Assembly: GCA_004298675.1 (NCBI GenBank)
Contig: SCRI01000080.1
Location: forward strand, 1 to 64,000
Length of the DNA stretch: 64,000 bases
Reading direction: 5' to 3'
Source: a bacterium
Lineage (GTDB): Bacteria > Vulcanimicrobiota > Vulcanimicrobiia > Vulcanimicrobiales > SCRA01
A model generated the notes under the pieces. The model did not search any database. It saw only the letters and a program-made list of their open reading frames with translations, and was not told where the DNA came from. The translations under genes and the position numbers were made by a program. Of this stretch, positions 1 through 64,000 are shown one piece after another; the first letter of the stretch is position 1; the number at the start of each line of letters is the position of its first letter.

Positions 1-1039
1 GCATCGGCTGTACCAGTTCGCGCTGGCGTACTCGGGATGGCGTTCTGCCAGCGTGATCGCCGGCGGTGAGAGCTTCGCGGCGCTGTCCGCTGGCCTACAG
101 ATGGCGCTGTGGCGTCTAGGGGGCGCTCCTGAAGAGCATCGCACCGACAGTCTCTCAGCGGCGTTCAAGAACTTATCCGACCCCGAGCGGCGCGAATGGA
201 CGGAGCGCTACGCAGCGTTGTGCGCGCACTATGGGATGCGCCCGTCACGCAACAACCCCGGCGAGTCGCACGAGAACGGGAGCATCGAGTCGCGCAACGG
301 CTCGCTCAAGACGGCGCTACGCCAGGCGCTGCTCCTCCGCTCTTCGTGCGATTTTGACGATCGCACCGCGTACGAAGCGCTCGTGAATACCGTGGTCCGG
401 CGCCTCAATGCGCGGGTTGAAAAGGGCTTGGCCATCGAGCGAGCGACGCTACGGCCACTGCCACCACGGCGAACCGCCGAGTTTGACGAGCTTCCCGCTC
501 GCGTAAGCAAGTATGGCATCTTCACCATCCGCGGCGACCAGTACAGTGCGCCCAGCCGGCTCATCGGTCATCGCCTAACCGTGCGTGTCTACGCCGAGCG
601 TATCGAGTGCTATCTCGGCGGCGAGTGCGTGTTCGCATGTTCGCGGGCGGTGCGCCGACCCGGGCAGCACCGGGCGCGGCGGATCGATTATCGGCACATG
701 GTCGAGAACCTCAAACGCAAGCCCGGCGCCTTCGCCCGCTGGATCCTGCGCGATGATGTGTTCCCTCGCAAGGTCTATCGCCAGGCTTGGGAAGACCTCA
801 GCGCACAGCTCCCCGAGCGCCAGGCATGCAAGATCATGGTTGGCCTGCTGGCACTGGCGGCTGAAGGACACGAAGCGGAGCTGGCGCTCGAACTCGAACA
901 ATCACACGCGCGCGACGAGCTGCCGGATCTCGAAGTGCTGGCTCAGCGGCTTGCGCCGCGCTCGAATGCCATTCCTGGTGTAGTTGTCACGCTGCCGTCG
1001 CTCAGCGTGTACGATGCGCTGTTGGAGGTGGCGCCATGA
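1..1039 (+). CDS. istA: IS21-family transposase IstA, 5'-truncated by window edge
   Basis: This is the catalytic DDE transposase of an IS21-type element; it cuts and joins the element ends together with IstB. The frame is open from base 2, and the residues before the first possible internal start (YQFALAYSGWR) already match the integrase core, so the gene begins outside the window. Visible family features are GGESF..L, EHRTDSLSAAF and the YGMRPSRNNPGESHENGSIE segment carrying the last catalytic acidic residue, then a C-terminal beta domain with GDQYSAPSRLIG. The stop TGA overlaps the istB start as ATGA. Nothing suggests inactivation in the visible part. Confidence 0.93.
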   Translation, partial: HRLYQFALAYSGWRSASVIAGGESFAALSAGLQMALWRLGGAPEEHRTDSLSAAFKNLSDPERREWTERYAALCAHYGMRPSRNNPGESHENGSIESRNGSLKTALRQALLLRSSCDFDDRTAYEALVNTVVRRLNARVEKGLAIERATLRPLPPRRTAEFDELPARVSKYGIFTIRGDQYSAPSRLIGHRLTVRVYAERIECYLGGECVFACSRAVRRPGQHRARRIDYRHMVENLKRKPGAFARWILRDDVFPRKVYRQAWEDLSAQLPERQACKIMVGLLALAAEGHEAELALELEQSHARDELPDLEVLAQRLAPRSNAIPGVVVTLPSLSVYDALLEVAP

Positions 1040-1851
1040 GCCCTGCTGCGCTCAGCGCCGACGGGCGACTCGGGATGATACTCACCGAACTGCGTTTGCC
1101 GACGATCAAGCGGCTGGTATCAGAGCTTTGCGATCGCTCTGACAGCGAAGGCTGGTCGGCGCGCCAGTTACTTGAGCGCCTATTCGAGCAGGAGATGCTC
1201 GAACGCGAGACACGACGCTTTGAACGTAACCGCGCTCAATCGGGGTTGAGCCCCGACAAGCGCCTTTCCACCTTCGACTTCTCGGCCGTGCCGGCGGTCC
1301 CGCGCGCGCAGGTCACCGCCTTGGTTGAGGCACACGAATGGCTCGACGAGGGCGCCAACCTCTTGGCTTTCGGACCGCCTGGAAGCGGCAAGAGTCACCT
1401 GCTCAGCGGGGTCGGCCACGCTCTCATTGACGCCGGCCGCCGCGTTCTCTTCACGCGCTGTAGCGATTTGGTGCAGCGCTTACAGGCGGCACGGAGGGAC
1501 CTGCGTCTCCCCCAGGAGTTGGCCAAGCTCGATCGTTTCGATCTCCTGATCCTCGACGATCTCAGCTATGTCCGCCGCGATCAGGCCGAGACCTCTGTCC
1601 TCTTCGAACTGATCTCCGAGCGCTACGAGCGCCGTAGTATCGCGATCACTGCGAATACGCCGTTCTCGCAGTGGGGCGAAGTCTTCGTCACCCCGGCGAT
1701 GACGCTGGCGGCGGTCGATCGCCTCGTACATCACGCGACTATCCTGGAGATGAACGCGGAGAGTTACCGCCGGCGCACCGCGCAAGGAACGCGAGCCGAC
1801 ATCGCGCTCAAGGGCGCCGCCCGAAGCCCATCGCCCGAAAGGAGCGACTAG
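1036..1851 (+). CDS. istB: IS21-family helper ATPase IstB
   Basis: A DnaA/DnaC-like AAA+ ATPase that helps IstA choose and capture target DNA. The 271-residue length is normal for the family. Walker A is GPPGSGKS at about residues 113-120 and Walker B is LLILDDLSYV at about 171-180; the conserved tail region NTPFSQWGEVF follows. The ATG start overlaps the istA stop by four bases, the usual translational coupling in IS21. It appears intact, so the element may still be active if its left half is complete. Confidence 0.95.
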   Translation: MSPAALSADGRLGMILTELRLPTIKRLVSELCDRSDSEGWSARQLLERLFEQEMLERETRRFERNRAQSGLSPDKRLSTFDFSAVPAVPRAQVTALVEAHEWLDEGANLLAFGPPGSGKSHLLSGVGHALIDAGRRVLFTRCSDLVQRLQAARRDLRLPQELAKLDRFDLLILDDLSYVRRDQAETSVLFELISERYERRSIAITANTPFSQWGEVFVTPAMTLAAVDRLVHHATILEMNAESYRRRTAQGTRADIALKGAARSPSPERSD

Positions 1852-1904
1852 CCACCTTATTCGAATGCTGCGCCCATACGACACCCTCGCTCCGAATCGG
1901 CCAA

Positions 1905-1947
1905 GATAGTTGGCGCCGGACGGTCAGGATAATTGTCGCCGACTACA
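1905..1947 (+). repeat. IS21 right-end terminal and subterminal repeats
   Basis: Two related 16-base units lie in direct orientation: GATAGTTGGCGCCGGA (1905-1920) and GATAATTGTCGCCGAC (1928-1943), matching at 12 of 16 positions. IS21 elements typically carry several such transposase-binding repeats at each end. The outer unit runs into the presumed terminus TACA at 1947. Confidence 0.7.
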
Positions 1948-2866
1948 TGGGAGTCTCTCGGTTACGGGGATGGGCGGCAAGTTCAAGAGCGTTCCGGGGA
2001 GCGGCTTGCCGGGCATTGCCTACATTCCGGCGCCGTATGCCTATCGCAGCCCGTTCAAAGATGACGAAAACAACATGGCCTGCTTTCGCCAGGGGCTCGA
2101 GATCATCAACTGGACCACGACGGGCAAGCCGGCCGCCATCATTCTAGAAGTCGTGATGAGTGTCGGCGGTATGATCGTGCCGTCGAGGGAATATGTCCAG
2201 GCGGTGCGGGCCTGGTGTAACCAGACTGGTGCGCTGATGATCGTGGACGAGGCGCAGTCTGGTGTGGGCCGGACGGGGAAATGGTTTGCCGTTGAGCACT
2301 TCGGCGTGGTTCCGGACATCATCACAACGTCCAAGAGCCTCGGCGGCGGCGTGCCGCTCTCAGGCGTCACGACCACACCCGAGATCGCCGATCGGGTCGC
2401 GGAGCTGGGCTACCACCAGTCGTCCTCGCACACCGATGATCCGTTTCTGGCCGCGGTCGCTCTAGCGAACATCGAGATTCTGGAGCGCGAGGGTCTCGTG
2501 CAGAACGCGGAACGGCAGGGGCGGTATCTGAAGGGCGCGCTCGAGCAGCTGAAGGCGGAACACGAGATTCTGGGCGACGTTCGGGGCTTGGGATTGATGC
2601 TCGGCATCGAGATCGTGGTCGACAAGGCCAGCAAGACACCATCGGCGGGGCACGCGAGCGCCATCAGTCAGTACTGCCGGGACCACGGGTTGCTGCTTGG
2701 CCACCGGCCGACGGGAGCGGTCAGCGGCAATATCATCCGCATCCTGCCGCCGTTAATCCTACATCGTCAGGAAGCCGACGAGGCGCTGTCTATCTTGAAC
2801 GACGCCATCATTCACGCGCAAAAGACAGTCATGCCGAAGATAACCAACGGTACGGCCTGGATGTAG
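1948..2866 (+). pseudogene. Class III PLP-dependent aminotransferase, 5' part removed by IS21 insertion
   Basis: The remaining ~305 residues are the C-terminal two thirds of a class III aminotransferase related to 2,2-dialkylglycine decarboxylase and omega-amino acid transaminases. The PLP-pocket aspartate region is DEAQSGVGRTGK and the Schiff-base lysine lies in TTSKSLGGGVPLSG. The N-terminal ~130 residues normally preceding GSLSVTG are missing, and homology begins directly after the IS end. A TTG at 1910 inside the IS end gives an open chimeric frame of 318 codons, but the product would lack part of the active site and is unlikely to be functional. The 5' half may survive beyond the IS, left of the window. 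The LysR gene converges on it with no gap. Confidence 0.85.
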
Positions 2867-3820
2867 CTACCCACGCCGTTTTTGCCGTTGATGAGCGGTC
2901 TGCAGCCCTTCTGAAATTCTTCGCGCAACATCAATGAAAGCAGCAGCGGCCGGGGTCCGGTATCTGTCCTTGTGCCACGCCATGGCGATGAGCCTCGGCT
3001 GCAGATCCTTGATGGGGCCAAGCACCCGCGTATCGGTTCGCCTCAGATCCAATGTCAATCGTGGCGCGATCGCGCAGCCAACGCCGGCCCCGACCAGACC
3101 TTGCACGACGCCGTTGTAGTTTGACCGGAAGACGATGTTGAGCTCGATACCCTGACTTTTGATCTGCGACTCTGCTTGCTCCATACTCCGGCCCTGGCCG
3201 AACCCAATCACCGGCATGCCCTTGATCCGAGATAGCCTGACGGAGTTAGGCTTGATGCCAGGAAACGTCGCTGTGCGGGAAACCACCAGCATGTAGGGAT
3301 CTTCGAGGAGGATTTGCGACTCGAACGGCCCGGCCGGCAGCGGGAGGATCGCAAACGACAAGTCGAGATCGCCTTGCTCGACGAGGCGCAAGAGTTGATC
3401 GTCCTTTGATAGCTCCGTGAGCTTGACCTCGACGGCCGGCCAGCGATTCCGAAACTCCCTGAGCAGGGGTGGCAGCAGATGCGTTCCGCTGCTCTCGAAC
3501 GTGCCCACTCTCAGCGTGCCTGCCGCTCCTTGCGTAAAAGCCGTGAAGTCCGCGCGGACGGCGCGCATACGCGCCACGATGACCTCAGCATGGCGAAGCA
3601 ACAGCCGGCCGGCTTCGGTTGTCGATACCGTCCGTTTTCCGCGGTGGCGATCGATCAACGTTACTCCAAGCAGACGTTCCATGGCGGCAATTTGCTGACT
3701 GAGCGCGGATTGCGAGCACCCCATGTCCTCGGCCGCGCCCCAGAAGGTGCCGCTGCGGGCGACCGCCTGCAGCGCCAAGAGGTGACGCAATTCGAGTTGA
3801 GTCAGATCGTAAGGTTGCAC
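2867..3820 (-). CDS. LysR-family transcriptional regulator
   Basis: A LysR regulator with an N-terminal winged helix-turn-helix (ELRHLLALQAVARSG..., with the recognition region CSQSALSQQIAAME) followed by a type 2 periplasmic-binding-protein-like effector domain (GTLRVGTFESSG onward). The GTG at 3820 was chosen because AAGGA lies about ten bases upstream and the helix-turn-helix then sits at the usual distance from the N-terminus; a longer TTG start at 3901 adds 27 unconserved residues. It is convergent with the broken aminotransferase and its stop codon abuts that gene's stop. The effector is unknown. Confidence 0.9.
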   Translation of the reverse strand: MQPYDLTQLELRHLLALQAVARSGTFWGAAEDMGCSQSALSQQIAAMERLLGVTLIDRHRGKRTVSTTEAGRLLLRHAEVIVARMRAVRADFTAFTQGAAGTLRVGTFESSGTHLLPPLLREFRNRWPAVEVKLTELSKDDQLLRLVEQGDLDLSFAILPLPAGPFESQILLEDPYMLVVSRTATFPGIKPNSVRLSRIKGMPVIGFGQGRSMEQAESQIKSQGIELNIVFRSNYNGVVQGLVGAGVGCAIAPRLTLDLRRTDTRVLGPIKDLQPRLIAMAWHKDRYRTPAAAAFIDVARRISEGLQTAHQRQKRRG

Positions 3821-3968
3821 GACTATGTCATCCTTCTGAGCCAGCGCGCTGGCGCGGCGCGCCGCTACTTGAGACGGCGAGGTTAGCGGGCTTACATCCA
3901 ACCGCGTGCGGGGTGCCGTATCTTTCGTGGGAGATCACACCCTCATGATGCCATGGAGAAACCACGTG

Positions 3969-4451
3969 ATGGAAGTACAACGTCAGGAAGCATCGCTCAG
4001 CCCGTGGTACGGGGCGTTAGCAGGAGTTGTCGCCGGGCTGCTCATGGCCATGATCGGCATGATTGCCACGGCGACGATGGGCATGGGCGCGCTGGCGATG
4101 CCGGATATGATCGGCGGCTTGATCCTGGGCCCCGGCGTCTCGATGAGCGGGGGTGCCTTGGCCGCGTTAACCGGCCTGATGCTGCACATGCTGCTCTCCG
4201 GCTTGTTCGGCGTTATCTACACGATGACCATCAGCCGGTGGATCGTGCGCGCTCCGGTGCTCACGGGGCTCCTCTACGGCTTGGCCCTGTGGGGCGTGAA
4301 CTTTTACGTCATCGGGAGCATCCTCCCCAACGCGAGTGGTCTCGTCCAGCACGATCCGGTCTTCCTGGCGGTGCTGACGCATCTGGCGTATGGCGCGGTC
4401 CTGGGCTTGAGCGGCCTCGGCGCGCGTGCCCTGGGCGCGGTCCTCGGCTGA
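3969..4451 (+). CDS. Small polytopic membrane protein, unknown function
   Basis: About 160 residues with four to five predicted membrane segments: GALAGVVAGLLMAMIGMIA, a Gly/Met-rich segment around MIGGLILG, LTGLMLHMLLSGLFGVIY, VLTGLLYGLALWGVNFYVI and FLAVLTHLAYGAVLG. Histidines occur within or next to membrane segments. No family was recognised. ATG 3969 is preceded by GGAGAA at 3955-3960; ATG 3945, preceded by GGGAGA at 3929-3934, is an equally possible start. It stands alone between a divergent LysR gene and a convergent Crp-type gene. Confidence 0.75.
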   Translation: MEVQRQEASLSPWYGALAGVVAGLLMAMIGMIATATMGMGALAMPDMIGGLILGPGVSMSGGALAALTGLMLHMLLSGLFGVIYTMTISRWIVRAPVLTGLLYGLALWGVNFYVIGSILPNASGLVQHDPVFLAVLTHLAYGAVLGLSGLGARALGAVLG

Positions 4452-4454
4452 AGA

Positions 4455-5192
4455 TCAGTCGCTATGAGAGGCCTGCACCGCAACATGCGACGATGCACCC
4501 GTGGAGGCCACGTCTTGCAACACCTCCCGTCGGAGAACGCGAATCGCGCGCCGCGTCACCGCGACGATGCCGCGATTGCGCCATGCGGCTAAAATTCGCG
4601 CGACAGTCTGTCGCACGGTGCCGCTTGCGTCCGCGAGGTCATCCTGCGTCAGTCCCCGGATCATGTCACCGGCCTCGTCTGTCAAGCGGAGGATGACCGT
4701 AGCCAGCCGCTCCTCAGCCGTGGACGCCGCTAGCTCTTCGAGCCTGCGCTCCAGCGCGAGAATTCTCCGCCCGTATTGTTCGAGTAAACGTAGCGAGACG
4801 TCCGGCCGGCGCCGGAGCAAGGACTCAAGTGCGGGTGCACCGACCGTGCATACGAGGCTCGGCTCTATCGTCTCCGCAAACTCACCGTCCATCTCCAGGC
4901 CGAAAGCGTTCATCGAACCGAAGGCCGCCGGCGGCGTAAGAACCAACACACCGATTTTCCTGCCGGAGCGAGTCACGCGATAGATGTTTACACGGCCCCG
5001 TTTGAGCACGTAGAGCGTGCTGCCGTCGCCTTGTTGGTGTAGCAGCGTCTTCGCGGGAACCAATCGATGCTGCACCCCGCGGAACAGCTCAATGAGTTCA
5101 TCGGATGCCAAGCCGCGGAAGAGCGGTACTTCCGCGAGGAGTTGCAACGCCTCCGAGCGTGTGATGCCCACCGTATCTTTTCGATTTACCAT
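4455..5192 (-). CDS. Crp/Fnr-family transcriptional regulator
   Basis: The protein has an N-terminal cyclic-nucleotide-binding-fold beta barrel (LFRGLASDELIELF... LYVLKRGRVNIYRVT), a long dimerisation helix with LERRLEELAASTAEERLATVILRL split over residues ~150-175, and a C-terminal Crp winged helix (LTQDDLADASGTVRQTVARIL). The Fnr iron-sulfur cysteines are absent. ATG 5192 follows AAGGGA at about ten bases; ATG 5213 and GTG 5276 are upstream alternatives. It is divergent from the isochorismatase-family gene and may control it. Confidence 0.88.
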   Translation of the reverse strand: MVNRKDTVGITRSEALQLLAEVPLFRGLASDELIELFRGVQHRLVPAKTLLHQQGDGSTLYVLKRGRVNIYRVTRSGRKIGVLVLTPPAAFGSMNAFGLEMDGEFAETIEPSLVCTVGAPALESLLRRRPDVSLRLLEQYGRRILALERRLEELAASTAEERLATVILRLTDEAGDMIRGLTQDDLADASGTVRQTVARILAAWRNRGIVAVTRRAIRVLRREVLQDVASTGASSHVAVQASHSD

Positions 5193-5230
5193 GTGTCGAG
5201 CATCCCTTCGCATGTCGTTTTCTCGTGAAT

Positions 5231-5254
5231 GTCGCATGCACGACGGTGCGCGAC
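5231..5254. promoter_or_regulatory. Bulged inverted repeat between divergent genes, possible operator
   Basis: GTCGC-AT-GCAC-GACG-GTGC-GCGAC: nine base pairs in two blocks with a two-base bulge and a four-base centre. It sits between the Crp-type gene and the isochorismatase-family gene, about 40 bases before the latter's start. Its role is inferred only from position and symmetry. Confidence 0.3.
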
Positions 5255-5294
5255 CAGCAATGCTGCTATGGTTCACTCGTAAGGAGGTTCTCTT

Positions 5295-6137
5295 ATGAGT
5301 TCAGAACAACACGCTGGTCCCGTTGGTGGCGGTCACGTCCCACGTCGAACGGTGCTAGCCGGCGCAGCCGCCGGTCTCGCGGCATCGCTGACGGCGTTGG
5401 GCAGCCAAGCTGCCCAGGCCGCGGAGAACGTCTACGCCGATCCGCCGAAGCCTGGTCTGCCGAAGACGGAGATGCAGCTCGATGCGCGTCACGCCGCTCT
5501 TGTCATCATCGATCCACAGATCGACTTTCTTAGTCCGAACGGAGTTGCCTGGGGTGTCGTTGGCAAGAGCGTTACAGAGCACGGCACCGTGCGAAACATC
5601 GGCCGGTTGCTGGAGGCTGCCAAGCGGGCGCGTCTTCCGGTAGCCGTCTCGCCACACTACTACTACCCGTACGATCATCGCTGGGATTTTGGAGGGCCGC
5701 TCGAGGTCCTCATGCACAAGATCCACATGTTCGATCGAACGAGCCCGCTCTCGCTGGCAGACTTTGAGGGCTCTGGAGCCGACTTCATGCCGGAGTACAA
5801 GGCGCAATTGCTCGACGGCCAGACCATCATCGCTTCGCCTCATAAAGTCTACGGCCCGTCATCGAACGATCTGGTCTTACAGCTTCGTAAGCGCAAGGTT
5901 CAGCAAGTCGTGCTGGCCGGTATGTCCGCAAATCTTTGCGTCGAGTCCCACTTACGCGAGCTGATAGAGAACGGTTTCGAAGTCGCCGTCGTACGTGATG
6001 CGACGGCCGCCGCAAGAGTTCCTGAAGGGGACGGATACCTCGCCGCCATCATCAATTTCCGATACATCGCGAACGCGCTCTGGTCGACGGACGAGGCGGT
6101 AGCATTTCTCGTACAAGAGCGTGCATCCGCCGGCTAG
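5295..6137 (+). CDS. Isochorismatase-family cysteine hydrolase with Tat-like signal
   Basis: A cysteine hydrolase of the isochorismatase/nicotinamidase fold, acting on an amide or ester whose identity cannot be told from sequence. The catalytic triad is visible: Asp73 in IIDPQIDF, Lys184 in SPHKVYG and Cys215 in SANLCVESH, the latter preceded by the usual cis-peptide region. Residues 1-43 form an export signal with a twin arginine (PRRTVLAGAAAGLAA) ending in an AQAAE-type cleavage region, so the enzyme is probably periplasmic, which is uncommon for this family. AAGGAGG at 5281-5287 is a near-perfect ribosome-binding site. The AhpD-like gene follows 45 bases later, probably in one transcript. 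Confidence 0.9.
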   Translation: MSSEQHAGPVGGGHVPRRTVLAGAAAGLAASLTALGSQAAQAAENVYADPPKPGLPKTEMQLDARHAALVIIDPQIDFLSPNGVAWGVVGKSVTEHGTVRNIGRLLEAAKRARLPVAVSPHYYYPYDHRWDFGGPLEVLMHKIHMFDRTSPLSLADFEGSGADFMPEYKAQLLDGQTIIASPHKVYGPSSNDLVLQLRKRKVQQVVLAGMSANLCVESHLRELIENGFEVAVVRDATAAARVPEGDGYLAAIINFRYIANALWSTDEAVAFLVQERASAG

Positions 6138-6182
6138 CTGCAGCGATTACTCCTTGACGACACCTGATGAAAAGAGGAAACT

Positions 6183-6566
6183 ATGCCCATTTTCAAACTG
6201 ATCGAAGAGTTGGACGCGAAGCCGGAGGTCCAGGAGACGTATGCGAAGGTGAAAGCCCGCTATGGCGGCGCGATCCCAGCCGTGTATAAGGCGTTCGCAA
6301 ACGATCCCGCGTACTTAGCGTCGCTCAACGACCACATCGCACGCGTCATGGCACCGCGGAAGATCGACGCAAAGGCCAAAGAGATCATCGCGTTTGTTGT
6401 GGCCTCGATGAACGGCTGCGATTTTTGCTCGCATGCTCATGCCGCGGGCTTACGCCGCTTCGGACTGGACGACGAGGCCATCGCAGAGGTTCTCGGGGTA
6501 ACGGCGCTGTGGTCGGAGGTGACCCGCTTCAACATCGGCGCGCGGGTAAGCTGGCCGCAGGACTAG
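6183..6566 (+). CDS. Carboxymuconolactone decarboxylase / AhpD-family protein
   Basis: An all-helical CMD/AhpD-like protein of 127 residues. The redox motif is Cys79-D-F-Cys82 followed by His86 (CxxCxxxH), the arrangement used by AhpD-type peroxidase-supporting disulfide reductases. AGAGGAAACT precedes the ATG. It follows the exported isochorismatase-family hydrolase on the same strand. The natural substrate is not predictable; a role in peroxide or thiol metabolism is the simplest reading. Confidence 0.87.
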   Translation: MPIFKLIEELDAKPEVQETYAKVKARYGGAIPAVYKAFANDPAYLASLNDHIARVMAPRKIDAKAKEIIAFVVASMNGCDFCSHAHAAGLRRFGLDDEAIAEVLGVTALWSEVTRFNIGARVSWPQD

Positions 6567-6578
6567 CGCGAGCGCTCG

Positions 6579-7127
6579 TTATCGCGCCGTTGGCGCTGCC
6601 CCTGCAAAGCGTGCGATGCGCGACCACGTTGCGGCGGGGGCACCGTCCACGGCAACGATTTGTCCCTGGGCGTCGACGAGGTAATAGATATCTGGGTACG
6701 CGTGGGGATCGAGTTGGCGCATCTGGGCCTCGGTGAGCTGCCCCCAGTACCAGTTCGGAGCGGCTGCGGCCATACCCACGGCTTTTTGAAATGACGCGAG
6801 CGGCGGGCCGGGGTACCCGAGATCGTGAGCGACCTCTACCTGGACGACGTACACGCCACGCGCACGGAGTTCTCCGATGTGCTGGGCGACGACGGCGGTA
6901 CCGCCTTGGCACGACGAGCACCAGGTTGCCATCAGCCAGAGCACGTACGGATGGCCGCGCAACTCGCTCGGAGTCAGCGTCTTGCCGTCGATCAGGCGGT
7001 ACGCGAGCGACGGAGCGGAGCTGCCGGGGGCGAGGGCCTCCGTTGCGGCGGAGCCCGCCGCCCAAGAAGATGGCAGTGCGAAGGCCAGCGCGAGTGTAAC
7101 GAAGCCAAGAAACCACGACTGTCTCAT
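6579..7127 (-). CDS. Exported thioredoxin/TlpA-like protein
   Basis: 182 residues with a signal peptide (QSWFLGFVTLALAFALPSS...) and a thioredoxin fold carrying WCSSC at about residues 69-73 (ATWCSSCQGG) and a cis-proline region near HAYPDIYYLVD. It should act as a periplasmic thiol:disulfide oxidoreductase. ATG 7127 overlaps the stop of the upstream membrane-protein gene as ATGA, and GAAGGA lies upstream, so the two are translationally coupled; longer in-frame starts upstream run into that gene and lack a signal peptide at the N-terminus. The membrane protein may be its electron partner. Confidence 0.88.
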   Translation of the reverse strand: MRQSWFLGFVTLALAFALPSSWAAGSAATEALAPGSSAPSLAYRLIDGKTLTPSELRGHPYVLWLMATWCSSCQGGTAVVAQHIGELRARGVYVVQVEVAHDLGYPGPPLASFQKAVGMAAAAPNWYWGQLTEAQMRQLDPHAYPDIYYLVDAQGQIVAVDGAPAATWSRIARFAGAAPTAR

Positions 7128-7693
7128 GTAGGCGAATCCTTCGCAGCCCCAACGGCGCAGGGCGTGGTGAGGTTGTAGGCAGCGAACCACACGGAGAGGA
7201 GAACCAAGATCACCGAGCCGGCGATGAACGCGTCCGCGTGGATGGCGAAGAAGGCCTGGAACTTGCCGCTCGTCCGGAAGATGGCGGGGGCCGAGACACC
7301 GATCGCCGCCAGCACGAGCGGAATGACCGGCGTGCAGCACAGACTACTCGGCAGCAGGCTCGCAAAAAGGCCGCCCAGCCCGAGCAATCCGGATCTTCGC
7401 GGAGCGCCGGCGTTGCCGGGGCGAGCGTTGATGTTCAGCGTCAGGGTGAGGGCAAAGCCATAGCCGAGCAGGGCGGCAGACACGGCCAGCGGTGGAGTGA
7501 GGAAGTGCAATGCGCCTGGCCTGAGGGCGCCGAAGCTGCCCGCGGGAAGCGCGATCAGGTAGAAGCCAGTCAGTAGGGTTCCCAAGCCCAGCGCGGTGGC
7601 GTACGATCGCGCGGCGCCGGGGCCGGTGAAGACCAGCGTGAAGGCAGAAGCAAACCGGCGGGTGTTCCCAGTGCCAACGCTCCTCACGATCAA
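7124..7693 (-). CDS. Polytopic membrane protein with a Cys-Cys-Thr-Pro motif
   Basis: About 189 residues with five hydrophobic segments (YATALGLGTLLTGFYLIAL, LTPPLAVSAALLGYGFALT, LLGLGGLFASLLPSSLCC, IPLVLAAIGVSAPAIF and AGSVILVLLSVWFAAYNL). The vicinal pair in SSLCCTPVIP followed by AAIGVS resembles the first-helix Cys pair of MerT-type mercury transporters, but the full-length similarity is weak and no family call is made. It overlaps both neighbours by four bases (TTGA with the HAD gene, ATGA with the thioredoxin gene), so the three form one operon. A role in thiol transfer or metal movement across the membrane is inference. Confidence 0.75.
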   Translation of the reverse strand: MIVRSVGTGNTRRFASAFTLVFTGPGAARSYATALGLGTLLTGFYLIALPAGSFGALRPGALHFLTPPLAVSAALLGYGFALTLTLNINARPGNAGAPRRSGLLGLGGLFASLLPSSLCCTPVIPLVLAAIGVSAPAIFRTSGKFQAFFAIHADAFIAGSVILVLLSVWFAAYNLTTPCAVGAAKDSPT

Positions 7694-8388
7694 TCTGCAC
7701 CCGGGGTAGCCACAGCAGCCAATCGCATGAGCGCGTGCGCCGCATCCAGCAGCGTCTCACCCACCACATCCGGCGCCTGCATGGTGGCTGGATACGGAAC
7801 GCCGCGGCTCACGAAGGCCGTCGTCAAGCCAGCCCGTCCGGCGCCGTGAATATCCCACGCGTGTGCCGCAACCAGCGCCATGCGCGAGGGCTCGACTTGC
7901 GCGCTTGCGGCGGCATGGAGATACACCTCGCGCCGTGGCTTCCAGTGGCGGATCTCCTCCACGGAGGTAACCCGCTCCACCAGGCCCAGCAGGCCGGCGC
8001 GCTCGAGGAGCCCTCGCGTTGTCTGCGCGTTGCCGTTCGTGAGCGCGACGATCCGAGAGCCACCCTCGCGCAATACGCGAAAGGCCGCCATGGCATCGGC
8101 GTGCGGCGGGAGCTCGGCGAATCCCGCCAGCACGTGGTCGATGTGCCCCTGGCCGGCAGGGACGCCGTGCCCCACGAGGAGTTGCTCGAGACATCCGGCG
8201 GCGACGTCCCGGAAGGGTAGGTAAACCCCAGTGGCGTCGAGGGCGAATGCGTCGCGCAACACCTGTGCGAACCATACGTCGAGAACATCGCCGCGCAAGC
8301 CTACCGCTTCAAGCCGCCCTCGTAAGGGTTCGAGCGAGAAGACGGTCTCGATGATGTCGAAGGCGACGACGGCCGGGCGTGGTTTCAC
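7690..8388 (-). CDS. HAD-superfamily hydrolase, haloacid dehalogenase type II-like
   Basis: A 232-residue HAD hydrolase with all four motifs: motif I FDIIETVF (nucleophile Asp10), motif II LTNGN, motif III Lys in HWKPRREVY and motif IV AAHAWDIHGA. The motif I spacing with ETVF and the cap-domain length match the L-2-haloacid dehalogenase-like branch. GTG 8388 is preceded by AAGGGA. The gene leads the HAD-membrane protein-thioredoxin operon. The substrate is unknown; the overlap with redox genes may be positional only. Confidence 0.88.
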   Translation of the reverse strand: MKPRPAVVAFDIIETVFSLEPLRGRLEAVGLRGDVLDVWFAQVLRDAFALDATGVYLPFRDVAAGCLEQLLVGHGVPAGQGHIDHVLAGFAELPPHADAMAAFRVLREGGSRIVALTNGNAQTTRGLLERAGLLGLVERVTSVEEIRHWKPRREVYLHAAASAQVEPSRMALVAAHAWDIHGAGRAGLTTAFVSRGVPYPATMQAPDVVGETLLDAAHALMRLAAVATPGAD

Positions 8389-8400
8389 GGGCAGCTTCCC

Positions 8401-9309
8401 TTACTTCAGATGCACGCTAATGGCCGCCGGTGCCACGTTGGGCGTCGGCATATGGTCGTTGTTGGCCAGCATCACGAGAATCTTCGCCTGGCCACCACGC
8501 CACTGCGAGAGATCGACGGGGATCGTCGTGGTGCAGGGCATGCCCAGCATTCCGGGCATCGACGTCGTCAGCATCATCTGCATCTCATTCATCGACATGC
8601 CGGTGTCGTGCATTAACCCTTTGCCCATCTCCATGCCTGCCGGCGTCTTCATCATCGCGGCCAGCGGCGCCGCGGGCTTCTGGGTCGTCTCGCCGCTCTG
8701 TGTGGCGAAGATGTGAATGTGACCGTAGCCAGCGACGTCGGGCTTACCCTCCAAGTCGCAGGAGAGGTCGAAGTCGCTGACCGCGACCTTGACGTCGAAG
8801 GTCCTGCCGACCGTGGCCCCGTTCTTGGGCGAGATGATGGAGATATGCGGCGTACCGGTCAGCGGTGCCGGAAGCGCCGCCGGCTGTTGCGAGGGCTCGT
8901 AATCGAATGAGACCATCGCAGGGAGGCTGTCCATCACGTGCGCGTCGGTCGCCAACACGACCGAGAGTGTATGTTTGCCCGGTTTCAGCCCCTGTCCGGA
9001 GATCGTGAAATGATCGGAGCAGTACATGTTCGTCATGTGCTCCATGTCCATGCCGTCGAGCATCGCATGGATGTGCCCCTGCGCGGGTGCGGTAGCAGTC
9101 TTGCCGCTGTTGGCACATTCGACCTTGAAGTTCTTCGTCTCGAGCGTCACGGGGATGGCTGCGTCGGTCACCGTGGCCCCCGCCGCCGGTGAGACGATCG
9201 ACACCGACGGTGCCGGCATCATTGGCGCCGCCACGGCGAGCGCAGGCAGGGTGCCCAACGCAAGCAACGCGGCCGGAACGGCGCGCGCCCACGAATAAGA
9301 ATGATTCAT
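8401..9309 (-). CDS. Secreted Met/His-rich protein with duplicated Ig-like domain
   Basis: 302 residues starting with a signal peptide (AVPAALLALGTLPALAVAA). Two homologous halves each begin with an SI(V/I)SP..GATV strand and carry a GHIH motif (GHIHAMLDGMDMEHM near residue 79 and GHIHIFATQ near 197). The linker and second half are rich in methionine and histidine (MEMGKGLMHDTGMSMNEMQMM). Cysteines occur in pairs in both halves. This composition suggests extracytoplasmic binding of a soft metal such as copper, as inference. GGAGG precedes the ATG. It is similar in outline to DUF4399-type domains. Confidence 0.85.
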   Translation of the reverse strand: MNHSYSWARAVPAALLALGTLPALAVAAPMMPAPSVSIVSPAAGATVTDAAIPVTLETKNFKVECANSGKTATAPAQGHIHAMLDGMDMEHMTNMYCSDHFTISGQGLKPGKHTLSVVLATDAHVMDSLPAMVSFDYEPSQQPAALPAPLTGTPHISIISPKNGATVGRTFDVKVAVSDFDLSCDLEGKPDVAGYGHIHIFATQSGETTQKPAAPLAAMMKTPAGMEMGKGLMHDTGMSMNEMQMMLTTSMPGMLGMPCTTTIPVDLSQWRGGQAKILVMLANNDHMPTPNVAPAAISVHLK

Positions 9310-9374
9310 GCAGTAATTACCTCCGGGCCCGAGCGTACGCGATCCGCCGCGGGCGCGCGGTAAGGCGGCTTACA

Positions 9375-9806
9375 TTACCGTTGCTGGGCGGATGGTGCAG
9401 CCGTGCCGATGGTTGGGCTATCGTCGACCGTGGCGGCGAAGAGCGGCGCAAAGTGGCCGCGTAGCGGCCAGGCTACGATGAACCAGAGGATGAGCGTGAG
9501 CAGCGGCATCGGAACGAGCGTCTGCGGCCACATCGTGATGTGGAAGGCCAGGATGTTGGCGAGCACGGCCGCCAGCGCCACGATCGCCAGCGGGACCCAA
9601 CGATTCACCAACAACAGAACCCCGCACGCGACTTGCACGCCGAAGACGAAGTAGGAGAAGTGCGAGCTTGCCATCGCGCCGGCGAACGCCGCGGCGGTGG
9701 GCGGGATGAAGGTAGGGTTGGGCATGAACGGCACGAAGCCGTTCATGCCCAACACCCCGAAGAGGAACCCGAGCACGATGCGTGCGGCGGGCACCACGAT
9801 TCGCAT
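9375..9806 (-). CDS. DoxX-like integral membrane protein
   Basis: 143 residues with four predicted membrane helices (ARIVLGFLFGVLGMNGF, FVFGVQVACGVLLLV, LAIVALAAVLANILAFHI and PLLTLILWFIVAWPL), the size and pattern of the DoxX/DUF417-like family. Such proteins often accompany redox enzymes. Its start is two bases from the stop of the preceding small secreted-protein gene on the same strand, so the two are likely cotranscribed. No catalytic motif is visible. Confidence 0.8.
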   Translation of the reverse strand: MRIVVPAARIVLGFLFGVLGMNGFVPFMPNPTFIPPTAAAFAGAMASSHFSYFVFGVQVACGVLLLVNRWVPLAIVALAAVLANILAFHITMWPQTLVPMPLLTLILWFIVAWPLRGHFAPLFAATVDDSPTIGTAAPSAQQR

Positions 9807-9807
9807 G

Positions 9808-10137
9808 TCAGCGAGTTGTAGCGGGCGCCGGCGCGCTCATGGGTCCATGCCGTTTCATCGAGGCTTCTTTGAAGCCTTCGGACGTGGCGGCGGAGCGGCA
9901 CTCGTATTTGCCGTGTCTGGTCTTGCCGTAGTACTTGGTGCCCGGCAGATGGTAGACGCGGCTCGACGTATTGACCCACACCACGGGGTCGCTGGCCGCG
10001 CACGTGGGCATCGTCGCGCTCGATGTTTGACCCATGGATCCGGCGGGCGGGCTGGCGCCCGCTCGATGGCTCTTCGCGAGAGCCGGGGTGAGGCTTAAGA
10101 CGACGAGTAGGAGAGCTGCTAAGATTGAGCGGTACAT
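9808..10137 (-). CDS. Small secreted protein with VVWVNT..VYH..G..YYGKT motif
   Basis: 109 residues with a cleavable signal peptide (SILAALLLVVLSLTPALA). The mature part contains DPVVWVNTSSRVYHLPG and YYGKTRHGKYECRS, the signature of a small family of secreted proteins found in many proteobacteria, whose function is not known to me. Two cysteines could form a disulfide. AGAGGTG precedes the ATG. It is divergent from the thioredoxin-Crp fusion gene. Confidence 0.8.
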   Translation of the reverse strand: MYRSILAALLLVVLSLTPALAKSHRAGASPPAGSMGQTSSATMPTCAASDPVVWVNTSSRVYHLPGTKYYGKTRHGKYECRSAATSEGFKEASMKRHGPMSAPAPATTR

Positions 10138-10263
10138 GGATCACCTCTCGTTTCGCGTTCGTGGGGCGGCGCCGAGGGGCGCCGCTCTCCCCATCATTCC
10201 CCCCGCGCAGCCGCGGCAACCCGACGTAAGCTCCCTCACAGCAAAGGCGCCGGGCGGCTACCT

Positions 10264-11271
10264 ATGCTCGGGATCGTGGAGCTGATTCTCTATACCGCGG
10301 AGGGTTGCCCGTTCTCGCCGCTTGCGCTCGAGCGGCTGCGGATCTTCGCCCAGGGCACGCCAGGGGTCGACGTGGAAGTGCGCGACGTAGCGCAGGCGGC
10401 CAGGTATGGTCACCGCGTCGCCGCGACGCCGACGATCATCTTTCCCAACGGCTGGCGCGTTGTTGGAACACCGGATTACGGAAGGCTACGGTCCATCCTG
10501 GCCGCCCTTTCCGGACAAGGACGGAGCATGCCGAACAAAGTCTGGTACCTCGAACAGAGCCGCTTGTTCAGAGGGGTGCCGCTGGACGAGGTCGAGCGTA
10601 TGGCGGACCTCTTCCACGAATACGACTACGATCCCAAACGGCTGATCTTCGGCGAGGGTGATCTCGGCGACGCCATCTATCTGCTCAAAGTCGGTCACGT
10701 CCGCCTCTATCGCCTCACGGAGGACGGCAAGGAGATATCCTTGGCGTTGCTCGGGCCCGGCGACGTGTTCGGTGAGCTCGCGCTCTTCGAAGAGACGCGG
10801 CGCTCGACGTTTGCCGAGACGCTCGACCGCGCCCATGTCTGCGCCGCCTCCATCGAAGACTTCACGCAGCTCATGGCGCACCGGCCGCAACTCACGATGA
10901 TGGTGGCGCGCGAGATCGCCCGCCGCCGCACCGAGGCCGAGACGCGCATCGCCGGCATGACCTACGCCAGCGTCCGTGGGCGCTTGGCGGCCGCGCTCCA
11001 ACACTTGCTCGGAGAGCACGGCGAGGATCTTCCCGGCGGCGGCAAACGCATCACGCTGCGACTCTCCCATCAAGAGCTTGCCAACCTCGCCGGAACCTCG
11101 CGTGAAACCTGCACGGTGGAGCTGGGGCGGATGCAGCGCGCGGGCTTGCTGGAATTCGACCGGGAGCACTGCATCGTCGTGCCGTGCCCCGAGCGCCTCC
11201 ATCCTGGGACGCTGGAACGCATGCTGCACGCCATCGTCGGCAGTAATCCGCACCAGCCGCTTGCGCGCTGA
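10264..11271 (+). CDS. Thioredoxin-fold / Crp-family fusion regulator
   Basis: 335 residues. Residues ~5-85 look like a small thioredoxin/glutaredoxin-like domain: strand ELILYTAEG, a CPFS (CxxS) active-site-like turn at Cys15, and a cis-proline segment VAATPTIIFPNG. Residues ~90-335 are a complete Crp/Fnr regulator: cyclic-nucleotide-binding fold (DAIYLLKVGHVRLYRLT, GDVFGELALFEE), dimer helix and winged helix (LSHQELANLAGTSRETCTVEL). An internal ATG at 10528 with AAGGAC upstream could also yield Crp alone. The flavoprotein reductase gene begins 24 bases downstream, so a redox-sensing role and control of that gene are plausible inferences. Confidence 0.85.
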   Translation: MLGIVELILYTAEGCPFSPLALERLRIFAQGTPGVDVEVRDVAQAARYGHRVAATPTIIFPNGWRVVGTPDYGRLRSILAALSGQGRSMPNKVWYLEQSRLFRGVPLDEVERMADLFHEYDYDPKRLIFGEGDLGDAIYLLKVGHVRLYRLTEDGKEISLALLGPGDVFGELALFEETRRSTFAETLDRAHVCAASIEDFTQLMAHRPQLTMMVAREIARRRTEAETRIAGMTYASVRGRLAAALQHLLGEHGEDLPGGGKRITLRLSHQELANLAGTSRETCTVELGRMQRAGLLEFDREHCIVVPCPERLHPGTLERMLHAIVGSNPHQPLAR

Positions 11272-11277
11272 GCGTGG

Positions 11278-11289
11278 ATGATATATCAT
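11278..11289. promoter_or_regulatory. Perfect 12-base palindrome in front of the flavoprotein gene
   Basis: ATGATATATCAT is perfectly self-complementary. It lies seven bases after the stop of the Crp-fusion gene and six bases before the ATG of the flavoprotein gene, in an AT-rich patch of a GC-rich region. It could be an operator or hinder ribosome access; the half-site spacing is shorter than that of a standard Fnr or Crp box. Confidence 0.35.
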
Positions 11290-11295
11290 GAAGTT

Positions 11296-12732
11296 ATGAA
11301 GTATCAGGAATACGACGTGGCCGTCGTGGGAGCCGGCATGGGCGGCGTGGCCGCGGCCACCACGGCCGCCGAGCGCGGCGCGCGGGTGGCGCTGATCGAG
11401 CGTGGAGCCATCGGCGGCACCTGAATGAACGTGGGGTGCATCCCCACCAAGGCCCTGGTCAGGGTCGCCGAGTTGATTCACCTGGCACGCCGTCCGCGCA
11501 ACGCCGAGCTTGGGTTCACCGTCGCGGGCGTCGACGTCGATTTTCCGCGCGTGATCGCACGTAAGGACGAAGTAGTCGCAGACGTCGTCGGCCGCCTCAC
11601 GCGTTCGCTGGAGAGTACCGAGCAGCTCGAGCTGGTGCGGGGCCAGGCGCGTTTCGTCGACCGCCGGACCCTTGCGATCGACGGCGAGTGCCGCCTCACC
11701 GCGGGGGCCGTGATCCTCGCCTCGGGCTCGCGGCCGGCGCGGCCCACCATCCCCGGTGCCGAGGAAACGGGCTACCTCACCAATGCCTCGATCATGGCGT
11801 TGGCGCACCTTCCGCGCCGGCTCGTCGTCGTCGGCGCGGGGCCGGTGGGTATGGAGTTCGCGCAGATGTTCGCGCGCTTCGGCAGCCAGGTGACGGTGCT
11901 GTTCCGCAGCGAGTGCGTTCTGCCGCACGGGGATCCCGACATCGGCAAAGCGCTGACCGAATATCTCGCCCGCGAGGGCTTGGAGATGGTGCCGCACGCG
12001 CGAGTGCTGCGCATGGAGCGTACGGGCGCGCACGACGGCGCTGCGCCGCGTGCCGTCATCGCCGACGTAAACGGCGAGGAGCGGCGCTTCGCGGCGGACG
12101 AAGTACTGCTCGCCATCGGACGGGAGCCCAACGCGCAGGCACTGGATCTCGCACGCGCCGGCATTACCACCACAGCTGAAGGTTGGATCGAGGCCGACCC
12201 CACGCTGCGCACGAGTGTCGAGGGAATCTTCGCCGTTGGCGATGCCATCGGGCATGCGAGCGGAAGTGAACTCTACACGCACGTCGCGGTGGCCGAAGGC
12301 GGTATCGCGGCGCGCAACGCGACCGGAGCGGCCGGCGAGCGCTTCGACCCTACCGTCATCCCCGGCGCGGTCTTCACCGAGCCCGAGGTGGCCCATATCG
12401 GATATACCGAGGCGCAGGCACGTGTGGCGGGGCTCACGCCGGTCGTTGCCACGTATCCCTTCGCTAAGATCGGCCGCGCGCGCGCCATGGGCGAACGCGA
12501 GGGGCTGATCAAAGTGCTCACGGATGCGGACAGCGGACGCGTCCTGGGTGCGCATCTCTTCGGGCCCAACGCGGGCGAGCTCGTCCACGTGGTGGCGACG
12601 GCGATGGCGACGGAGAGCCGCTCGCCACAGCCCATCCTCGATGCCATCTTCATTCACCCGACGCTGGCCGAGGGCGTGCAGTCGGCATTCGAAGAGCTGC
12701 TGAGCGCCATGCCCGCGCGCATGGCGCACTAG
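11296..12732 (+). CDS. Flavoprotein disulfide reductase (MerA/dihydrolipoyl dehydrogenase family), candidate selenoprotein with in-frame TGA
   Basis: A 478-residue class I pyridine-nucleotide disulfide oxidoreductase if the TGA at 11422-11424 is read through. Residues 1-42 give the FAD-binding fold (VVGAGMGGVAAA, ALIERGAIGGT). Position 43 is TGA, exactly where the family has the first redox cysteine of the GGTCxNVGC motif, giving U43-MNVG-C48. Beyond it are IPTKAL, the second dinucleotide fold (VVVGAGPVGMEFAQ), the FAD motif IFAVGDA, the dimer interface and the catalytic HPTLAE near the C-terminus. The C-terminal Cys pair of true MerA is absent. Two hairpins follow the TGA. No selABCD genes are in the window. 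Alternatives are a nonsense mutation or a sequence error (TGC to TGA). Initiation after the TGA, at ATG 11425, would lose the FAD site. Confidence 0.8.
11431..11466 (+). other. Candidate bacterial SECIS hairpins downstream of the in-frame TGA
   Basis: Hairpin A is a perfect six-pair stem, GTGGGG (11431-11436) with CCCCAC (11442-11447), loop TGCAT. Hairpin B pairs GGCCCT (11451-11456) with AGGGTC (11461-11466), including one G-U pair, loop GGUC (11457-11460). The loop of B lies 32 bases after the TGA, inside the range usual for bacterial SECIS elements, and begins with GG as in the known fdhF element; the loop of A is only 12 bases away. Part of A may simply follow from the conserved VGCIPT codons. 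Confidence 0.4.
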
Positions 12733-12739
12733 CGCGGCG

Positions 12740-13606
12740 CTATTCGTCGGCGACGATGGCGGCGCGCTGACCGCCTTGGTCTTCGTTGACGAGCGCGGTG
12801 CTGCAAATCAGCAGCGCCTGTCCGGCGCCCCACTGCTTGACCATGGCGCGATCCGCGAAGGCGATACGGTAGACCGAGCCGTCCGCGGTGTCGACCGTTG
12901 AGCCGTCGGGGGCCACGGCGTAGATCGCGCCCGGCGTGCAGGTGGTGCCGCCGCTCTCCGGCGGCGCAGCGGCACTCCGCAGCGCACGCGTCCGCATGGC
13001 CGCTGGCGGCGCGACCGTTGGCGGTGCGGCCGTGGGCGCGCGCACGGCAGGTACCGCCACGGACGGTGCCGGCGCGGCGGCGCTCACGCCCTCAGAGGCC
13101 CGGCGCATCCAGGTCACGTTGCTCTGCAGCAGCAGCGGTTTGCCGTGCATGATCCCGTACGTCCACGTGCGCGTGCCGCTAGGGCAGCAGAGGCGATCGT
13201 CGGCACGGTAGGCGGACGTCGCGATGCTGAGCCGGCCGCCGTCGATGCGCAGGCTGCGCACGCCGCCGCTCAGCGTGATGTTGCTCATGAAGGCCGGCTG
13301 ATCGCCCGCGACGCGAAAGACACCCACGTTCATCGCACCGGCGCGGCCGCCCGCACTCAGCGGCACCGCGACGACCATGGTGCGCTCCGGGCCGACGAAA
13401 CCGGCGGCTGCGCGGTCGGCATCGACGCTCAATCCATCCTGCCGTTGCGGCAGGCGGTCTAGCGCGAGCGCAACCGGTAAGCCCGCCGCCGCCGTGTCGC
13501 GGTGCGCGCTGGGCGATGGCGCGGCGTGCTCTGAGGCGCTGCGCGGCGCGGCACAGCCTGCGGTGGTGAGCGCCAGCGTCAAGAGCAGGACCTCCCAGCC
13601 TCTCAT
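12740..13606 (-). CDS. Hypothetical lipoprotein
   Basis: 288 residues beginning with a lipoprotein signal (VLLLTLALTTAGC; lipobox cysteine at residue 18), so probably anchored to a membrane. The middle (about residues 165-210) is a low-complexity Ala/Pro linker; both flanking parts look like beta-rich domains, with a cysteine pair in DDRLCCPSG and two further cysteines near the C-terminus. No family was recognised. It is convergent with the flavoprotein gene (7-base gap) and divergent from the DNA ligase gene. Confidence 0.78.
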   Translation of the reverse strand: MRGWEVLLLTLALTTAGCAAPRSASEHAAPSPSAHRDTAAAGLPVALALDRLPQRQDGLSVDADRAAAGFVGPERTMVVAVPLSAGGRAGAMNVGVFRVAGDQPAFMSNITLSGGVRSLRIDGGRLSIATSAYRADDRLCCPSGTRTWTYGIMHGKPLLLQSNVTWMRRASEGVSAAAPAPSVAVPAVRAPTAAPPTVAPPAAMRTRALRSAAAPPESGGTTCTPGAIYAVAPDGSTVDTADGSVYRIAFADRAMVKQWGAGQALLICSTALVNEDQGGQRAAIVADE

Positions 13607-13681
13607 GCACGAGACTTCGGGGCGGCGTGGCCGTTACTAAGCATGGGTTCGGTCGAGGCTCCGGCCTGGGCATAATGACCC

Positions 13682-14686
13682 ATGCAACCGCACGGCGTGA
13701 TGCTGGCGACGCTCGTGGGCGAACCCTTCGATGATCCCGAGTGGATCTTCGAGACCAAGTGGGACGGCGTACGCGCGCTCTGCCACATCGATGCGCGTGG
13801 GGGCATGACGCTGCGCTCGCGCACGGGCGGCGATCTCAAGCCGGCCTTCCCCGAGCTGGCGCCGCTGCGGCGAGCGTTTTCCGGGTTGCCGCTCACCGTC
13901 GACGGTGAGATCGTGGCCCTGGACGAACACGGGCGCTCTTCGTTCCAACGGCTGCAGGCGCGCATCAACCGCGCTCGCCCCGATGCCGCCGAGGTGGCGG
14001 CGGTGCCGGTGCATTTCGTGGTCTTCGATCTGTTGGAGCACGCGGGGCGAGACGTCACCGCGCTGCCGCTCGAGCGCCGCCGCCAGCTGCTGCAGGCGGC
14101 GATCGTCGCGCGCGACGGAGTACTGGCCTTCTCTCGCGACGTGCGCGGCACCGGAAAGGCTGCGTTCGCGGCGGCGGAGCGGGCCGGCCTGGAGGGCATC
14201 GTGGCCAAGCACCTCGGTTCACACTACGTGGGCAAGCGCTCGCGTCAGTGGCTGAAGATCAAGGTGCAATTGCGTCAGGAGTTCGTGATCGGCGGATGGA
14301 CGCAGCCACGCGGCAGCCGCGAACACTTCGGCGCGTTGCTGCTGGGAACGTACGACGGCGCCGGGTTACGCTACGCCGGCAGCGTCGGCACCGGATTCGC
14401 GGCGCGTGACTTGCACGAAGTGATGCTGCGCTTGGCGCCACTGAAGCAGCAGCGCAGCCCGTTTATCGCGTCATCGGCAACTCCGGCCAACGCGCATTTC
14501 GTGAAGCCCACGCTGGTGGCGGAGGTGAAGTTCGCCGAGTGGACGCGGGACGGCAGCATCCGCCAGCCGGTCTTCATCGGCTTGCGCGCCGATAAGCGGG
14601 CGCGCGACGTGGTGCGTGAGCGGCCGCAGGACGGCTCTTCCGAGTCTGCGCCAAGCTCTCGTCGAGCACCTCGCGCAGGTCGATGA
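13682..14686 (+). CDS. ligD: ATP-dependent DNA ligase (LigD ligase module, stand-alone)
   Basis: 334 residues covering the adenylation and OB-fold domains of a LigD-type ligase. The adenylated lysine is Lys26 in ETKWDGVRA; other nucleotidyltransferase motifs are VDGEIVAL, FDLLEH, EGIVAKH and WLKIKV. The OB domain carries FVIGGWTQPRGSREHFGALLLG, as in bacterial NHEJ ligases. It seals double-strand breaks handled by Ku and the LigD polymerase. It runs towards ku, and the two reading frames overlap tail to tail by 113 bases (14574-14686). Confidence 0.93.
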   Translation: MQPHGVMLATLVGEPFDDPEWIFETKWDGVRALCHIDARGGMTLRSRTGGDLKPAFPELAPLRRAFSGLPLTVDGEIVALDEHGRSSFQRLQARINRARPDAAEVAAVPVHFVVFDLLEHAGRDVTALPLERRRQLLQAAIVARDGVLAFSRDVRGTGKAAFAAAERAGLEGIVAKHLGSHYVGKRSRQWLKIKVQLRQEFVIGGWTQPRGSREHFGALLLGTYDGAGLRYAGSVGTGFAARDLHEVMLRLAPLKQQRSPFIASSATPANAHFVKPTLVAEVKFAEWTRDGSIRQPVFIGLRADKRARDVVRERPQDGSSESAPSSRRAPRAGR

Positions 14687-15413
14687 CGTTGGTGGCCGGC
14701 CGTGGCTTGGCGGTACGAGCCTCCACCGTCTGACCGCGCGCGCGAGCCTCGATCAACGCGGTCAACTCTTCACGATACGTATCCTTGAAGGCGGCGAAAT
14801 CGAAGGTGGCGGCCATGGCATCGATCAGCATCGTCGCGGACTTGACCTCGCCGGCACTGGCTTTCTCCGACTTAGCCGGTAGATCGAGACCCTCTTGACC
14901 GACCAGCTCGTCGGCGAAATGCATCAGCTCGAGAATCAGGGCATTGCCGTGCGGCCGCACCGCGGCAAGATGCTCGCGCGTGCGGAGGACCACCCGCGCG
15001 ATCCCCACCTTCGTCCCCTTCGCCAGCACGTCGCGCAGCAGCGCGTAGGCATGGCGCCCTTTTTTCTCCGGCACCAGGTAGTAGGGGGTATCGAAGAGCA
15101 TCGGGTCGATCTCCGAGGTCTCGACGAACTCCGTGATGTCGATCGACTGCGTGGCCTCGACGTCGACGCGCTTGAAATCCTCGTCGGTCAGGACCACGTG
15201 CTTGCCCTTCTCGTATTCGAAACCGCGCACCACGTTCTCCCACGCCACGTTCTTGCCGCAGATATCGCAGACGCGCACGGTGCTCAGGCGCCCGCCGTCG
15301 CGATCGTGTAGAAAGTGGAAGCGCAGCTCGTTCGGCCGTACCGCGGTAAAGAGTTGAATGGGAATGGTGACCAGACCGAAGTTGACGGTTCCGCTCCAAA
15401 TCGCGCGTGCCAT
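14574..15413 (-). CDS. ku: Bacterial Ku protein, non-homologous end joining
   Basis: A 279-residue Ku homodimer subunit that binds DNA ends and recruits LigD. The N-terminus ARAIWSGTVNFGLVTIP is the family signature; CDICGKNVAWENVVRGFEY and the DVEATQSIDITEFVE strand of the ring-forming barrel follow. The C-terminal tail after about residue 250 is basic (TRKSRPAAAHAPRRAPAYRR), typical of the DNA-interacting tail of longer Ku proteins, and it is this part that overlaps the ligase gene. ATG 15413 lies two bases after the stop of the polymerase gene, so the phosphoesterase-polymerase-ku order forms an operon. Confidence 0.95.
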   Translation of the reverse strand: MARAIWSGTVNFGLVTIPIQLFTAVRPNELRFHFLHDRDGGRLSTVRVCDICGKNVAWENVVRGFEYEKGKHVVLTDEDFKRVDVEATQSIDITEFVETSEIDPMLFDTPYYLVPEKKGRHAYALLRDVLAKGTKVGIARVVLRTREHLAAVRPHGNALILELMHFADELVGQEGLDLPAKSEKASAGEVKSATMLIDAMAATFDFAAFKDTYREELTALIEARARGQTVEARTAKPRPATNVIDLREVLDESLAQTRKSRPAAAHAPRRAPAYRRASR

Positions 15414-15415
15414 GA

Positions 15416-16324
15416 TCAGACATTCCTCCAGCGGCGAGCCGCGCGCTCGAGCGCCGGCTCCAAACGTTGCGGTGGTCCGTATGAAGCGCGCCAGGGATCG
15501 GGGAGCGCGGCGGCGCTCGCGATCGTCCAGCGCGCGAAGGCGAGCGTGGGCTCTAGGCTTGCGCCGGCGCTCCACGCCTCGACCTCGCTCCAGGCCAGCG
15601 GCATCGAGACCGGTGCGCTCCGGCGCGCCCGCACCGTGAACGGCGCCGCGAACGTCTTGCCGCGTCCGATCTGCAGATAGTCGAGCGAGACTGTGCGTGG
15701 CCGGCGGCGTTCCACGGATCGCTCCAACGTGACGTCGTTGGAGCCTTGGGCGATGTGCCTGCTCACCGTCTCGGCGAAGTCGCGTACTTGCGCATAGCCG
15801 GCGCTGGGCGCCAGTGAAACGATCACGTGCAGGCCCTTGCCGCCCGTCGTCTTGACGCGCGCGCGCAGTCCCAGCGCCGACAGTGTGTCGCGGAACAGCA
15901 GCGCAACGCGGGCAAGGCGTGCCAAACCGCATCCCGGCATCGGATCGAGATCGAAGAGCAGGATATCCGGCTCGTCGAGGTGCCCGACGCGTGACTGCCA
16001 CGGATGCAACGTTACCGCGGCGAGGTTCGCGAGATAGAGCAGCGTCCTCTCGTCCTCGCACAGGACGTAATGGATGGTACGGTCCGCCGACTCGCTGCGC
16101 AGCGCGACGGTCTTCAGCCAGGACGGGGCGCCGCGCGGTGCGTCCTTTTCGAAGAAGTGCTCGCCGTCCAGTCCGTTGGGATAGCGCTCGAGCATCAAGG
16201 GGCGCCCCGCCAAGTATGGCAGGATGCGTGCGCACACGCGCTGATAGTACGCGACGAGATCGCCTTTGGTGATGCCCTCGCCGGGAAAGAGCACTTTCCC
16301 CGGATTGGTCACGAGCGTCGTCAT
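15416..16324 (-). CDS. ligD: LigD polymerase/primase module, stand-alone
   Basis: A 302-residue archaeo-eukaryotic-primase-type polymerase that fills gaps at broken ends. The N-terminus (TNPGKVLFPGEGITKGDLVAYY) and DGEHFFEKDAP are typical; the metal-binding aspartates are Asp125 and Asp127 in LLFDLDP, with TTGGKGLHVIV and SLDYLQIGRGKTF carrying nucleotide contacts. Length fits the isolated domain. It overlaps the upstream phosphoesterase gene by four bases and is followed by ku after two bases. Confidence 0.93.
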   Translation of the reverse strand: MTTLVTNPGKVLFPGEGITKGDLVAYYQRVCARILPYLAGRPLMLERYPNGLDGEHFFEKDAPRGAPSWLKTVALRSESADRTIHYVLCEDERTLLYLANLAAVTLHPWQSRVGHLDEPDILLFDLDPMPGCGLARLARVALLFRDTLSALGLRARVKTTGGKGLHVIVSLAPSAGYAQVRDFAETVSRHIAQGSNDVTLERSVERRRPRTVSLDYLQIGRGKTFAAPFTVRARRSAPVSMPLAWSEVEAWSAGASLEPTLAFARWTIASAAALPDPWRASYGPPQRLEPALERAARRWRNV

Positions 16325-16905
16325 GCGTGCCGGCGCCCTTCGCGCGCGACGTCGTCGAGCGTGCGCCCCGTCAGCACCGAGGCCGGGTGCTCCGACGCAA
16401 GCCAGCGCGGGTCAGCCTGGGCGTCGGACTCCTTGATCAAAAGCCAGGCATCCTCCGTACCCTCGCGTGCGCGCATTTTCACCAGCGCAAAACCACCGTG
16501 CAGCTTGCGGCCGTGCAGCGCGAACTTCAGCGCGCCGCGCTCGAAGGCGGCGCGTGCCGAGGTGCCCTCGAGCAACGAGTACGTGCCGGTGTCCCAAACG
16601 ATCACCTCACCGGCGCCGTAGCTGCCCTCCGGAATGCGCCCTTCGAACGCCGCGTACTCTAGCGGGTGATCCTCCACGTGCACGGCTAGCCGTTTGAGCG
16701 CCGGGTCGAGCGAGGGCCCTTTGGGAACGGCCCAAGACTTCAGCACGCCATCGATTTCAAGCCGAAAGTCGTAGTGCAGACGTGAGGCGCGGTGGAGCTG
16801 CACCACAAAGCGGGCGCCTGCCGCGCGAGCGCGCGCGCCCCGCGGTTCGGGGCTGCGATCGAAATCGCGACGTTTGCGATATACGGAAAGTGAAGGGCCG
16901 GTCAC
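16321..16905 (-). CDS. ligD: LigD 3'-phosphoesterase module, stand-alone
   Basis: A 3'-phosphoesterase that trims 3' ends before joining. It shows YRKRRDF, the active-site block FVVQLHRASRLHYDFRLE, SWAVPKGPS, EDHPLEYAAFEG and IPEGSYGAGEVIVWD. The start is uncertain: GTG 16905 places YRKRRDF near the N-terminus as in relatives but has no clear ribosome-binding site, and ATG 16986 would add 27 unconserved residues. Its stop overlaps the polymerase start as ATGA. Together the three modules replace the usual single multidomain LigD. Confidence 0.9.
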   Translation of the reverse strand: MTGPSLSVYRKRRDFDRSPEPRGARARAAGARFVVQLHRASRLHYDFRLEIDGVLKSWAVPKGPSLDPALKRLAVHVEDHPLEYAAFEGRIPEGSYGAGEVIVWDTGTYSLLEGTSARAAFERGALKFALHGRKLHGGFALVKMRAREGTEDAWLLIKESDAQADPRWLASEHPASVLTGRTLDDVAREGRRHA

Positions 16906-16932
16906 TGCAAGAGGAGGATACCCATCCCTGCG

Positions 16933-17038
16933 TGCTCCAATGCGTGGAGCATACGTGCAGCAAGCGACCACCCGGAGCCGGTGCAAGCGTCAGAAAGGTG
17001 GGAAGTACGCTACTGGGTGGGCGCCGGATCAATATCCG
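16933..17038. promoter_or_regulatory. Intergenic inverted repeats between NHEJ operon and transporter gene
   Basis: Two short inverted repeats lie in the divergent intergenic region: TGCTCCA-ATGCG-TGGAGCA (16933-16951, seven perfect pairs) and CGGAT-CAAT-ATCCG (17025-17038). The second is 24 bases before the start of the substrate-binding-protein gene. They may be operator sites for either transcript; no known box was recognised. Confidence 0.3.
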
Positions 17039-17062
17039 ATCATTTTTGAAAGGGGCAAGATC

Positions 17063-18334
17063 ATGCGTCATGCTTCGATTTCGCGCGAGGCGTTCGTCAA
17101 GGGCGCCACTGCTGGTGCCGCCGCCCTCGCTGCGGGATTCCCAGCCTTCGTTCCCAAACGCGGTGAGGCCGCGGACCAACTACGCATCGGCGTGCTGGAA
17201 GAGTACACGGGCACCTACGCCACCGAGGGGCGCAACGAGACGCGCGGCGCGCAGATGGCCGTCGATGCGTGGAACAAGCGCGGCGGTGTGCTGGGGCGCC
17301 AAGTCGCGCTCGTAAAGGAAGACATCCAGGGCGATCCCGGCGTCACCGTGCAGAAGGCACGCAAGCTCGTGAATCAGGATAAGGTGGAAGCGCTCTTCGG
17401 CTGCGTCTCCAGCGCCGACGCGCTCGCTGCCAGCGGCGCCGCGAATGCGATGGGGATGCTCTACGTCGACTCGGGCGGGCACACCGACGACGTCACGGGC
17501 AAAGCCTGCCATTGGAACACGTTCAGAACCTGCCACAGCACCTGGATGGAGACGCACGCCACCGGCTACTCCATCGCCAAGCTGTTTGGGAAGAAGTGGT
17601 TCCTCATCACGCCCGACTATGCCTACGGCCACTCGTTGGCGATCGGCTACCAGGACGTGATCAAGCGAATCGGCGGTCAGATCATCGCCAACGAGCTCAC
17701 GCCGCTGGGCACCACGGATTTCAGTTCGTACCTCACCAAAGTCGAGGGGGCCAAGCCCGACGTGCTGGTGGCGATGCCGCAGGGTAACGACCTCGTCAAT
17801 CTGCTCAAACAAGCATCCTCGTTCGGCCTGCTCAAGAAGTTGCCGGTGGCGGGGCCGCAGGTGGAGCTGGAGACGATGTGGGCGCTGCCCGACGAGGCCC
17901 GCGTGGGCTACTGGGGCATCGAGTGGTACTACACGAACGAGCTCGTGCTGGGTAAAGGCAACACCCAGGCGGCGAACTTCGTGCAAGCCTACCGCAAGCA
18001 GTACACTGAGCCGCCCACAGCTCGCGTCTGCTTCGGTTATACCACCGTCGATCGTCTGCTCTGGGGGATGAACGAGGCCAAGACGACCGACGCCGCCAAG
18101 GTGGCACGCACGTTGGAGAACGCGCATTTCCGCGGTCTCTGGGAAGGTTCACCGTACTACCGCGGTGCCGATCACCAGTTGATGTGGCCGATGTGGTTCG
18201 CGCAGATTCGCGCCAAGGGAACCGCCACGGACAGCCACGACATCTTCGACGTGAAGGATCGCCAGGAAGCCGACAAGATCGAGCAGACCGTTGCCGAGAA
18301 GGCGGCCGTCTGCCACTTGGGCTATCCGGGCTAG
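17063..18334 (+). CDS. ABC transporter substrate-binding protein, branched-chain amino acid type
   Basis: 423 residues of the Peripla_BP_6 (LivK/urea/amide) fold. A signal with SREAFVKGATAGAAALAAGF precedes the mature protein, which begins DQLRIGVLEEYTGTYA; LVKEDIQGDPGVTVQKARKL and the PLGTTDFSSYLTKV strand are typical of the family. ATG 17063 is preceded by AAGGGG. No permease or ATPase gene follows, so this is an orphan binding protein; it may feed the Liv-type importer encoded at 32866-36207. The neighbouring tartrate-dehydrogenase-like gene hints at an organic-acid ligand, but that is speculative. Confidence 0.9.
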   Translation: MRHASISREAFVKGATAGAAALAAGFPAFVPKRGEAADQLRIGVLEEYTGTYATEGRNETRGAQMAVDAWNKRGGVLGRQVALVKEDIQGDPGVTVQKARKLVNQDKVEALFGCVSSADALAASGAANAMGMLYVDSGGHTDDVTGKACHWNTFRTCHSTWMETHATGYSIAKLFGKKWFLITPDYAYGHSLAIGYQDVIKRIGGQIIANELTPLGTTDFSSYLTKVEGAKPDVLVAMPQGNDLVNLLKQASSFGLLKKLPVAGPQVELETMWALPDEARVGYWGIEWYYTNELVLGKGNTQAANFVQAYRKQYTEPPTARVCFGYTTVDRLLWGMNEAKTTDAAKVARTLENAHFRGLWEGSPYYRGADHQLMWPMWFAQIRAKGTATDSHDIFDVKDRQEADKIEQTVAEKAAVCHLGYPG

Positions 18335-18366
18335 CGCCGCGCGCTGAAGGTTGGCGCCGCGGGCTC

Positions 18367-19446
18367 CTACGCCTCCGGCGCCAACTCGCGCGTGAGCGCG
18401 CTCGCGATGGCCTGACCCATCTCCTGCGTGGAGGCCGTGCCGCCCAAGTCTGGCGTGCGCGGTCCGTGCTCGAGCACGTGCTCGATGGCGGACGTTACGG
18501 CCCCAGCCGCATCGGCGTGGCCCAGGTGTTCCAGCATCATCGCCCCCGACCAGATCTGTCCCACGGGATTGGCGATGTTGCGTCCGGCGATGTCCGGCGC
18601 CGAGCCGTGCACCGGCTCGAACATGGAGGGGAATTCGCGCTCCGGATTGATGTTGGCCGAGGGGGCGATCCCGATGGTTCCCGCGACGGCCGGTCCCAAG
18701 TCGGAGAGGATGTCGCCGAAGAGATTCGAGCCCACCACTACGTCGAACCAGTCGGGGTGCTGCACGAAATGCGCGGTGAGGATGTCGACGTGGAACTGAT
18801 CGGTACGCACGTCGGGGTACTGGCTCTTGAGCGCGGCGAAGCGCTCGTCCCAATACGGCATGGAGAAGACGATGCCGTTGGACTTGGTCGCCGAGGTCAG
18901 ATGGTGCCGCGGACGCGAGCGTGCCAGCTCGAAGGCGTATCGCATGATACGGTCGACGCCGCGCCGCGTGAAGACCGACTGCTGCACGACCACCTCGTCG
19001 TCCGTGCCCGCGTAGAGGCGGCCGCCGATCTCCGAGTACTCACCTTCGTTGTTCTCGCGCACGACGTAGAAGTCGACGTCGCCAACCTCGCGTCCACGCA
19101 GCGGCGAGGTGACGCCGCGCATCAGCCGTACCGGGCGCAGATTGACGTACTGCCGGAAGACGCGCCGGATGGGAATCAGCAGCTGCCACAGGGAGACGTG
19201 ATCCGGCACGCCGGGAAAGCCCACGGCGCCTAGGAAGATAGCGTCGTGCGAGCGGATGCGCTCGAGGCCGTCCTCCGGCATCATGCGCCCGTGCTCGGCG
19301 TACCACTCGCAGCTCCACGGGTAGGTCTCCCACTCGAAGGCGAGGCCGAAGCGGCGTCCGGCGGCGTCGAGCACGCGGATGCCCTCCGGTACCACTTCCT
19401 TGCCGATGCCGTCACCGGGGATGACGGCGATGCGATAGCTCTTCAA
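18367..19446 (-). CDS. Tartrate dehydrogenase / isopropylmalate dehydrogenase-family oxidoreductase
   Basis: A 359-residue metal- and NAD-dependent beta-decarboxylating dehydrogenase. Recognisable blocks are IPGDGIGKEVVPEG, the substrate arginines in QYVNLRPVRLM, YVVRENNEGEYSEIGG, SATKSNGI (catalytic lysine region) and DILTAHFVQHPDWFDVVVGSNLFGDI split over residues ~220-245 with metal-binding aspartates. NEGEYS and the LRPVRL context point to the tartrate dehydrogenase/decarboxylase or D-malate dehydrogenase branch rather than LeuB. It converges on the substrate-binding-protein gene. Confidence 0.87.
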   Translation of the reverse strand: MKSYRIAVIPGDGIGKEVVPEGIRVLDAAGRRFGLAFEWETYPWSCEWYAEHGRMMPEDGLERIRSHDAIFLGAVGFPGVPDHVSLWQLLIPIRRVFRQYVNLRPVRLMRGVTSPLRGREVGDVDFYVVRENNEGEYSEIGGRLYAGTDDEVVVQQSVFTRRGVDRIMRYAFELARSRPRHHLTSATKSNGIVFSMPYWDERFAALKSQYPDVRTDQFHVDILTAHFVQHPDWFDVVVGSNLFGDILSDLGPAVAGTIGIAPSANINPEREFPSMFEPVHGSAPDIAGRNIANPVGQIWSGAMMLEHLGHADAAGAVTSAIEHVLEHGPRTPDLGGTASTQEMGQAIASALTRELAPEA

Positions 19447-19560
19447 CGTTCGTGCACCTCGCGGCGGCGTTCTCGCAGACGCGAGCGCAACCTCCTGCGC
19501 GTGATGGAAAAGAACGCCGTGTGACGAGGCGCCGGCCCAGCGGCGCCGAATGGCGGCGCG

Positions 19561-20706
19561 TTGCGTTATCTGTTGCTGTGGCTGGCCGGCGTCGATCTGC
19601 GCGTGACGCTGCTAGCGCTTCCGCCGATCCTGCCCATGCTGCGCGCCGATCTGCATTTGAACGAGAAGGCCATCGCCGCGCTCACGGGTCTGCCCGTGCT
19701 GCTCTTGGCGGCGGCGGCGATTCCCGGCTCTCTGCTGATCGCGCGACTCGGTGCGCGGCGGGCGCTGATCGCGGGACTCTTGGCCGTGACCGTCAGCTCC
19801 GCGCTGCGGGGCGCCGGCCCTTCGTCCGCGATGCTCTTCGCGATGACGTTCGTGATGGGCGTGGGAATCGCGGTGGTCCAACCGGCGGTGCCCACGCTCA
19901 TCAATCAATGGCTGGCGCGCAGCGTGGGCCTGGCGACGGCGATCTACACCAACGGCTTGCTGGTGGGCGAGGCGCTCAGCGCCTCGTTGACGATTCCGCT
20001 TCTGCTGCCTCTGCTAGGCGGCAACTGGATGCTGAGCCTAGCGTGGTGGGCGGTGCCGGTGCTGCTGTCGACGGGGGTCATCGCGCGTTGGGCGCCGCGG
20101 TCCCCCGAGCCCAGCGCGGCCGCGCGGGCGCGCGCGTGGATCCCCGACTGGCGCGACTCCAGCACCTGGGTGCTGGGCATGGTTCAAGGTGGCGGCTCCA
20201 GCCTGTACTTTGCGGCGAACGCCTTCATTCCGGGATACCTGCACGCAACGGGTCACGCCGGGTTGGTGGGCCCATGCCTGAGCGCACTCAACGTGGGCCA
20301 ACTTCCGGCCACCATCGTGGTGGCCCTGGCAGCGCGCCAACTGGTGGGGCGGCGCCTCCCGTTGATCGCGGCCGGCGTGCTCTCTGCCGTGGGCTTGGCG
20401 CTCTTCCTCAGCGGCACCACGACGGGGCTGGTGGCGGGCGCCGCGCTCTTTGGATTCTGCGCCGCCGCCGTTTTGATTCTCACGCTTGCGTTGGCGCCCT
20501 TGCTGGCGGATGACGCCGACGTGCACCGTCTCTCCGCGGGAATGTTCACGATCGGCTACGGGTACGCGTTCGCGCTGCCGATGTTGGGGGGTGCCGTTTG
20601 GGACGCCAGCGGGATTCCAGCCACCGCCTTCGTGCCCGTGGCTCTGGGCGCGTTGACGGTGGTGGTCGCGGCCTCCGCGCGGCGTCTGCTGCCGCGGCCG
20701 CGCTGA
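19561..20706 (+). CDS. MFS transporter, CynX-like
   Basis: 381 residues with about twelve hydrophobic segments. The first helix pair (LLALPPILPMLRADLHL) and LTGLPVLLLAAAAIPG resemble the CynX/NimT branch of the major facilitator superfamily (cyanate or 2-nitroimidazole transporters), and ARLGARRALIAGLL is the loop 2-3 signature. The frame has only TTG starts near its beginning (19561 used); an in-frame stop at 19522 prevents a longer protein. The substrate cannot be predicted. Confidence 0.85.
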   Translation: MRYLLLWLAGVDLRVTLLALPPILPMLRADLHLNEKAIAALTGLPVLLLAAAAIPGSLLIARLGARRALIAGLLAVTVSSALRGAGPSSAMLFAMTFVMGVGIAVVQPAVPTLINQWLARSVGLATAIYTNGLLVGEALSASLTIPLLLPLLGGNWMLSLAWWAVPVLLSTGVIARWAPRSPEPSAAARARAWIPDWRDSSTWVLGMVQGGGSSLYFAANAFIPGYLHATGHAGLVGPCLSALNVGQLPATIVVALAARQLVGRRLPLIAAGVLSAVGLALFLSGTTTGLVAGAALFGFCAAAVLILTLALAPLLADDADVHRLSAGMFTIGYGYAFALPMLGGAVWDASGIPATAFVPVALGALTVVVAASARRLLPRPR

Positions 20707-20796
20707 GCCGGCGCGCGGGATCCGGCGTGCGAGCATGGTCGCAGCCGTGGATTACGCATCCATGGTATCCCGTACTAGGGGTGTGCTTACGCACGA

Positions 20797-21000
20797 ATGT
20801 CTCATGTAATCGATCCGGAGGCGCTCGTCTCCGTCATTCTCACCAAACGTGAATTGGCCACGGTGGTCGCGGCCCTGCGCACGGCGCAAGGGCAGGGATT
20901 TCCTGCGCTCTCGTACGAGATGTACTTCAACGACTTTCCGCCGCTGGAGCGCAGGGAGATCGACGAGCTGTGCCGCAATCTCGAATACCCCGGCGGCTGA
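20797..21000 (+). CDS. Small hypothetical protein, 67 residues
   Basis: A short acidic protein with no recognised domain. Predicted helices are PEALVSVILTKRELATVVAAL and ERREIDELCRNLEY. ATG 20797 opens the frame after a non-coding gap; no strong ribosome-binding site is evident. A second small helical protein follows 40 bases later on the same strand. Codon positions show the high third-position GC of neighbouring genes, which supports coding. Confidence 0.55.
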   Translation: MSHVIDPEALVSVILTKRELATVVAALRTAQGQGFPALSYEMYFNDFPPLERREIDELCRNLEYPGG

Positions 21001-21061
21001 GTAGGCATGTCGTAGCGGGCCAGTTCGGCCTGCGTAGCCACTCGTGCCGCCTCACGCGGTA

Positions 21062-21244
21062 ATGGACGCAGCAGACTCAGACGAGCGTAAACGCCTTGAA
21101 GAGCACCTCGCGAAGATTCGCGAGGTGCTCGATAATTCTCTGGAAACCTGTGGCGATCTACACGAACAGGCCGAGGCGCTCGAACGGCTCGCGGAGATCG
21201 AGGCGTTCGTCAAGCGCGCGCTGGGGGAGCATTCCGAGGGCTAG
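21062..21244 (+). CDS. Small helical hypothetical protein with an internal palindrome
   Basis: About 60 residues, almost entirely helix-forming and charged (DERKRLEEHLAKIREVLD, ALERLAEIEAFVKRAL), perhaps a short coiled coil. ATG 21062 or GTG 21044 may start it. The coding sequence contains a perfect 14-base inverted repeat at 21101-21130. Its stop overlaps the end of the convergent secreted-protein gene. No function was recognised. Confidence 0.5.
   Translation: MDAADSDERKRLEEHLAKIREVLDNSLETCGDLHEQAEALERLAEIEAFVKRALGEHSEG
21101..21130. repeat. Perfect 14-base inverted repeat with 2-base spacer
   Basis: GAGCACCTCGCGAA (21101-21114) and TTCGCGAGGTGCTC (21117-21130) are exactly complementary, separated by GA. 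It lies inside the small helical-protein gene. Such arms could form a cruciform in DNA or a very stable RNA hairpin; an operator or recombination site is also possible. Confidence 0.8.
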
Positions 21245-22008
21245 CGCGGCTCGAAGCCCGTCAACGCGACGGTATAGGTATGGGTCTTGTCGTCGAAAGC
21301 GATCGTGTAGCGCGTCGGGAAGCTCTTGCCGGCCGCGTAAGCTTTGGGTTGCGGCAACGCTTCGTCGACCTGCGCCTTGCTTTGCAGGAAGGCGGTGGTG
21401 GCCATCGGCTCGACGAAGGCGAAGTTCCCGTCATAGAATCCGTAGATCAACGTCTGCGTGAACGGCTGGCCGTTGAACTCGGCACTCTTGGGATTGATCC
21501 AGTGCGCGCCCATCTGCGGCACGCCGCCGGGGGTGGGCACGTATCCGGCGGGCACGCTGTCGGGGTTGGGTTTCTTTTCAACGCGGGCCAGGTCGTCGCC
21601 GCTGGCCGTGATGCCCGCGCGTGTCTGCTCGGAAAGCGTGTAGAAGTGGAAATCGAAGTGCGGCTTCCCGTAGATTTGCTGGGGCTCGTGTCCCTGCGGA
21701 TTCCAGTCGATGGCGATGTGCGTGAACGGCGTTTGGGTGGTGGCCTGCGCGATGCGCAGGACGGTTTCCACCGGCTGCGCCGGCAGCCCGATCAGCATGC
21801 TCTCCGGAAAGGTAATGCCGATTGCGATCACGCGGCCTTGGACGTCGGTCTGCGTGAAACTCTGCACGGTGGTAGCGCCCAGCGGTTGCGCGTCGGAGAC
21901 GGCGACGCGCGTCTGAGCCGCGGCCGGCGCAGCGGCGAGAGCGGCAAGAGCGGCAAGTGCTAGCGTCAAGACGCCGGCACGGGTAAGTGACGGAAACGAA
22001 TGCGGCAC
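21241..22008 (-). CDS. Secreted DUF5602/TTHB210-like protein
   Basis: 255 residues with a clear signal peptide (GVLTLALAALAALAAAPAAAQ). The mature protein contains the HIAIDWNPQGHEP and KPHFDFHFY segments, where clustered histidines and aspartate suggest a metal site, and GAHWINPKSAEF with FTQTLIYGFYDGNFAFVEP. This arrangement resembles the DUF5602 (TTHB210-like) family of periplasmic proteins whose role is unknown. It is oriented with the small membrane-protein gene upstream. Confidence 0.78.
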   Translation of the reverse strand: MPHSFPSLTRAGVLTLALAALAALAAAPAAAQTRVAVSDAQPLGATTVQSFTQTDVQGRVIAIGITFPESMLIGLPAQPVETVLRIAQATTQTPFTHIAIDWNPQGHEPQQIYGKPHFDFHFYTLSEQTRAGITASGDDLARVEKKPNPDSVPAGYVPTPGGVPQMGAHWINPKSAEFNGQPFTQTLIYGFYDGNFAFVEPMATTAFLQSKAQVDEALPQPKAYAAGKSFPTRYTIAFDDKTHTYTVALTGFEPR

Positions 22009-22088
22009 GAAGATATCCTCCTCATCGGCGCGGATGGCTGATGTTCGATACCCCGGCCGACGCTCCGATTAACCCGCTACGCGTGCCG

Positions 22089-22364
22089 TTACTGCCGTCC
22101 TACTCTTGCTGCGACGACAGCGTTGTAGACCCAGGCCGCGATGGCTCCGCCCAGCGCCGCGATGATGACCAGCCAAAGGCCTCCGAGCAGCCCGAAGAGC
22201 GCACCCGGATGGTAATACGTTGGGCCATACGGCCCCATCATCGGGCCGCGGCCGTACATCATCATGGAGCCGCCCATGGAGAATGCGCTGAGCAGGCCGA
22301 GGACGCCGAAGGCGACCGCGAGTCCGGCCGGGCTGAGCGGTTGGTAGCGTGGGGTTTGGTTCAT
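22089..22364 (-). CDS. Small two-helix membrane protein
   Basis: 91 residues with two membrane segments (GLAVAFGVLGLLSAFSM and LLGGLWLVIIAALGGAIAAWVY) joined by a Met/Gly/Tyr/Pro-rich loop (MMMYGRGPMMGPYGPTYYHPG). ATG 22364 follows AAGGAG at seven bases, which decides the start over an upstream in-frame alternative. The Met/Tyr/His loop recalls metal-contacting loops, but this is conjecture. It lies upstream of, and divergent from, the RND pump genes. Confidence 0.72.
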   Translation of the reverse strand: MNQTPRYQPLSPAGLAVAFGVLGLLSAFSMGGSMMMYGRGPMMGPYGPTYYHPGALFGLLGGLWLVIIAALGGAIAAWVYNAVVAARVGRQ

Positions 22365-22510
22365 GGAGGTGCTCCTTCCGGCATCTGTGGCCAGGTTGAG
22401 ATTACGACGGCGCGGCGCAGAATGCTGGAAGGAGTAGTGAAGGAGGCGCAACCAAAGGGCGGAAGCGCGGGTTCTGCAAGAGATCACGAGCCGGCGCCGA
22501 CAGGGGGAGC

Positions 22511-23761
22511 ATGCAGACTTCGAAGGTATTGGCTATGTTGGCCGTGGCAGCTGTCCTGGCTGGCTGCGCCGGGGGTGGAAAGGCGCAACAGCACGCGGCG
22601 GCCGCACCGCCGCTGGCCGTGGGCGTGGTCCATGCCGAGCGCGGCGAGATCGCCCGTACCGTCACGCTCGACGGCCAGATCGTGCCGCTGCTCGACTCGA
22701 CGCTGTCGTTCCAACAGTCGGGGCCGATCACCGCGATCTACGTGAACGTCGGCGATCGCGTGAGCAAGGGCGAGCTGCTGGCGGCCATCGACGCCTCGAC
22801 CCTGCGGGCGCAGTTGGCGCAGTTCCAGGCCCAGGCCGATCAGGCCGCGGCGCGCGCGCGCAGCTCCCAGGTCGGCATCCCCATCACGCAGGCGCAGACC
22901 TCCGCCGCCGTGGAGGCCGCCAAAGCCGCTGTCGTGAGCACCGGACTGACCTACCGGCAGGATCAACAGCTCTACCGGCAAGGCTACGTCTCGCAGAGCG
23001 CGCTGCAGGACGCGCAGTCCGCGTACGTGCAGGCGCAGAGCCAGTATCGTGCCGCCGTTGCCAACGGCGCCAGTAATCAGGCGACGCAGTTGAACGCGCA
23101 GGCGGACCTTGCCACCGAGCGGGCGGCGCGCGCGCAAGTGCGCACGCTGCGCACGCAAATCGCGCAGACGGAGCTGCGCGCGCCCTTCGACGGCGTGGTC
23201 ACGGCCCGGCTGATGGATCCCGGCGCCATGGCGGGGCCGGCAACGGCGGTCTTACGCGTCTCGCAGGTGCAGACGGTCTGGCTGAACCTCAACGTGCCCG
23301 ATGCCGATCTCGCCTACGCGCGCACCGGTACGACGCTGGCGTTCCGCACGCCCTCGCTGCCCGGGCGTTCGTTCACGGCACGCATCGGTGCCATCAACGC
23401 CGTGCCCTCGCAGGGCACGCTCTCCTACCAAGCGCAGGCGCGCATTCCCAATCCCGGTGGTGTGCTGCGCGGCGGCATGCTCGTCACCGCGGTCCTGACG
23501 CAGGAGCGGCATGCAGGCGTGATCGTCGTGCCGCTGTCGGCGCTCGTACAGTCGCCGCAAGGGGCGGCCGTCTTCGTGGTCGCGAACGGTAAGGCCGCGC
23601 GCGTCGCGGTGCGCGTGGGTCTGGAGACCGATACGCAGGCCGAGGTCGCGGCCCGGGCCATCGTGCCCGGCACGCAGATCGTCGCGCGTCCGCCGGAGAG
23701 TCTGCAAGATGGTGCCGCGGTAGCCGTGAGCGCCGCGACGGGCTCGGACACGGCGCAATGA
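22511..23761 (+). CDS. RND efflux membrane-fusion (periplasmic adaptor) lipoprotein
   Basis: 416 residues. A lipoprotein signal ends at Cys19 (AVAAVLAGC). The adaptor shows the split lipoyl domain (GDRVSKGELLAAIDAS and AQTELRAPFDGVVTARLMDPGAMAGP), an alpha-helical hairpin of about residues 95-215 rich in Ala/Gln, and beta-barrel and membrane-proximal domains. It links the inner-membrane RND pump to an outer-membrane channel. Its stop overlaps the pump start as ATGA. No outer-membrane factor gene follows. Confidence 0.93.
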   Translation: MQTSKVLAMLAVAAVLAGCAGGGKAQQHAAAAPPLAVGVVHAERGEIARTVTLDGQIVPLLDSTLSFQQSGPITAIYVNVGDRVSKGELLAAIDASTLRAQLAQFQAQADQAAARARSSQVGIPITQAQTSAAVEAAKAAVVSTGLTYRQDQQLYRQGYVSQSALQDAQSAYVQAQSQYRAAVANGASNQATQLNAQADLATERAARAQVRTLRTQIAQTELRAPFDGVVTARLMDPGAMAGPATAVLRVSQVQTVWLNLNVPDADLAYARTGTTLAFRTPSLPGRSFTARIGAINAVPSQGTLSYQAQARIPNPGGVLRGGMLVTAVLTQERHAGVIVVPLSALVQSPQGAAVFVVANGKAARVAVRVGLETDTQAEVAARAIVPGTQIVARPPESLQDGAAVAVSAATGSDTAQ

Positions 23762-26700
23762 TCGGCATGTTCCTGCGGCGGCCGGTGCTCACGGCCGTCT
23801 GCTCGCTCATCATTTTGATCGCCGGCGCGGTGGTGGTGCCGACCCTGCCGATCGCGCAGTATCCACGCATCGCACCGCCCGTGGTCACCGTGAATGCGGC
23901 GTACATCGGCGCCGATGCCCAGACGGTGGAGTCGGCCGTCACGACACCGCTGGAGCAGGCCATCAACGGGGTGGAGGGGCTGCGCTACATCTCCTCCACC
24001 AGCTCGAACAACGGCGGTTCGACGATTACCTGCACCTTCCGGTTGGGGACCAATCTCGAGACCGCCACGACGGACGTGCAGAACGCGGTGCAGTCGGCCA
24101 TGGGACGTCTGCCTGACGCCGTGAAGCAGACCGGCGTCACCGTTTCCAAGAACGCCGGCACGTTCGTGATGGCGATCGCGCTGGTCTCCGACACCCCCAA
24201 GTACGGTCCGCTCTTTCTCAGCAACTACGCCGACTTGAACCTGGTCAACGCGCTCAAGCGCGTCGCCGGCGTGAGTGACGTGCGCGTCTTCGGCTCGGGC
24301 CGTTACGCCATGCGGATCTGGATCGATCCCCGCAAGCTGGCGCAATACGGTTTGGCCGCTTCCGACGTAATCGGCGCCCTGGAGGAGCAGAACGTCAACG
24401 TTGCCGCCGGTGCCATCGGCTCTCAGCCCGCGCCGGCGAACCAGCCGTACACCTATACCGTGCGCGCCGTGGGGCGGCTGACCTCACCCGATCAATTCCG
24501 CCAGATCGTGCTGCGTGCCGCCGGCAATGGCGGCTACGTGCGCTTGGGCGACGTGGCGAAGATCGACCTGGGCTCCGAGAGCTACGACAACGCGATCCGC
24601 TTCGACGGCAATACCAACTCGATCGGCCTGGGAGTCTTGCAGCTGCCCACAGCCAACGCGCTCAGCGTCAGCCAAGCAGTGCGTGCCCAGATGAACGAGT
24701 TGGCCAAGGCGTTCCCGCCGGGCGTGCACTATGAGATCGCCTTCGACACCTCGGTCTTCGTGCACGAGTCGATCAAGGAAGTGCTCTTCACGCTCCTGTT
24801 CTCGATCGTGCTGGTGATCCTGGTGATCTATCTGTTCTTACAGGATCCGCGCGCCACGCTCATCCCGGCCGTCAGCATTCCGGTGTCGCTGATCGGCACG
24901 TTCATGATCATGAAGCTCTTCGGCTTCACGATCAACACGATCACGCTCTTCGGATTGACGTTGGCCACCGGGCTGGTGGTCGACGACGCCATCGTGGTCA
25001 TCGAAAATATCGCGCGCTTCATTCAAGAGAAGAAGATGGGCGGCATCAAGGGCGCCGAGGCCGCGATGCACGAGGTACAGGGCGCCGTGGTGGCATCCTC
25101 GCTGGTGCTGATCTCCGTCTTCGTGCCGGTGGCGTTCTTCCCGGGCACGACGGGCCAGCTCTACAAGCAGTTCGCCTTGACGATCGCCGCCTCGATCTCG
25201 ATCTCGTTGTTCGTCTCGCTCTCGCTCTCGCCGATGCTCTCCTCACGGCTCTTCCGGGAGCAGCACGAGTCGCACTTCCCGCCCTTCGTGTGGTTCAATC
25301 GCGGTCTCTCGGCCTTCCGCGCGCGTTACCGCCGGCTGCTGCCGGTGTTGCTGCGCGCTCGCTGGGCGGTCTTCGGCGTCTTCGTGCTGGCGTTGGCGTT
25401 GACCGGCTGGCTCTTCAAGACCACACCAACGGCCTTCATCCCCGACGAGGACCAGGGCTACTTCATCGTCACGGAGCAGGCGCCTGAAGGTACGTCGCTG
25501 GGCAACGAGATGAAGATCGCCGACCGGGTCGAGCGCATCATCCGCCAGCAGCCGGAGGTGCAGCACATCTTCGACGTGGCCGGCTTCAGCTTCACGGGTA
25601 GCGAGCCCAACCGCGGCATCATGTTCGTCAACCTCAAGCCGTGGGCGCAGCGCCAAGGCTCCGGGCACACGCTCAGCGCCATCTTGGGGCGCCTGCGCGG
25701 CCCGCTCTTCGGCCTCGCCGGCGCGCAAGTTTTCGCTTTCAATCCACCTGCCATTCAAGGTGTGGGGAACTTTGGCGGTTTTCAGTACGAGTTGGAAGAC
25801 CGCGGCAACGTCGGTCTGCCCGCGCTGACCGGCACGGCCTTTGGTTACATGATGCAGGGTAACCGTGACCCCGATCTCTCCAGCGTCTTCACGACCTTCC
25901 GCATCGACTCGCCGCAGCTGCTGCTCAACGTCGACCGCGACAAAGCCAAGGCGGTTGGGGTCTCGCTCTCCGATCTCTTCGGTACGCTGCAGGCGGAGCT
26001 CGGTTCCGTCTACGTCAACGACTTCAACTACCTCAGCCGCTCGTACCGCGTCTACGTGCAGGCCGACGAGCCGTATCGCGGCCGTATCGCCTCGCTCGGC
26101 GACCTGTACGTGCGCTCGAGCGCGGGCGGCATCGCCCCGGTGACGGAGTTCGTGAGCCCTGTCATTCAAAAGGGGGCGCCGATCATCAACCACTACAACC
26201 TCTATCGTTCGATCGAGATCAACGGGCAGCCGGCGCCGGGTAAGGGCACCGGGCAAGCGATCGCGGCGATGGAGCAGTTGGCACAGCGGATCGATCCATC
26301 CGGCGTCGCGTACGAATGGTCGGGCCTCTCGCTCGACGAGATCGAGGCAGGCTTCCTGACGATGCTGATCTTCGCGCTGGGCATCCTCTTCACGTTCCTG
26401 GTGCTCTCGGCGCAGTACGAGAGCTTCGCCGATCCGCTGATCGTACTGCTGGCCGTGCCGGCGGCGCTCTTGGGCGCGCTCCTGCTGCTCGGATTGCGTC
26501 ACATTCCGAGCGATGCCTACGCGCAAGTGGGCTACGTGATGTTGATCGGCCTGGCTAGCAAGAATGCGATTCTGATCGTCGAGTTCGCCAACGAACAACT
26601 GCGCGAAGGTGCGGACATCGTCACCGCCGCTTCGCGCGCCGCCCAAACGCGGCTGCGGCCGATCCTCATGACGTCGATTGCCTTCGTGGTGGCGGTTTTG

Positions 26701-26931
26701 CCGTTGGTCTTCGCCAGCGGCGCCGGTGCCAACGCGCGCCATTCGCTGGGTACGGTGGTCTGCGGCGGCATGCTGCTGGCCACGTTCCTCAACCTCGCGA
26801 TCACGCCGGTCATCTACGTGATCGTCAAGTCGGCCTCGCGGCGCGGCCGCGAGCTGTTCGGCCGTGGCCGTAACGGCCAGGCGCGCGCGCTGGAAGAAGA
26901 GCCGGTGCCGGTGGGCGAGGGGCACCAGTAG
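23758..26931 (+). CDS. RND multidrug efflux transporter, AcrB/HAE1 type
   Basis: 1057 residues, the normal length for the hydrophobe/amphiphile efflux branch. It has the N-terminal RRPVLTAVCSLIILIAG helix, VTTPLEQAINGVEGLRYISS, the proton-relay aspartate pair in GLVVDDAIVVIENI (fourth membrane helix) and the partner lysine in IGLASKNAILIVEFA (tenth helix). Two large periplasmic loops with porter and docking domains follow the usual duplicated plan. It exports small lipophilic compounds with proton antiport; substrates cannot be predicted. Confidence 0.95.
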   Translation: MIGMFLRRPVLTAVCSLIILIAGAVVVPTLPIAQYPRIAPPVVTVNAAYIGADAQTVESAVTTPLEQAINGVEGLRYISSTSSNNGGSTITCTFRLGTNLETATTDVQNAVQSAMGRLPDAVKQTGVTVSKNAGTFVMAIALVSDTPKYGPLFLSNYADLNLVNALKRVAGVSDVRVFGSGRYAMRIWIDPRKLAQYGLAASDVIGALEEQNVNVAAGAIGSQPAPANQPYTYTVRAVGRLTSPDQFRQIVLRAAGNGGYVRLGDVAKIDLGSESYDNAIRFDGNTNSIGLGVLQLPTANALSVSQAVRAQMNELAKAFPPGVHYEIAFDTSVFVHESIKEVLFTLLFSIVLVILVIYLFLQDPRATLIPAVSIPVSLIGTFMIMKLFGFTINTITLFGLTLATGLVVDDAIVVIENIARFIQEKKMGGIKGAEAAMHEVQGAVVASSLVLISVFVPVAFFPGTTGQLYKQFALTIAASISISLFVSLSLSPMLSSRLFREQHESHFPPFVWFNRGLSAFRARYRRLLPVLLRARWAVFGVFVLALALTGWLFKTTPTAFIPDEDQGYFIVTEQAPEGTSLGNEMKIADRVERIIRQQPEVQHIFDVAGFSFTGSEPNRGIMFVNLKPWAQRQGSGHTLSAILGRLRGPLFGLAGAQVFAFNPPAIQGVGNFGGFQYELEDRGNVGLPALTGTAFGYMMQGNRDPDLSSVFTTFRIDSPQLLLNVDRDKAKAVGVSLSDLFGTLQAELGSVYVNDFNYLSRSYRVYVQADEPYRGRIASLGDLYVRSSAGGIAPVTEFVSPVIQKGAPIINHYNLYRSIEINGQPAPGKGTGQAIAAMEQLAQRIDPSGVAYEWSGLSLDEIEAGFLTMLIFALGILFTFLVLSAQYESFADPLIVLLAVPAALLGALLLLGLRHIPSDAYAQVGYVMLIGLASKNAILIVEFANEQLREGADIVTAASRAAQTRLRPILMTSIAFVVAVLPLVFASGAGANARHSLGTVVCGGMLLATFLNLAITPVIYVIVKSASRRGRELFGRGRNGQARALEEEPVPVGEGHQ

Positions 26932-26948
26932 CGCGGCGGCGAAGCGGC

Positions 26949-27494
26949 ATGCGTATGACCGGCACCGACTACGATCTGTTGGAGCAGCAAGTGGCCTCGC
27001 TCTTCGAGAGCGAGCGCGATCTCATCGCCAATGCCGCGAACTTCTCCGCGTTCGTCTTCCACGAACTGCCGCTGGTGAACTGGGCCGGCTTCTACTTCCC
27101 TGACCGCGGGGATCTCTTGCTCGGACCGTTCGGCGGCAAACCCGCGTGCGTGCGCCTAGCCGCGGGACAGGGCGTGTGCGGTGCGGCGTTCACCTCCGGG
27201 ACCACCGTCGTCGTCGACGACGTCAACGCCTTCGCGGGTCACATCGCGTGCGACGCCGCCTCACGTTCGGAGATCGTGCTGCCGCTGCTGGTACGCGGCG
27301 GGGTGGCCGGCGTCTTCGACATCGATAGCCCCGTCGCGTCGCGCTTCACGCCGCGCGATCGCGCGGGGCTCGAGCGTTTGGTGACGCGCTTCGTGGCGCT
27401 GACGTGGTTCCCGGATGCGTATCCCTGGCGCCCGCCCGCCGAGCCGGAGTTGGCGCGCGGGGTTGACGTGGCAGGGAAGCCAGGTGTACCATAG
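26949..27494 (+). CDS. msrC: Free methionine-(R)-sulfoxide reductase, GAF-domain (fRMsr)
   Basis: 181 residues forming a GAF domain that reduces free methionine-R-sulfoxide. The catalytic cysteines are present: Cys67 (GKPACVRL), Cys77 (GVCGAAF) and Cys101 (HIACDAASRSEIVLP), as in the yeast and E. coli enzymes. ATG 26949 or 26955 starts it. It is 17 bases after the RND gene on the same strand, so probably in the same transcript, and the M-box riboswitch begins just after its stop. Confidence 0.92.
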   Translation: MRMTGTDYDLLEQQVASLFESERDLIANAANFSAFVFHELPLVNWAGFYFPDRGDLLLGPFGGKPACVRLAAGQGVCGAAFTSGTTVVVDDVNAFAGHIACDAASRSEIVLPLLVRGGVAGVFDIDSPVASRFTPRDRAGLERLVTRFVALTWFPDAYPWRPPAEPELARGVDVAGKPGVP

Positions 27495-27500
27495 GCCGGT

Positions 27501-27661
27501 ATCCTCGTTAGGCGAGGCGTCTACACGATGACATGCCGCTGCCCGGAAAGGTCGAGAGACCCCAACGGGTGACCAGGCACCGCCGAATCAAGGCGTTACC
27601 TAATGCGGCTGAGGCCTTCGGGACTCTATAGCGTGTGGTGCTGAAGCTCGACGTTGAGGAA
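27501..27661 (+). promoter_or_regulatory. M-box (ykoK-type) magnesium riboswitch
   Basis: The sequence carries the conserved M-box blocks in order: CGTTAGGCGAGGC (27506-27518), GCCGCTGCCCGGAAA (27555-27569), AGAGACCCCAACGGG (27575-27589), ACCAGGCA, TTACCTAATGCGGCTGA (27597-27613) and GTGCTGAAGCTC (27638-27649), with the closing stem CCTC (27503-27506) / GAGG (27656-27659). This class binds Mg2+ and lowers expression of downstream genes when magnesium is plentiful. No magnesium transporter follows; the next genes are a small ORF, an outer-membrane barrel and a PAP2 phosphatase. Confidence 0.9.
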
Positions 27662-27693
27662 GAAGCCGGACCCGAATCCGGTCGATTTCTTGA

Positions 27694-27725
27694 CCGTCGG
27701 ACGCGAGGAGCGCCGACGGTTTTTT
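27694..27725 (+). terminator. Intrinsic terminator, probably the M-box expression platform
   Basis: CCGTCGG (27694-27700) pairs with CCGACGG (27713-27719), with an inner CGC/GCG extension, followed by six T (27720-27725). An alternative stem CGGTC...GACCG just upstream shares bases with the first arm and could act as antiterminator. This fits Mg2+-controlled transcription termination. Confidence 0.85.
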
Positions 27726-27839
27726 GTTGCCGTGAGAGAGGGGGTGATGATCCGCCGTGGACGGCAGTTCCAGTAGTACCTTGCGCTGCGCGCCCGCGCG
27801 GCGCGCAACCTAATGTTTAAATAAGGATGAAGACGTGTC

Positions 27840-28019
27840 ATGTCGTTCTCTGTTTTTGCGCGCTCGCTGAGCGTGCGGCGCCGTATGCGCGCCATGTTTG
27901 CCGAGCCGGAGCGCCAACGAGCCGATCGCTACGATCGCGCCTCGACGTGGGCTGAGCGCCCCTCATACGAGCCGCCGGCCAAGTCGCGCCTCTACCTCTG
28001 GGTTCCGCACATTCGCTAG
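27840..28019 (+). CDS. Small basic protein of 59 residues downstream of the M-box
   Basis: ATG 27840 to TAG 28019 encodes 59 residues: an Arg-rich amphipathic N-terminal part (RSLSVRRRMRAMF), a hydrophilic centre (EPERQRADRYDRASTWAERP) and a C-terminal RLYLWVPHIR. AAGGA lies 12 bases upstream of the ATG. It ends nine bases before the outer-membrane-protein start, so it is probably cotranscribed under the riboswitch. Regulatory small proteins are common behind Mg2+ leaders, but no homologue was recognised. Confidence 0.5.
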   Translation: MSFSVFARSLSVRRRMRAMFAEPERQRADRYDRASTWAERPSYEPPAKSRLYLWVPHIR

Positions 28020-28028
28020 AATCCGAAC

Positions 28029-29912
28029 GTGAAGAAGGTTATCGGGCTTCTGGCGCTGCTCTTCCTCTGCCTCACCGCAGCGGCATTGGCAGCGGATACG
28101 GTGGCGCCGGAAGCGCCGCCTTCGCCGCGGCCGGGGACGTTCGTACTGCACCTCGATCAGCGGATAGTGCTCATCGATCAAACGACGAGCGGCCCGGGCG
28201 TCACGCCGCCCGAAGGGTCCGGCTTCATCAACGGCTCACCGGCCTCGCCGCTGACGCCGTACGATACGTTCTCGAGCGCGCCGCTGACGCCGGGCGTCGC
28301 CGGCGTCGCGCAGCTTCTGCTTGCGCCAACGTACGTGGGGCGCCGTTTCGACGTCGCCGCGACACTGGGCGCAGGCTACGTGCGCGGCAGCACGACCAAC
28401 GCCGCCTACTGGAGTGGGGCGCTGCTGCCAGGCCTGAGCCCGCATCTGGGCGCGCAGGCGCTGCCGTACCGCGTCGTGTTTCCAACGCAGGCCGGGCAGG
28501 ACGACGGCGCCGCCGCGCGCGCGTCGCTGCTCTCGTTCTCCGTCTCCGCACGCGACGGCAGTTTGGCGCTGCGCGGCGGCTGGTTCGATCTGCAGCAGAC
28601 CGAGCGCTTTGTCTTCGCGCCCCCCGCGCTCACGAACGTGACGCCGGCCATCGGCCTCGCGACGACCGAATCGCTGGGCGGGGGAGCGCCAACGCTGGAC
28701 TGGTGGACGCCGGATTCGCCGGCGCTTCCGCTGCACGGTGTCGATCTCGTTGCGCGCCACGCGCTGGGGACGCTCGAGTTGACGGACGCAGCGCTGCCCG
28801 CGCTGCCCGGTACCTCGGCGCGCTTGACTGCGGCGTCACTGGTGATCGATCACGGCGAGGGAACGCGCTGGTCGGCGCAGATGGCGCACGTGGTGACGGG
28901 CGGCGATCTGGTGTCCACCACGGTCCTCTTCGGCGGCGACGCGCAACTGCTGCCGACGCCGCAGGGCAATCTCCCGTTGAGTCAAATCGGCGGCCAGCGC
29001 GAGAGCGTGTTCGGCGTGCGCGCAGCGTTCCACGTGGCGCGCGCTCTGAGCGGTGTGGTGGAGCTGGCGCGCTCGACCTACGCCGCCGATCACGTCGCAC
29101 AACCTGGTACTGGGAAACCGGGCGGCTACGCCCATGCGGGCCTTGTGCACACGTTTGGGCGCGCGAGTCTGGCGCTGGACTGGTACCGGAACGAGCCCTA
29201 CTATGCCACCGTCATCCTGCCGTACGGCGCGCCGGAGAACGTGTGGAGCGTGGCGTGGTCGTGGCCGGGGCAGTGGCTGAAGTCGAACTACCAGATGATC
29301 GACAACAGCGTGGCCAACGTCAACCGCCAAGGGTATCGCGTGGGGTACGCGCTCTCCGGTGGGCCGCTCGAGCTGGCGCTCTCGGCCGCGCGCTTCGCGC
29401 AGATCGATCCCATCACCACGGCCGCTGCCGCCACTACCGGATTCGTGGATGGCTTCTATCTGCCGCAGGACCCCGCGGCCGCGACGCTTGGGCGCCAGCA
29501 GCAGTTCGCGCTATGGGCGGCCTGGCACGCGCGCTTTGGCGACGTGACGCTCGATTACGTCGACGACACCATGCATCGCGCGGCAGTAGCGCGTGCCCCC
29601 GCGGACGCCGTTTCCTACGACGCGCCCGAGCTTGCGCTGACGCTAGCGCATCACTTCAACGCACGCTTCTTGGCTGCGACGAGCCTGGCACGCTATGCCA
29701 TGCGTGGCAGCTTCGCGCAAGGCGCCGCGACCAACGTGGACTTCGCGCAGCGCGTGGCCGTGGCGGGGCTGCAGTATCGCGAGGGCGCGCACACCGCCAC
29801 GCTGGTGGAGTTCCGGCGCAGCGCGTTCGCGGGACTGCCGATCGCTGGCGGCGGGCTCTCACCCAACTTCACGGGCAGCCTGCTGATCGTGGAGCAGCGG
29901 ATCCGATATTAG
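28029..29912 (+). CDS. Predicted outer-membrane beta-barrel protein under the M-box
   Basis: 627 residues with an export signal (VIGLLALLFLCLTAAALA). The mature sequence consists of alternating amphipathic strands (SLALRGGWFDLQ, GYAHAGLVHTFGRASLALDWY, TATLVEFRRSAF) and ends with strand LLIVEQRIRY, whose terminal aromatic residue is the outer-membrane insertion signal. The start is GTG 28029, close behind the 59-residue ORF; the PAP2 gene starts two bases after the stop. It could be a porin for magnesium or another solute, given the riboswitch. Confidence 0.8.
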   Translation: MKKVIGLLALLFLCLTAAALAADTVAPEAPPSPRPGTFVLHLDQRIVLIDQTTSGPGVTPPEGSGFINGSPASPLTPYDTFSSAPLTPGVAGVAQLLLAPTYVGRRFDVAATLGAGYVRGSTTNAAYWSGALLPGLSPHLGAQALPYRVVFPTQAGQDDGAAARASLLSFSVSARDGSLALRGGWFDLQQTERFVFAPPALTNVTPAIGLATTESLGGGAPTLDWWTPDSPALPLHGVDLVARHALGTLELTDAALPALPGTSARLTAASLVIDHGEGTRWSAQMAHVVTGGDLVSTTVLFGGDAQLLPTPQGNLPLSQIGGQRESVFGVRAAFHVARALSGVVELARSTYAADHVAQPGTGKPGGYAHAGLVHTFGRASLALDWYRNEPYYATVILPYGAPENVWSVAWSWPGQWLKSNYQMIDNSVANVNRQGYRVGYALSGGPLELALSAARFAQIDPITTAAAATTGFVDGFYLPQDPAAATLGRQQQFALWAAWHARFGDVTLDYVDDTMHRAAVARAPADAVSYDAPELALTLAHHFNARFLAATSLARYAMRGSFAQGAATNVDFAQRVAVAGLQYREGAHTATLVEFRRSAFAGLPIAGGGLSPNFTGSLLIVEQRIRY

Positions 29913-29914
29913 CC

Positions 29915-30580
29915 ATGAACGCGCCGCATACCGCACGGTCGCTGCTGCGCCGGGCGGCAACCCAGATCGGTCTCCCAGTGCTCGCCGTCTGCCTGTTGAC
30001 ACTGTTTGGCCTCGCCAAGCTGACCGAAGACGTCTTCGAGCAGGAGACGCACCGCTTCGACGTGGGCGCGCTTTTGTGGATCCACCACTTTGCGACTGCC
30101 GGAGCCGATCACATCGCGCTGGGATTGACATTCCTCGGAAACCCCATCTGGGTCATCGCGGTCATCGTGGTGAGTTTCGCCCTGTTGTGGCTGGCCGGCT
30201 GGCGCTCGGAGGCGCTGATGCTTCTGGTTGCGTGCGCCGGCGCATTCGCGCTCGACGTAGGGCTCAAACTGTCGTTTAGACGTGAGCGACCGGCGCTGTG
30301 GCCGCAGCTCGTCTCCGAGACGTCCTACAGTTACCCCAGCGGTCATGCGTTGTTCTCGCTCGTACTCTACGGCTTCTTAGCCTATGTGGTGGCGTCGCGC
30401 TTTCCGCGCGTGGCTTGGCTCTCGTACGGTGGCGCGGGCGCCCTCGTGATTGGAATTGGAGCTAGCCGTTTGTACCTCGGCGTCCACTGGCCGAGTGATG
30501 TCATGGCTGGACTCGCCGTAGGGCTCCTTTGGCTCGTAACCTGCATCGCGTTGCTGCGGTCCGCAGGTCGCGCGGCATGA
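29915..30580 (+). CDS. PAP2-family membrane phosphatase
   Basis: 221 residues with six membrane segments and a complete acid-phosphatase triad: KLSFRRERP (Lys118-Arg125-Pro126), YPSGH (141-144) and SRLYLGVHWPSD (Ser184 to Asp195). Such enzymes dephosphorylate undecaprenyl pyrophosphate, phosphatidylglycerophosphate or related lipids on the outer face of the inner membrane. ATG 29915 is two bases after the barrel gene stop, so it should share the M-box transcript; this suggests envelope remodelling when Mg2+ is low. Confidence 0.92.
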   Translation: MNAPHTARSLLRRAATQIGLPVLAVCLLTLFGLAKLTEDVFEQETHRFDVGALLWIHHFATAGADHIALGLTFLGNPIWVIAVIVVSFALLWLAGWRSEALMLLVACAGAFALDVGLKLSFRRERPALWPQLVSETSYSYPSGHALFSLVLYGFLAYVVASRFPRVAWLSYGGAGALVIGIGASRLYLGVHWPSDVMAGLAVGLLWLVTCIALLRSAGRAA

Positions 30581-30602
30581 CGTCGAGCTAGAACGTGCGC
30601 CG

Positions 30603-31754
30603 CTACGTTGCGCGCGTCTTCCCGGGCAGGAGGAACGGGCGCGCGATCTGCACGATCAAGCCGATCCAGGCGACGAATGCGAACCAGCCCGCGAGCGGCG
30701 CGAGCGCCGGCGGCGCGAAGGCATACCAGAGCCCGCCGGCGAGCCAGAACGCGAGAATGGCGTGCCCCAACTGCGTTTGATTCATCTCGCCCAGCATGGG
30801 GATGTTGCGGGTTCCCTCCAGGCGCGAGCGGCGCATCCACCAGATGAACGGGATGATGCGCTGGATGTAGCCCACCACGGCCGTGCCGACGAAGAGCCAG
30901 AGCGCGAACACGGCCGCGGTCTCCATCGCGCCCGCGAGCGCCGTGAAGACCGCGCTGCAGCCGAACAACCCGGAGGCCAGCGCGTAGAGCAGGGTCTCGC
31001 GCTGGTAGGCGGGGTTGCGGTTCTTCGCCACGACCCCGAGATTGAAGGCGAACGCCAACGCCGCCACCGCCAAGAGCGGCATCCCCACGCGCGGCAGCAG
31101 CGCGGCGAGGATGGCCGCGGCGGCGACGGCGATCTCCAGCCACAGCGCACGCGGTTCGAGGCTGAAGCGCTCGAACATGCGCAGCAGGCGAAAGGTCACG
31201 GCTACGATCAGCGTGCCGAAGAAGGCGGCCAGGCCGAAGGTTGCGTGGATGCCGACCAGCGCGCCGGCGTTGAGGCCGCCCGCGCCCAGTGCGACCGCGA
31301 TGCCAAGCGCGGCGGTGACGACGAAGCCACCCAGCGCGAGCGCGGCGCCGCGCGCGGTGATGGCCGGCGAGCCCTCACGCAACGTCGCCGCGAGAATGCC
31401 GCTTTGCAGTAGGACGCCCGCGACGTGCAGCACGCCACCCGCTGTCACGAAGTCGAACTTGCCGAGCGTGAAGCCCGCGACCAGGAGCACCGTGCCCGCG
31501 AGTGCGAGCGGGAGATGGATGAAGCCGAAGGGGACGCCGCGCAGCTGCCGCATGCCCACGACCGGCACGAATTGGTAGAGCGCCCCCATGGCGATGGTGG
31601 CGAAGGAGCCCACGGCCACCAGATGCAGGATCGCGAGCGGCGTCAGCAGACGCAACGCCAGCGCAACTGCCGCGCAGCCGAGCGCCAGGATTCCCGCGGC
31701 AAAGAACAAGAGCGGGAGATACGGCGTGGGAACGGTCGTGCTCTTGGCGCTCAT
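30603..31754 (-). CDS. Polytopic membrane protein, possibly NnrS or heme-copper oxidase subunit I-like
   Basis: 383 residues with about eleven to twelve membrane segments, e.g. YLPLLFFAAGILALGCAAVAL, AILHLVAVGSFATIAMGALYQ, IHLPLALAGTVLLVAGF and TAAVFALWLFVGTAVVGYIQ. Histidines occur in several helices (LHLVAVG, FIHLPLAL, LHVAGVL, IHATFGLAAFFGT), as in heme-binding subunit-I-like proteins and NnrS. The match to either family is only by outline. ATG 31754 starts the hydrophobic domain directly after a short polar tail. It is divergent from the nitrilase gene. Confidence 0.72.
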   Translation of the reverse strand: MSAKSTTVPTPYLPLLFFAAGILALGCAAVALALRLLTPLAILHLVAVGSFATIAMGALYQFVPVVGMRQLRGVPFGFIHLPLALAGTVLLVAGFTLGKFDFVTAGGVLHVAGVLLQSGILAATLREGSPAITARGAALALGGFVVTAALGIAVALGAGGLNAGALVGIHATFGLAAFFGTLIVAVTFRLLRMFERFSLEPRALWLEIAVAAAAILAALLPRVGMPLLAVAALAFAFNLGVVAKNRNPAYQRETLLYALASGLFGCSAVFTALAGAMETAAVFALWLFVGTAVVGYIQRIIPFIWWMRRSRLEGTRNIPMLGEMNQTQLGHAILAFWLAGGLWYAFAPPALAPLAGWFAFVAWIGLIVQIARPFLLPGKTRAT

Positions 31755-31858
31755 GCGGGCATCACGCGCCGTTCGTTCGCGCCGCGGCCCAGCGCCCCTT
31801 CGCCCGGGGGATCGCTGCGCGCGCCGGTGAAGAGGCGTCCAAGAGAGGGACCTCAAGC

Positions 31859-32881
31859 ATGAACTATCCCAAGTTCAAAGCCGCCGCGGCCCATCTGTCG
31901 CCGGTCTTCCTGAACGCGGAGAAGACGGTGGCCAAGGCCTGCGACGCGATTCGCGAGGCCGCGCGCAACGGCGCGCAGTTGGTGACGCTGCCGGAGTCCT
32001 ACATTCCCGCGTTCCCGGTCTGGGCCGCGCTCTGGGCACCAATCTACAACCATGCGCACTTTCGTGCGCTGGTGGACAATTCGTTGCGCGTGCCGGGGCC
32101 GGAAGTGCAGCGCATCGCGGACACCGCGCGCGAGGCCGGCGTCTTCGTCTCGGTTGGACTCAGCGAGCGCAGCTCCGCCAGCATCGGCGGGCTCTGGAAC
32201 AGCAACCTCTTGATTTCCGACGAGGGCGTGCTGCTCAACCACCATCGCAAGCTCGTGCCGACGTTCTTCGAGAAGATGGTCTGGGCCGCTGGCGACGGTG
32301 CCGGGCTGCGCGTGGCCGAGACGCGGATCGGACGCATCGGTGCGCTCATCTGCGGCGAGAATACCAATCCGTTGGCGCGCTTCTCGTTGATGGCGCAGTC
32401 GGAGGAGGTGCACATCTCCACCTGGCCGCCGATCTGGCCGACGCGGCCGCCCAGCGACGGCCGCCGCTACGATATTGCGGCAGCCGTGCGCATCCGCGCC
32501 GGCGCTCACTCCTTTGAGGCCAAAGCCTTCAATATCGTGGTCTCCGGATTCATGGATGCGGCGATGCGCGACTATCTGGTCGACGTCGATTCCGGCGTGG
32601 GCGATCTGCTGGACCAGACGCCGCGCAGCGTCTCGATGTTCGTGGGCCCCGACGGTGCGCAGTTCGGCGAGAGCATCAGCGACGCCGAGGGCATCATCTA
32701 CGCCGACATCGACGTCGCGCTGTGCATCGAGCAGAAGCAGTTCCACGACGTTGCCTGCTACTACAACCGTTTCGACGTCTTCGATCTCAAGGTGGACCGC
32801 AAGCGGCTGGAGCCGATCGAGTTTGCCTCCAGTGCGCCGGGGACGGTGAGCGAGGACGAGGCCGCTCAAACACCCAGGTAG
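31859..32881 (+). CDS. Nitrilase-family carbon-nitrogen hydrolase
   Basis: 340 residues of the branch-1 nitrilase type (nitrile to carboxylate plus ammonia). Catalytic residues are Glu46 (TLPESYIP), Lys131 (HHRKLVPT) and Cys165 (ALICGENTNPLAR); the CGENTNPLAR block is characteristic of true nitrilases and cyanide-degrading enzymes. Length is typical. Its 3' end overlaps the convergent livF by 16 bases. The adjacent Liv-type importer may bring in an amide, nitrile-derived or amino-acid substrate, but this is unproven. Confidence 0.92.
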   Translation: MNYPKFKAAAAHLSPVFLNAEKTVAKACDAIREAARNGAQLVTLPESYIPAFPVWAALWAPIYNHAHFRALVDNSLRVPGPEVQRIADTAREAGVFVSVGLSERSSASIGGLWNSNLLISDEGVLLNHHRKLVPTFFEKMVWAAGDGAGLRVAETRIGRIGALICGENTNPLARFSLMAQSEEVHISTWPPIWPTRPPSDGRRYDIAAAVRIRAGAHSFEAKAFNIVVSGFMDAAMRDYLVDVDSGVGDLLDQTPRSVSMFVGPDGAQFGESISDAEGIIYADIDVALCIEQKQFHDVACYYNRFDVFDLKVDRKRLEPIEFASSAPGTVSEDEAAQTPR

Positions 32882-33564
32882 CGATGCATCAGCTCCGGCT
32901 CGCGCTGGAGCGCCTGCGGAGTGCCGTCGTAGATGACGTGCCCTTTGCTCAGAATGTAGCAGCGGTGGGCTAACGCAAGTGCGGCGCGGACGTTCTGCTC
33001 CACGATCACGATCGTGCGTCCCTGCTCGGCGAGCAGTTTCGTGGTGGCGATGAGGTTCTGCACGATGATCGGAGCCAGACCCTCGAAGGGTTCGTCCAGG
33101 AGGATCAAGCGCGCGTCCCGGATCAGCGCACGGGCGATTGCCAGCATCTGCTGCTCTCCGCCGGAGAGCGCGCGCCCCATGTTGCGGCGCCGCTGCTCCA
33201 AGCGCGGGAAGAGCTCGTAGATGCGGCCGAGCGTCCACGCCTGCGGCGCCGTCAGTGCCGCCAGCTTGAGGTTCTCCTCCACGGTGATCGAAGGCACGAT
33301 GCGCCGCTCGTCGGGCACGAGCTGGACGCCGCGCCGCGCAACTTCGTAAGCCGGGAGTCCGGCGATCGGCTTGCCGGCGAAGCGGATCGTTCCCGCACGC
33401 GGTTTGAGCACGCCCATCAGCGTCTTCATCGTGGTGGTCTTGCCCGAACCGTTGCGCCCCAGCAGCGCCACCAGTTCACCCTCCTCGACGTGCAGCGAGA
33501 CGTCGAACAGGATGTGCGAGTCGCCGTAGTACGTGTGAATCTTCTCGACTTCCAGCAGGCTCAC
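32866..33564 (-). CDS. livF: Branched-chain amino acid-type ABC transporter ATP-binding protein LivF
   Basis: 232 residues with Walker A GRNGSGKTT, signature ALSGGEQQML, Walker B LILLDEPFEGL and the short C-terminus typical of LivF. It energises the Liv-type importer with LivG. GTG 33564 overlaps the livG stop (GTGA). It is the last gene of the minus-strand operon binding protein-livH-livM-livG-livF. Confidence 0.94.
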   Translation of the reverse strand: MSLLEVEKIHTYYGDSHILFDVSLHVEEGELVALLGRNGSGKTTTMKTLMGVLKPRAGTIRFAGKPIAGLPAYEVARRGVQLVPDERRIVPSITVEENLKLAALTAPQAWTLGRIYELFPRLEQRRRNMGRALSGGEQQMLAIARALIRDARLILLDEPFEGLAPIIVQNLIATTKLLAEQGRTIVIVEQNVRAALALAHRCYILSKGHVIYDGTPQALQREPELMHRYLGV

Positions 33565-34304
33565 AGCGCGCCTCCGAGATAGGCTTCCTGGACCGCGGGA
33601 TGGGCGCGGATCTCCTCCGGCGGCCCCTCCGCGATCTTGCGGCCCTCGTGCATGACCGTGATGCGGTCGGCGAGCTCGAACACCACGTCCATGTCGTGCT
33701 CGACGACGATGATCGTCACGCTCTTGCGCAGTTCCTTGACCAGTTGGACGGTGCCCTTCGACTCCTCGGGGCTCATGCCGGCAGTCGGCTCATCCAGTAG
33801 CAAGAGATCTGGCTGCGTCGCCAAAGCTAAGCCGATCTCCAGACGCCGCTTCTCGCCGTAGGCGAGATCGGCGGCGCGCGTCTGGGCGCGCTCCTCTAGA
33901 TTCATCGCGCGCAGCACCCCGGCTAGCACGTCCGCGAGGCCGCGCACACCGCGTAGGCGGCGGAAGGGATCGAAGCGGAACGGGCCACGCAATTTCGCCA
34001 GCGCGGGAATGACGATGTTCTCGGAGACGGTGAGGTTGGGGAAAATCTGCGTGGTCTGGTAGCTCTTGCTGATGCCGCGGCGGCAGATCTCCGTGGCATT
34101 CAGGCCCGTGATGGGCGCGTCTTTGAAATGGATATGGCCCGAGGTCGGCCGCAGCTCGCCGCTGAGCATCTTGAAGAGCGTGCTCTTGCCGGCGCCATTT
34201 GGGCCGATCAGGGCGTTCACCGTGCCCTGGCGCACCTCGAGCGAGAGCTCGTTGACGGCGGTCAAGCCGCCGAAGCGTTTGGTAATGCTGCGAGCCTCGA
34301 GCAT
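33561..34304 (-). CDS. livG: Branched-chain amino acid-type ABC transporter ATP-binding protein LivG
   Basis: 247 residues. Walker A is GPNGAGKST, the signature region is LAYGEKRRLEIG (YGEKR replaces the classical LSGGQ, as in LivG/UrtD proteins) and Walker B is LLLLDEPTAGM; the C-terminal branched-chain transporter motif ends PAVQEAYLGG. ATG 34304 was chosen because the conserved N-terminus (EARSITKRFGGLTAV) starts there. It follows livM by eight bases. Confidence 0.94.
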   Translation of the reverse strand: MLEARSITKRFGGLTAVNELSLEVRQGTVNALIGPNGAGKSTLFKMLSGELRPTSGHIHFKDAPITGLNATEICRRGISKSYQTTQIFPNLTVSENIVIPALAKLRGPFRFDPFRRLRGVRGLADVLAGVLRAMNLEERAQTRAADLAYGEKRRLEIGLALATQPDLLLLDEPTAGMSPEESKGTVQLVKELRKSVTIIVVEHDMDVVFELADRITVMHEGRKIAEGPPEEIRAHPAVQEAYLGGAL

Positions 34305-34312
34305 CGCCGCCA

Positions 34313-35338
34313 CTATGCCGTGCCCTCGTCGGTGCGCGGCGCGGGCGCGCGCCGCAAGCGGAAGAGCCCGATGCCGTCGCTGATACCGCCCGCGATGCCG
34401 CGCCGGAAGAGCGTTACCAGAACGATAAAGGTCAGCCCCAAGATGATTTTCCAGAACGCGCCCACGCCGTGCAGGTTCTGCAGCGCCTCGCGCAGGTAAC
34501 TCCAAAGTCCCGCGCCCACGAGCGGGCCGATCAGCGTGCCCGCTCCACCGATGATCGTCATGATGATGATCTCGCCGGATTGGTCGATCGAGAAGGCGTC
34601 CGGCGGCATGTAGCCTTGGAAGATGCCCAGCAGACCGCCGGCCATGCCGGCATAGGCGGCGGCGATCGTGAAGATCGCGAGCTTGTATTTGGGGACGTTG
34701 TGCCCTACCGCCGCGGCGCGGGCGGGGTTTTCGAGAATCGCGCGCAGCACCGCGCCCATGGGCGAGCGCACGATGCGCCGCGCGATCCAGTAGCCGGCGA
34801 AGAAGCACACCGCGACAAAGTAGTAGAGCGCGAGGTTCGAGTGCACGTGCAGCGTGGTGAAGCCTAGCGGGATCTCGGGTTTGGGTAGTCCCGGCAGGCC
34901 GTTCTCGCCGCCGGTCCACTTTGCCAGCGGTGAGTTTTCGAGGAAGTAGAAGACCTCGCCGAACGCCAGCGTCAGCATCGCGAAGTAGACGCCGGCCTGG
35001 CGCAGGCAAAGATAGCCGATCAGCGTGCCGCACAGGGCCGCCACGATCGTGCCGGCGGCCAATGCCCAGAGCGTATTGTGGAGCAGGCCCGTGCTCAGCA
35101 GGTAGGCGGTGACAAAGCCGCCGGTGCCATAGAAGGCGGCCTGCCCGAACGAGAGCATGCCGGTGTAGCCGAAGATGAGATCCATCCCGATCCCGAAGAG
35201 CCCGAGGATCAAGATGCGCGTCGCGAGGTTGGCGTAGCCGCCGATGGCCGGAAAGATCCACGGGAAGGCGATCAGGAAGAGCGCGACGGCGAGCTCGGCG
35301 CGCCAGGTGGAGCGGTCTCCGACGGCACGCAAGATCAC
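34313..35338 (-). CDS. livM: Branched-chain amino acid-type ABC transporter permease LivM
   Basis: 341 residues with about nine membrane segments. The family signature is GYTGMLSFGQAAFYGTGG and the EAA-like cytoplasmic loop lies at ILENPARAAAVGHN. GTG 35338 overlaps the livH stop by four bases, giving the N-terminus ILRAVGDRSTW before the first helix. It forms the membrane channel together with LivH. Confidence 0.93.
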   Translation of the reverse strand: MILRAVGDRSTWRAELAVALFLIAFPWIFPAIGGYANLATRILILGLFGIGMDLIFGYTGMLSFGQAAFYGTGGFVTAYLLSTGLLHNTLWALAAGTIVAALCGTLIGYLCLRQAGVYFAMLTLAFGEVFYFLENSPLAKWTGGENGLPGLPKPEIPLGFTTLHVHSNLALYYFVAVCFFAGYWIARRIVRSPMGAVLRAILENPARAAAVGHNVPKYKLAIFTIAAAYAGMAGGLLGIFQGYMPPDAFSIDQSGEIIIMTIIGGAGTLIGPLVGAGLWSYLREALQNLHGVGAFWKIILGLTFIVLVTLFRRGIAGGISDGIGLFRLRRAPAPRTDEGTA

Positions 35339-36207
35339 AGCCGGCCCTCCGTGCCGAAGAGGCCCTGCGGGCGCAGGATGAGCACGAGCGCCATGGCGAG
35401 GTAGAGCATGACTTGCGCGTAGTCGGGCGCCCAGATCGTGGTGATGCTGATGATTTCGCCGGCGATGATGCCTCCCGCGATCGATCCGGTAAACGAGCCC
35501 AAGCCACCGATCACGACCACCACGAACGACTCGACCAAAACCGATGCCCCCATGTCGGGATCGACCGCGACGATCGGGGCGTCGATCACGCCGGAGAATC
35601 CCGCCACCATGGCTCCGATGACGAAGACCGCCAACAGCGTCTTGGTGACGTCGATGCCGAGGATGTTGACGATGAGACTGTCGTCGATGCCGGCGCGGAC
35701 GATCAGGCCCAAACGCGTCTTGTAGAGCACGAGGTAGATGGCCGTCAGCGTGATCGCGGCAATCACGATCACCTGCAGACGATAGTTCGGATAGACCAGG
35801 AACCCCAGATTGGTGGCGCCCATGCCCCATGGCGGCATGGGAAAGAGTTGCGTCTTTCCGCCGAAGATCGCGCGCACGATCTCCACGATGACGATCGCCA
35901 ACCCGAAGGTGACGAGGATCTGATCTTCGGGCGGCCTTCGGTAGAAGAGCCGGATCAGCACGCGCTCGACGACGATGCCCAATGCGAGCACAACCAGCGC
36001 GCCCGCCAACAGCGCCAGCGCGAACGAGTTGGTGCGCTCGAAGGTCACGAGCCCCGCGTAGGCGCCTACCATGAAGAAGACGCCGTGCGCGAAGTTCACG
36101 AGTCCCAAGAGCCCAAAGGTGATCGTCAGGCCCAACGCCACCAGCGCCAGGATAGACCCCAGCGCCAATCCGTTCAGTAACTGAGCGATCAGGAGATGCC
36201 AGTTCAC
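35335..36207 (-). CDS. livH: Branched-chain amino acid-type ABC transporter permease LivH
   Basis: 290 residues, eight or so membrane helices. Typical blocks are LLNGLALGSILALVALGLT, FGLLGLVNFAHGVFFMVGAY and the loop RAGIDDSLIVNILGIDV. GGLGSFTGSIAGGIIAGEI near the C-terminus is also standard. It lies 18 bases after the binding-protein gene and overlaps livM. Confidence 0.94.
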   Translation of the reverse strand: MNWHLLIAQLLNGLALGSILALVALGLTITFGLLGLVNFAHGVFFMVGAYAGLVTFERTNSFALALLAGALVVLALGIVVERVLIRLFYRRPPEDQILVTFGLAIVIVEIVRAIFGGKTQLFPMPPWGMGATNLGFLVYPNYRLQVIVIAAITLTAIYLVLYKTRLGLIVRAGIDDSLIVNILGIDVTKTLLAVFVIGAMVAGFSGVIDAPIVAVDPDMGASVLVESFVVVVIGGLGSFTGSIAGGIIAGEIISITTIWAPDYAQVMLYLAMALVLILRPQGLFGTEGRL

Positions 36208-36225
36208 GCCTGAGCGCGCCCTTCT

Positions 36226-37605
36226 CTAGGTGTAGCCGGGCAGGTGGCAGCCGAACAGGCCGAGCGGCGGAACCGCCTCCGCTCCCGGCACCATGCCCAC
36301 GATCTCGAAGTAGTCGTCCTTGTTCGCCATCGCGGAGGGCTTCTTGCCTTTGAGCACCGGCACCGGGCGGATCTGCTGGTGATCTCCGGCACGGTAGGCC
36401 ACCGGGCCGAGACAGAGATCGATCTTGTGGCCGCTCTCCAGAGTCTTGATGACCTCGGGCGGATAGAACGTGCCCGCGCGTTCGACGGCGTCGGCCCACG
36501 TCAAGGTTTGATCGTAGGCGATGTGCGCGGTCCAGCGCGGATAGATGCCGTGGTACTCCTTGAGGAAGGCATCGAGGAAGATCTTCGAGTTCGCGGCGGC
36601 CTCCGGGTAGGCTTTATTGCCGGCCAAACCCCAATACCAGTCCTGCGTTCCGTACACGCCCGCCATGATCTCCGCGCCCACACCGTCCGGCATGTACGAG
36701 GAGATGTTGGGCACGATCATCTGCATTGTCTTGAAGATACCGAACTGCGCGGCTTGCTTCGTGGACGCCACGGCGTCGTTGCCGAACTCGATGTTGACGA
36801 AGACGTCGGCACCGGAGTTGGCGATGTTGAGGAGATACGAGCTGTAGTCGGTCGTGCCCACCGGTGCGAGGTAGTGGTTGACGGTGGTCCAGCCGATCTT
36901 CTCCGTGAACTCCTTCATCGAATCGTAGAGCGTGGTGCCGTAGGTGTAGTCCGGCACCAGGTAGACCGCACGGCGCTTGGTTCCAAGTTCCTTCTTCAGG
37001 ACAGGAGCCAGCGCTTTGGCGTCCATGTATGCCGACGGCTGCGAGCGGAAGCCGTAGCGTTGACAGTCCTTACCGGTGGTGTCGTTGGAGCCGCTCGCGC
37101 CGGAGAGAAAGACGACCTTCTCGCGCTGAGCCAGCTTCGCCAGCGCGATGACAACGGCGCTGCTGGTGTCACCGCAGATCATGATCGCCTTGTCCCGCTC
37201 GATGAACTCGGTTGCCGCTTGCACGGCTGGATTGGCCTTGGTCTCCGAGTCGCCGATCTTGTAGACGAGCCGTTTGCCCAGTACGCCCTTACCCGAGAGC
37301 GTCGGTACTTTGCTTACCAGCCCGCCGCCGCCGTTGAGATGCTTGATGGCGAGCTTGTAACCCTTGACCAGATCCTCGCCGTCGGCTGAGTACGAGCCGG
37401 TGAGGTCGGAGATGATGCCGATCATCGCGGTGTCGCCGCTCACGCCCGCCGGGAACGTTCCGAGGGCGGGGTACGATTTCGCTGACTTCGCGGCGCGCAC
37501 GATCGCTGGAAAGCCGACTGTCGCGGTGGCGGCGGCCGCCGCCGTGCCTTTCAGGAAAAGGTTGCGGCTGAGCGCCGACTCTTTCGTTCCGTTTCGCGTA
37601 TCCAT
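36226..37605 (-). CDS. Liv-type ABC transporter substrate-binding protein
   Basis: 459 residues of the Peripla_BP_6 fold with an N-terminal export signal (RNLFLKGTAAAAATATVGFP). The mature domain shows IGIISDLTGSYSADGEDLVKGYKLAI, KIGDSETKANPAVQAATEFI and VGTTDYSSYLLNI. It is longer than LivK and resembles binding proteins for urea, short amides or aromatic and amino acids. AAAGGACG precedes ATG 37605. It heads the five-gene importer operon; an inverted repeat lies about 100 bases upstream. Confidence 0.92.
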   Translation of the reverse strand: MDTRNGTKESALSRNLFLKGTAAAAATATVGFPAIVRAAKSAKSYPALGTFPAGVSGDTAMIGIISDLTGSYSADGEDLVKGYKLAIKHLNGGGGLVSKVPTLSGKGVLGKRLVYKIGDSETKANPAVQAATEFIERDKAIMICGDTSSAVVIALAKLAQREKVVFLSGASGSNDTTGKDCQRYGFRSQPSAYMDAKALAPVLKKELGTKRRAVYLVPDYTYGTTLYDSMKEFTEKIGWTTVNHYLAPVGTTDYSSYLLNIANSGADVFVNIEFGNDAVASTKQAAQFGIFKTMQMIVPNISSYMPDGVGAEIMAGVYGTQDWYWGLAGNKAYPEAAANSKIFLDAFLKEYHGIYPRWTAHIAYDQTLTWADAVERAGTFYPPEVIKTLESGHKIDLCLGPVAYRAGDHQQIRPVPVLKGKKPSAMANKDDYFEIVGMVPGAEAVPPLGLFGCHLPGYT

Positions 37606-37703
37606 GGTCCCGACGTCCTTTCATCATTACGGATCTCACAGGAGAAGAACCGACGAGGTTGACGCTGCCAGGCCACTACATGACGGACATAGCGGTACCT
37701 AAT

Positions 37704-37726
37704 TTCCTGTATCATGAAATCAGGAA
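37704..37726. promoter_or_regulatory. Inverted repeat upstream of the Liv-type importer operon
   Basis: TTCCTG (37704-37709) and CAGGAA (37721-37726) are complementary and separated by 11 bases in an AT-rich patch. The site lies 99 bases before the binding-protein start on the minus strand and is a candidate operator. No specific regulator was recognised. Confidence 0.35.
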
Positions 37727-37805
37727 CGCATGAGATCGCCGCTCTATTCGCGAGGCTAAGACGAGATCATTCTCCGCGCGATCAGATCGCGAAGAAGTGC
37801 GTTGA

Positions 37806-39308
37806 CTAACGGAGCGCGGGTGCCGGGCTCGCTGCTGCCGCAGCCTGCGTGCGCGATGCGGGGCGTCTGCGCTCGATCTCCGCGAGCATCAGCGGCGTGA
37901 CGTCGCCGGTGATGTAGACGCCGTCGAAACAAGACGTTTCGAAATGCTTGATGGCGGGATTGCCTTCGCTGGCAGCGGCGACCAAGTCGGAGAGATCTTG
38001 GTAGATCAGCGCATCGGCACCGATCGCCGCGCAGATCTCTTCCTCGGTGCGCCCGTGCGCGATCAGCTCTTGGCGGCTGGGCATGTCGATACCGTAGACG
38101 TTGGGAAAGCGCACGGGCGGAGCCGCGGAGGCGAAGTAGACGTTGCGCGCGCCGGCGTCGCGCGCGGTCTGCACGATCTGGCGCGAGGTGGTTCCGCGCA
38201 CGATCGAGTCGTCCACCAGCAGCACGTTCTTGCCCGCGAACTCTTGCGGAATGATGTTGAGCTTCTGGCGCACCGAAGCCCGGCGCAACGTCTGATCGGG
38301 CATGATGAACGTGCGCCCGATGTAACGGTTCTTCACGAAGCCTTCGCGGTAGTTGAGTTTGAGGCGGTTGGCCAGCTCCATCGCGGCGGGGCGGCTCGTA
38401 TCCGGAATGGGAATCACGACGTCGATGGCGAGGTGCGCGTAGAAACGGCGGATCTTCTCCGCCAGACGCTCGCCCAGCCGCAACCGCGTCTGATAGACGG
38501 AGACGCCGTCGAGCACCGAGTCCGGCCGCGCTAGATAGACGTACTCGAAGATGCACGGATAACCGTCGACGTCGCCGGCGCAGCGCCGTGACGAGAAACT
38601 CCCGTCGACGCCGATGAAGACCGCCTCGCCCGGCGCCACGTCGCGCAGCAACGTGAATCCGAGTACGTCGAGCGCCACCGATTCGGAGGCGATCAAGTAC
38701 TCGTCGTGGCCGTTGGCGCGGCTATGCCCGATGACGAGCGGACGGATGCCGAAGGCGTCGCGGAAGGCCAGTAGCCCATAGCCCGCGATCAAGGCTACGA
38801 CCGCGTAGGCGCCGCGACAGCGCCGATGGACCGCGGAGACGGCGTCGAAGACGACGTCGGGGCTCAGCTTACGATGCTCGGAGGCGCGCCCGATTTCGTG
38901 GGCCAGAACGTTCAGCAGCACCTCCGAGTCCGAGCCGGTGTTGACGTGCCGCAGATCGTCTTGGAAGAGCTCGTGCTTGAGTTGTTCGGCGTTGGTGAGG
39001 TTGCCGTTGTGCCCGAGGATGATGCCGTAGGGCGAGTTGACGTAGAGCGGCTGAGCCTCGGTGAACGCCGAGGAACCCGCGGTGGGATAGCGCGCGTGCC
39101 CGATCCCGATGTTGCCCTGCAGATTGCGCATGTCGCGCGTGCGGAAGACGTCTCGGACCAGGCCGTTGCCTTTGTGCACGTAGAAGCGATGACCGCTGGA
39201 CGTAGCGATGCCTGCCGCATCCTGACCGCGATGCTGGAGGACCAACAGCCCGTCGTAGATCAGTTGACCGACTGGGCTAGTCGAGACGACGCCGATGATT
39301 CCGCACAT
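37806..39308 (-). CDS. purF: Amidophosphoribosyltransferase PurF
   Basis: 500 residues. It catalyses the first committed step of purine synthesis, converting PRPP and glutamine to phosphoribosylamine. The N-terminal glutaminase starts with the nucleophile Cys2 (MCGIIGVVS) and includes HRGQDAAGI; the phosphoribosyltransferase half holds [11 protein letters not shown], the IPDTSRPAA block and the PRPP loop [18 protein letters not shown]. There is no obvious propeptide before Cys2. It stands alone rather than in a pur operon; an initiator tRNA gene lies upstream on the same strand. Confidence 0.96.
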
Positions 39309-39375
39309 GATGCCCGCAAAGCCAAGGACACGCGGCCCAAGAGATTGGTTGCGCGACTCCGCGTTTCTACCGGAA

Positions 39376-39401
39376 GGAGCCTGCCCTCTCGAGCAGGCTC
39401 C
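39376..39401 (-). terminator. Hairpin terminator after the initiator tRNA
   Basis: A nine-pair stem, GGAGCCTGC (39376-39384) with GCAGGCTCC (39393-39401), and an eight-base loop. On the minus strand it follows the tRNA 3' end by eight bases and is followed by only a short TT. It probably ends the tRNA transcript before purF. Confidence 0.65.
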
Positions 39402-39408
39402 TCGTCAG

Positions 39409-39486
<78 letters not shown>

Positions 39487-39545
39487 ACGGAACGCAACAC
39501 ATTCTACTTGAAGTCGATGTGTGCGGTCAACCCCCTGCATGCGCG

Positions 39546-40139
39546 CTAGATGCGGAAGCCGACGCCGAGATACGGATAGGTCAGCACGCTGCGCGAGTCG
39601 GGTGCGGCACAGCGGCCGGACGTGTCGCAGACTTGACCCGAGGGCGTGCTGAAGAGCGCCATCACGCCGGCCTGTAGATGGGCGCTGCCGCCGAGTGGTA
39701 CGCGTGCGCCGAGCTCAAGCGTGGGTCCATTGGCGATCGTTCCACCCTGTGCGGCGGTTCCGAAACCGGCGAAGTTGGCGCTGCTGAAGCCGCCGTGCTC
39801 CCAGGCGTAACCGCCGCCGGCGTAGAGGGAAAAGTGTCCGAAGTAGGTGCGCGCGAACGTCACGCCGACTTGGAAGAAGTGAAAGCTCGTGTCCAGCAGC
39901 GTAGCGGGGCGCGCGGGCGTGCTCAGACTGAAGCTGTCCGTCAGCGCAGCGGCGACGCGCGCGAAGACCCGGACGTCGTATCCGCCCAAGCCTGGAAGGT
40001 CGGCGTCCGCCTCCGCCGCGCTCGCGAAGGGTTGCCGATCGCTGACCGGAGGCAGGACCAAGAACGTGAGGTCTGCGGCGGATGCGGGCACGCCTCCCGC
40101 TAGGAACGCGCAGGCGATGACCGGTGCGAGAGCACGCAT
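39546..40139 (-). CDS. Small outer-membrane beta-barrel protein (OmpA/OmpW-like)
   Basis: 197 residues with a signal peptide (LAPVIACAFLAGGVPASA). The mature part has roughly eight amphipathic strands (YDVRVFARVAAAL, FFQVGVTFARTYFGHFSLYAGGGYAWEH, LELGARVPLGGSAHLQAGVMALF) and ends YLGVGFRI. This fits a small eight-stranded barrel. Two cysteines occur late (VCDTSGRCA). Function is not predictable; it supports an outer membrane in this organism. Confidence 0.78.
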   Translation of the reverse strand: MRALAPVIACAFLAGGVPASAADLTFLVLPPVSDRQPFASAAEADADLPGLGGYDVRVFARVAAALTDSFSLSTPARPATLLDTSFHFFQVGVTFARTYFGHFSLYAGGGYAWEHGGFSSANFAGFGTAAQGGTIANGPTLELGARVPLGGSAHLQAGVMALFSTPSGQVCDTSGRCAAPDSRSVLTYPYLGVGFRI

Positions 40140-40194
40140 GCGCCCCTGCTACGCCGCAGGCGGCCGGGCGCCTGCAGCGAAGCCGAATTCCACC

Positions 40195-41232
40195 ATGCTC
40201 GAGAGCCTGCGTACCCTGCCCAAGGTCCAGCTGCACGTTCACCTGGAGGGAACGATCTCTCCCGAACTGCTCCTGGCGCTTGCTCGCCGTCACGGGATCG
40301 ATCTGAAGGAGCGCGCAGGGCTCGCACCGGCCGATCTGTACCGTTTCAAAGATTTCCAGGAGTTCCTCTACCTCTTCCGTGACGTCTGCCAGGCTCTCAA
40401 GGAGCCCGACGACTACGGGGTGCTGGCGGCGAGCTACGCTCGCGCGGCAGCAGCGCAGGGCGTCTGCTACGCGGAGGTCTTCATCTCGCCCAGCGTCTGG
40501 ACGTGGTTTCATCGTCAGATCGACGTGCGCGCCGTGGTCGAAGCGATTCATGATGCCTTCGAGTCGGAGCGCCGGCGCAGCGGCTTTGAGGCACGTCTCA
40601 TCGCTGACGTCACCCGCAACTTCGGACCGGCGCGTGCGCTCAAGACCATCACTTTGGTGGAAGGGCTCATGGACCTCGGCATCATCGGCATCGGTTTGGG
40701 TGGCGACGAGCGCAACTATCCCGCGCGTGATTTCGGTGATGCCTTTGCGAAGGCCCGGTCGGTGGGACTGCACACGGTGGCTCACGCCGGCGAGGCTCAG
40801 GCGGCCTGGAGCATCCGTGAGGCGTTGGAGATCGGTGCGGAGCGCATCGGGCACGGCTGCGCCGCCGCGGACGATGCGGAAGTGACGGCGCTGCTGGCGG
40901 AACGAAACGTCTGCGTCGAAGCTTGTCCAACATCGAATGCGCTGACGGGTGCGTGGCGCGCGGGCGAGCCGCATCCGCTGCTCTCACTCGACCGGGCCGG
41001 AGTGCCGATCGCGATCGACTCCGACGATCCGGCGCTCTTTAGCACCACCTTGCTGACCGAGTATGCCCGCGTCGCGGAGATGGCTGGACTCGATAGCGTG
41101 CGGCGTTTCGCTCGTAACGCCGTCGTGCACAGTTTCGCCGCCGGCGAGACCAAGCGCGAGCTGCTCGCGCGCATCGACCGGCACGCAGCTAGCAAGGGCG
41201 CGGGGGAGCGCGGGCGCGTGGAGAACCAGTAG
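40195..41232 (+). CDS. add: Adenosine deaminase
   Basis: 345 residues of the metal-dependent amidohydrolase fold. Zinc ligands and catalytic residues are His14 and His16 (LHVHLEGT), the His in TVAHAGEA with its Glu, the His in ERIGHG and the Asp pair in IAIDSDDPALF. It converts adenosine to inosine for purine salvage; adenine or aminodeoxyfutalosine deaminase activity is possible within this family. ATG 40195 puts LPKVQLHVHLEG at the usual N-terminal position. The DtxR-type gene starts three bases after its stop. Confidence 0.9.
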   Translation: MLESLRTLPKVQLHVHLEGTISPELLLALARRHGIDLKERAGLAPADLYRFKDFQEFLYLFRDVCQALKEPDDYGVLAASYARAAAAQGVCYAEVFISPSVWTWFHRQIDVRAVVEAIHDAFESERRRSGFEARLIADVTRNFGPARALKTITLVEGLMDLGIIGIGLGGDERNYPARDFGDAFAKARSVGLHTVAHAGEAQAAWSIREALEIGAERIGHGCAAADDAEVTALLAERNVCVEACPTSNALTGAWRAGEPHPLLSLDRAGVPIAIDSDDPALFSTTLLTEYARVAEMAGLDSVRRFARNAVVHSFAAGETKRELLARIDRHAASKGAGERGRVENQ

Positions 41233-41235
41233 CAT

Positions 41236-41916
41236 ATGCCGTCGGGACATTCGCACTTCACCGAGAGCATCGAGGAGTACCTCGAAGCGATCTATCGCCT
41301 CGAGCGCGAGGGCCCTGGTGTGACGACTTCCGGGCTCGCGACCGAGTTGGGGATCTCCCCCGCCAGCGTCAGCGGCATGTTGAAGAAGTTGGCCAGCGAA
41401 GGCTATCTCGATCACGAGCCGCGTGGCGTGGCGAGCCTCACGCAGAAGGGCTTGGAGGTCGGAGCGCGGACGCTGCGCCGCCACCGTCTGGCGGAGCGGC
41501 TGCTTACCGACGTCCTGGGCATGAGCTGGGACGAGGTGCACGAGGAGGCCTGTAAGCTCGAACACGCGATCTCCGAGCGCGTCGAGGAGCGCCTGATCGT
41601 CTTCTTGGGACAACCCAAGACCTGCCCGCACGGCCATGCGATTCCGGAGGCGGACGGCAGCGAGGCTACGCTCGACTTGGCCCCGTTGGCGCAGGCGCAG
41701 CCCGGGCAGAACGTGCGCGTCGCCGGCGTCACCGATGAGGTGCCGGAGATGCTGCGCTACCTCGGCGAGATCGGCATGATTCCCGGCGTCAACGTGCAGA
41801 TCGTAGAGAAGGCTCCCTTGGGTGGCCCGGTGACGATCGCGATCGATGGCACGCGCCATGCCATCAGCTTGGAGTTGGCGCGCACGGTGCTGGTGGAGAC
41901 GCCGCCCTGCGACTGA
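41236..41916 (+). CDS. DtxR/MntR-family metal-dependent transcriptional regulator
   Basis: 226 residues: N-terminal winged helix (VTTSGLATELGISPASVSGMLKKL), dimerisation and metal-binding region (SWDEVHEEACKLEHAISERVEERL, CPHGHAIP) and a C-terminal SH3-like FeoA domain (LRYLGEIGMIPGVNVQIVEKAPLGGPV). It should sense Fe2+ or Mn2+. The CPHG segment matches the iron-dependent IdeR/DtxR type. The rhomboid frame begins at or within its last codons. Confidence 0.93.
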   Translation: MPSGHSHFTESIEEYLEAIYRLEREGPGVTTSGLATELGISPASVSGMLKKLASEGYLDHEPRGVASLTQKGLEVGARTLRRHRLAERLLTDVLGMSWDEVHEEACKLEHAISERVEERLIVFLGQPKTCPHGHAIPEADGSEATLDLAPLAQAQPGQNVRVAGVTDEVPEMLRYLGEIGMIPGVNVQIVEKAPLGGPVTIAIDGTRHAISLELARTVLVETPPCD

Positions 41917-42002
41917 CGCCGGTCACAAAAACACTGATCGCCGTCAACGTCCTGGTTTTCGTCGCCGAGCTGCTCAGCGGAGGCACGCAGCAGGGTGCTG
42001 TC

Positions 42003-42563
42003 GTGCAGCTCGGGGTCGAGTACGGTCCGGCCATCGCCACAGGCGAGTGGTGGCGCATCGTCACCGCGGCCTTCCTGCACGCCGGCATCTTGCATATTCT
42101 CTTCAACATGATCGCGCTGGCGCAGGTGGGCATGGTCATCGAGCTGACCTTCGGCGCCGCGCGCATGCTGTTGCTCTACGCGGTCTCGCTGCTGGCGGCG
42201 GGATTCTCGGTGCTGCTCTTCAACTATGCGACTCCCACTCTGGGGGCGAGCGGCGCGGTGTTCGGACTCTTCGGTGCGCTGCTCGCGCTGGGGCTGCGGC
42301 GCGGAGCGGCGGGGCGGGCCCTGGTGCGGCAGTGCCTGGGTATCATCGTCCTCAATCTCGTCTACGGGTTTGCCGTCGCGGGCATCTCCAATGCGGCCCA
42401 CCTCGGGGGCTTGGTGGCGGGATTTCTGCTGGGTTTGCCACTCGTGCCCGGGGCGCCGGCCCGGCGCGTCTACGCCATCGATGCGCGGGAGTCGCGTGAC
42501 TATACCGGTCAGACGATCGAGCAGGAGACGGGCGAGCCACCGTACCAGGATGGCCCGCGTTAG
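42003..42563 (+). CDS. Rhomboid-family intramembrane serine protease
   Basis: Catalytic Ser in GASGAVFGLFGAL and His in NAAHLGGLVAGFLLG; the HAGILHILFNMIAL helix with the family Asn is also present. GTG 42003 gives 186 residues but loses the first membrane helix, which is encoded in frame just upstream (LIAVNVLVFVAELL, about 41934-41976). No ATG, GTG or TTG exists in that upstream stretch; CTG at 41907, 41913 or 41934 could serve. The natural start is therefore probably earlier and non-canonical, overlapping the DtxR-type gene. Confidence 0.87.
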   Translation: MQLGVEYGPAIATGEWWRIVTAAFLHAGILHILFNMIALAQVGMVIELTFGAARMLLLYAVSLLAAGFSVLLFNYATPTLGASGAVFGLFGALLALGLRRGAAGRALVRQCLGIIVLNLVYGFAVAGISNAAHLGGLVAGFLLGLPLVPGAPARRVYAIDARESRDYTGQTIEQETGEPPYQDGPR

Positions 42564-42583
42564 AAGCGAACAGACGTTCGACG

Positions 42584-44482
42584 ATGTATCTGGATGAGAT
42601 CTTCGCCGCCGGCGGCCCGCTGGCGGGCGTGCTCCCCGGCTATGTTCCCCGCGCGGGGCAACTGCAAATGGCGCGGCTGGTCGAACGTGGTTTGCTCGAA
42701 GGGATACACACCGTGGTGGAGGCGGGGACCGGCGTCGGCAAGTCTCTGGCCTACCTCGTTCCCGCGCTGCGTTCGGGCAAGAAGGTCGTCATCTCCACGG
42801 GGACGATCGCGTTGCAGGAGCAGCTGCTCACCAAGGACGTCCCGCTGGTGCAGCGCGCCCTAGGGACCGATCTGCGCGTAGCGTTGCTCAAGGGCCGCAA
42901 CAACTACCTCTGCCGTGAGAAGCTGGCACGGCTGCAGCGCGACACCTTCGTTGCCTCTAGCGGCGCCATGGAGCAGATCTGGGACTGGGCGCGTTGGACG
43001 ACCACCGGTGACCGCTCTGAGCTGGCGGTGCAGCCCGGTCCCGGCGAGTGGGAACAGGTGGACGCCGACGCGGACGACTGCCTGGGCGAGTTGTGTCCGT
43101 TCTACGACACGTGCTTCTATTTCCAGGCACGCGAGCGCGCTCGTTTCGCGGATCTGGTGGTGGTCAATCACGCGCTCTTCTTTCTCGATCTCGCGATGGG
43201 TGGAGCGCTGCTCCCGCCCTACGACTTCGCCGTGCTGGACGAGGCGCATCAATGCGAGTCCTGGGCTACCTCTGCACTGACCTCCACGATCTCCCAGCGC
43301 ACAGTGGGGCGGATGCTGCGGCGTCTGAATCGCTACTACACGCTTGACACGGCGGTCGAGGACGAGTTGGGTGAAGGCATGCGGCGCCTGGGCAGCCGGC
43401 TCGCGGCCGTCGACCAAGACCGCTATCCACTCTCCGCCAACGCGCCGGCGCGCGAGTTGCTGCTGGAGTTGGCGCCCGCCTTCGAGCGCGCCGAGCTTTG
43501 GCTGGATGCTTCGTGGCAGAGCGCCTACCGCGGTGCGTTCGATCAGCAGGTTGCGGAGCGCCGCCGCGAGCTCTGCATGCGCGGGATCGTTGCCCATCGC
43601 CAGGCGCTGCAGCAACTGCAGAGCGCAGGCGACGAAACGATCGCCTGGGTGGAGCGCGGCGAGCCCGGGGAACGCCACCGGATCTGCGCTGCGCCGTGCG
43701 AGGTCGCCAGCTTTTTGCAGCGGGCGCTCTTCGAACGCTGCGAGAGCGTGGTGCTGACATCGGCGACGCTGGCCGCCGATGGTTCCTTCGACTACTTGCG
43801 GCGCACGCTGGGCTACGAGCAGGCGCAGGAGTGTGTGGCGCCTTCGCCTTTCGACTACGAACGCCAAGCGGGGCTCTACCTGGCGCCGCCGTCACTCAAT
43901 CCGAAGTCGCACGATTTCGCCCGGCGCGCGGCGGCGCTGGTGGAGGAGGCCCTCGATCGCACGCGCGGCCGCGCCTTCGTGCTCTTCACCTCATACGCGC
44001 GTATGCGCGAAGTCCACCGGCTGGTGGCGGCGCGCGTCGCCTTCCCATGCCGGATTCAAGGCGAGCTTGCGCGCTCGCAGCTCCTGTCGTGGTTCCGCCG
44101 GACGCCCTCAGCCGTGCTCTTTGCCACCGGAACGTTCTGGGAGGGCGTGGACGTCGTGGGCGAGCAGCTCTCGTGCGTGATCATCGACCGGTTGCCGTTT
44201 CCGTCGCCGGGTGATCCGCTGGTAGCGGCGCGCCTGCGCGCCATCGACAGCGCGGGTGGCTCGTCGTTCGAGGAGTATATGATTCCCGCGGCGATCACGC
44301 GCCTCAAGCAGGGTTTTGGGCGACTGATCCGCAGCGTCGAGGATCGCGGGATCGTGGTGCTGTTGGACGGACGCATTCAAAGCGAACGCTATGGTGAGGC
44401 GATCTTGCGCGCGTTACCACCCGCACGGCGCATCACCGATCTGGGCGAGATCTCCGCGTTCTTGGGCGACTCGACGGGGTAA
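42584..44482 (+). CDS. dinG: DinG-type ATP-dependent DNA helicase (XPD-like)
   Basis: 632 residues of superfamily 2. Walker A is AGTGVGKS (47-54), the DEAH box is VLDEAHQC (219-222) and motif VI lies at FGRLIRSVEDRG. Four cysteines (110, 166, 171, 177; NYLCREK, CLGELCPFYDTC) form the iron-sulfur cluster site of the XPD/DinG family. It unwinds 5'-tailed DNA, R-loops or D-loops. The N-terminal exonuclease domain of some relatives is absent. Confidence 0.94.
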   Translation: MYLDEIFAAGGPLAGVLPGYVPRAGQLQMARLVERGLLEGIHTVVEAGTGVGKSLAYLVPALRSGKKVVISTGTIALQEQLLTKDVPLVQRALGTDLRVALLKGRNNYLCREKLARLQRDTFVASSGAMEQIWDWARWTTTGDRSELAVQPGPGEWEQVDADADDCLGELCPFYDTCFYFQARERARFADLVVVNHALFFLDLAMGGALLPPYDFAVLDEAHQCESWATSALTSTISQRTVGRMLRRLNRYYTLDTAVEDELGEGMRRLGSRLAAVDQDRYPLSANAPARELLLELAPAFERAELWLDASWQSAYRGAFDQQVAERRRELCMRGIVAHRQALQQLQSAGDETIAWVERGEPGERHRICAAPCEVASFLQRALFERCESVVLTSATLAADGSFDYLRRTLGYEQAQECVAPSPFDYERQAGLYLAPPSLNPKSHDFARRAAALVEEALDRTRGRAFVLFTSYARMREVHRLVAARVAFPCRIQGELARSQLLSWFRRTPSAVLFATGTFWEGVDVVGEQLSCVIIDRLPFPSPGDPLVAARLRAIDSAGGSSFEEYMIPAAITRLKQGFGRLIRSVEDRGIVVLLDGRIQSERYGEAILRALPPARRITDLGEISAFLGDSTG

Positions 44483-44528
44483 CAGGCGTCACTACGGCGG
44501 CGCGCCGGAGGTGCTAAGGTAAACGCAA

Positions 44529-44747
44529 ATGGATCGCGTGCGCTTCGTTCCACTCGGCGAGAAGACGCAGCCGCAGTGCTGGAACTGCAAGCGCGTGGTG
44601 GTAGGCGTCCCCGATGCGCGCTATTTGTATCGCGTCGACGGCCGTGCCGTAACCGAAGCGTGGTACCGCTGCGATGGCTGCGGTGCGTATGTGAACGTGC
44701 GGCGCGAAGGCGTTTTACACGTCGAGCGCGCCGCACGTAGCACCTGA
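44529..44747 (+). CDS. Small zinc-ribbon-like protein
   Basis: 72 residues with two CxxC pairs (CWNCKRV and CDGCGAY) about thirty residues apart, forming a likely zinc ribbon. No family was recognised. It lies 46 bases after the helicase gene on the same strand and ends two bases from the convergent acetate-transporter gene. ATG 44529 is preceded by GGAGGTGCTAAGG. Confidence 0.65.
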   Translation: MDRVRFVPLGEKTQPQCWNCKRVVVGVPDARYLYRVDGRAVTEAWYRCDGCGAYVNVRREGVLHVERAARST

Positions 44748-44749
44748 AC

Positions 44750-45292
44750 TCAGGCGATGCTGTTGTGTACCGTCTTGTACGACGCGTACCACGCCAGCAG
44801 CGCGGTCACGATGCCGAGCCAGCCGCCGGCTACCGTGAGCCCAGCCGCGGAGAACCACGCACCGAGCCAGAGCAGGACAAAGGTGATGAACAGGGCGACG
44901 AAGACCCACATCACCGGCGGATTGTTGATGCGGAACGACTCCAGCATCATGTAGCCGGTGAAGATGGTCCAGGCGCCCAAGAGCCACGTCAGATCGAGTC
45001 CGACGTTACCAGACTTCCCAGCCCAGAACCACACATAGAAAGCGGTGCCCAACCAGAAGGCGCCGTACGAGGAGAAGGCTGTGGCGCCGAAGGTATTGCC
45101 GGCTGCGAATTCCCACATGCCGGCGAAGAGCTGTGCGAGTCCTCCATAGAAGAGCGCGAAGCCGATCCAGGCGTCGGAGTGTGGGATGAGACCGGCGTTG
45201 GCGCCCGAGAGCAGAAATGTGGTGAGGGCGAATCCGGCTAGGCCGAGGCCCGCCGGATTCCCCAGCTTGGGGGCTGGAGCGGAACTACCCAT
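44750..45292 (-). CDS. satP: Acetate/succinate uptake transporter, GPR1/FUN34/YaaH family
   Basis: 180 residues with six membrane helices. The family signature NPAGLGLAGFALTTFLL (NPxPLGL type) is at the N-terminus, and GGLAQLFAGMWEFAAGNTFGATAF is the second conserved block. ATG 45292 follows GGAGG at eight bases; the upstream TTG is not needed. It is divergent from acsA across 220 bases, making an acetate import and activation pair. Confidence 0.93.
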   Translation of the reverse strand: MGSSAPAPKLGNPAGLGLAGFALTTFLLSGANAGLIPHSDAWIGFALFYGGLAQLFAGMWEFAAGNTFGATAFSSYGAFWLGTAFYVWFWAGKSGNVGLDLTWLLGAWTIFTGYMMLESFRINNPPVMWVFVALFITFVLLWLGAWFSAAGLTVAGGWLGIVTALLAWYASYKTVHNSIA

Positions 45293-45512
45293 TCGGTAAA
45301 CCTCCAATCAAGCGTGGTGTCTAGTGTGTTGCGAACGAACCACTGGGCTGGAGTACCGGTTTTCCTGGAATGCTAGGTTCTCGCTCGCTTGACTCCCACC
45401 CCCTGGTGGCGGCCTGCTCCTTGCTTGCGCGAGGGGGGACCCCGGTGCGCCCGGGTATAAGGTACGTTCCGGACATAGCGCATCTTCAACACCACGGCAT
45501 TCGGAGGCTCAT

Positions 45513-47492
45513 ATGCTCGAACAGCATCAGCAGGCCATCGAGGCGCTCTTCGCGGAAAACCGCACCTTCCCGCCATCCGAGGATTTCAAGAAGCACGCGC
45601 AGTGGAACGATCCCAAAATCTACGAGATCGCGGCCAAGGATCCTGACGCGTTTTGGGCCTCGCAGGCGGAGCGGCTCGACTGGTATCGCAAGTGGGATAC
45701 CGTTCTAAAATGGGATGACCAGACCAAGGTCGCCCGCTGGTTCGACGGCGGCAAGCTCAATGCCAGTTACAACTGCCTGGACCGCCACGTCAAGAGCGGC
45801 CACGGTAAGCAAGTCGCCTATTTCTGGGAAGGCGAGCCGGGCGATGCCCGCACGCTGACTTACGCTGATCTTCTCAACGAGACGTGCCGCCTCGCCAACG
45901 GGCTGAAGTCCTTAGGCGTGAAGAAGGGCGATCGCGTCGCCATTTATATGGGCATGGTTCCCGAGCTTCCCGTGGCCTTGTTGGCGTGCGCGCGCATCGG
46001 TGCCATCCACTCGGTGGTGTTCGGCGGCTTCTCGTCCGACAGCCTGCGCGACCGCATCATCGACGGCGAGTGCAAGGTGCTGATCACGCAGGACCAGGGC
46101 TGGCGTCGCGGCGGAAAGATCCTGCTCAAGCAGATCGCCGACGAGGCGGTCAAGGACACCCCCAGCATCGAGAAGGTGGTCGTGCTCAAGCGCGTGGGCG
46201 ACCCCATCGACATGAAGGGCGGGCGCGACGTCTGGTACCACGAGCTGGTTGCCAAGCAGAGCCAAGAGTGCGCACCGGAGCAGATGGATGCCGAGGATCC
46301 GCTCTACATCCTGTATTCGAGCGGTACCACCGCGAAACCCAAGGGCATCGTCCATACGACCGGCGGCTACATGACCGGCGTGGCCTCGACGCACAAGTAC
46401 GTCTTCGATTTGCGCGAGGACGAGGACGTCTTCTGGTGCACGGCCGACATCGGCTGGGTCACCGGGCACTCGTACATCGTGTACGGGCCTCTTGCCAATA
46501 GATCGACCGGCGTCATCTATGAAGGCACGCCCGACTTCCCGGACAAGGACCGCTTCTGGGCCCTGATCGAGAAGTACAAGATCTCCATTCTCTACACCGC
46601 GCCGACGGCGATCCGCACCTTCATGAAGTGGGGCACCGAGTATCCCGACAAGCACAACATGAAGTCGCTGCGGCTGATCGGCTCCGTGGGCGAGCCCATC
46701 AATCCCGAAGCGTGGATCTGGTACAACCAGCACATCGGCGGAGAGCGCTGCCCCGTGGTCGACACGTGGTGGCAGACCGAGACGGGGATGATCATGGTCA
46801 CCCCGCTGCCGGGTCTCACGGCCACCAAGCCCGGGTCGGCCACCCAGCCCTTCCCCGGCGTCTTTGCCGACGTCGTGAACGAGAAGGGTGAGTCGGTTCC
46901 TTTGGGCGGCGGCGGCTATATCGTCATCACCCGGCCCTGGCCGGCGATGCTGCGCACGCTCTGGCGGGACCACGACCGCTACCTCAAGACGTACTGGAGC
47001 AAGTTCCCCAAGCAGGGTTACTACTTCCCGGCCGACGGTTGCAAGCGCGACGAGGACGGGTACTACTGGCTGCTCGGCCGCGTGGACGACGTGATGAACG
47101 TCAGCGGCCACCGCATCTCCACCACCGAGGTGGAGAGCGCCTTCGTCGACCATCCCGAAGTCGCCGAGACGGCCGTGGTCTCCAAGCACGATCCCATCAC
47201 GGGCGAGGCGATCGCGGCGTTCGTCACCCTCAAGGGCGGCGGCAACGGTTCGCCGGAGAAGGCCGACGAGCTGCGCAAGCACGTGGCCTCGAAGATCGGC
47301 GCGTTCGCGCGGCCGAAGTACATCACGTTCACGCCGGACCTCCCCAAGACGCGTAGCGGCAAGATCATGCGCCGCCTGTTGCGCGACGTCATGGAGGAGC
47401 GGCCGCTGGGCGACACCACGACGCTGGCCGACGCTGGCGTGGTGAAACACATCGCGGAGATGGCGCAGACGGCGGCTAAAGCCGACGAGTAG
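45513..47492 (+). CDS. acsA: Acetyl-CoA synthetase
   Basis: 659 residues, the normal length for AMP-forming acetate-CoA ligase. It shows YSSGTTAKPKGIVHTTGG (phosphate-binding loop), DTWWQTETGM, the GRVDDVMNVSGHRI hinge and Lys in TRSGKIMRRLLR, the regulatory acetylation site. It activates acetate to acetyl-CoA, feeding accAD and the TCA cycle. GGAGG precedes the ATG. It faces satP divergently, so both are probably controlled from the shared intergenic region. Confidence 0.97.
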   Translation: MLEQHQQAIEALFAENRTFPPSEDFKKHAQWNDPKIYEIAAKDPDAFWASQAERLDWYRKWDTVLKWDDQTKVARWFDGGKLNASYNCLDRHVKSGHGKQVAYFWEGEPGDARTLTYADLLNETCRLANGLKSLGVKKGDRVAIYMGMVPELPVALLACARIGAIHSVVFGGFSSDSLRDRIIDGECKVLITQDQGWRRGGKILLKQIADEAVKDTPSIEKVVVLKRVGDPIDMKGGRDVWYHELVAKQSQECAPEQMDAEDPLYILYSSGTTAKPKGIVHTTGGYMTGVASTHKYVFDLREDEDVFWCTADIGWVTGHSYIVYGPLANRSTGVIYEGTPDFPDKDRFWALIEKYKISILYTAPTAIRTFMKWGTEYPDKHNMKSLRLIGSVGEPINPEAWIWYNQHIGGERCPVVDTWWQTETGMIMVTPLPGLTATKPGSATQPFPGVFADVVNEKGESVPLGGGGYIVITRPWPAMLRTLWRDHDRYLKTYWSKFPKQGYYFPADGCKRDEDGYYWLLGRVDDVMNVSGHRISTTEVESAFVDHPEVAETAVVSKHDPITGEAIAAFVTLKGGGNGSPEKADELRKHVASKIGAFARPKYITFTPDLPKTRSGKIMRRLLRDVMEERPLGDTTTLADAGVVKHIAEMAQTAAKADE

Positions 47493-47520
47493 CCGCCTGC
47501 GGGGACCAGGCGCGAGGCAG

Positions 47521-47542
47521 GGGCCGCCCGTTCGGGCGGCCC
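47521..47542 (+). terminator. GC-rich hairpin after acsA
   Basis: A nine-pair stem GGGCCGCCC (47521-47529) with GGGCGGCCC (47534-47542) and loop GTTC, 28 bases after the acsA stop. No T tract follows, so it may stop transcription weakly or protect the mRNA 3' end. Confidence 0.55.
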
Positions 47543-47592
47543 TCGGCGTTACCGCGTTCTTGACGCGCGCACGCCGGCGTGGTAGCCTCTCG

Positions 47593-47619
47593 CTAGCAGT
47601 CTCGAAAAGTGAGTGCCAA
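47593..47619 (+). promoter_or_regulatory. CIRCE operator for HrcA
   Basis: CTAGCAGTC (47593-47601), nine-base spacer, GAGTGCCAA (47611-47619). This matches the CIRCE consensus TTAGCACTC-N9-GAGTGCTAA at 15 of 18 positions with the exact spacing. It overlaps the GTG at 47609, so repressor binding would block both transcription and the start region of hrcA-dnaJ. Confidence 0.85.
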
Positions 47620-48697
47620 TAGTAACGTGCCGGAGTCTCTGCCGCGTGTGCCCGAGCTGGATAAGCGCAAGGCGTACATCCTAACGACCGTCGTCTACGA
47701 ATATATCGCGACGGCGGAGCCGGTAGGTTCGGCGACCCTGACCCAAAAGTACAATTTGGGTGTGAGCTCCGCGACGATACGCAATGAGATGGCCGAGCTG
47801 GAGGCCCGCGGCTACCTCGTGCAACCGCACACCTCCGCCGGCCGCGTTCCCTCGGATACCGGTTATCGTACCTACGTCGATCGCCTCATGCCGGCCGAGA
47901 CCTTAGGGAGCGAAGAGAGCGGGCGGCTGCGGGCCGAGTTCATGCGTGCCGGGCGGGCGCTCGACGAGATCGTCGAGCAAGCCACGCGTCTACTGGCCCA
48001 ATATTCACAGAGCCTGGCGGTGGTCGTCGCGCCCAGCAAGGACAGCCAGACCTTCCGCCACCTCCAGCTCATCTGGCTGGCCGAGCGTTCGGTTTTAATG
48101 GTCGTGGTTACGACCGCGGGCGTCACCGAGCAGCACGTGATCGAGCCGGCGGTCAACGTCGATCCCGACGATTTGACGCGCGCCTCCAACGCGCTCAACC
48201 GGCGCCTCTCGGGCAAGCTGCTGGCCGAGCTCGACCGCACCGCGGTGAGCGACGTGCTTGCGGCCATGAGCCCTCCGCTGCATGCCTCGCTGGTCGACGG
48301 CGTCGTGGCCGGGTTCGCTCGCGTCCGCCGCCCGGAGGAGCGGCGCATCCTCTTCGGCGGGGCCCAGCATCTGCTCGATCAGCCGGAGTTCCGCGACTTC
48401 AAGAAGCTGCGCTCGATCCTCGACTTGGTCGAGGAGCAGCGCACGTTGTACCACGTCGTCCTGGAGTCGATCGAGCGCGGCGAATCGACGCCGTCCGTGC
48501 GCATCGGCGGCGAGCTCGAGTTGGACGACATCAACGAGTGCAGCCTGGTGACGATCCCCTATCGTATGGGTGACCGTTCGTTGGGCGTGCTGGCGATCTT
48601 GGGGGCGCGACGGATGCCGTACGGGCGCATGATGGCGCTCATCGCGGCCACGGCCGACCACCTCAGTCAACACCTCACCGACGTCGAATTGCCGTAG
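47609..48697 (+). CDS. hrcA: Heat-inducible transcription repressor HrcA
   Basis: 362 residues. The N-terminal winged helix ([61 protein letters not shown]) and the GAF-like domain are characteristic. It represses chaperone genes through CIRCE and is itself stabilised by GroEL in studied bacteria. The start may be GTG 47609 or GTG 47627. The CIRCE sequence at its 5' end implies autoregulation. dnaJ follows directly, without grpE or dnaK. Confidence 0.96.
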
Positions 48698-48714
48698 AAT
48701 CGAGTCTCTTGCGC

Positions 48715-49854
48715 ATGCCTACCCGCGACTACTATGAAGTTCTCGGCGTCTCACGTGGTGCCACCGAAAGTGATATCAAGCGTGCCTATCGTCAGTTGGC
48801 GCGTAAGTACCACCCCGACGTAGCCGAGGACAAGGCCAGCGCGGGCGAGCGCTTCAAAGAGATCAACGAGGCCTACGAAGTGCTCTCGGACGTTCACAAG
48901 CGCGAGCAGTACGACCGCTTCGGAACGGTAGGCAACGGTGCCGGCGGCTCGGGTTTCGGCGGCTTCGGAGATTTTGGTCCCTTCGCGGGCGAGGGTTTTG
49001 GCGAGATCTTCGACATGTTCTTCGGCGGCGGACGCTCGCAAGGACGCGGGCGCGGCGGCGTGCAGCGCGGCAGCGACCTGCGCTACGATCTCGAGATCAC
49101 GCTCGAGGAGGCCTATAGCGGGGTCGATCGCGAGATCTCCTACAGCCATCTCGGCCAGTGCTCAACCTGCGAGGGCAGCGGCTGCGCGCCGGGTACGAAG
49201 CCGCAGCCGTGCGTGCAGTGCGGCGGCAGCGGGCAACTCCGTCAAGTGCGCTCGACGCCGCTGGGACAGTTCGTCACCACCGCGCCGTGCACGCGCTGCG
49301 GCGGCGAGGGGCGCATCATTCCCTCACCCTGCGCGGTCTGCCATGGCCGCGGCCGCATGGAGATCGAGCGCCGCATCACGGTGCACATTCCGGCCGGGGT
49401 AGACGACGGTTCGCGCATCCGCGTCGCGGGTAGCGGTGAAGCCGGCGTGCACGGCGGCCAACCCGGCGATCTGTACGTTTACCTCAGCGTCAGCGAGCAC
49501 GAATTGTTCCGGCGCGACGGTTTGGATCTCGCGCTCCCGGTGCCGGTGACCTTCCCGCAGGCCGCGCTCGGCGGCGACGTAACGATCCCAACGCTGAGCG
49601 GTGAGCCGGCGGTGCTGCACGTGCCGGCGGGCACGCAGACGGCGACGATCTTTCGCGTGCGCGGGAAAGGCATGCCCAGCGTACGTGGCGGCGGCTTCGG
49701 CGATCTGCTCGTGCATGTCAATGTCGTCGTGCCGCGCAGACTCACCAAACGCCAGCGTGAGATCTTGGAAGAGTTCGCGCGCGCCGGCGGCGATCAGGTG
49801 GAGGAAGATAAGACCTTCTTCGATCGCGTGAAGGACGCGTTCGGCGTCGAATGA
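48715..49854 (+). CDS. dnaJ: Chaperone DnaJ
   Basis: 379 residues with all DnaJ type A parts: J domain with HPD at 33-35 (KYHPDVAED), Gly/Phe-rich linker ([17 protein letters not shown]), four zinc-finger repeats ([32 protein letters not shown]) and C-terminal substrate-binding domains. It stimulates DnaK ATPase. ATG 48715 is used; a TTG six bases earlier is possible. Its stop overlaps prmA by four bases. Confidence 0.96.
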
Positions 49855-50699
49855 GCCGCTGGATCGAGGTCGCCGTCGGCGTGGAGACGTCCGGTGAGCT
49901 CGCGATCGTTGAGGCCGCGGCGAGCGCGTACGCGCTACGCGGAACGGCCATCCAGAGTGACCCGCCCATGCTGCGCGCATGGTTCTCCGAAGACGAGCGG
50001 GCGGGCGTGGAGGCCATGAGCGCCGCTATCGTCGCCGCGCTTCCGCAGGCGCGGACCACGGCCACGTCGATCGAGGACGCCGGCTGGAGTGAGGCCTGGC
50101 GCGAGCATTTTCACGCGCAGCATATCGGCGGGATCGCCATCGTACCGTCGTGGGAGCGCGAGACGTTCGCAGATGCGGTGCGTGCGATCGTCGAGATCGA
50201 TCCCGGTCAAGCCTTCGGCACCGGACTGCACCCCACGACGCGCGGCGTGCTGCTCGCACTTCAGGAACTCGACTTGGATGGGTGTACCGTCACCGACGTC
50301 GGCACGGGCTCGGGTATCTTGGCGCTCGCCGTGGCCAGACTTGGGGCGCGGCGGGTCCACGCCTGTGACATCGATCCCGTGGCGGTGCGCGCGGCGCGTG
50401 AGAACGTGCGGCGCAACGGCTTGGAGTCGCGTGTGCACGTAGCGCGCTGCTCAGCCGATCTCTCCGGCGTGCCGAGCGCGCGGATCGTGACGGCCAATCT
50501 CACGGCCGGCATCGCTCTCGCGCTGGCGCGGGCGCTGCGGGCCCTGGTCGAGCCTGCGGGGACGCTCCTGCTTGCGGGCATCGTCGGAGCGCGCGAGCGC
50601 GAGGTGCTGCAGGCATTCGAGCCGCTGGGGTTTACGGTGAGAGCGCGCCGGGCCGAGGGTGAGTGGGTGGGCCTCGCGCTGGGCGTCCCCGCCGCGTGA
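49851..50699 (+). CDS. prmA: Ribosomal protein L11 methyltransferase PrmA
   Basis: 282 residues. The SAM-binding motif is [14 protein letters not shown] and the PrmA family blocks are [28 protein letters not shown] and ANLTAGI (replacing the more common NILA). It trimethylates L11. The dnaJ-prmA-rsmE order is widely conserved in bacteria, and both junctions here are four-base overlaps. Confidence 0.94.
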
Positions 50700-51430
50700 G
50701 CCGCTTCTTCGTCGAGGGCACCTTTGACGTCGGCGATCGTGTGGAGCTGGAGGGCGGCGACGCGCGCAAGCTGGCCGGAGTTTTGCGCGCGGTGCCGGGC
50801 GATCGCGTGGATATCCTCGACGGGCACAGCCGGCGTTTCGCGGGTCTGGTGCGCGAAGTCGGACGCGATCGCGTCAGCGTGGAGCTAGCCGCCGCGCTGA
50901 CGGAGCCGCCGCGCGAGGCCGGCCTCGCGATCACGCTCGCGCAGGGCATTCCCAAGGGCCAGAAGATGGACTTCGTCGTCGAGAAGGCGGTGGAGCTTGG
51001 CGTGCGGACGATCGTGCCGCTGGTGAGCGAGCGCACGATCGCGCGCCCGCAGGGCGCGGACGGCAAAGTGGAGCGCTGGCGGCGGCTGGCCAAGAGTGCG
51101 GCGCTGCAATGCGGCCGCGAGCGCGTGCCCGAGGTCAGGACCCCGCTGGATCTCGCCGGGGTACTTCAGTTGGGTGCCGCCCACGATGCCGTGGTGATGC
51201 CGTGGGAGTTGGCCGAGCAGCGCCCGCTGCGCGAGCGGCTAGCCGATTTCGGCGCCGCAGGCAGTATCCTGGTCATCGTGGGCCCGGAGGGCGGTCTCTC
51301 GCAGCACGAAGCCGAACGGGCGCGCCTCGCTGGGGCGCACCTGATCTCCCTTGGCCCGCGTATCCTGCGCACCGAGACGGTCGCGCTCGTGCTGATCGCG
51401 GCGCTGTACGCGTTGCGCGGCGAGCTCTAG
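50696..51430 (+). CDS. rsmE: 16S rRNA (uracil1498-N3)-methyltransferase RsmE
   Basis: 244 residues of the SPOUT class. It has the N-terminal PUA-like domain (SRFFVEG) and the knotted SAM site with VIVGPEGGLSQHEAE and LGPRILRTETVAL. GTG 50696 overlaps the prmA stop (GTGA), which decides the start. It methylates U1498 in the decoding region of the small subunit. Confidence 0.95.
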   Translation: MSRFFVEGTFDVGDRVELEGGDARKLAGVLRAVPGDRVDILDGHSRRFAGLVREVGRDRVSVELAAALTEPPREAGLAITLAQGIPKGQKMDFVVEKAVELGVRTIVPLVSERTIARPQGADGKVERWRRLAKSAALQCGRERVPEVRTPLDLAGVLQLGAAHDAVVMPWELAEQRPLRERLADFGAAGSILVIVGPEGGLSQHEAERARLAGAHLISLGPRILRTETVALVLIAALYALRGEL

Positions 51431-51508
51431 ACGGCGCGCGCGCACGGGGATTCCACCCTGTGCACGACGTATCTACGGGGAATACCCGAATTTCCCGAGG
51501 CAGGCTGT

Positions 51509-52210
51509 TTGAAGTTTTCGATCGTCGTCCCCACGTATAACGAGTCCGCAGGCATCGAGAAACTGGTGCGGCGGCTCACGGAAGTCTTCCAAGGGGCGAA
51601 CCTCGACGGCGAGATCGTCGTCGTCGACGATAACTCGCCCGACGGAACCGGGGGCATCGTCGACCGTCTCGAGCACGAGGGACTCCCGGTACGTTGTCTG
51701 CATCGTCCCGGCAAGTTGGGACTCTCCAGCGGCGTGATCGACGGCTGGCACTTCGCACGGCCGGACTCCGAGATCGTCGGCGCCATGGATGCCGACTTCA
51801 GCCACGACGAGACGATCCTGCCGCACATGGTGCGGGCTATCGAGTCTGGTGGATTTGATTTGGCGATCGGCAGCCGCTACGTGCGCGGGGGCGGCATCAG
51901 CAACTGGCCCTGGCGCAGGAAGATCACGAGTCTGGTGGCTTGCTGGATGGCGCGGCCGCTGACGCGCGTGAAGGACATCACCAGCGGCTTCTTTCTCGTG
52001 CGCCGCAGCGCGCTCGAAGGCGTGGCGCTCGATCCCATCGGCTTCAAGATCGGTCTCGAGGTGGTGGTGAAGGCGAAGTACCGGCGCTTCATCGAGATTC
52101 CGTACGTATTCACCGATCGCGTCGCGGGCGAGTCGAAGCTCAATTCCAAAGAGATCGTCAACTATCTCAAGCAGTTGGGCAAGATGTACCGTGCGAGGTT
52201 TGCGCGCTGA
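51509..52210 (+). CDS. Family 2 glycosyltransferase, polyprenyl-phosphate mannose synthase-like
   Basis: 233 residues resembling single-domain dolichol-phosphate mannose synthase: FSIVVPTYNESAGIEKLVRR, VVDDNSPDGT, MDADFSHDE (DxD site for Mn2+ and GDP-sugar) and SRYVRGGGISNWPWRR. No membrane anchor is present. It would charge a polyprenyl phosphate with mannose or another hexose for envelope glycosylation. TTG 51509 is the start. The accD ATG overlaps its stop by one base. Confidence 0.9.
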   Translation: MKFSIVVPTYNESAGIEKLVRRLTEVFQGANLDGEIVVVDDNSPDGTGGIVDRLEHEGLPVRCLHRPGKLGLSSGVIDGWHFARPDSEIVGAMDADFSHDETILPHMVRAIESGGFDLAIGSRYVRGGGISNWPWRRKITSLVACWMARPLTRVKDITSGFFLVRRSALEGVALDPIGFKIGLEVVVKAKYRRFIEIPYVFTDRVAGESKLNSKEIVNYLKQLGKMYRARFAR

Positions 52211-53067
52211 TGCCGTCCGTCGCCGATTGGCTGCGTGGACGCAAGCGTCAGATCGAACGGCGGGAGCCGGGGCTATGGGTCAAGTGCCCCGGTTGCTCGG
52301 AGACGCTCTACCGCAAGGACCTCGAGCTCAACCTGCTGGTCTGCGGGCGCTGCGGTCACCACTTCCGCATGCCTGCCGCCGACCGCATCGTCTCGCTGAT
52401 CGACGGAGAGTTCCACGAGATCGCGGCAGACCTCGAGCCGCGCGATCCGCTGCAGTGGACCGACGTGAAGACCTACCCGCAGAAGCTGGCGGCGGACCGC
52501 GAGAAGTCCGGCGCGGTCGAGGCGGTCATCGCCGGTTTCGGCTCCATGGGCGGCATCGAGATCGGCTTGGCCGTCATGGATTTCTTCTTCCGCGGCGGCA
52601 CGATGGGAGCCGTGGTGGGGGAGAAGATCGCGCTGCTCTTCGAGGAGTCCGCGCGGCGGCGCGTGCCCGCCATCGTCTGCACCGCCTCCGGGGGGGCGCG
52701 GATGGAAGAGGGGCTGGTGGCGCTGATGCAAATGGCCAAGACGTCCGCGGCGCTCACGCGTCTGCAGGACGCGCGCCTGCCGTACATCTGCGTGCTGACC
52801 GATCCTACGACCGGCGGCGTCTCGGCCAGCTTCGCCTTCGATGCGGACGTCATCGTCGCCGAGCCCAAAGCGGTGGTGGGCTTTGCCGGACGCCGCGTGA
52901 TCGAGCAGACGATCCGCCAGCGTCTCCCGGACGATTTCCAGACCGCAGAGTTTCTCATCGAGCATGGCCACGTCGATCTCATCGTCGACCGGCACCAGCT
53001 CAAGGCGCAGCTCGTCCAGGTGCTGAGCATGCTCTTACCGGGCACCGGCGCGGGAGTGCCCGCGTGA
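52210..53067 (+). CDS. accD: Acetyl-CoA carboxylase carboxyltransferase subunit beta
   Basis: 285 residues with the N-terminal zinc ribbon (KCPGC and VCGRCGHHF) and crotonase-like fold (TASGGARMEEGLVALMQMAKTSA split over ~155-180, TDPTTGGVSASFA, GFAGRRVIEQT). With AccA it transfers carboxyl from carboxybiotin to acetyl-CoA for fatty acid synthesis. ATG 52210 overlaps the previous stop; the accA start overlaps its own stop by four bases. Confidence 0.97.
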   Translation: MPSVADWLRGRKRQIERREPGLWVKCPGCSETLYRKDLELNLLVCGRCGHHFRMPAADRIVSLIDGEFHEIAADLEPRDPLQWTDVKTYPQKLAADREKSGAVEAVIAGFGSMGGIEIGLAVMDFFFRGGTMGAVVGEKIALLFEESARRRVPAIVCTASGGARMEEGLVALMQMAKTSAALTRLQDARLPYICVLTDPTTGGVSASFAFDADVIVAEPKAVVGFAGRRVIEQTIRQRLPDDFQTAEFLIEHGHVDLIVDRHQLKAQLVQVLSMLLPGTGAGVPA

Positions 53068-54047
53068 ACGTCATCGTCGAGCGCGAGAAGGGGCTGCTGG
53101 AGTTAGAGCAGCGCATCGGCGATCTCAAGGCGCTGAGCGAGCAGCACCCGGAGGCCAGCTTCGCCGCCGAAATCCGTGCGCTGGAAGAGAAGTACGCCTC
53201 GCTGCAGCGCGAGATCTTCGGCAATCTCACGGCCTGGCAGAAGGTACACATGGCGCGCCATCCCATGCGCCCGCGTGCTACCGCCTTCATCGCAGCGCTG
53301 GATGAGTTCGTGGAGTTGCACGGCGATCGCGCCTTTCGTGACGATCCGGCGGTAATCGGTGGCATCGGGCGCCTGGAGGGCCGGCGCATCTTAGTGTTGG
53401 CGCAACAGAAGGGACGCGACACCAAGGAGAACGTGCGGCGTAACTTCGGCATGGTGCATCCCGAAGGGTATCGAAAAGGGCTACGGCTGATGCGCTTGGC
53501 AGAGAAGTTTTCCTTGCCGATCGTCACGTACATCGACACCTCGGGGGCCGATCCCGGCATCGGCGCGGAAGAGCGCGGACAGTCCGAGGCGATCGCACAG
53601 TGCATTCTGCAGTTGACGCGCGTGCGCGTGCCGGTGCTGGCGGCGGTGATCGGAGAGGGCGGATCCGGCGGCGCGTTGGCTTTCGGCGTCGCGGACCGCA
53701 TCATCATGTTGGAGCACTCGATCTTCTCGATCGCCAGCCCCGAGGGCTGCGCCGCCATTCTTTGGAAGGACGCCGGGAAGGCGGAGGAGGCCGCCACGCG
53801 CCTCAAGCTCACCGGAAGCGACCTCAAGGGCTTGGGAATCGTCGACCACATCGTGGCCGAGCCGCTGGGGGGCGCCCATCGCGACGTCGATGCGACGGTA
53901 ACCTCACTCCTGCGCGAGCAGGCAAGCAGCCTCGACGCTTTGGCGATGCTGCCGCTCGAGCGGCTACTGCAAGAGCGCTATGCGAAGTACCGGCGTATCG
54001 GCTCCTGGCAGAGCCAGAGCGATCGGATGGTGCGGGGCGCAACGTGA
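53064..54047 (+). CDS. accA: Acetyl-CoA carboxylase carboxyltransferase subunit alpha
   Basis: 327 residues. Characteristic blocks are ARHPMRPRATAFI, FGMVHPEGYRKGLRLM, YIDTSGADPGIGAEERGQSEAIA and GEGGSGGALAFGVAD with the SPEGCAAILWKDA loop. GTG 53064 overlaps the accD stop, which implies coupled synthesis of the heterotetramer subunits. The biotin carboxylase and carrier genes are not in the window. Confidence 0.97.
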   Translation: MNVIVEREKGLLELEQRIGDLKALSEQHPEASFAAEIRALEEKYASLQREIFGNLTAWQKVHMARHPMRPRATAFIAALDEFVELHGDRAFRDDPAVIGGIGRLEGRRILVLAQQKGRDTKENVRRNFGMVHPEGYRKGLRLMRLAEKFSLPIVTYIDTSGADPGIGAEERGQSEAIAQCILQLTRVRVPVLAAVIGEGGSGGALAFGVADRIIMLEHSIFSIASPEGCAAILWKDAGKAEEAATRLKLTGSDLKGLGIVDHIVAEPLGGAHRDVDATVTSLLREQASSLDALAMLPLERLLQERYAKYRRIGSWQSQSDRMVRGAT

Positions 54048-54355
54048 AGACGGCGCGCCGATGGGGGCGATTGACGGCGCGCGTGGCCTCGCTGGCCGCG
54101 GGGTTGGCCGTGCTCGTCTTGATTGGAGCGCAGTTCGCTCATGCGGTGTCCCTGAACCTCGATCTGGCGCACCGCGTCGCGGCGGCGCACGCCGAACGCG
54201 CGCAACTGGTGGCCGATAGCGCGCGCCTGCGCGAGCGCATCCGCCTGCTGCAGACGCCGCAAGGCGTGGTCCCTGCCATTCACGATGAACTACGCCTGGT
54301 GAGGCCGCACGAGGAGATCATCTACTTGCAGGGAGACTCCGCTGACAAGCAGTGA
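54044..54355 (+). CDS. FtsB/DivIC-like septum formation protein
   Basis: 103 residues: short cytoplasmic basic N-terminus, one membrane helix (VASLAAGLAVLVLIGAQFAH), then a coiled coil (LDLAHRVAAAHAERAQLVAD) and a short distal region with RPHEEIIYLQG. This topology matches FtsB/DivIC, partners in the divisome. GTG 54044 overlaps the accA stop. The assignment rests on topology and the ending motif, not on strong sequence identity. Confidence 0.72.
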   Translation: MKTARRWGRLTARVASLAAGLAVLVLIGAQFAHAVSLNLDLAHRVAAAHAERAQLVADSARLRERIRLLQTPQGVVPAIHDELRLVRPHEEIIYLQGDSADKQ

Positions 54356-54362
54356 CGCTCCC

Positions 54363-54740
54363 TTGGTGGGCGCGGTCATCAACCTCAATGCCTTCGGCGC
54401 CACCGTGCGCTTGCGGGACGGTAGGCTAGCTGCGGCGCTGGCACCGGACGTGCGTCAGCGCGAAGGGGCCTACCGGCGTGCGTTGTTGGACCGGCGCCCG
54501 CGGCATTTCACGCGCGTGGGGGAGGGGGCGCGCGTGGCGCTGACGCTCGTGGAGGACGAGGAGTCACTGCAACCCGCGCGTGAGGGCGTCCCGGTACTCG
54601 TGAACCCTGACCTCGAGCGCAAGATCGCCGAGTACCTCAAACAGACGCAGGAGTGGGAGCGGCCCGACCAGGCCCCCGCCTTCGAGCGCCATTTACGCCG
54701 CAAGTCCAAGCGAGCCGAACGCTTCCCGGAGCGGGCCTAG
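54363..54740 (+). CDS. Hypothetical protein, possible S1/OB-like N-terminal fold
   Basis: 125 residues with no confident family. The beginning (GAVINLNAFGATVRLRDGRLAAA) resembles the first strands of S1-type RNA-binding domains; the C-terminal half is helical and strongly basic (EWERPDQAPAFERHLRRKSKR). TTG 54363 or GTG 54366 starts it, seven to ten bases after the FtsB-like gene, in the same run. Confidence 0.6.
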   Translation: MVGAVINLNAFGATVRLRDGRLAAALAPDVRQREGAYRRALLDRRPRHFTRVGEGARVALTLVEDEESLQPAREGVPVLVNPDLERKIAEYLKQTQEWERPDQAPAFERHLRRKSKRAERFPERA

Positions 54741-54799
54741 AGCGTGCGCTCAGCCTGCGCTACCAGGCGCGCGGGCTTTGCAAACCGAATCTCACGACC

Positions 54800-55678
54800 A
54801 TGAAGGTGGTGGATAAGCCCGTCGAGGCCGTCAACGTTCCCGGATGCTTCGTTCGTATCGAGGGCACCTACTCGTCGCTGCGCACCGCCGAGCAGCGCGT
54901 GGCCGACTTCATTCTCAAGCATGCCGAGGAGCTCATCCACCTCACCGTCACCGAGCTGGCCGAGCGTACCCAGACCAGCGAGTCGACGGTCGTGCGCCTG
55001 TGCCAGAAGATCGGCTACAAGGGCTACCAGGAGTTCAAGATCATGCTGGCCCGCGATCTCGTGGGTCCTGTCAGCTCGATCTATGAGGAGATCGCCCCCA
55101 CCGACTCTCTGCGCACGATCAAGACCAAGGTTTTCCAGGCTAACGCACAGGCGTTGCGCGATACGATCGAGGTGCTATCGGACGAGGAACTGGAGCGGGC
55201 CGTTAGCGCCATCGCCGGCGCGCGGCGGGCCGAGTGCTACGGTATCGGCGGCAGCGGACCGCTGGCCTACGACGCCTATCACAAGTTCATGAAACTCGGC
55301 ATCTCAGCGGTGGCGCTGGTCGACTCGGACTTGATGGCGATGTCCTCCTCGCTGCTGCAACCCGGCGACGTCGCCTTCGGCATCAGCCACACCGGCGCGT
55401 CGCGTGACGTCGTGGAGGCGCTGCGCCACGCCAAGGACAACGGGGCCACGACCATCTGCCTGACCCACCGCGCCACCTCTCCCATCACGAAGGTGGCCGA
55501 CATCCGGCTCTTCACGGCCGCCAAGGAGACCGCGTTTCGCAGCGATGCGATGACTAGCCGGCTCGCCCAGCTCTCGATTATCGACACGCTCTATCTCGGC
55601 ATTGCGCTGCGCGATTACGAGCGCTCGCTGAAGATGATCCAGCGTACGCGTGAGGCTGCGGCCGCCAAGCGCTATTGA
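54800..55678 (+). CDS. MurR/RpiR-family transcriptional regulator with SIS domain
   Basis: 292 residues: RpiR-type helix-turn-helix (LTVTELAERTQTSESTVVRLCQKIGYKGY) and a sugar isomerase (SIS) domain (ECYGIGGSGPLAYDAYHKF, FGISHTGASRDVVEAL). It should respond to a phosphosugar. ATG 54800 follows a short non-coding gap. The Ppx/GppA-type gene overlaps its end. Confidence 0.93.
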   Translation: MKVVDKPVEAVNVPGCFVRIEGTYSSLRTAEQRVADFILKHAEELIHLTVTELAERTQTSESTVVRLCQKIGYKGYQEFKIMLARDLVGPVSSIYEEIAPTDSLRTIKTKVFQANAQALRDTIEVLSDEELERAVSAIAGARRAECYGIGGSGPLAYDAYHKFMKLGISAVALVDSDLMAMSSSLLQPGDVAFGISHTGASRDVVEALRHAKDNGATTICLTHRATSPITKVADIRLFTAAKETAFRSDAMTSRLAQLSIIDTLYLGIALRDYERSLKMIQRTREAAAAKRY

Positions 55679-56613
55679 GAGCGCCAGCCGCCGGCAGCCT
55701 GCGGGCTCTGCTCTCCATCGGCACCAACTCCACCCGCTTGCTGCTGGCTAAGCGTTCCAATGCAGCGTGGATCACCGTCAGCCAGGCCCGCCGCGGCACG
55801 CGCTTGGGGCAAGGGCTGGGGCCGCGCGGAATGTTGCGCGACGATGCCATCGCTCGTACCCTCGCCGCCGCCGTTGAGTTCGTGGCGCGTGCCCGGGAGA
55901 ACACGCCGCAGATTCGTGCCATTGCCACCAGCGCCATGCGCCGCGCGCGCAATGCGCGCGCGCTGAGCGCGGCGTTGGAGGCGCGCACCGGTCTGCAGCT
56001 CGAGATCATCCCGGGTGAGGAGGAGGCGCGCTATTCGTTCGTCGGTGCGCTAGCTGGGCACGGCGAGGGGCTCAGCGCTGGCGCGCGCGTGGGGGTGCTC
56101 GACGCCGGCGGCGGGAGTACCGAGTTCGCGGTTGGCGCAGGTGCGCGTTTGGAGCGCTCGCGCTCGTTTGAGATCGGAGCGGTGCGCCTCACGGAGGAGA
56201 CGCCGCTGCGCGCGGATCCGCCGCCGCCGCACGCCCTGCCGGCGGCGCGCGAGCGCGCGCGGGCGGCGCTGGCCGGGATTGCGGGGTTGGGCGCCGGGGT
56301 CGTGCGGCTGATCTGCGTCGGCGGTACGGCCACGACGTGCGCCGCGATGCTCAGCCTCGGAGCGCGCGAGGCGGAGCGCGTCGATGGCATGACGCTGGCG
56401 CGCGCGGAGCTCACGGCGCTGGCGGAGCGGCTCGCTCCGCTGCGGGTCTCCGAACGCTGCGCTGTTCCGGGGCTACCGGCACAGCGCGCCGACATCATCG
56501 TGGGCGGATTGATCGTGCTGGAGCAGGCTCTGGAGGCGCTCTCCATCGAGCGTGCGATCGTCTCGGTGCACGATCTGCTGCTTGGTTACGTCATCGACGG
56601 CTGGAAGGCGTGA
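55675..56613 (+). CDS. Ppx/GppA-family exopolyphosphatase
   Basis: 312 residues of the ASKHA phosphatase fold. The N-terminal phosphate loop is IGTNSTRLLLA, the middle carries TSAMRRARNA and IPGEEEARYSF, and the second phosphate motif is VLDAGGGSTEFA. It should cleave polyphosphate or guanosine pentaphosphate. It is the short single-module form, lacking the C-terminal HD-like domain of E. coli Ppx. TTG 55675 overlaps the RpiR-type gene stop. Confidence 0.9.
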   Translation: MRAPAAGSLRALLSIGTNSTRLLLAKRSNAAWITVSQARRGTRLGQGLGPRGMLRDDAIARTLAAAVEFVARARENTPQIRAIATSAMRRARNARALSAALEARTGLQLEIIPGEEEARYSFVGALAGHGEGLSAGARVGVLDAGGGSTEFAVGAGARLERSRSFEIGAVRLTEETPLRADPPPPHALPAARERARAALAGIAGLGAGVVRLICVGGTATTCAAMLSLGAREAERVDGMTLARAELTALAERLAPLRVSERCAVPGLPAQRADIIVGGLIVLEQALEALSIERAIVSVHDLLLGYVIDGWKA

Positions 56614-56978
56614 GCGTTGAGCAGCTGCTCTTCGTCTACGGCACGTTGCGCCGGGGGCGGGAGCATGCGCCGCGGCTGGAGCGTGCGCGCTTCGTGGCGC
56701 GAGCCACGGCGCGCGGACGTCTCTACCTCTGCCACTGGCCGGCGTTCGTGGACGGCGCAGGCTTCGTGGTGGGCGAGCTCTACGCCGTAGACGAGGACCT
56801 CTTGGCGCTGCTCGACGCCTTTGAGGGCGAAGGGTGCCTCTACGCACGCGAGCGGCGCGAGGTGCGCGACGAGTACGGCGGACGCCGCGACGCCTGGCTC
56901 TACCGCTGGCTTGGCTCCGTCGACGGGTGTCGCCCTATTCCTAGCGGCGACGTCAGCCGCGTCCGCTCGGTTCCGTGA
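56610..56978 (+). CDS. Gamma-glutamylcyclotransferase-fold protein
   Basis: 122 residues with the BtrG/YtfP-type signature FVYGTLRRGREHA and the catalytic-type Glu in LDAFEGEG, plus VVGELYAVDED. Such proteins split gamma-glutamyl amides into 5-oxoproline and amine; the actual substrate is unknown. GTG 56610 overlaps the preceding stop by four bases. Confidence 0.9.
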   Translation: MSVEQLLFVYGTLRRGREHAPRLERARFVARATARGRLYLCHWPAFVDGAGFVVGELYAVDEDLLALLDAFEGEGCLYARERREVRDEYGGRRDAWLYRWLGSVDGCRPIPSGDVSRVRSVP

Positions 56979-56979
56979 T

Positions 56980-57231
56980 TTGTCGCGGGCAGACGCTGAA
57001 GCGAGCAGCGCGCGTAAAGCCACGCCGTACCAAGCCGCGATGTCGATGCTCAACTTCTACGTCAACCGCGCGGGGAGGCAGCTCTGCAAAGAGCGCCGCG
57101 ACGTGCTCGAGCGCGCGAAGACTCGAATTGCGCAAGGTCTTCGAGCGCACGCCGTAGCCGCGTCAACGCGGCAGGGCGGCGGCGAGGCCTCGCCAAAGCA
57201 GGCTGCGTGGACGCAGGCACGCAGCGGCTGA
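56980..57231 (+). CDS. DUF3175-like small protein
   Basis: About 83 residues. The segment SMLNFYVNRAGRQL followed by ERRDVLERAKTRI resembles DUF3175 proteins of unknown function. TTG 56980 includes the conserved ATPYQAAM leader; ATG 57040 would cut into it. The last 25 bases overlap the alpha/beta-hydrolase start. Confidence 0.62.
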   Translation: MSRADAEASSARKATPYQAAMSMLNFYVNRAGRQLCKERRDVLERAKTRIAQGLRAHAVAASTRQGGGEASPKQAAWTQARSG

Positions 57232-58007
57232 CCGTCGATGGCCGCGAACTCGAATTGCTCTGGATTCCCGGCGCGCGGGAAGACGCGCCGGCGCTAGTCT
57301 TTCTTCACGAAGGCCTGGGGTCGGTGCAACTCTGGAAGGATCTGCCGCAGCAGTTGGTAGAGGCCACCGGTGCCGGGGCGCTCGTGTATTCCCGTTATGG
57401 GAACGGCTTCTCAGCCGTGCTGCAGGAGCCACGCGATCCGCGCTACATGCACCACGAGGCGTTGGTGGTGCTGCCGGAGTTGCTCGAGCGCGTGGGATTG
57501 CGGGAGCCGGTGCTGATCGGTCATAGCGACGGCGCCTCGATCGCCGTCGTGCACGGCGCGGAGCACCCGGTGAGCGGGCTGGCGCTGGAGGCGCCGCACG
57601 TCTTCGCGGAAGAGCTTTCGCTGCGCAGCATCGCGGCCATTCGCGAGCCGTATGCGAACGGCGGGTTACGCGAGCGCATGGCACGCTATCACACCGACGT
57701 CGACAAGACGTTCTACGGCTGGAACGACGTCTGGCTCTCCCCGGCGTTCCGAGATTGGAACATCGAGCGTTACGCCGCGCGTATCATTGCGCCGATGCTG
57801 CTAGTACAAGGCGCCAGCGACGAGTACGGCACCCGCGCACAGTTGGAGGCCATTCGCCGCGCGAGCCTAGGCGCCGTCGACGAGCTGCTCCTGTCAAACT
57901 GCGGCCATGCTCCCCATCGCGATCGTCCCGAGCTCGCACTGCCGGCGCTGGCCGCCTTCGTGCGCGCGTGTCTCTCTCGACGCTCGCTCAGCGCCGCAGG
58001 ACGCTAG
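57207..58007 (+). CDS. Alpha/beta-hydrolase
   Basis: 266 residues. The oxyanion region is FLHEGLGSVQLW, the nucleophile elbow is IGHSDGAS (Ser109), the acid lies near QGASDEYGT and the His is in SNCGHAPHRD. Close in outline to small-molecule esterases and lipase-like hydrolases; the substrate is unknown. GTG 57207 is the first start giving a complete fold. Confidence 0.88.
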   Translation: MDAGTQRLTVDGRELELLWIPGAREDAPALVFLHEGLGSVQLWKDLPQQLVEATGAGALVYSRYGNGFSAVLQEPRDPRYMHHEALVVLPELLERVGLREPVLIGHSDGASIAVVHGAEHPVSGLALEAPHVFAEELSLRSIAAIREPYANGGLRERMARYHTDVDKTFYGWNDVWLSPAFRDWNIERYAARIIAPMLLVQGASDEYGTRAQLEAIRRASLGAVDELLLSNCGHAPHRDRPELALPALAAFVRACLSRRSLSAAGR

Positions 58008-58044
58008 TCCCCTCTCGTAGCCGGACCGCTCCGGGCCAGGCCTC

Positions 58045-58118
58045 TACCCCCGGTGGGATTCGAACCCACACTACGACGATTTTAAGTCGCCTCTCTCTAC
58101 CGGTTGGAGTACGGGGGC
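58045..58118 (-). tRNA. tRNA with anticodon UAA (Leu by anticodon), short class I variable region
   Basis: On the minus strand: acceptor GCCCCCG/CGGGGGT with a G1-U72 pair, anticodon stem GGCGA/TCGTC around loop CTTAAAA (anticodon TAA), a five-base variable region and a T arm GTGGG-TTCGAAT-CCCAC. CCA is not encoded. The D stem is imperfect. Bacterial tRNA-Leu normally has a long variable arm, which is missing here, so decoding identity is uncertain. Confidence 0.8.
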
Positions 58119-58140
58119 GCGAGTGCGGAACTGCGCGGGG

Positions 58141-58419
58141 TTAGTCTACTCCGATGTCCCAGAGCAGCCCCAAGTCGCGCTTCGAGAAGGAGCGGAAGGC
58201 GATCAGCGTCTCGGTGGCCATGATACCCTCGAGTCCGGCCATCTTCTCGGTCACGAGTTCGTTGAGCGCTTCGTGTTCCTTCACGCGCGCGATTACCACC
58301 AGGTCGTAGGGGCCGGCCACGCTGTAGACTTCAGCGATCCCGTCGATCTCGAGCATCTCGTCGGCCAGCGGTTTTACGCGTCCGCGCTCGACGTTCATCA
58401 GAATGATTGCGGTCACCAT
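58141..58419 (-). CDS. Stand-alone Lrp/AsnC effector (RAM) domain protein
   Basis: 92 residues equal to the ligand-binding half of Lrp/AsnC regulators (AIILMNVERGRVKPLADEM, VAGPYDLVVIARVKEHEALNEL) without any helix-turn-helix. Such stand-alone domains oligomerise and bind amino acids. It is divergent from etfB. The tRNA lies 22 bases after its stop on the same strand and may be in the same transcript. Confidence 0.9.
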   Translation of the reverse strand: MVTAIILMNVERGRVKPLADEMLEIDGIAEVYSVAGPYDLVVIARVKEHEALNELVTEKMAGLEGIMATETLIAFRSFSKRDLGLLWDIGVD

Positions 58420-58598
58420 CGCGGCGGGCTCTTCCCTTTGCGCGCGGGGCCAACCTCCGTCTTCGCAGCGAGGCAGCGCGCCTGCGCCGCGGCTGCTTCT
58501 AGAGAAGGGGTGCCTTTAGGGGTGGCGAATCGCAGGCCGGTTCGCCCATTGCTGGGCGACATCCAACAGTCGTCTACTATTCTGGAGGCAGTGGATCC

Positions 58599-59387
58599 GT
58601 GAAGATCGTGGTCACGGTCAAGCTCGTGCCCGACCCTAACGCCGAAAAGAAGATCGACGCTGGGTCCAAGCGGCTCGTGCGCACCGGCATTGAAACCGTG
58701 CTCAATCCCTATGACGAGTATGCCATCGAAGGGGCGCTGAAGATCAAGGAATCGCTCGGCGGCGATACGACCGTGACGATCTTCTCCATGGCCCCCGCGG
58801 CATCAAAGGAAGTTCTGCGCAAGGCGCTGGCGATGGGTGCCGACGATGCCGTGTTGCTGACGGATCCTGCACTTGAAGGCAGCGATGTCCGGGGCACCGC
58901 CTATGCGATGGCGCAGGGGATCAAGCAGACCGGCTTCGATCTCGTGATCTGCGGCGGCTTGGCCGACGACGGTAGCACCGGCGGCGTGCCGGGCGCGCTC
59001 GCGGAGTATCTCGGCGTGCCCGGGTTCACGAATTGCCGTCAGGTCGAGGTCGCGGGCGGCACATTGAAGGTGCAGCGTGAGACCGACTCGGGCTACCAGG
59101 TGGTCAGCGGGCCGCTGCCGGCATTGGTCAGCGTGACGATGGCCATCGGCGAGCCGCGCTACGCCTCGCTCAAAGGCATCATGGGGGCGAAGAAAAAGAG
59201 CATCGCCACGCTGGCATTGGCCGCACTGAGCGTCGACGGCGCCGTCGGCGGTGACGGCGCGAAGACCGAAGTGCGAGCCGTGGCCGCGCCGCCCGTCCGC
59301 GAAAAGGCGCGTGTGGTCGAGGCCCCCGACGGCGCGGCCGGCGCGCGTGCCATCTTCGATTTGCTGAAAGAGAAGAAGCTCGTCTGA
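58599..59387 (+). CDS. etfB: Electron transfer flavoprotein subunit beta
   Basis: 262 residues starting KIVVTVKLVPDPNAEKKID; NPYDEYAIEGALKIKE and GADDAVLLTDPALEGSDVRGTAYAMA are typical, with the AMP-binding region near GLADDGSTGGVPG and the conserved YASLKGIMGAKKK that contacts dehydrogenases. EtfAB carries electrons from acyl-CoA and other flavin dehydrogenases to the quinone pool. GTG 58599 follows GGAGG. The stop overlaps the etfA ATG by one base. Confidence 0.95.
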   Translation: MKIVVTVKLVPDPNAEKKIDAGSKRLVRTGIETVLNPYDEYAIEGALKIKESLGGDTTVTIFSMAPAASKEVLRKALAMGADDAVLLTDPALEGSDVRGTAYAMAQGIKQTGFDLVICGGLADDGSTGGVPGALAEYLGVPGFTNCRQVEVAGGTLKVQRETDSGYQVVSGPLPALVSVTMAIGEPRYASLKGIMGAKKKSIATLALAALSVDGAVGGDGAKTEVRAVAAPPVREKARVVEAPDGAAGARAIFDLLKEKKLV

Positions 59388-60367
59388 TGCGTAACGTCAT
59401 GATCTTTGCGGAGCACAAAGCCGGTCAGACCCGTAAAGTTACTTTTGAGCTCGCCACGGAGGCGCGCGCCCTTGCCGACGCCCTGGGCGGAACGGCGCAG
59501 GCCGTGGTCCTGGGCAAAGGGGCAGGCGAACTCGCACAGCGGCTCAAGGCCTATCCCCTCGATACCGTCCTGGTAGCCGAGGATCCCGATGTGGACGCCT
59601 ACCTGCTCGACCCGGTGGTCGACTACCTGGAGGCTGCGGCCAAAGCCGCCGGTCCCTCGCTGATCCTCGTTCCCAACACGCTCTACGGGCGCGACGTGGC
59701 GGGGCGCCTCACGGCGCGCTTGAACGCGGGCCTCGCTGCAGACGTCACGCAGTTCAACGTCGAGGGCGGCACGGTTGGCTGTGTGGCCCCCAAGCTGGGT
59801 GGCGCGGCGATTACCACCTGCGTCTTCAAGAATACCGATTACGGCGTCGTAACCGTGCGCCCCAGCGCCTTCAGCGCGCAGCCTGGGGGGGCGGGCGCGG
59901 CGATCGCACCGCTCGAGAAGCCGGCTGGGAAGACCTACGCCATGAAAATCGAGCAGGAGGTCGAGGAGGCTTCCGGCGAGATGGGCCTGGAGGAGGCTCC
60001 CGTCATCGTGAGCGGCGGACGCGGCCTGGGCGGCCCGGAGCCGTTCGAGACCCTGCTCAAGCCGCTGGCCGATGCCTTGGGCGGCGCCGTCGGCGCCACT
60101 CGCGCCGCCTCCGACGCAGGCTGGGTTCCGTATAGCCTACAGATCGGGCAAACCGGCAAGACGGTCTCGCCGCAGCTCTACATCGCCTGCGGCATCTCCG
60201 GCGCGATTCAGCACAAGGTAGGCATGCGTACGGCTGGAACCATCGTAGCGATCAACAAAGATGCTGCGGCCCCGATCGGCGAGTTCTCGGACCTGCTGAT
60301 CGTCGGCGATCTTTTCCAGGTCGTCCCCGAGTTGACGAAGCTCGTCAAAGAGAATGCCTCGGCCTGA
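59387..60367 (+). CDS. etfA: Electron transfer flavoprotein subunit alpha
   Basis: 326 residues. The C-terminal FAD domain shows SGGRGLGGPE, QIGQTGKTVSPQLY, CGISGAIQHKVGM and INKDAAAPIGEFSD, which together bind FAD. It pairs with EtfB. The oxidoreductase ETF-QO is not in the window. Confidence 0.96.
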   Translation: MRNVMIFAEHKAGQTRKVTFELATEARALADALGGTAQAVVLGKGAGELAQRLKAYPLDTVLVAEDPDVDAYLLDPVVDYLEAAAKAAGPSLILVPNTLYGRDVAGRLTARLNAGLAADVTQFNVEGGTVGCVAPKLGGAAITTCVFKNTDYGVVTVRPSAFSAQPGGAGAAIAPLEKPAGKTYAMKIEQEVEEASGEMGLEEAPVIVSGGRGLGGPEPFETLLKPLADALGGAVGATRAASDAGWVPYSLQIGQTGKTVSPQLYIACGISGAIQHKVGMRTAGTIVAINKDAAAPIGEFSDLLIVGDLFQVVPELTKLVKENASA

Positions 60368-60420
60368 AGAGATTGAACGAGGCCGCGCTTTAGCCCCGCA
60401 CACGCGTTAGGAGTCACAGA

Positions 60421-61914
60421 GTGTCACGAGTCTCCGCCCTTCGCTGGCCGCTCATCGCGGTGGCGTTCGCATTGGTACCGCTTGCCGCATCCGCCAAGGG
60501 AGCGGCACCGGCCCCGGCGCCGTCCGCCAGCGTATCCGCGGTGCCGGTGCCCGTGGCTACTCCCGAGCCCCCCGACGTCGCGATACCGAAGCTACAGGCG
60601 GCTCTCAAGAAGGATCCCAACGATCGCGACGCCCTGCTGAAGTGGGCGCAGTACATGTACATCGTCAAGCGCCCCGACCAGACCGTCGCCGCCACGCAGA
60701 AGCTCGAGCAGTTGGGCGTGAAGACGGCGGAGGTGTATTACTACCAGGGCGTCGCCTATAGCGATCTCGGCGACGAGAAGGACGCCGCCGCTGCGCTGCA
60801 GCATGCGGCCGATCTGGCGCCGACCAATGCCGGCGTCTTGGTGCGGCTGGCGGATCTCCTGCTCAAGGAGAATCGCGGCGCCGACGCCGAGCGCGTGGCT
60901 CAGCGCGCGATCACCTTCAACAAGAACGACGCCTCGGCGTATGATACGCTGGGCATGGTGTACGCCGCCGAGAAAAAGTACGACGACGCGCGTAAGCAGT
61001 TCGAGATCGCCGGCAAGATGGATCCCAAGGATCCCTCGTCGCTGATGCTCGAGGCGCAGACCTACCTCGATCAGAAGACGCCGCAGTACGCGATCGACAT
61101 CTACAACCGCATCCTGGCCGGCAACAAGGACAGCCGCGATGCGATCTACGGTAAGGCACACGCGTACGCGCAGGCGGGGCAAGTCTCCGACGCGGTGAAG
61201 CAGTACGACGAGTTGCTCAAGCTCGATCCGAAGAACGTGCAGATCGAGCTCGAGGTGGCGAGCCTCTACGCGTCGCACCAGCAGGACGCCGATGCGCAGC
61301 GGGCTTTCCAGCGGACGGTCGACGACCATCAAGGCCAGAGCCTGCCGCTCATCACCTACGGTCAATATTGGTATGGGAAGAAGCAGCCCGACAAGGCCGT
61401 TGCGCTCTGGAAGCAGGCTCTGGGCGCCAAGGGTAACGATCCCGATGCGCTCAACGTGCTGGCGCAGTATTCGATGTCGGCCGGGAAGTACGCCGACGCC
61501 TCCAGCTACCTCAGCAAGTTGATCGCGGCGCTCGGGCCGCAGGGCGCGACGCCCGACCTCTACCTGGGCTTGGGCCAGGCCTACATGGCTCAGAACCAGG
61601 CGCAGCAGGCGCACGACGCGTTCCGCAAGGCTTACGATATGCACGCCGATCCGGTCACCGCCATGTCGCTGGCACAAGCCGATTTGCGCGTGAAGAACTA
61701 CAAGGAGGCGGCCGATCTCGCGGAGACCGTGAAGAAGAAGGCCGCGGGGTTCGCCAAGCAGCAGCCGCTGGTGTATCTCGTCGCGGCACAGGCGTATGAG
61801 GGTCTGCACCAGACGGCGGCGGCGAAGGAGAACTACCAGAAGCTGCTCTCGTATGCTCCCAAGAATAGTGAACTGGCCAAACAGGCGACGGACGCGATCA
61901 AGCGCCTGCATTAG
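60421..61914 (+). CDS. Exported TPR-repeat protein
   Basis: 497 residues with a signal peptide (LIAVAFALVPLAASA), an Ala/Pro linker and about eleven tetratricopeptide repeats (for example AYDTLGMVYAAEKKYDDARKQ, LYLGLGQAYMAQNQAQQAHDA). It is probably a periplasmic scaffold. GTG 60421 starts it. It lies 53 bases after etfA and 24 bases before the deacetylase-family gene, so its transcript could extend in both directions. Confidence 0.9.
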   Translation: MSRVSALRWPLIAVAFALVPLAASAKGAAPAPAPSASVSAVPVPVATPEPPDVAIPKLQAALKKDPNDRDALLKWAQYMYIVKRPDQTVAATQKLEQLGVKTAEVYYYQGVAYSDLGDEKDAAAALQHAADLAPTNAGVLVRLADLLLKENRGADAERVAQRAITFNKNDASAYDTLGMVYAAEKKYDDARKQFEIAGKMDPKDPSSLMLEAQTYLDQKTPQYAIDIYNRILAGNKDSRDAIYGKAHAYAQAGQVSDAVKQYDELLKLDPKNVQIELEVASLYASHQQDADAQRAFQRTVDDHQGQSLPLITYGQYWYGKKQPDKAVALWKQALGAKGNDPDALNVLAQYSMSAGKYADASSYLSKLIAALGPQGATPDLYLGLGQAYMAQNQAQQAHDAFRKAYDMHADPVTAMSLAQADLRVKNYKEAADLAETVKKKAAGFAKQQPLVYLVAAQAYEGLHQTAAAKENYQKLLSYAPKNSELAKQATDAIKRLH

Positions 61915-61938
61915 CAGACGGCTGACGCTGCGTCCGGC

Positions 61939-62943
61939 GTGAAGATCGTCTACGATCCGCTGTACGAGGAGCATCTGCGCGGTGTGGGTCACCCTGAGGG
62001 ACCCGACCGCGTCGAGGCTGTGGTGGCGCATCTGCGCGAGCGCGGGCTCTTCGACGCCATGGCACCCCACGACGCCAGCGAGGCCTCGATCCTGCGCGTG
62101 CATACGCGCGGCTATCTCGAACGCGCCAAGCGCGAAGTGGCCGCCGTCGTGCCGGGTACGGTGCGGGAGCTCTCAACGGGTGACACGATGGTGGACGAGC
62201 GTTCGTACGCCGCGGCGCTGCGCGCCGCCGGCGGGGCGTTGGCCGCCGTCGAACACGCCGCGGCCGGCCATGGCGCCGCATTTGCCTTGGTGCGTCCACC
62301 CGGCCACCACGCCGAGCCCGCGCGCGGCATGGGATTCTGCATGTTCAACAACGCCGCGGTCGCGGCGCGCGCCTTCGTGGAAGAGACGGGCCAGCGCGTG
62401 CTGATCGTCGACTTCGACTACCACCACGGTAACGGAACGCAGGCGGTGGTGGGTGACCGTCTCTCCTACGTCAGCACGCACGCGCATCCGGCCTATCCCG
62501 ATACCGGCGACGCCGGCCTCTTCCGCACCTTCGGCGGCGATCTGGACGCAAGCGTTCCGATCCATCCCAGCGGCATCTCGACGGAGGCGTTCATCGCTAT
62601 CTGGCGCGCGCTGCTGAACCAGGCGGTGCGCATCGTCAAGCCGTATGCCATCGTCGTCAGCGCCGGTTACGACTACTTGCAAGGCGATCCCATCGGCGAT
62701 CTCGGCGTCTCGATCGAGAGTGCCGATGCGCTGGGGGCGCTCTTACGTGAGGCGGCCGAGCGTTGCGGTGCTTCGGTCGCGTTCTGTTTGGAGGGCGGTT
62801 ACCATCTGGAAAACTTGGCGCACGGCGTGGCGCGGACGGTAACCGCTTTCGATGCCGCCGCCGCGCCTCCGGATACCGATCTCGGTGCGGCGCCGCCGCC
62901 GATCCGGCGGCAGTTGGAGGAGTTGGCGGCATGGGCCGGCTGA
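61939..62943 (+). CDS. Histone-deacetylase-family hydrolase (class II-like)
   Basis: 334 residues of the arginase/deacetylase fold. Active-site blocks are RPPGHHAEPARGMGFCMFNN (His-His relay), DFDYHHGNGTQ (zinc Asp and His) and SAGYDYLQGDP (second zinc Asp), with CLEGGYHLENLA. Bacterial members act on acetylated polyamines, proteins such as acetyl-CoA synthetase, or acetylated sugars. An acsA gene occurs in this window, but far away. GTG 61939 is the start. Confidence 0.93.
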   Translation: MKIVYDPLYEEHLRGVGHPEGPDRVEAVVAHLRERGLFDAMAPHDASEASILRVHTRGYLERAKREVAAVVPGTVRELSTGDTMVDERSYAAALRAAGGALAAVEHAAAGHGAAFALVRPPGHHAEPARGMGFCMFNNAAVAARAFVEETGQRVLIVDFDYHHGNGTQAVVGDRLSYVSTHAHPAYPDTGDAGLFRTFGGDLDASVPIHPSGISTEAFIAIWRALLNQAVRIVKPYAIVVSAGYDYLQGDPIGDLGVSIESADALGALLREAAERCGASVAFCLEGGYHLENLAHGVARTVTAFDAAAAPPDTDLGAAPPPIRRQLEELAAWAG

Positions 62944-63380
62944 GAGCACGCTATGCCGTCTTCGTGCTGCGTGTAGCCATTGGGCTGGTGCTCGTCGTTG
63001 CCGGAGCGCTGAAGGCCCCCAACCCCAATGCCTTCGCCTCGACCATTGCCGGCTTCGACCTCGTGCCGGCGGCGGTGGCGGGGCCGCTGGCCGTCTTCGT
63101 GCCGTGGTTTGAGATCTTGCTGGGCGGATATCTCGTCGCCGGCTATCTCACGCGCGCCGCGGCGTGGGTGGCGTGCGCCGAGTTCGTGCTTTTTGCGGGG
63201 GCGATCGCCTCCGTGGTCGTGCGAGGAATCCACATCTCGTGTGGCTGTTTCGGTCAAGCCGATGCCGCCCCCGCGTCGTGGGTGGATGTTGCGCGAGACG
63301 CGGCCTTGGCCGCGGCCGCGCTGTTCGTAGCGTTGCGCGCGCCAGGCGCGCTAGCCGTGGACGGAAGGGAGACGGGATGA
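62931..63380 (+). CDS. MauE/DoxX-like membrane protein with SCGCFG motif
   Basis: 149 residues, four membrane helices (VLRVAIGLVLVVAGALK, FVPWFEILLGGYLVAGYL, AAWVACAEFVLFAGAIASVVV, AALAAAALFVALRA). ISCGCFG between helices 3 and 4 is the MauE signature. MauE-type proteins supply redox equivalents for periplasmic disulfide formation. ATG 62931 overlaps the deacetylase gene by 13 bases, and its stop overlaps the thioredoxin gene by four, so both work together. Confidence 0.88.
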   Translation: MGRLRARYAVFVLRVAIGLVLVVAGALKAPNPNAFASTIAGFDLVPAAVAGPLAVFVPWFEILLGGYLVAGYLTRAAAWVACAEFVLFAGAIASVVVRGIHISCGCFGQADAAPASWVDVARDAALAAAALFVALRAPGALAVDGRETG

Positions 63381-63967
63381 GTCCGAAGCGCCAGGCACCG
63401 CGCCGGGGGAACGGTCCGCTTGTGACCTTCGTGATCTTGGCGATCTTGGCGGTGGTCGCCGTCGCCTATTGGCGATTGCACGGATCGCAGGCGGCCGTGA
63501 CGCCCGTGAAGGCGCCCACCAAGTTGCTCGCGGTAGGTGACGCAGCGCCGCCGTTTGATATTCGCACGGCTACGGGCGAGGTACGCTCCAGCCAGTTCGC
63601 CGGCAAGACGTGGCTGGTCGAAGTCTTCGCCGTCTGGTGTCCGCACTGTCAGAATGAGGCTGCCACGCTCACCGCGCTGGACAAGAAGTACGGCGCTAAA
63701 CTGGCGGTGATCGGCATCGTCGGCAGCCCGTATGGATTCGACGAATCGACGCCCATCAGCGCGGGCGACGTGACGAAGTTCGCCTCTGATTTTGGTGCCG
63801 GGTATCCGCTGGGCTTCGATCTGACGGGCGCCAACCCTAATCCCTATCTGCGGGAAGGGTATCCCAGCCTCACGCTCGTTGCCCCCGACGGTAAGGTGGC
63901 GTGGGTGGGGTCGGGAGAGGTTGAGGCGGGGGCACTCGAGACGCGCATCAACGCCGTGGTGAAGTAG
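63377..63967 (+). CDS. TlpA-like membrane-anchored thioredoxin
   Basis: 196 residues: N-terminal membrane anchor (LVTFVILAILAVVAVAYW) and a thioredoxin domain with VWCPHC (CPHC at ~99-102, as in DsbA-like sites) and cis-Pro in EGYPSLTLVAPDG. It should face the periplasm and exchange disulfides, with the MauE-like protein as partner. ATG 63377 overlaps the previous stop. The last 33 bases of the window after it hold nothing recognisable. Confidence 0.91.
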   Translation: MSPKRQAPRRGNGPLVTFVILAILAVVAVAYWRLHGSQAAVTPVKAPTKLLAVGDAAPPFDIRTATGEVRSSQFAGKTWLVEVFAVWCPHCQNEAATLTALDKKYGAKLAVIGIVGSPYGFDESTPISAGDVTKFASDFGAGYPLGFDLTGANPNPYLREGYPSLTLVAPDGKVAWVGSGEVEAGALETRINAVVK

Positions 63968-64000
63968 AGCCGGCGACGCGCTTGGCGCACGCGGAGCAGC

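Follow-up and report, generated by a model that had tools for sequence, protein, structure and literature searches.

The 64,000-nucleotide stretch of bacterial DNA analyzed here (hereinafter, the window) almost certainly encodes a selenoprotein, which represents a previously unlisted family that is found in many bacterial phyla, often beside mercury-resistance genes. We are highly confident that the product of the gene in question (positions 11296 to 12732, forward strand) is a selenocysteine-containing member of the flavoprotein disulfide reductase superfamily, and that its selenocysteine codon is decoded by SelB under the guidance of a hairpin. With no protein or selenium data at hand, this reading rests on the signals of selenocysteine (Sec) decoding and the family membership, which are computational observations; the thiol or mercury substrate is an inference from the gene neighborhood.

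The read-through gene and its active site

The reading frame extends from the ATG at 11296 to the TAG at 12730-12732 (479 codons, 478 amino acids) and is interrupted by a single in-frame stop, the TGA at 11422 to 11424 (forward strand), exactly as described in the initial annotation; the gene assignment rests on the open reading frame (ORF), the Pfam domains, the best PDB match and the ortholog described below. The TGA, codon 43, lies in the read-through context ERGAIGGT*MNVGCIPTKAL and occupies the slot of the first redox cysteine in the GGTCxNxGC motif, that is, the interchange-cysteine position; its reading as Sec is based on the ORF and on the homologs that carry TGA at this codon. The second redox cysteine, the flavin-side, charge-transfer residue of the resulting UxxxxC pair, is encoded by the intact TGC codon 48 (11437 to 11439, forward strand) and corresponds to an invariant alignment column (C48). 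The original proposal that the TGA replaces the first of the two redox cysteines stands. The HPTLAE motif (12655 to 12672, forward strand) aligns with the catalytic His-Glu dyad of disulfide reductases (His454 and Glu459), the histidine being replaced by tyrosine in canonical MerA (PMC10587081), and the C-terminus of the protein reads MPARMAH.

In the read-through protein, Pyr_redox_2 (residues 6-335, 212 bits) and Pyr_redox_dim (residues 355-464, 101 bits), the two domains of flavoprotein disulfide reductases, both exceed the Pfam gathering score, which was our test for membership in the superfamily. The top solved relative is the mercuric reductase 5x1y (297 bits), and lipoamide dehydrogenases are also among the best PDB matches. 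A 435-amino-acid ORF begins just past the TGA, with the ATG at 11425. Gene callers are likely to truncate such genes to ORFs of this kind, and the annotation of mer operons from phyla without cultured members is therefore probably incomplete.

Selenocysteine machinery and the predicted SECIS hairpin

The initial annotation called for a search of the same genome for selA, selB, selC and selD, and in this genome (3.03 Mb, 98.5% complete), SelA, SelB, SelD and tRNA-Sec are all encoded. The selA and selB genes are directly adjacent, in this order, on contig C71, which also carries the tRNA-Sec with the anticodon UCA, and selD, located on contig C43, has TGA as its own active-site codon (CAGU-ASK). 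An in-frame TGA is also present in an FdhA-like gene. Ordinary genes end in TGA, for example, that of the regulator at 10264-11271. The selA gene is common in the order to which the window belongs (51 of 61 genomes), so its co-occurrence with the reductase within the order is uninformative. Among the 50 genomes carrying TGA homologs, 44 encode selA above the cut-off, and tRNA-Sec was detected in five of the remaining six (in one, weakly); Jeotgalicoccus marinus is the only one of the 50 in which neither selA nor tRNA-Sec was detected.

The predicted bacterial SECIS, GGCCCU-GGUC-AGGGUC (11451 to 11466, forward strand; loop at 11457-11460), is located 32 nt after the UGA. Published limits for such elements include a loop of 3-9 nt, a stem of 4-16 bp, a G in the first two loop positions, a spacing of 16-37 nt and a minimum free energy of -7.5 or lower (PMC13188914). 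With a loop of 4 nt starting with GG, a stem of 6 bp and a spacing of 32 nt, the window hairpin meets the loop, stem, G and spacing constraints, and its energy (-8.8 kcal/mol in a 25-nt context, -7.4 as a bare stem) is borderline. Taken alone, this hairpin is unremarkable (null P of 0.044), and its counterpart in the congener has one mismatch. Across the family, a hairpin with a G-first loop is present in 39 of the 61 TGA loci compared to the expected 6.3 +/- 2.3, and in 1 of the 49 Cys homologs compared to the expected 5.9 +/- 2.1, under a null model in which synonymous codons were resampled from each gene's own codons and stems with at least 5 pairs at this position were counted; the sequences are related and hence these counts are not independent trials. 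For the 27 sequences in register, covariation analysis yielded 8 double-change cells with pairing kept versus 1.6 upon shuffling (0 of 500), and sliding the stem partner abolished this signal. Because these 27 sequences were chosen mainly for forming the stem, the covariation carries more weight than the percentage of pairing. The published energy limit, when applied to bare stems, is passed by 6 of the 61 loci (2.1 expected) and is too strict to separate the loci, the informative test being that for a position-specific stem.

A more proximal hairpin, GUGGGG-UGCAU-CCCCAC (11431 to 11447, forward strand), spans the NVGCIPT codons and may be incidental to coding; it was rejected as a SECIS for being too near the UGA and on conserved codons. 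Loci L063 and L107, which make up an actinobacterial Sec clade of their own, have another hairpin that is spaced 26 nt from the UGA and includes a compensatory change. No clean hairpin at the usual spacing was found in the Sec subclade with the GGTUVNEGC(V/I)PTK motif (L062, L074, L075, L080, L082, L087, L093, L099, L100, L116 and L122), although its ORFs carry no further breaks and selA is present in the respective genomes; the SECIS of this subclade may belong to another class.

Distribution, phylogeny and novelty of the family

A scan of about 85,000 genomes for the active-site pattern with TGA at the first cysteine yielded 61 TGA stretches, with approximately one expected by chance according to our own arithmetic; together with the window gene and its ortholog, there are 46 sequences that are open over at least 400 residues except for the TGA. 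Judging by the record titles, the hits come from Chloroflexota, Neomarinimicrobiota, Calditrichota, Gemmatimonadota, Acidobacteriota, Actinomycetota, Armatimonadota, Myxococcota and Bacillota. The comparison of this codon among homologs, which had been proposed at the outset, thus reveals TGA across phyla, and Cys homologs exist as well. Within the phylum of the window (149 genomes), four sites have TGA as the motif codon, and none has TAA, TAG or TGG; a viral scan produced no match. Two of our criteria for a bacterial selenoprotein, namely, that an in-frame TGA, as the sole stop, aligns with a conserved cysteine of homologs and is kept in at least two independent sequences, are both satisfied. 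One of the stretches (L104) looks like a chance match, and several others (L057/L120, L088, L105 and L108) carry further breaks. In Jeotgalicoccus marinus, an intact Sec ORF with a C-terminal CC (L070:4270-5649) adjoins merB and transposase genes; the related copy from Filobacillus (L088) is frameshifted although that genome has selA.

In the phylogenetic tree (68 rows), the main Sec group consists of 36 Sec and 4 Cys rows (support 99/95), and the window sequence belongs to an all-Sec group of 10 rows (support 89/93). The four Cys rows come from plasmids of Streptomyces, Rhodococcus, Deinococcus and Halorussus and represent a second reductase that is found in some mer operons. The Sec label requires at least six changes on this tree, which implies repeated Sec/Cys exchange or spread by transfer. 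The Sec rows that stand alone close to E. coli Lpd (L066 and L103) may be errors. The first of these, L066:2119-3519, is an Lpd-like gene that carries TGA at the corresponding codon and follows an E2-component-like ORF, in a genome where tRNA-Sec is present and selA was undetected; the gene has no hairpin, and an error cannot be distinguished from a true Sec E3.

The family is absent from the table of 119 prokaryotic selenoprotein families in a 2026 review (PMC13188914) and was not found by term searches of an earlier review (PMC9312934), the deep-Sep study (PMC12013277), the GOS survey (PMC2398784) and a 2006 survey (PMC1794560); subscription literature and database annotations were outside the scope of this comparison. 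Within these five sources, the original remark that no described selenoprotein of this type was known with Sec at this position remains valid. The 'putative mercuric reductase' of the reviews is a UxxU metal-binding protein (NF041115) with another active site (PMC13188914, PMC9312934).

Orthologs, selection and alternative readings of the TGA codon

Among the 61 genomes of the order, a congener encodes an ortholog (76% identity) with the same TGA as the sole stop; the other full-length relatives in the order are Cys enzymes with about 40% identity or less. For the window and congener genes, pS is 0.52, with pN/pS ratios of 0.27 after the TGA and 0.57 before it, and purifying selection acts on the window copy after the TGA. 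Codons 44-56 (39 nt after the TGA) are identical in the two genes; we estimate that, at the overall rate, all of the approximately 10 synonymous sites would remain unchanged in about 1 in 1000 cases.

The same genome contains, on contig C16, a second copy that lacks the first 177 codons (L051:13178-14083) and is oriented divergently to an arsR gene, after which come ORFs that are MerT-like and TlpA-like, as well as a 105-bp remnant of the Sec gene near this truncated copy (L051:12174-12278). In the congener, contig C59 (L057) carries a broken copy that shares the TGA of codon 43, has lost an internal segment, contains an extra stop and runs into arsR/rhodanese-like sequence. The presence of degraded copies in both genomes indicates that the gene family duplicates and decays in this genus; the window copy and the congener ortholog are intact. 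Decay of the gene in relatives had been named in advance as a potential refutation, and it is borne out for the duplicates but not for the congener ortholog.

The truncated C16 paralog and the broken C59 copy could be taken to indicate that the window gene, too, is a pseudogene or an assembly artifact, in which codon 43 of a regular Cys enzyme was mutated to a stop or misread. We consider this highly improbable given that a congener whose genome was assembled independently has the TGA as the only stop at a pS of 0.52, that purifying selection is detectable after the stop, that dozens of homologs share the TGA, and that the hairpin is present at the TGA loci, with a negative Cys control. The recurrence of the TGA in the congener and in far more stretches than expected by chance also bears out the original argument against a fortuitous nonsense hit. 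There is similarly little room for the possibility that the TGA is a true stop followed by a restart at ATG 11425, with the production of either two fragments or the 435-amino-acid protein alone: codon 44 is indeed ATG, right after the TGA, in both the window and the congener, but in many homologs it is GTC, ATC, CTC, ACA or CCT, which are not usual starts; moreover, conservation extends to the FAD-binding N-terminus that precedes the TGA, and the split would cut the redox-active loop. Least credible of all is the insertion of a different amino acid through a code change or near-cognate read-through, for which no evidence was found, whereas TGA ends ordinary genes in this genome, such as that of the aforementioned regulator, and the Sec machinery is complete. 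The pseudogene, reinitiation and code-change readings were therefore rejected on the basis of the congener TGA, the homologs, the hairpin and the normal TGA stops. Decoding of UGA-43 as Sec, as the initial annotation proposed, is supported by the machinery, the TGA across phyla, the hairpin with its Cys control and the purifying selection, and appears next to certain.

Genomic neighborhoods and a possible link to mercury resistance

A CRP/FNR-family regulator gene (10264 to 11271, forward strand) ends 24 nt upstream of the Sec gene and is probably co-transcribed with it. This regulator and the one at L052:10647-11846 contain a conserved N-terminal stretch (TAEGCPFSP...ATPT) that by eye is Trx/Grx-like, with no Pfam match. 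About 4 kb from the Sec gene, the window encodes a TlpA-like thioredoxin-fold protein (6579 to 7340, reverse strand; these are ORF bounds, and the true start is probably further in) and a membrane protein (7124 to 7693, reverse strand) whose MerT-like motif, SLCCTPxxPL, was recognized by eye, without an HMM match. A carboxymuconolactone-decarboxylase (AhpD-like) gene with a CxxC motif lies close to the Sec gene both in the window (6183-6566), in the congener and in L065 (L065:4490-4897). The gene order in the congener is arsR (identified partly by eye), MerT-like, TlpA-like and Sec gene, so that the homolog of the TlpA-like gene is directly upstream of the latter.

No HMM-confirmed mer gene was found beside the Sec gene in the window. 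The HMM-confirmed neighbors of its Sec relatives include MerB, MerT/MerTP, MerE and a MerR-family regulator, and seed searches placed MerB near eleven Sec loci, and MerB, MerT or MerE-like proteins near about twenty; some of the seeds had been drawn from these very loci, and the flanks are often short. A separate canonical MerA adjoins three of the four Cys relatives. Cys-containing MerA proteins of canonical appearance, with a CC tail, are encoded in the same locus as the Sec reductase at L074:5143-6555 and L118:2913-4808, the latter protein carrying a heavy-metal domain; the combination of MerA and a Sec reductase in one locus suggests a division of labor. At another locus, a neighbor of the Sec gene (L069:2499-2849) matches the DF family (seleno)protein NF049942.

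Enzyme identity and proposed mechanism

The initial annotation described the protein as MerA/lipoamide dehydrogenase-like; by the curated tests, it belongs to neither MerA nor LPD. The best HMM, TIGR02053 (MerA), scores 401.8 bits against a cut-off of 454.45, which none of the nine Sec proteins scanned reaches (the best is L084, with 445.9 bits), and the protein lacks the MerA combination of a C-terminal CC and Tyr, with no CC and with His454 in place of the latter. For dihydrolipoyl dehydrogenase, the TIGR01350 score of 393.1 bits falls below the cut-off of 408.8; the HPTxxE His-Glu dyad (HPTLAE, 454-459) is present and is kept in most Sec members. The glutathione and mycothione reductase cut-offs are not reached either (NF004776, 301.5 of 480; NF005884, 320 of 501), nor, with respect to the known Sec flavoproteins discussed below, is that of TIGR03385 (79.5 bits versus 578.8). 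Judged by its sequence, the protein appears to be neither a true MerA nor provably an LPD. The VLFRSE segment, which aligns with MQRSER of MerA, suggests the use of NADPH.

The CxxxxC pair next to FAD, common to glutathione reductase, lipoamide dehydrogenase and MerA, is among the best studied active sites, and a natural Sec at its first position in many lineages would provide a natural experiment on the contribution of selenium to this chemistry. The interchange function belongs to the first redox residue in this superfamily, which implies that the substrate would be contacted by Sec43, and the flavin by Cys48. Both the electron path and the part played by Sec are inferred from the superfamily. 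Under the proposed mechanism, SelB and Sec-tRNA would insert Sec at UGA-43, guided by the hairpin 32 nt downstream; NAD(P)H would reduce FAD, and FAD would reduce the Sec43/Cys48 pair, a selenenylsulfide in the oxidized form. Cys48 would face the flavin, Sec43 would be the solvent-side interchange residue attacking the substrate, and His454 and Glu459 would form the acid-base pair. Judging by the neighborhood, the putative substrate is either a disulfide of low molecular weight or an adduct of Hg(II) with a thiol, and the enzyme may maintain a reduced thiol pool when the cell experiences mercury or redox stress.

The likeliest role, by inference, is that of an NADPH-dependent disulfide reductase with Sec as the interchange residue that functions in thiol or mercury stress. 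A true mercuric reductase, converting Hg(II) to Hg(0) with Sec43 and Cys48 binding Hg, is possible but rather unlikely. The best HMM (TIGR02053, 402 bits) and the best solved relative (5x1y) are both MerA, many Sec relatives adjoin merB, merT and merR-like genes, three Sec proteins (L084, L070 and L086) have the C-terminal CC, and GbsMerA reduces Hg without it, while keeping the Tyr (PMC10587081). However, the score is below the MerA cut-off (454), the MerA Tyr is His in the window protein, and a separate canonical MerA with CC is encoded next to some of the Sec loci and next to most Cys relatives that are linked to mer genes. The His-Glu dyad, together with the separate canonical MerA next to the Cys relatives, favors a disulfide reductase that aids mercury resistance. 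We only tentatively entertain the broader scenario of a selenium-dependent mercury-detoxification reductase in many phyla, in which Sec was chosen for better binding and release of Hg(II) or mercury-blocked thiols compared to sulfur and the gene is carried from host to host by mer elements; if this is true, mercury resistance would depend on the selenium supply. The recurrent tie to mer operons makes the long-known selenium-mercury antagonism testable on a single enzyme.

Comparison with known systems

The window protein resembles MerA (TIGR02053; 5x1y, 1zk7) in the fold, the FAD/NADPH domains, the GGTCxNxGC site and the mer neighborhood of many of its relatives but has Sec for the first Cys, His for Tyr and no C-terminal CC. 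With dihydrolipoyl dehydrogenase, it shares the fold, the GGTCxNxGCIPxK motif and the HPTxxE dyad but differs in the presence of Sec at the first redox position, the absence of adjoining 2-oxoacid dehydrogenase genes and the Arg after the second beta strand (VLFRSE) that, by inference, is a feature of NADPH users. Animal thioredoxin reductase, a member of the same superfamily, contains Sec in a C-terminal GCUG extension, whereas the Sec of the window protein is in the N-terminal CxxxxC pair. The aforementioned second reductases of the Streptomyces, Rhodococcus, Deinococcus and Halorussus plasmids (L135, L137, L125 and L136), labeled 'mercuric reductase/lpdA', share the tree branch of the main Sec clade, contain HPTxxE, lack the CC and, as is the case with the Sec relatives, have TlpA/CcdA or ArsR neighbors; they differ in having Cys in the Sec position and no hairpin there. 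Two flavoproteins already known to contain Sec, CoA-disulfide reductase (UGxP) and type III sulfide:quinone reductase (HxxU), are likewise FAD oxidoreductases but represent other families with other Sec positions (PMC13188914). Finally, MerK and the glutathione reductases of mer operons are likewise non-MerA flavin disulfide reductases that serve mercury resistance, MerK-type glutathione reductases being thought to support it (PMC11227200); compared to these, the window protein belongs to a different subfamily and carries Sec.
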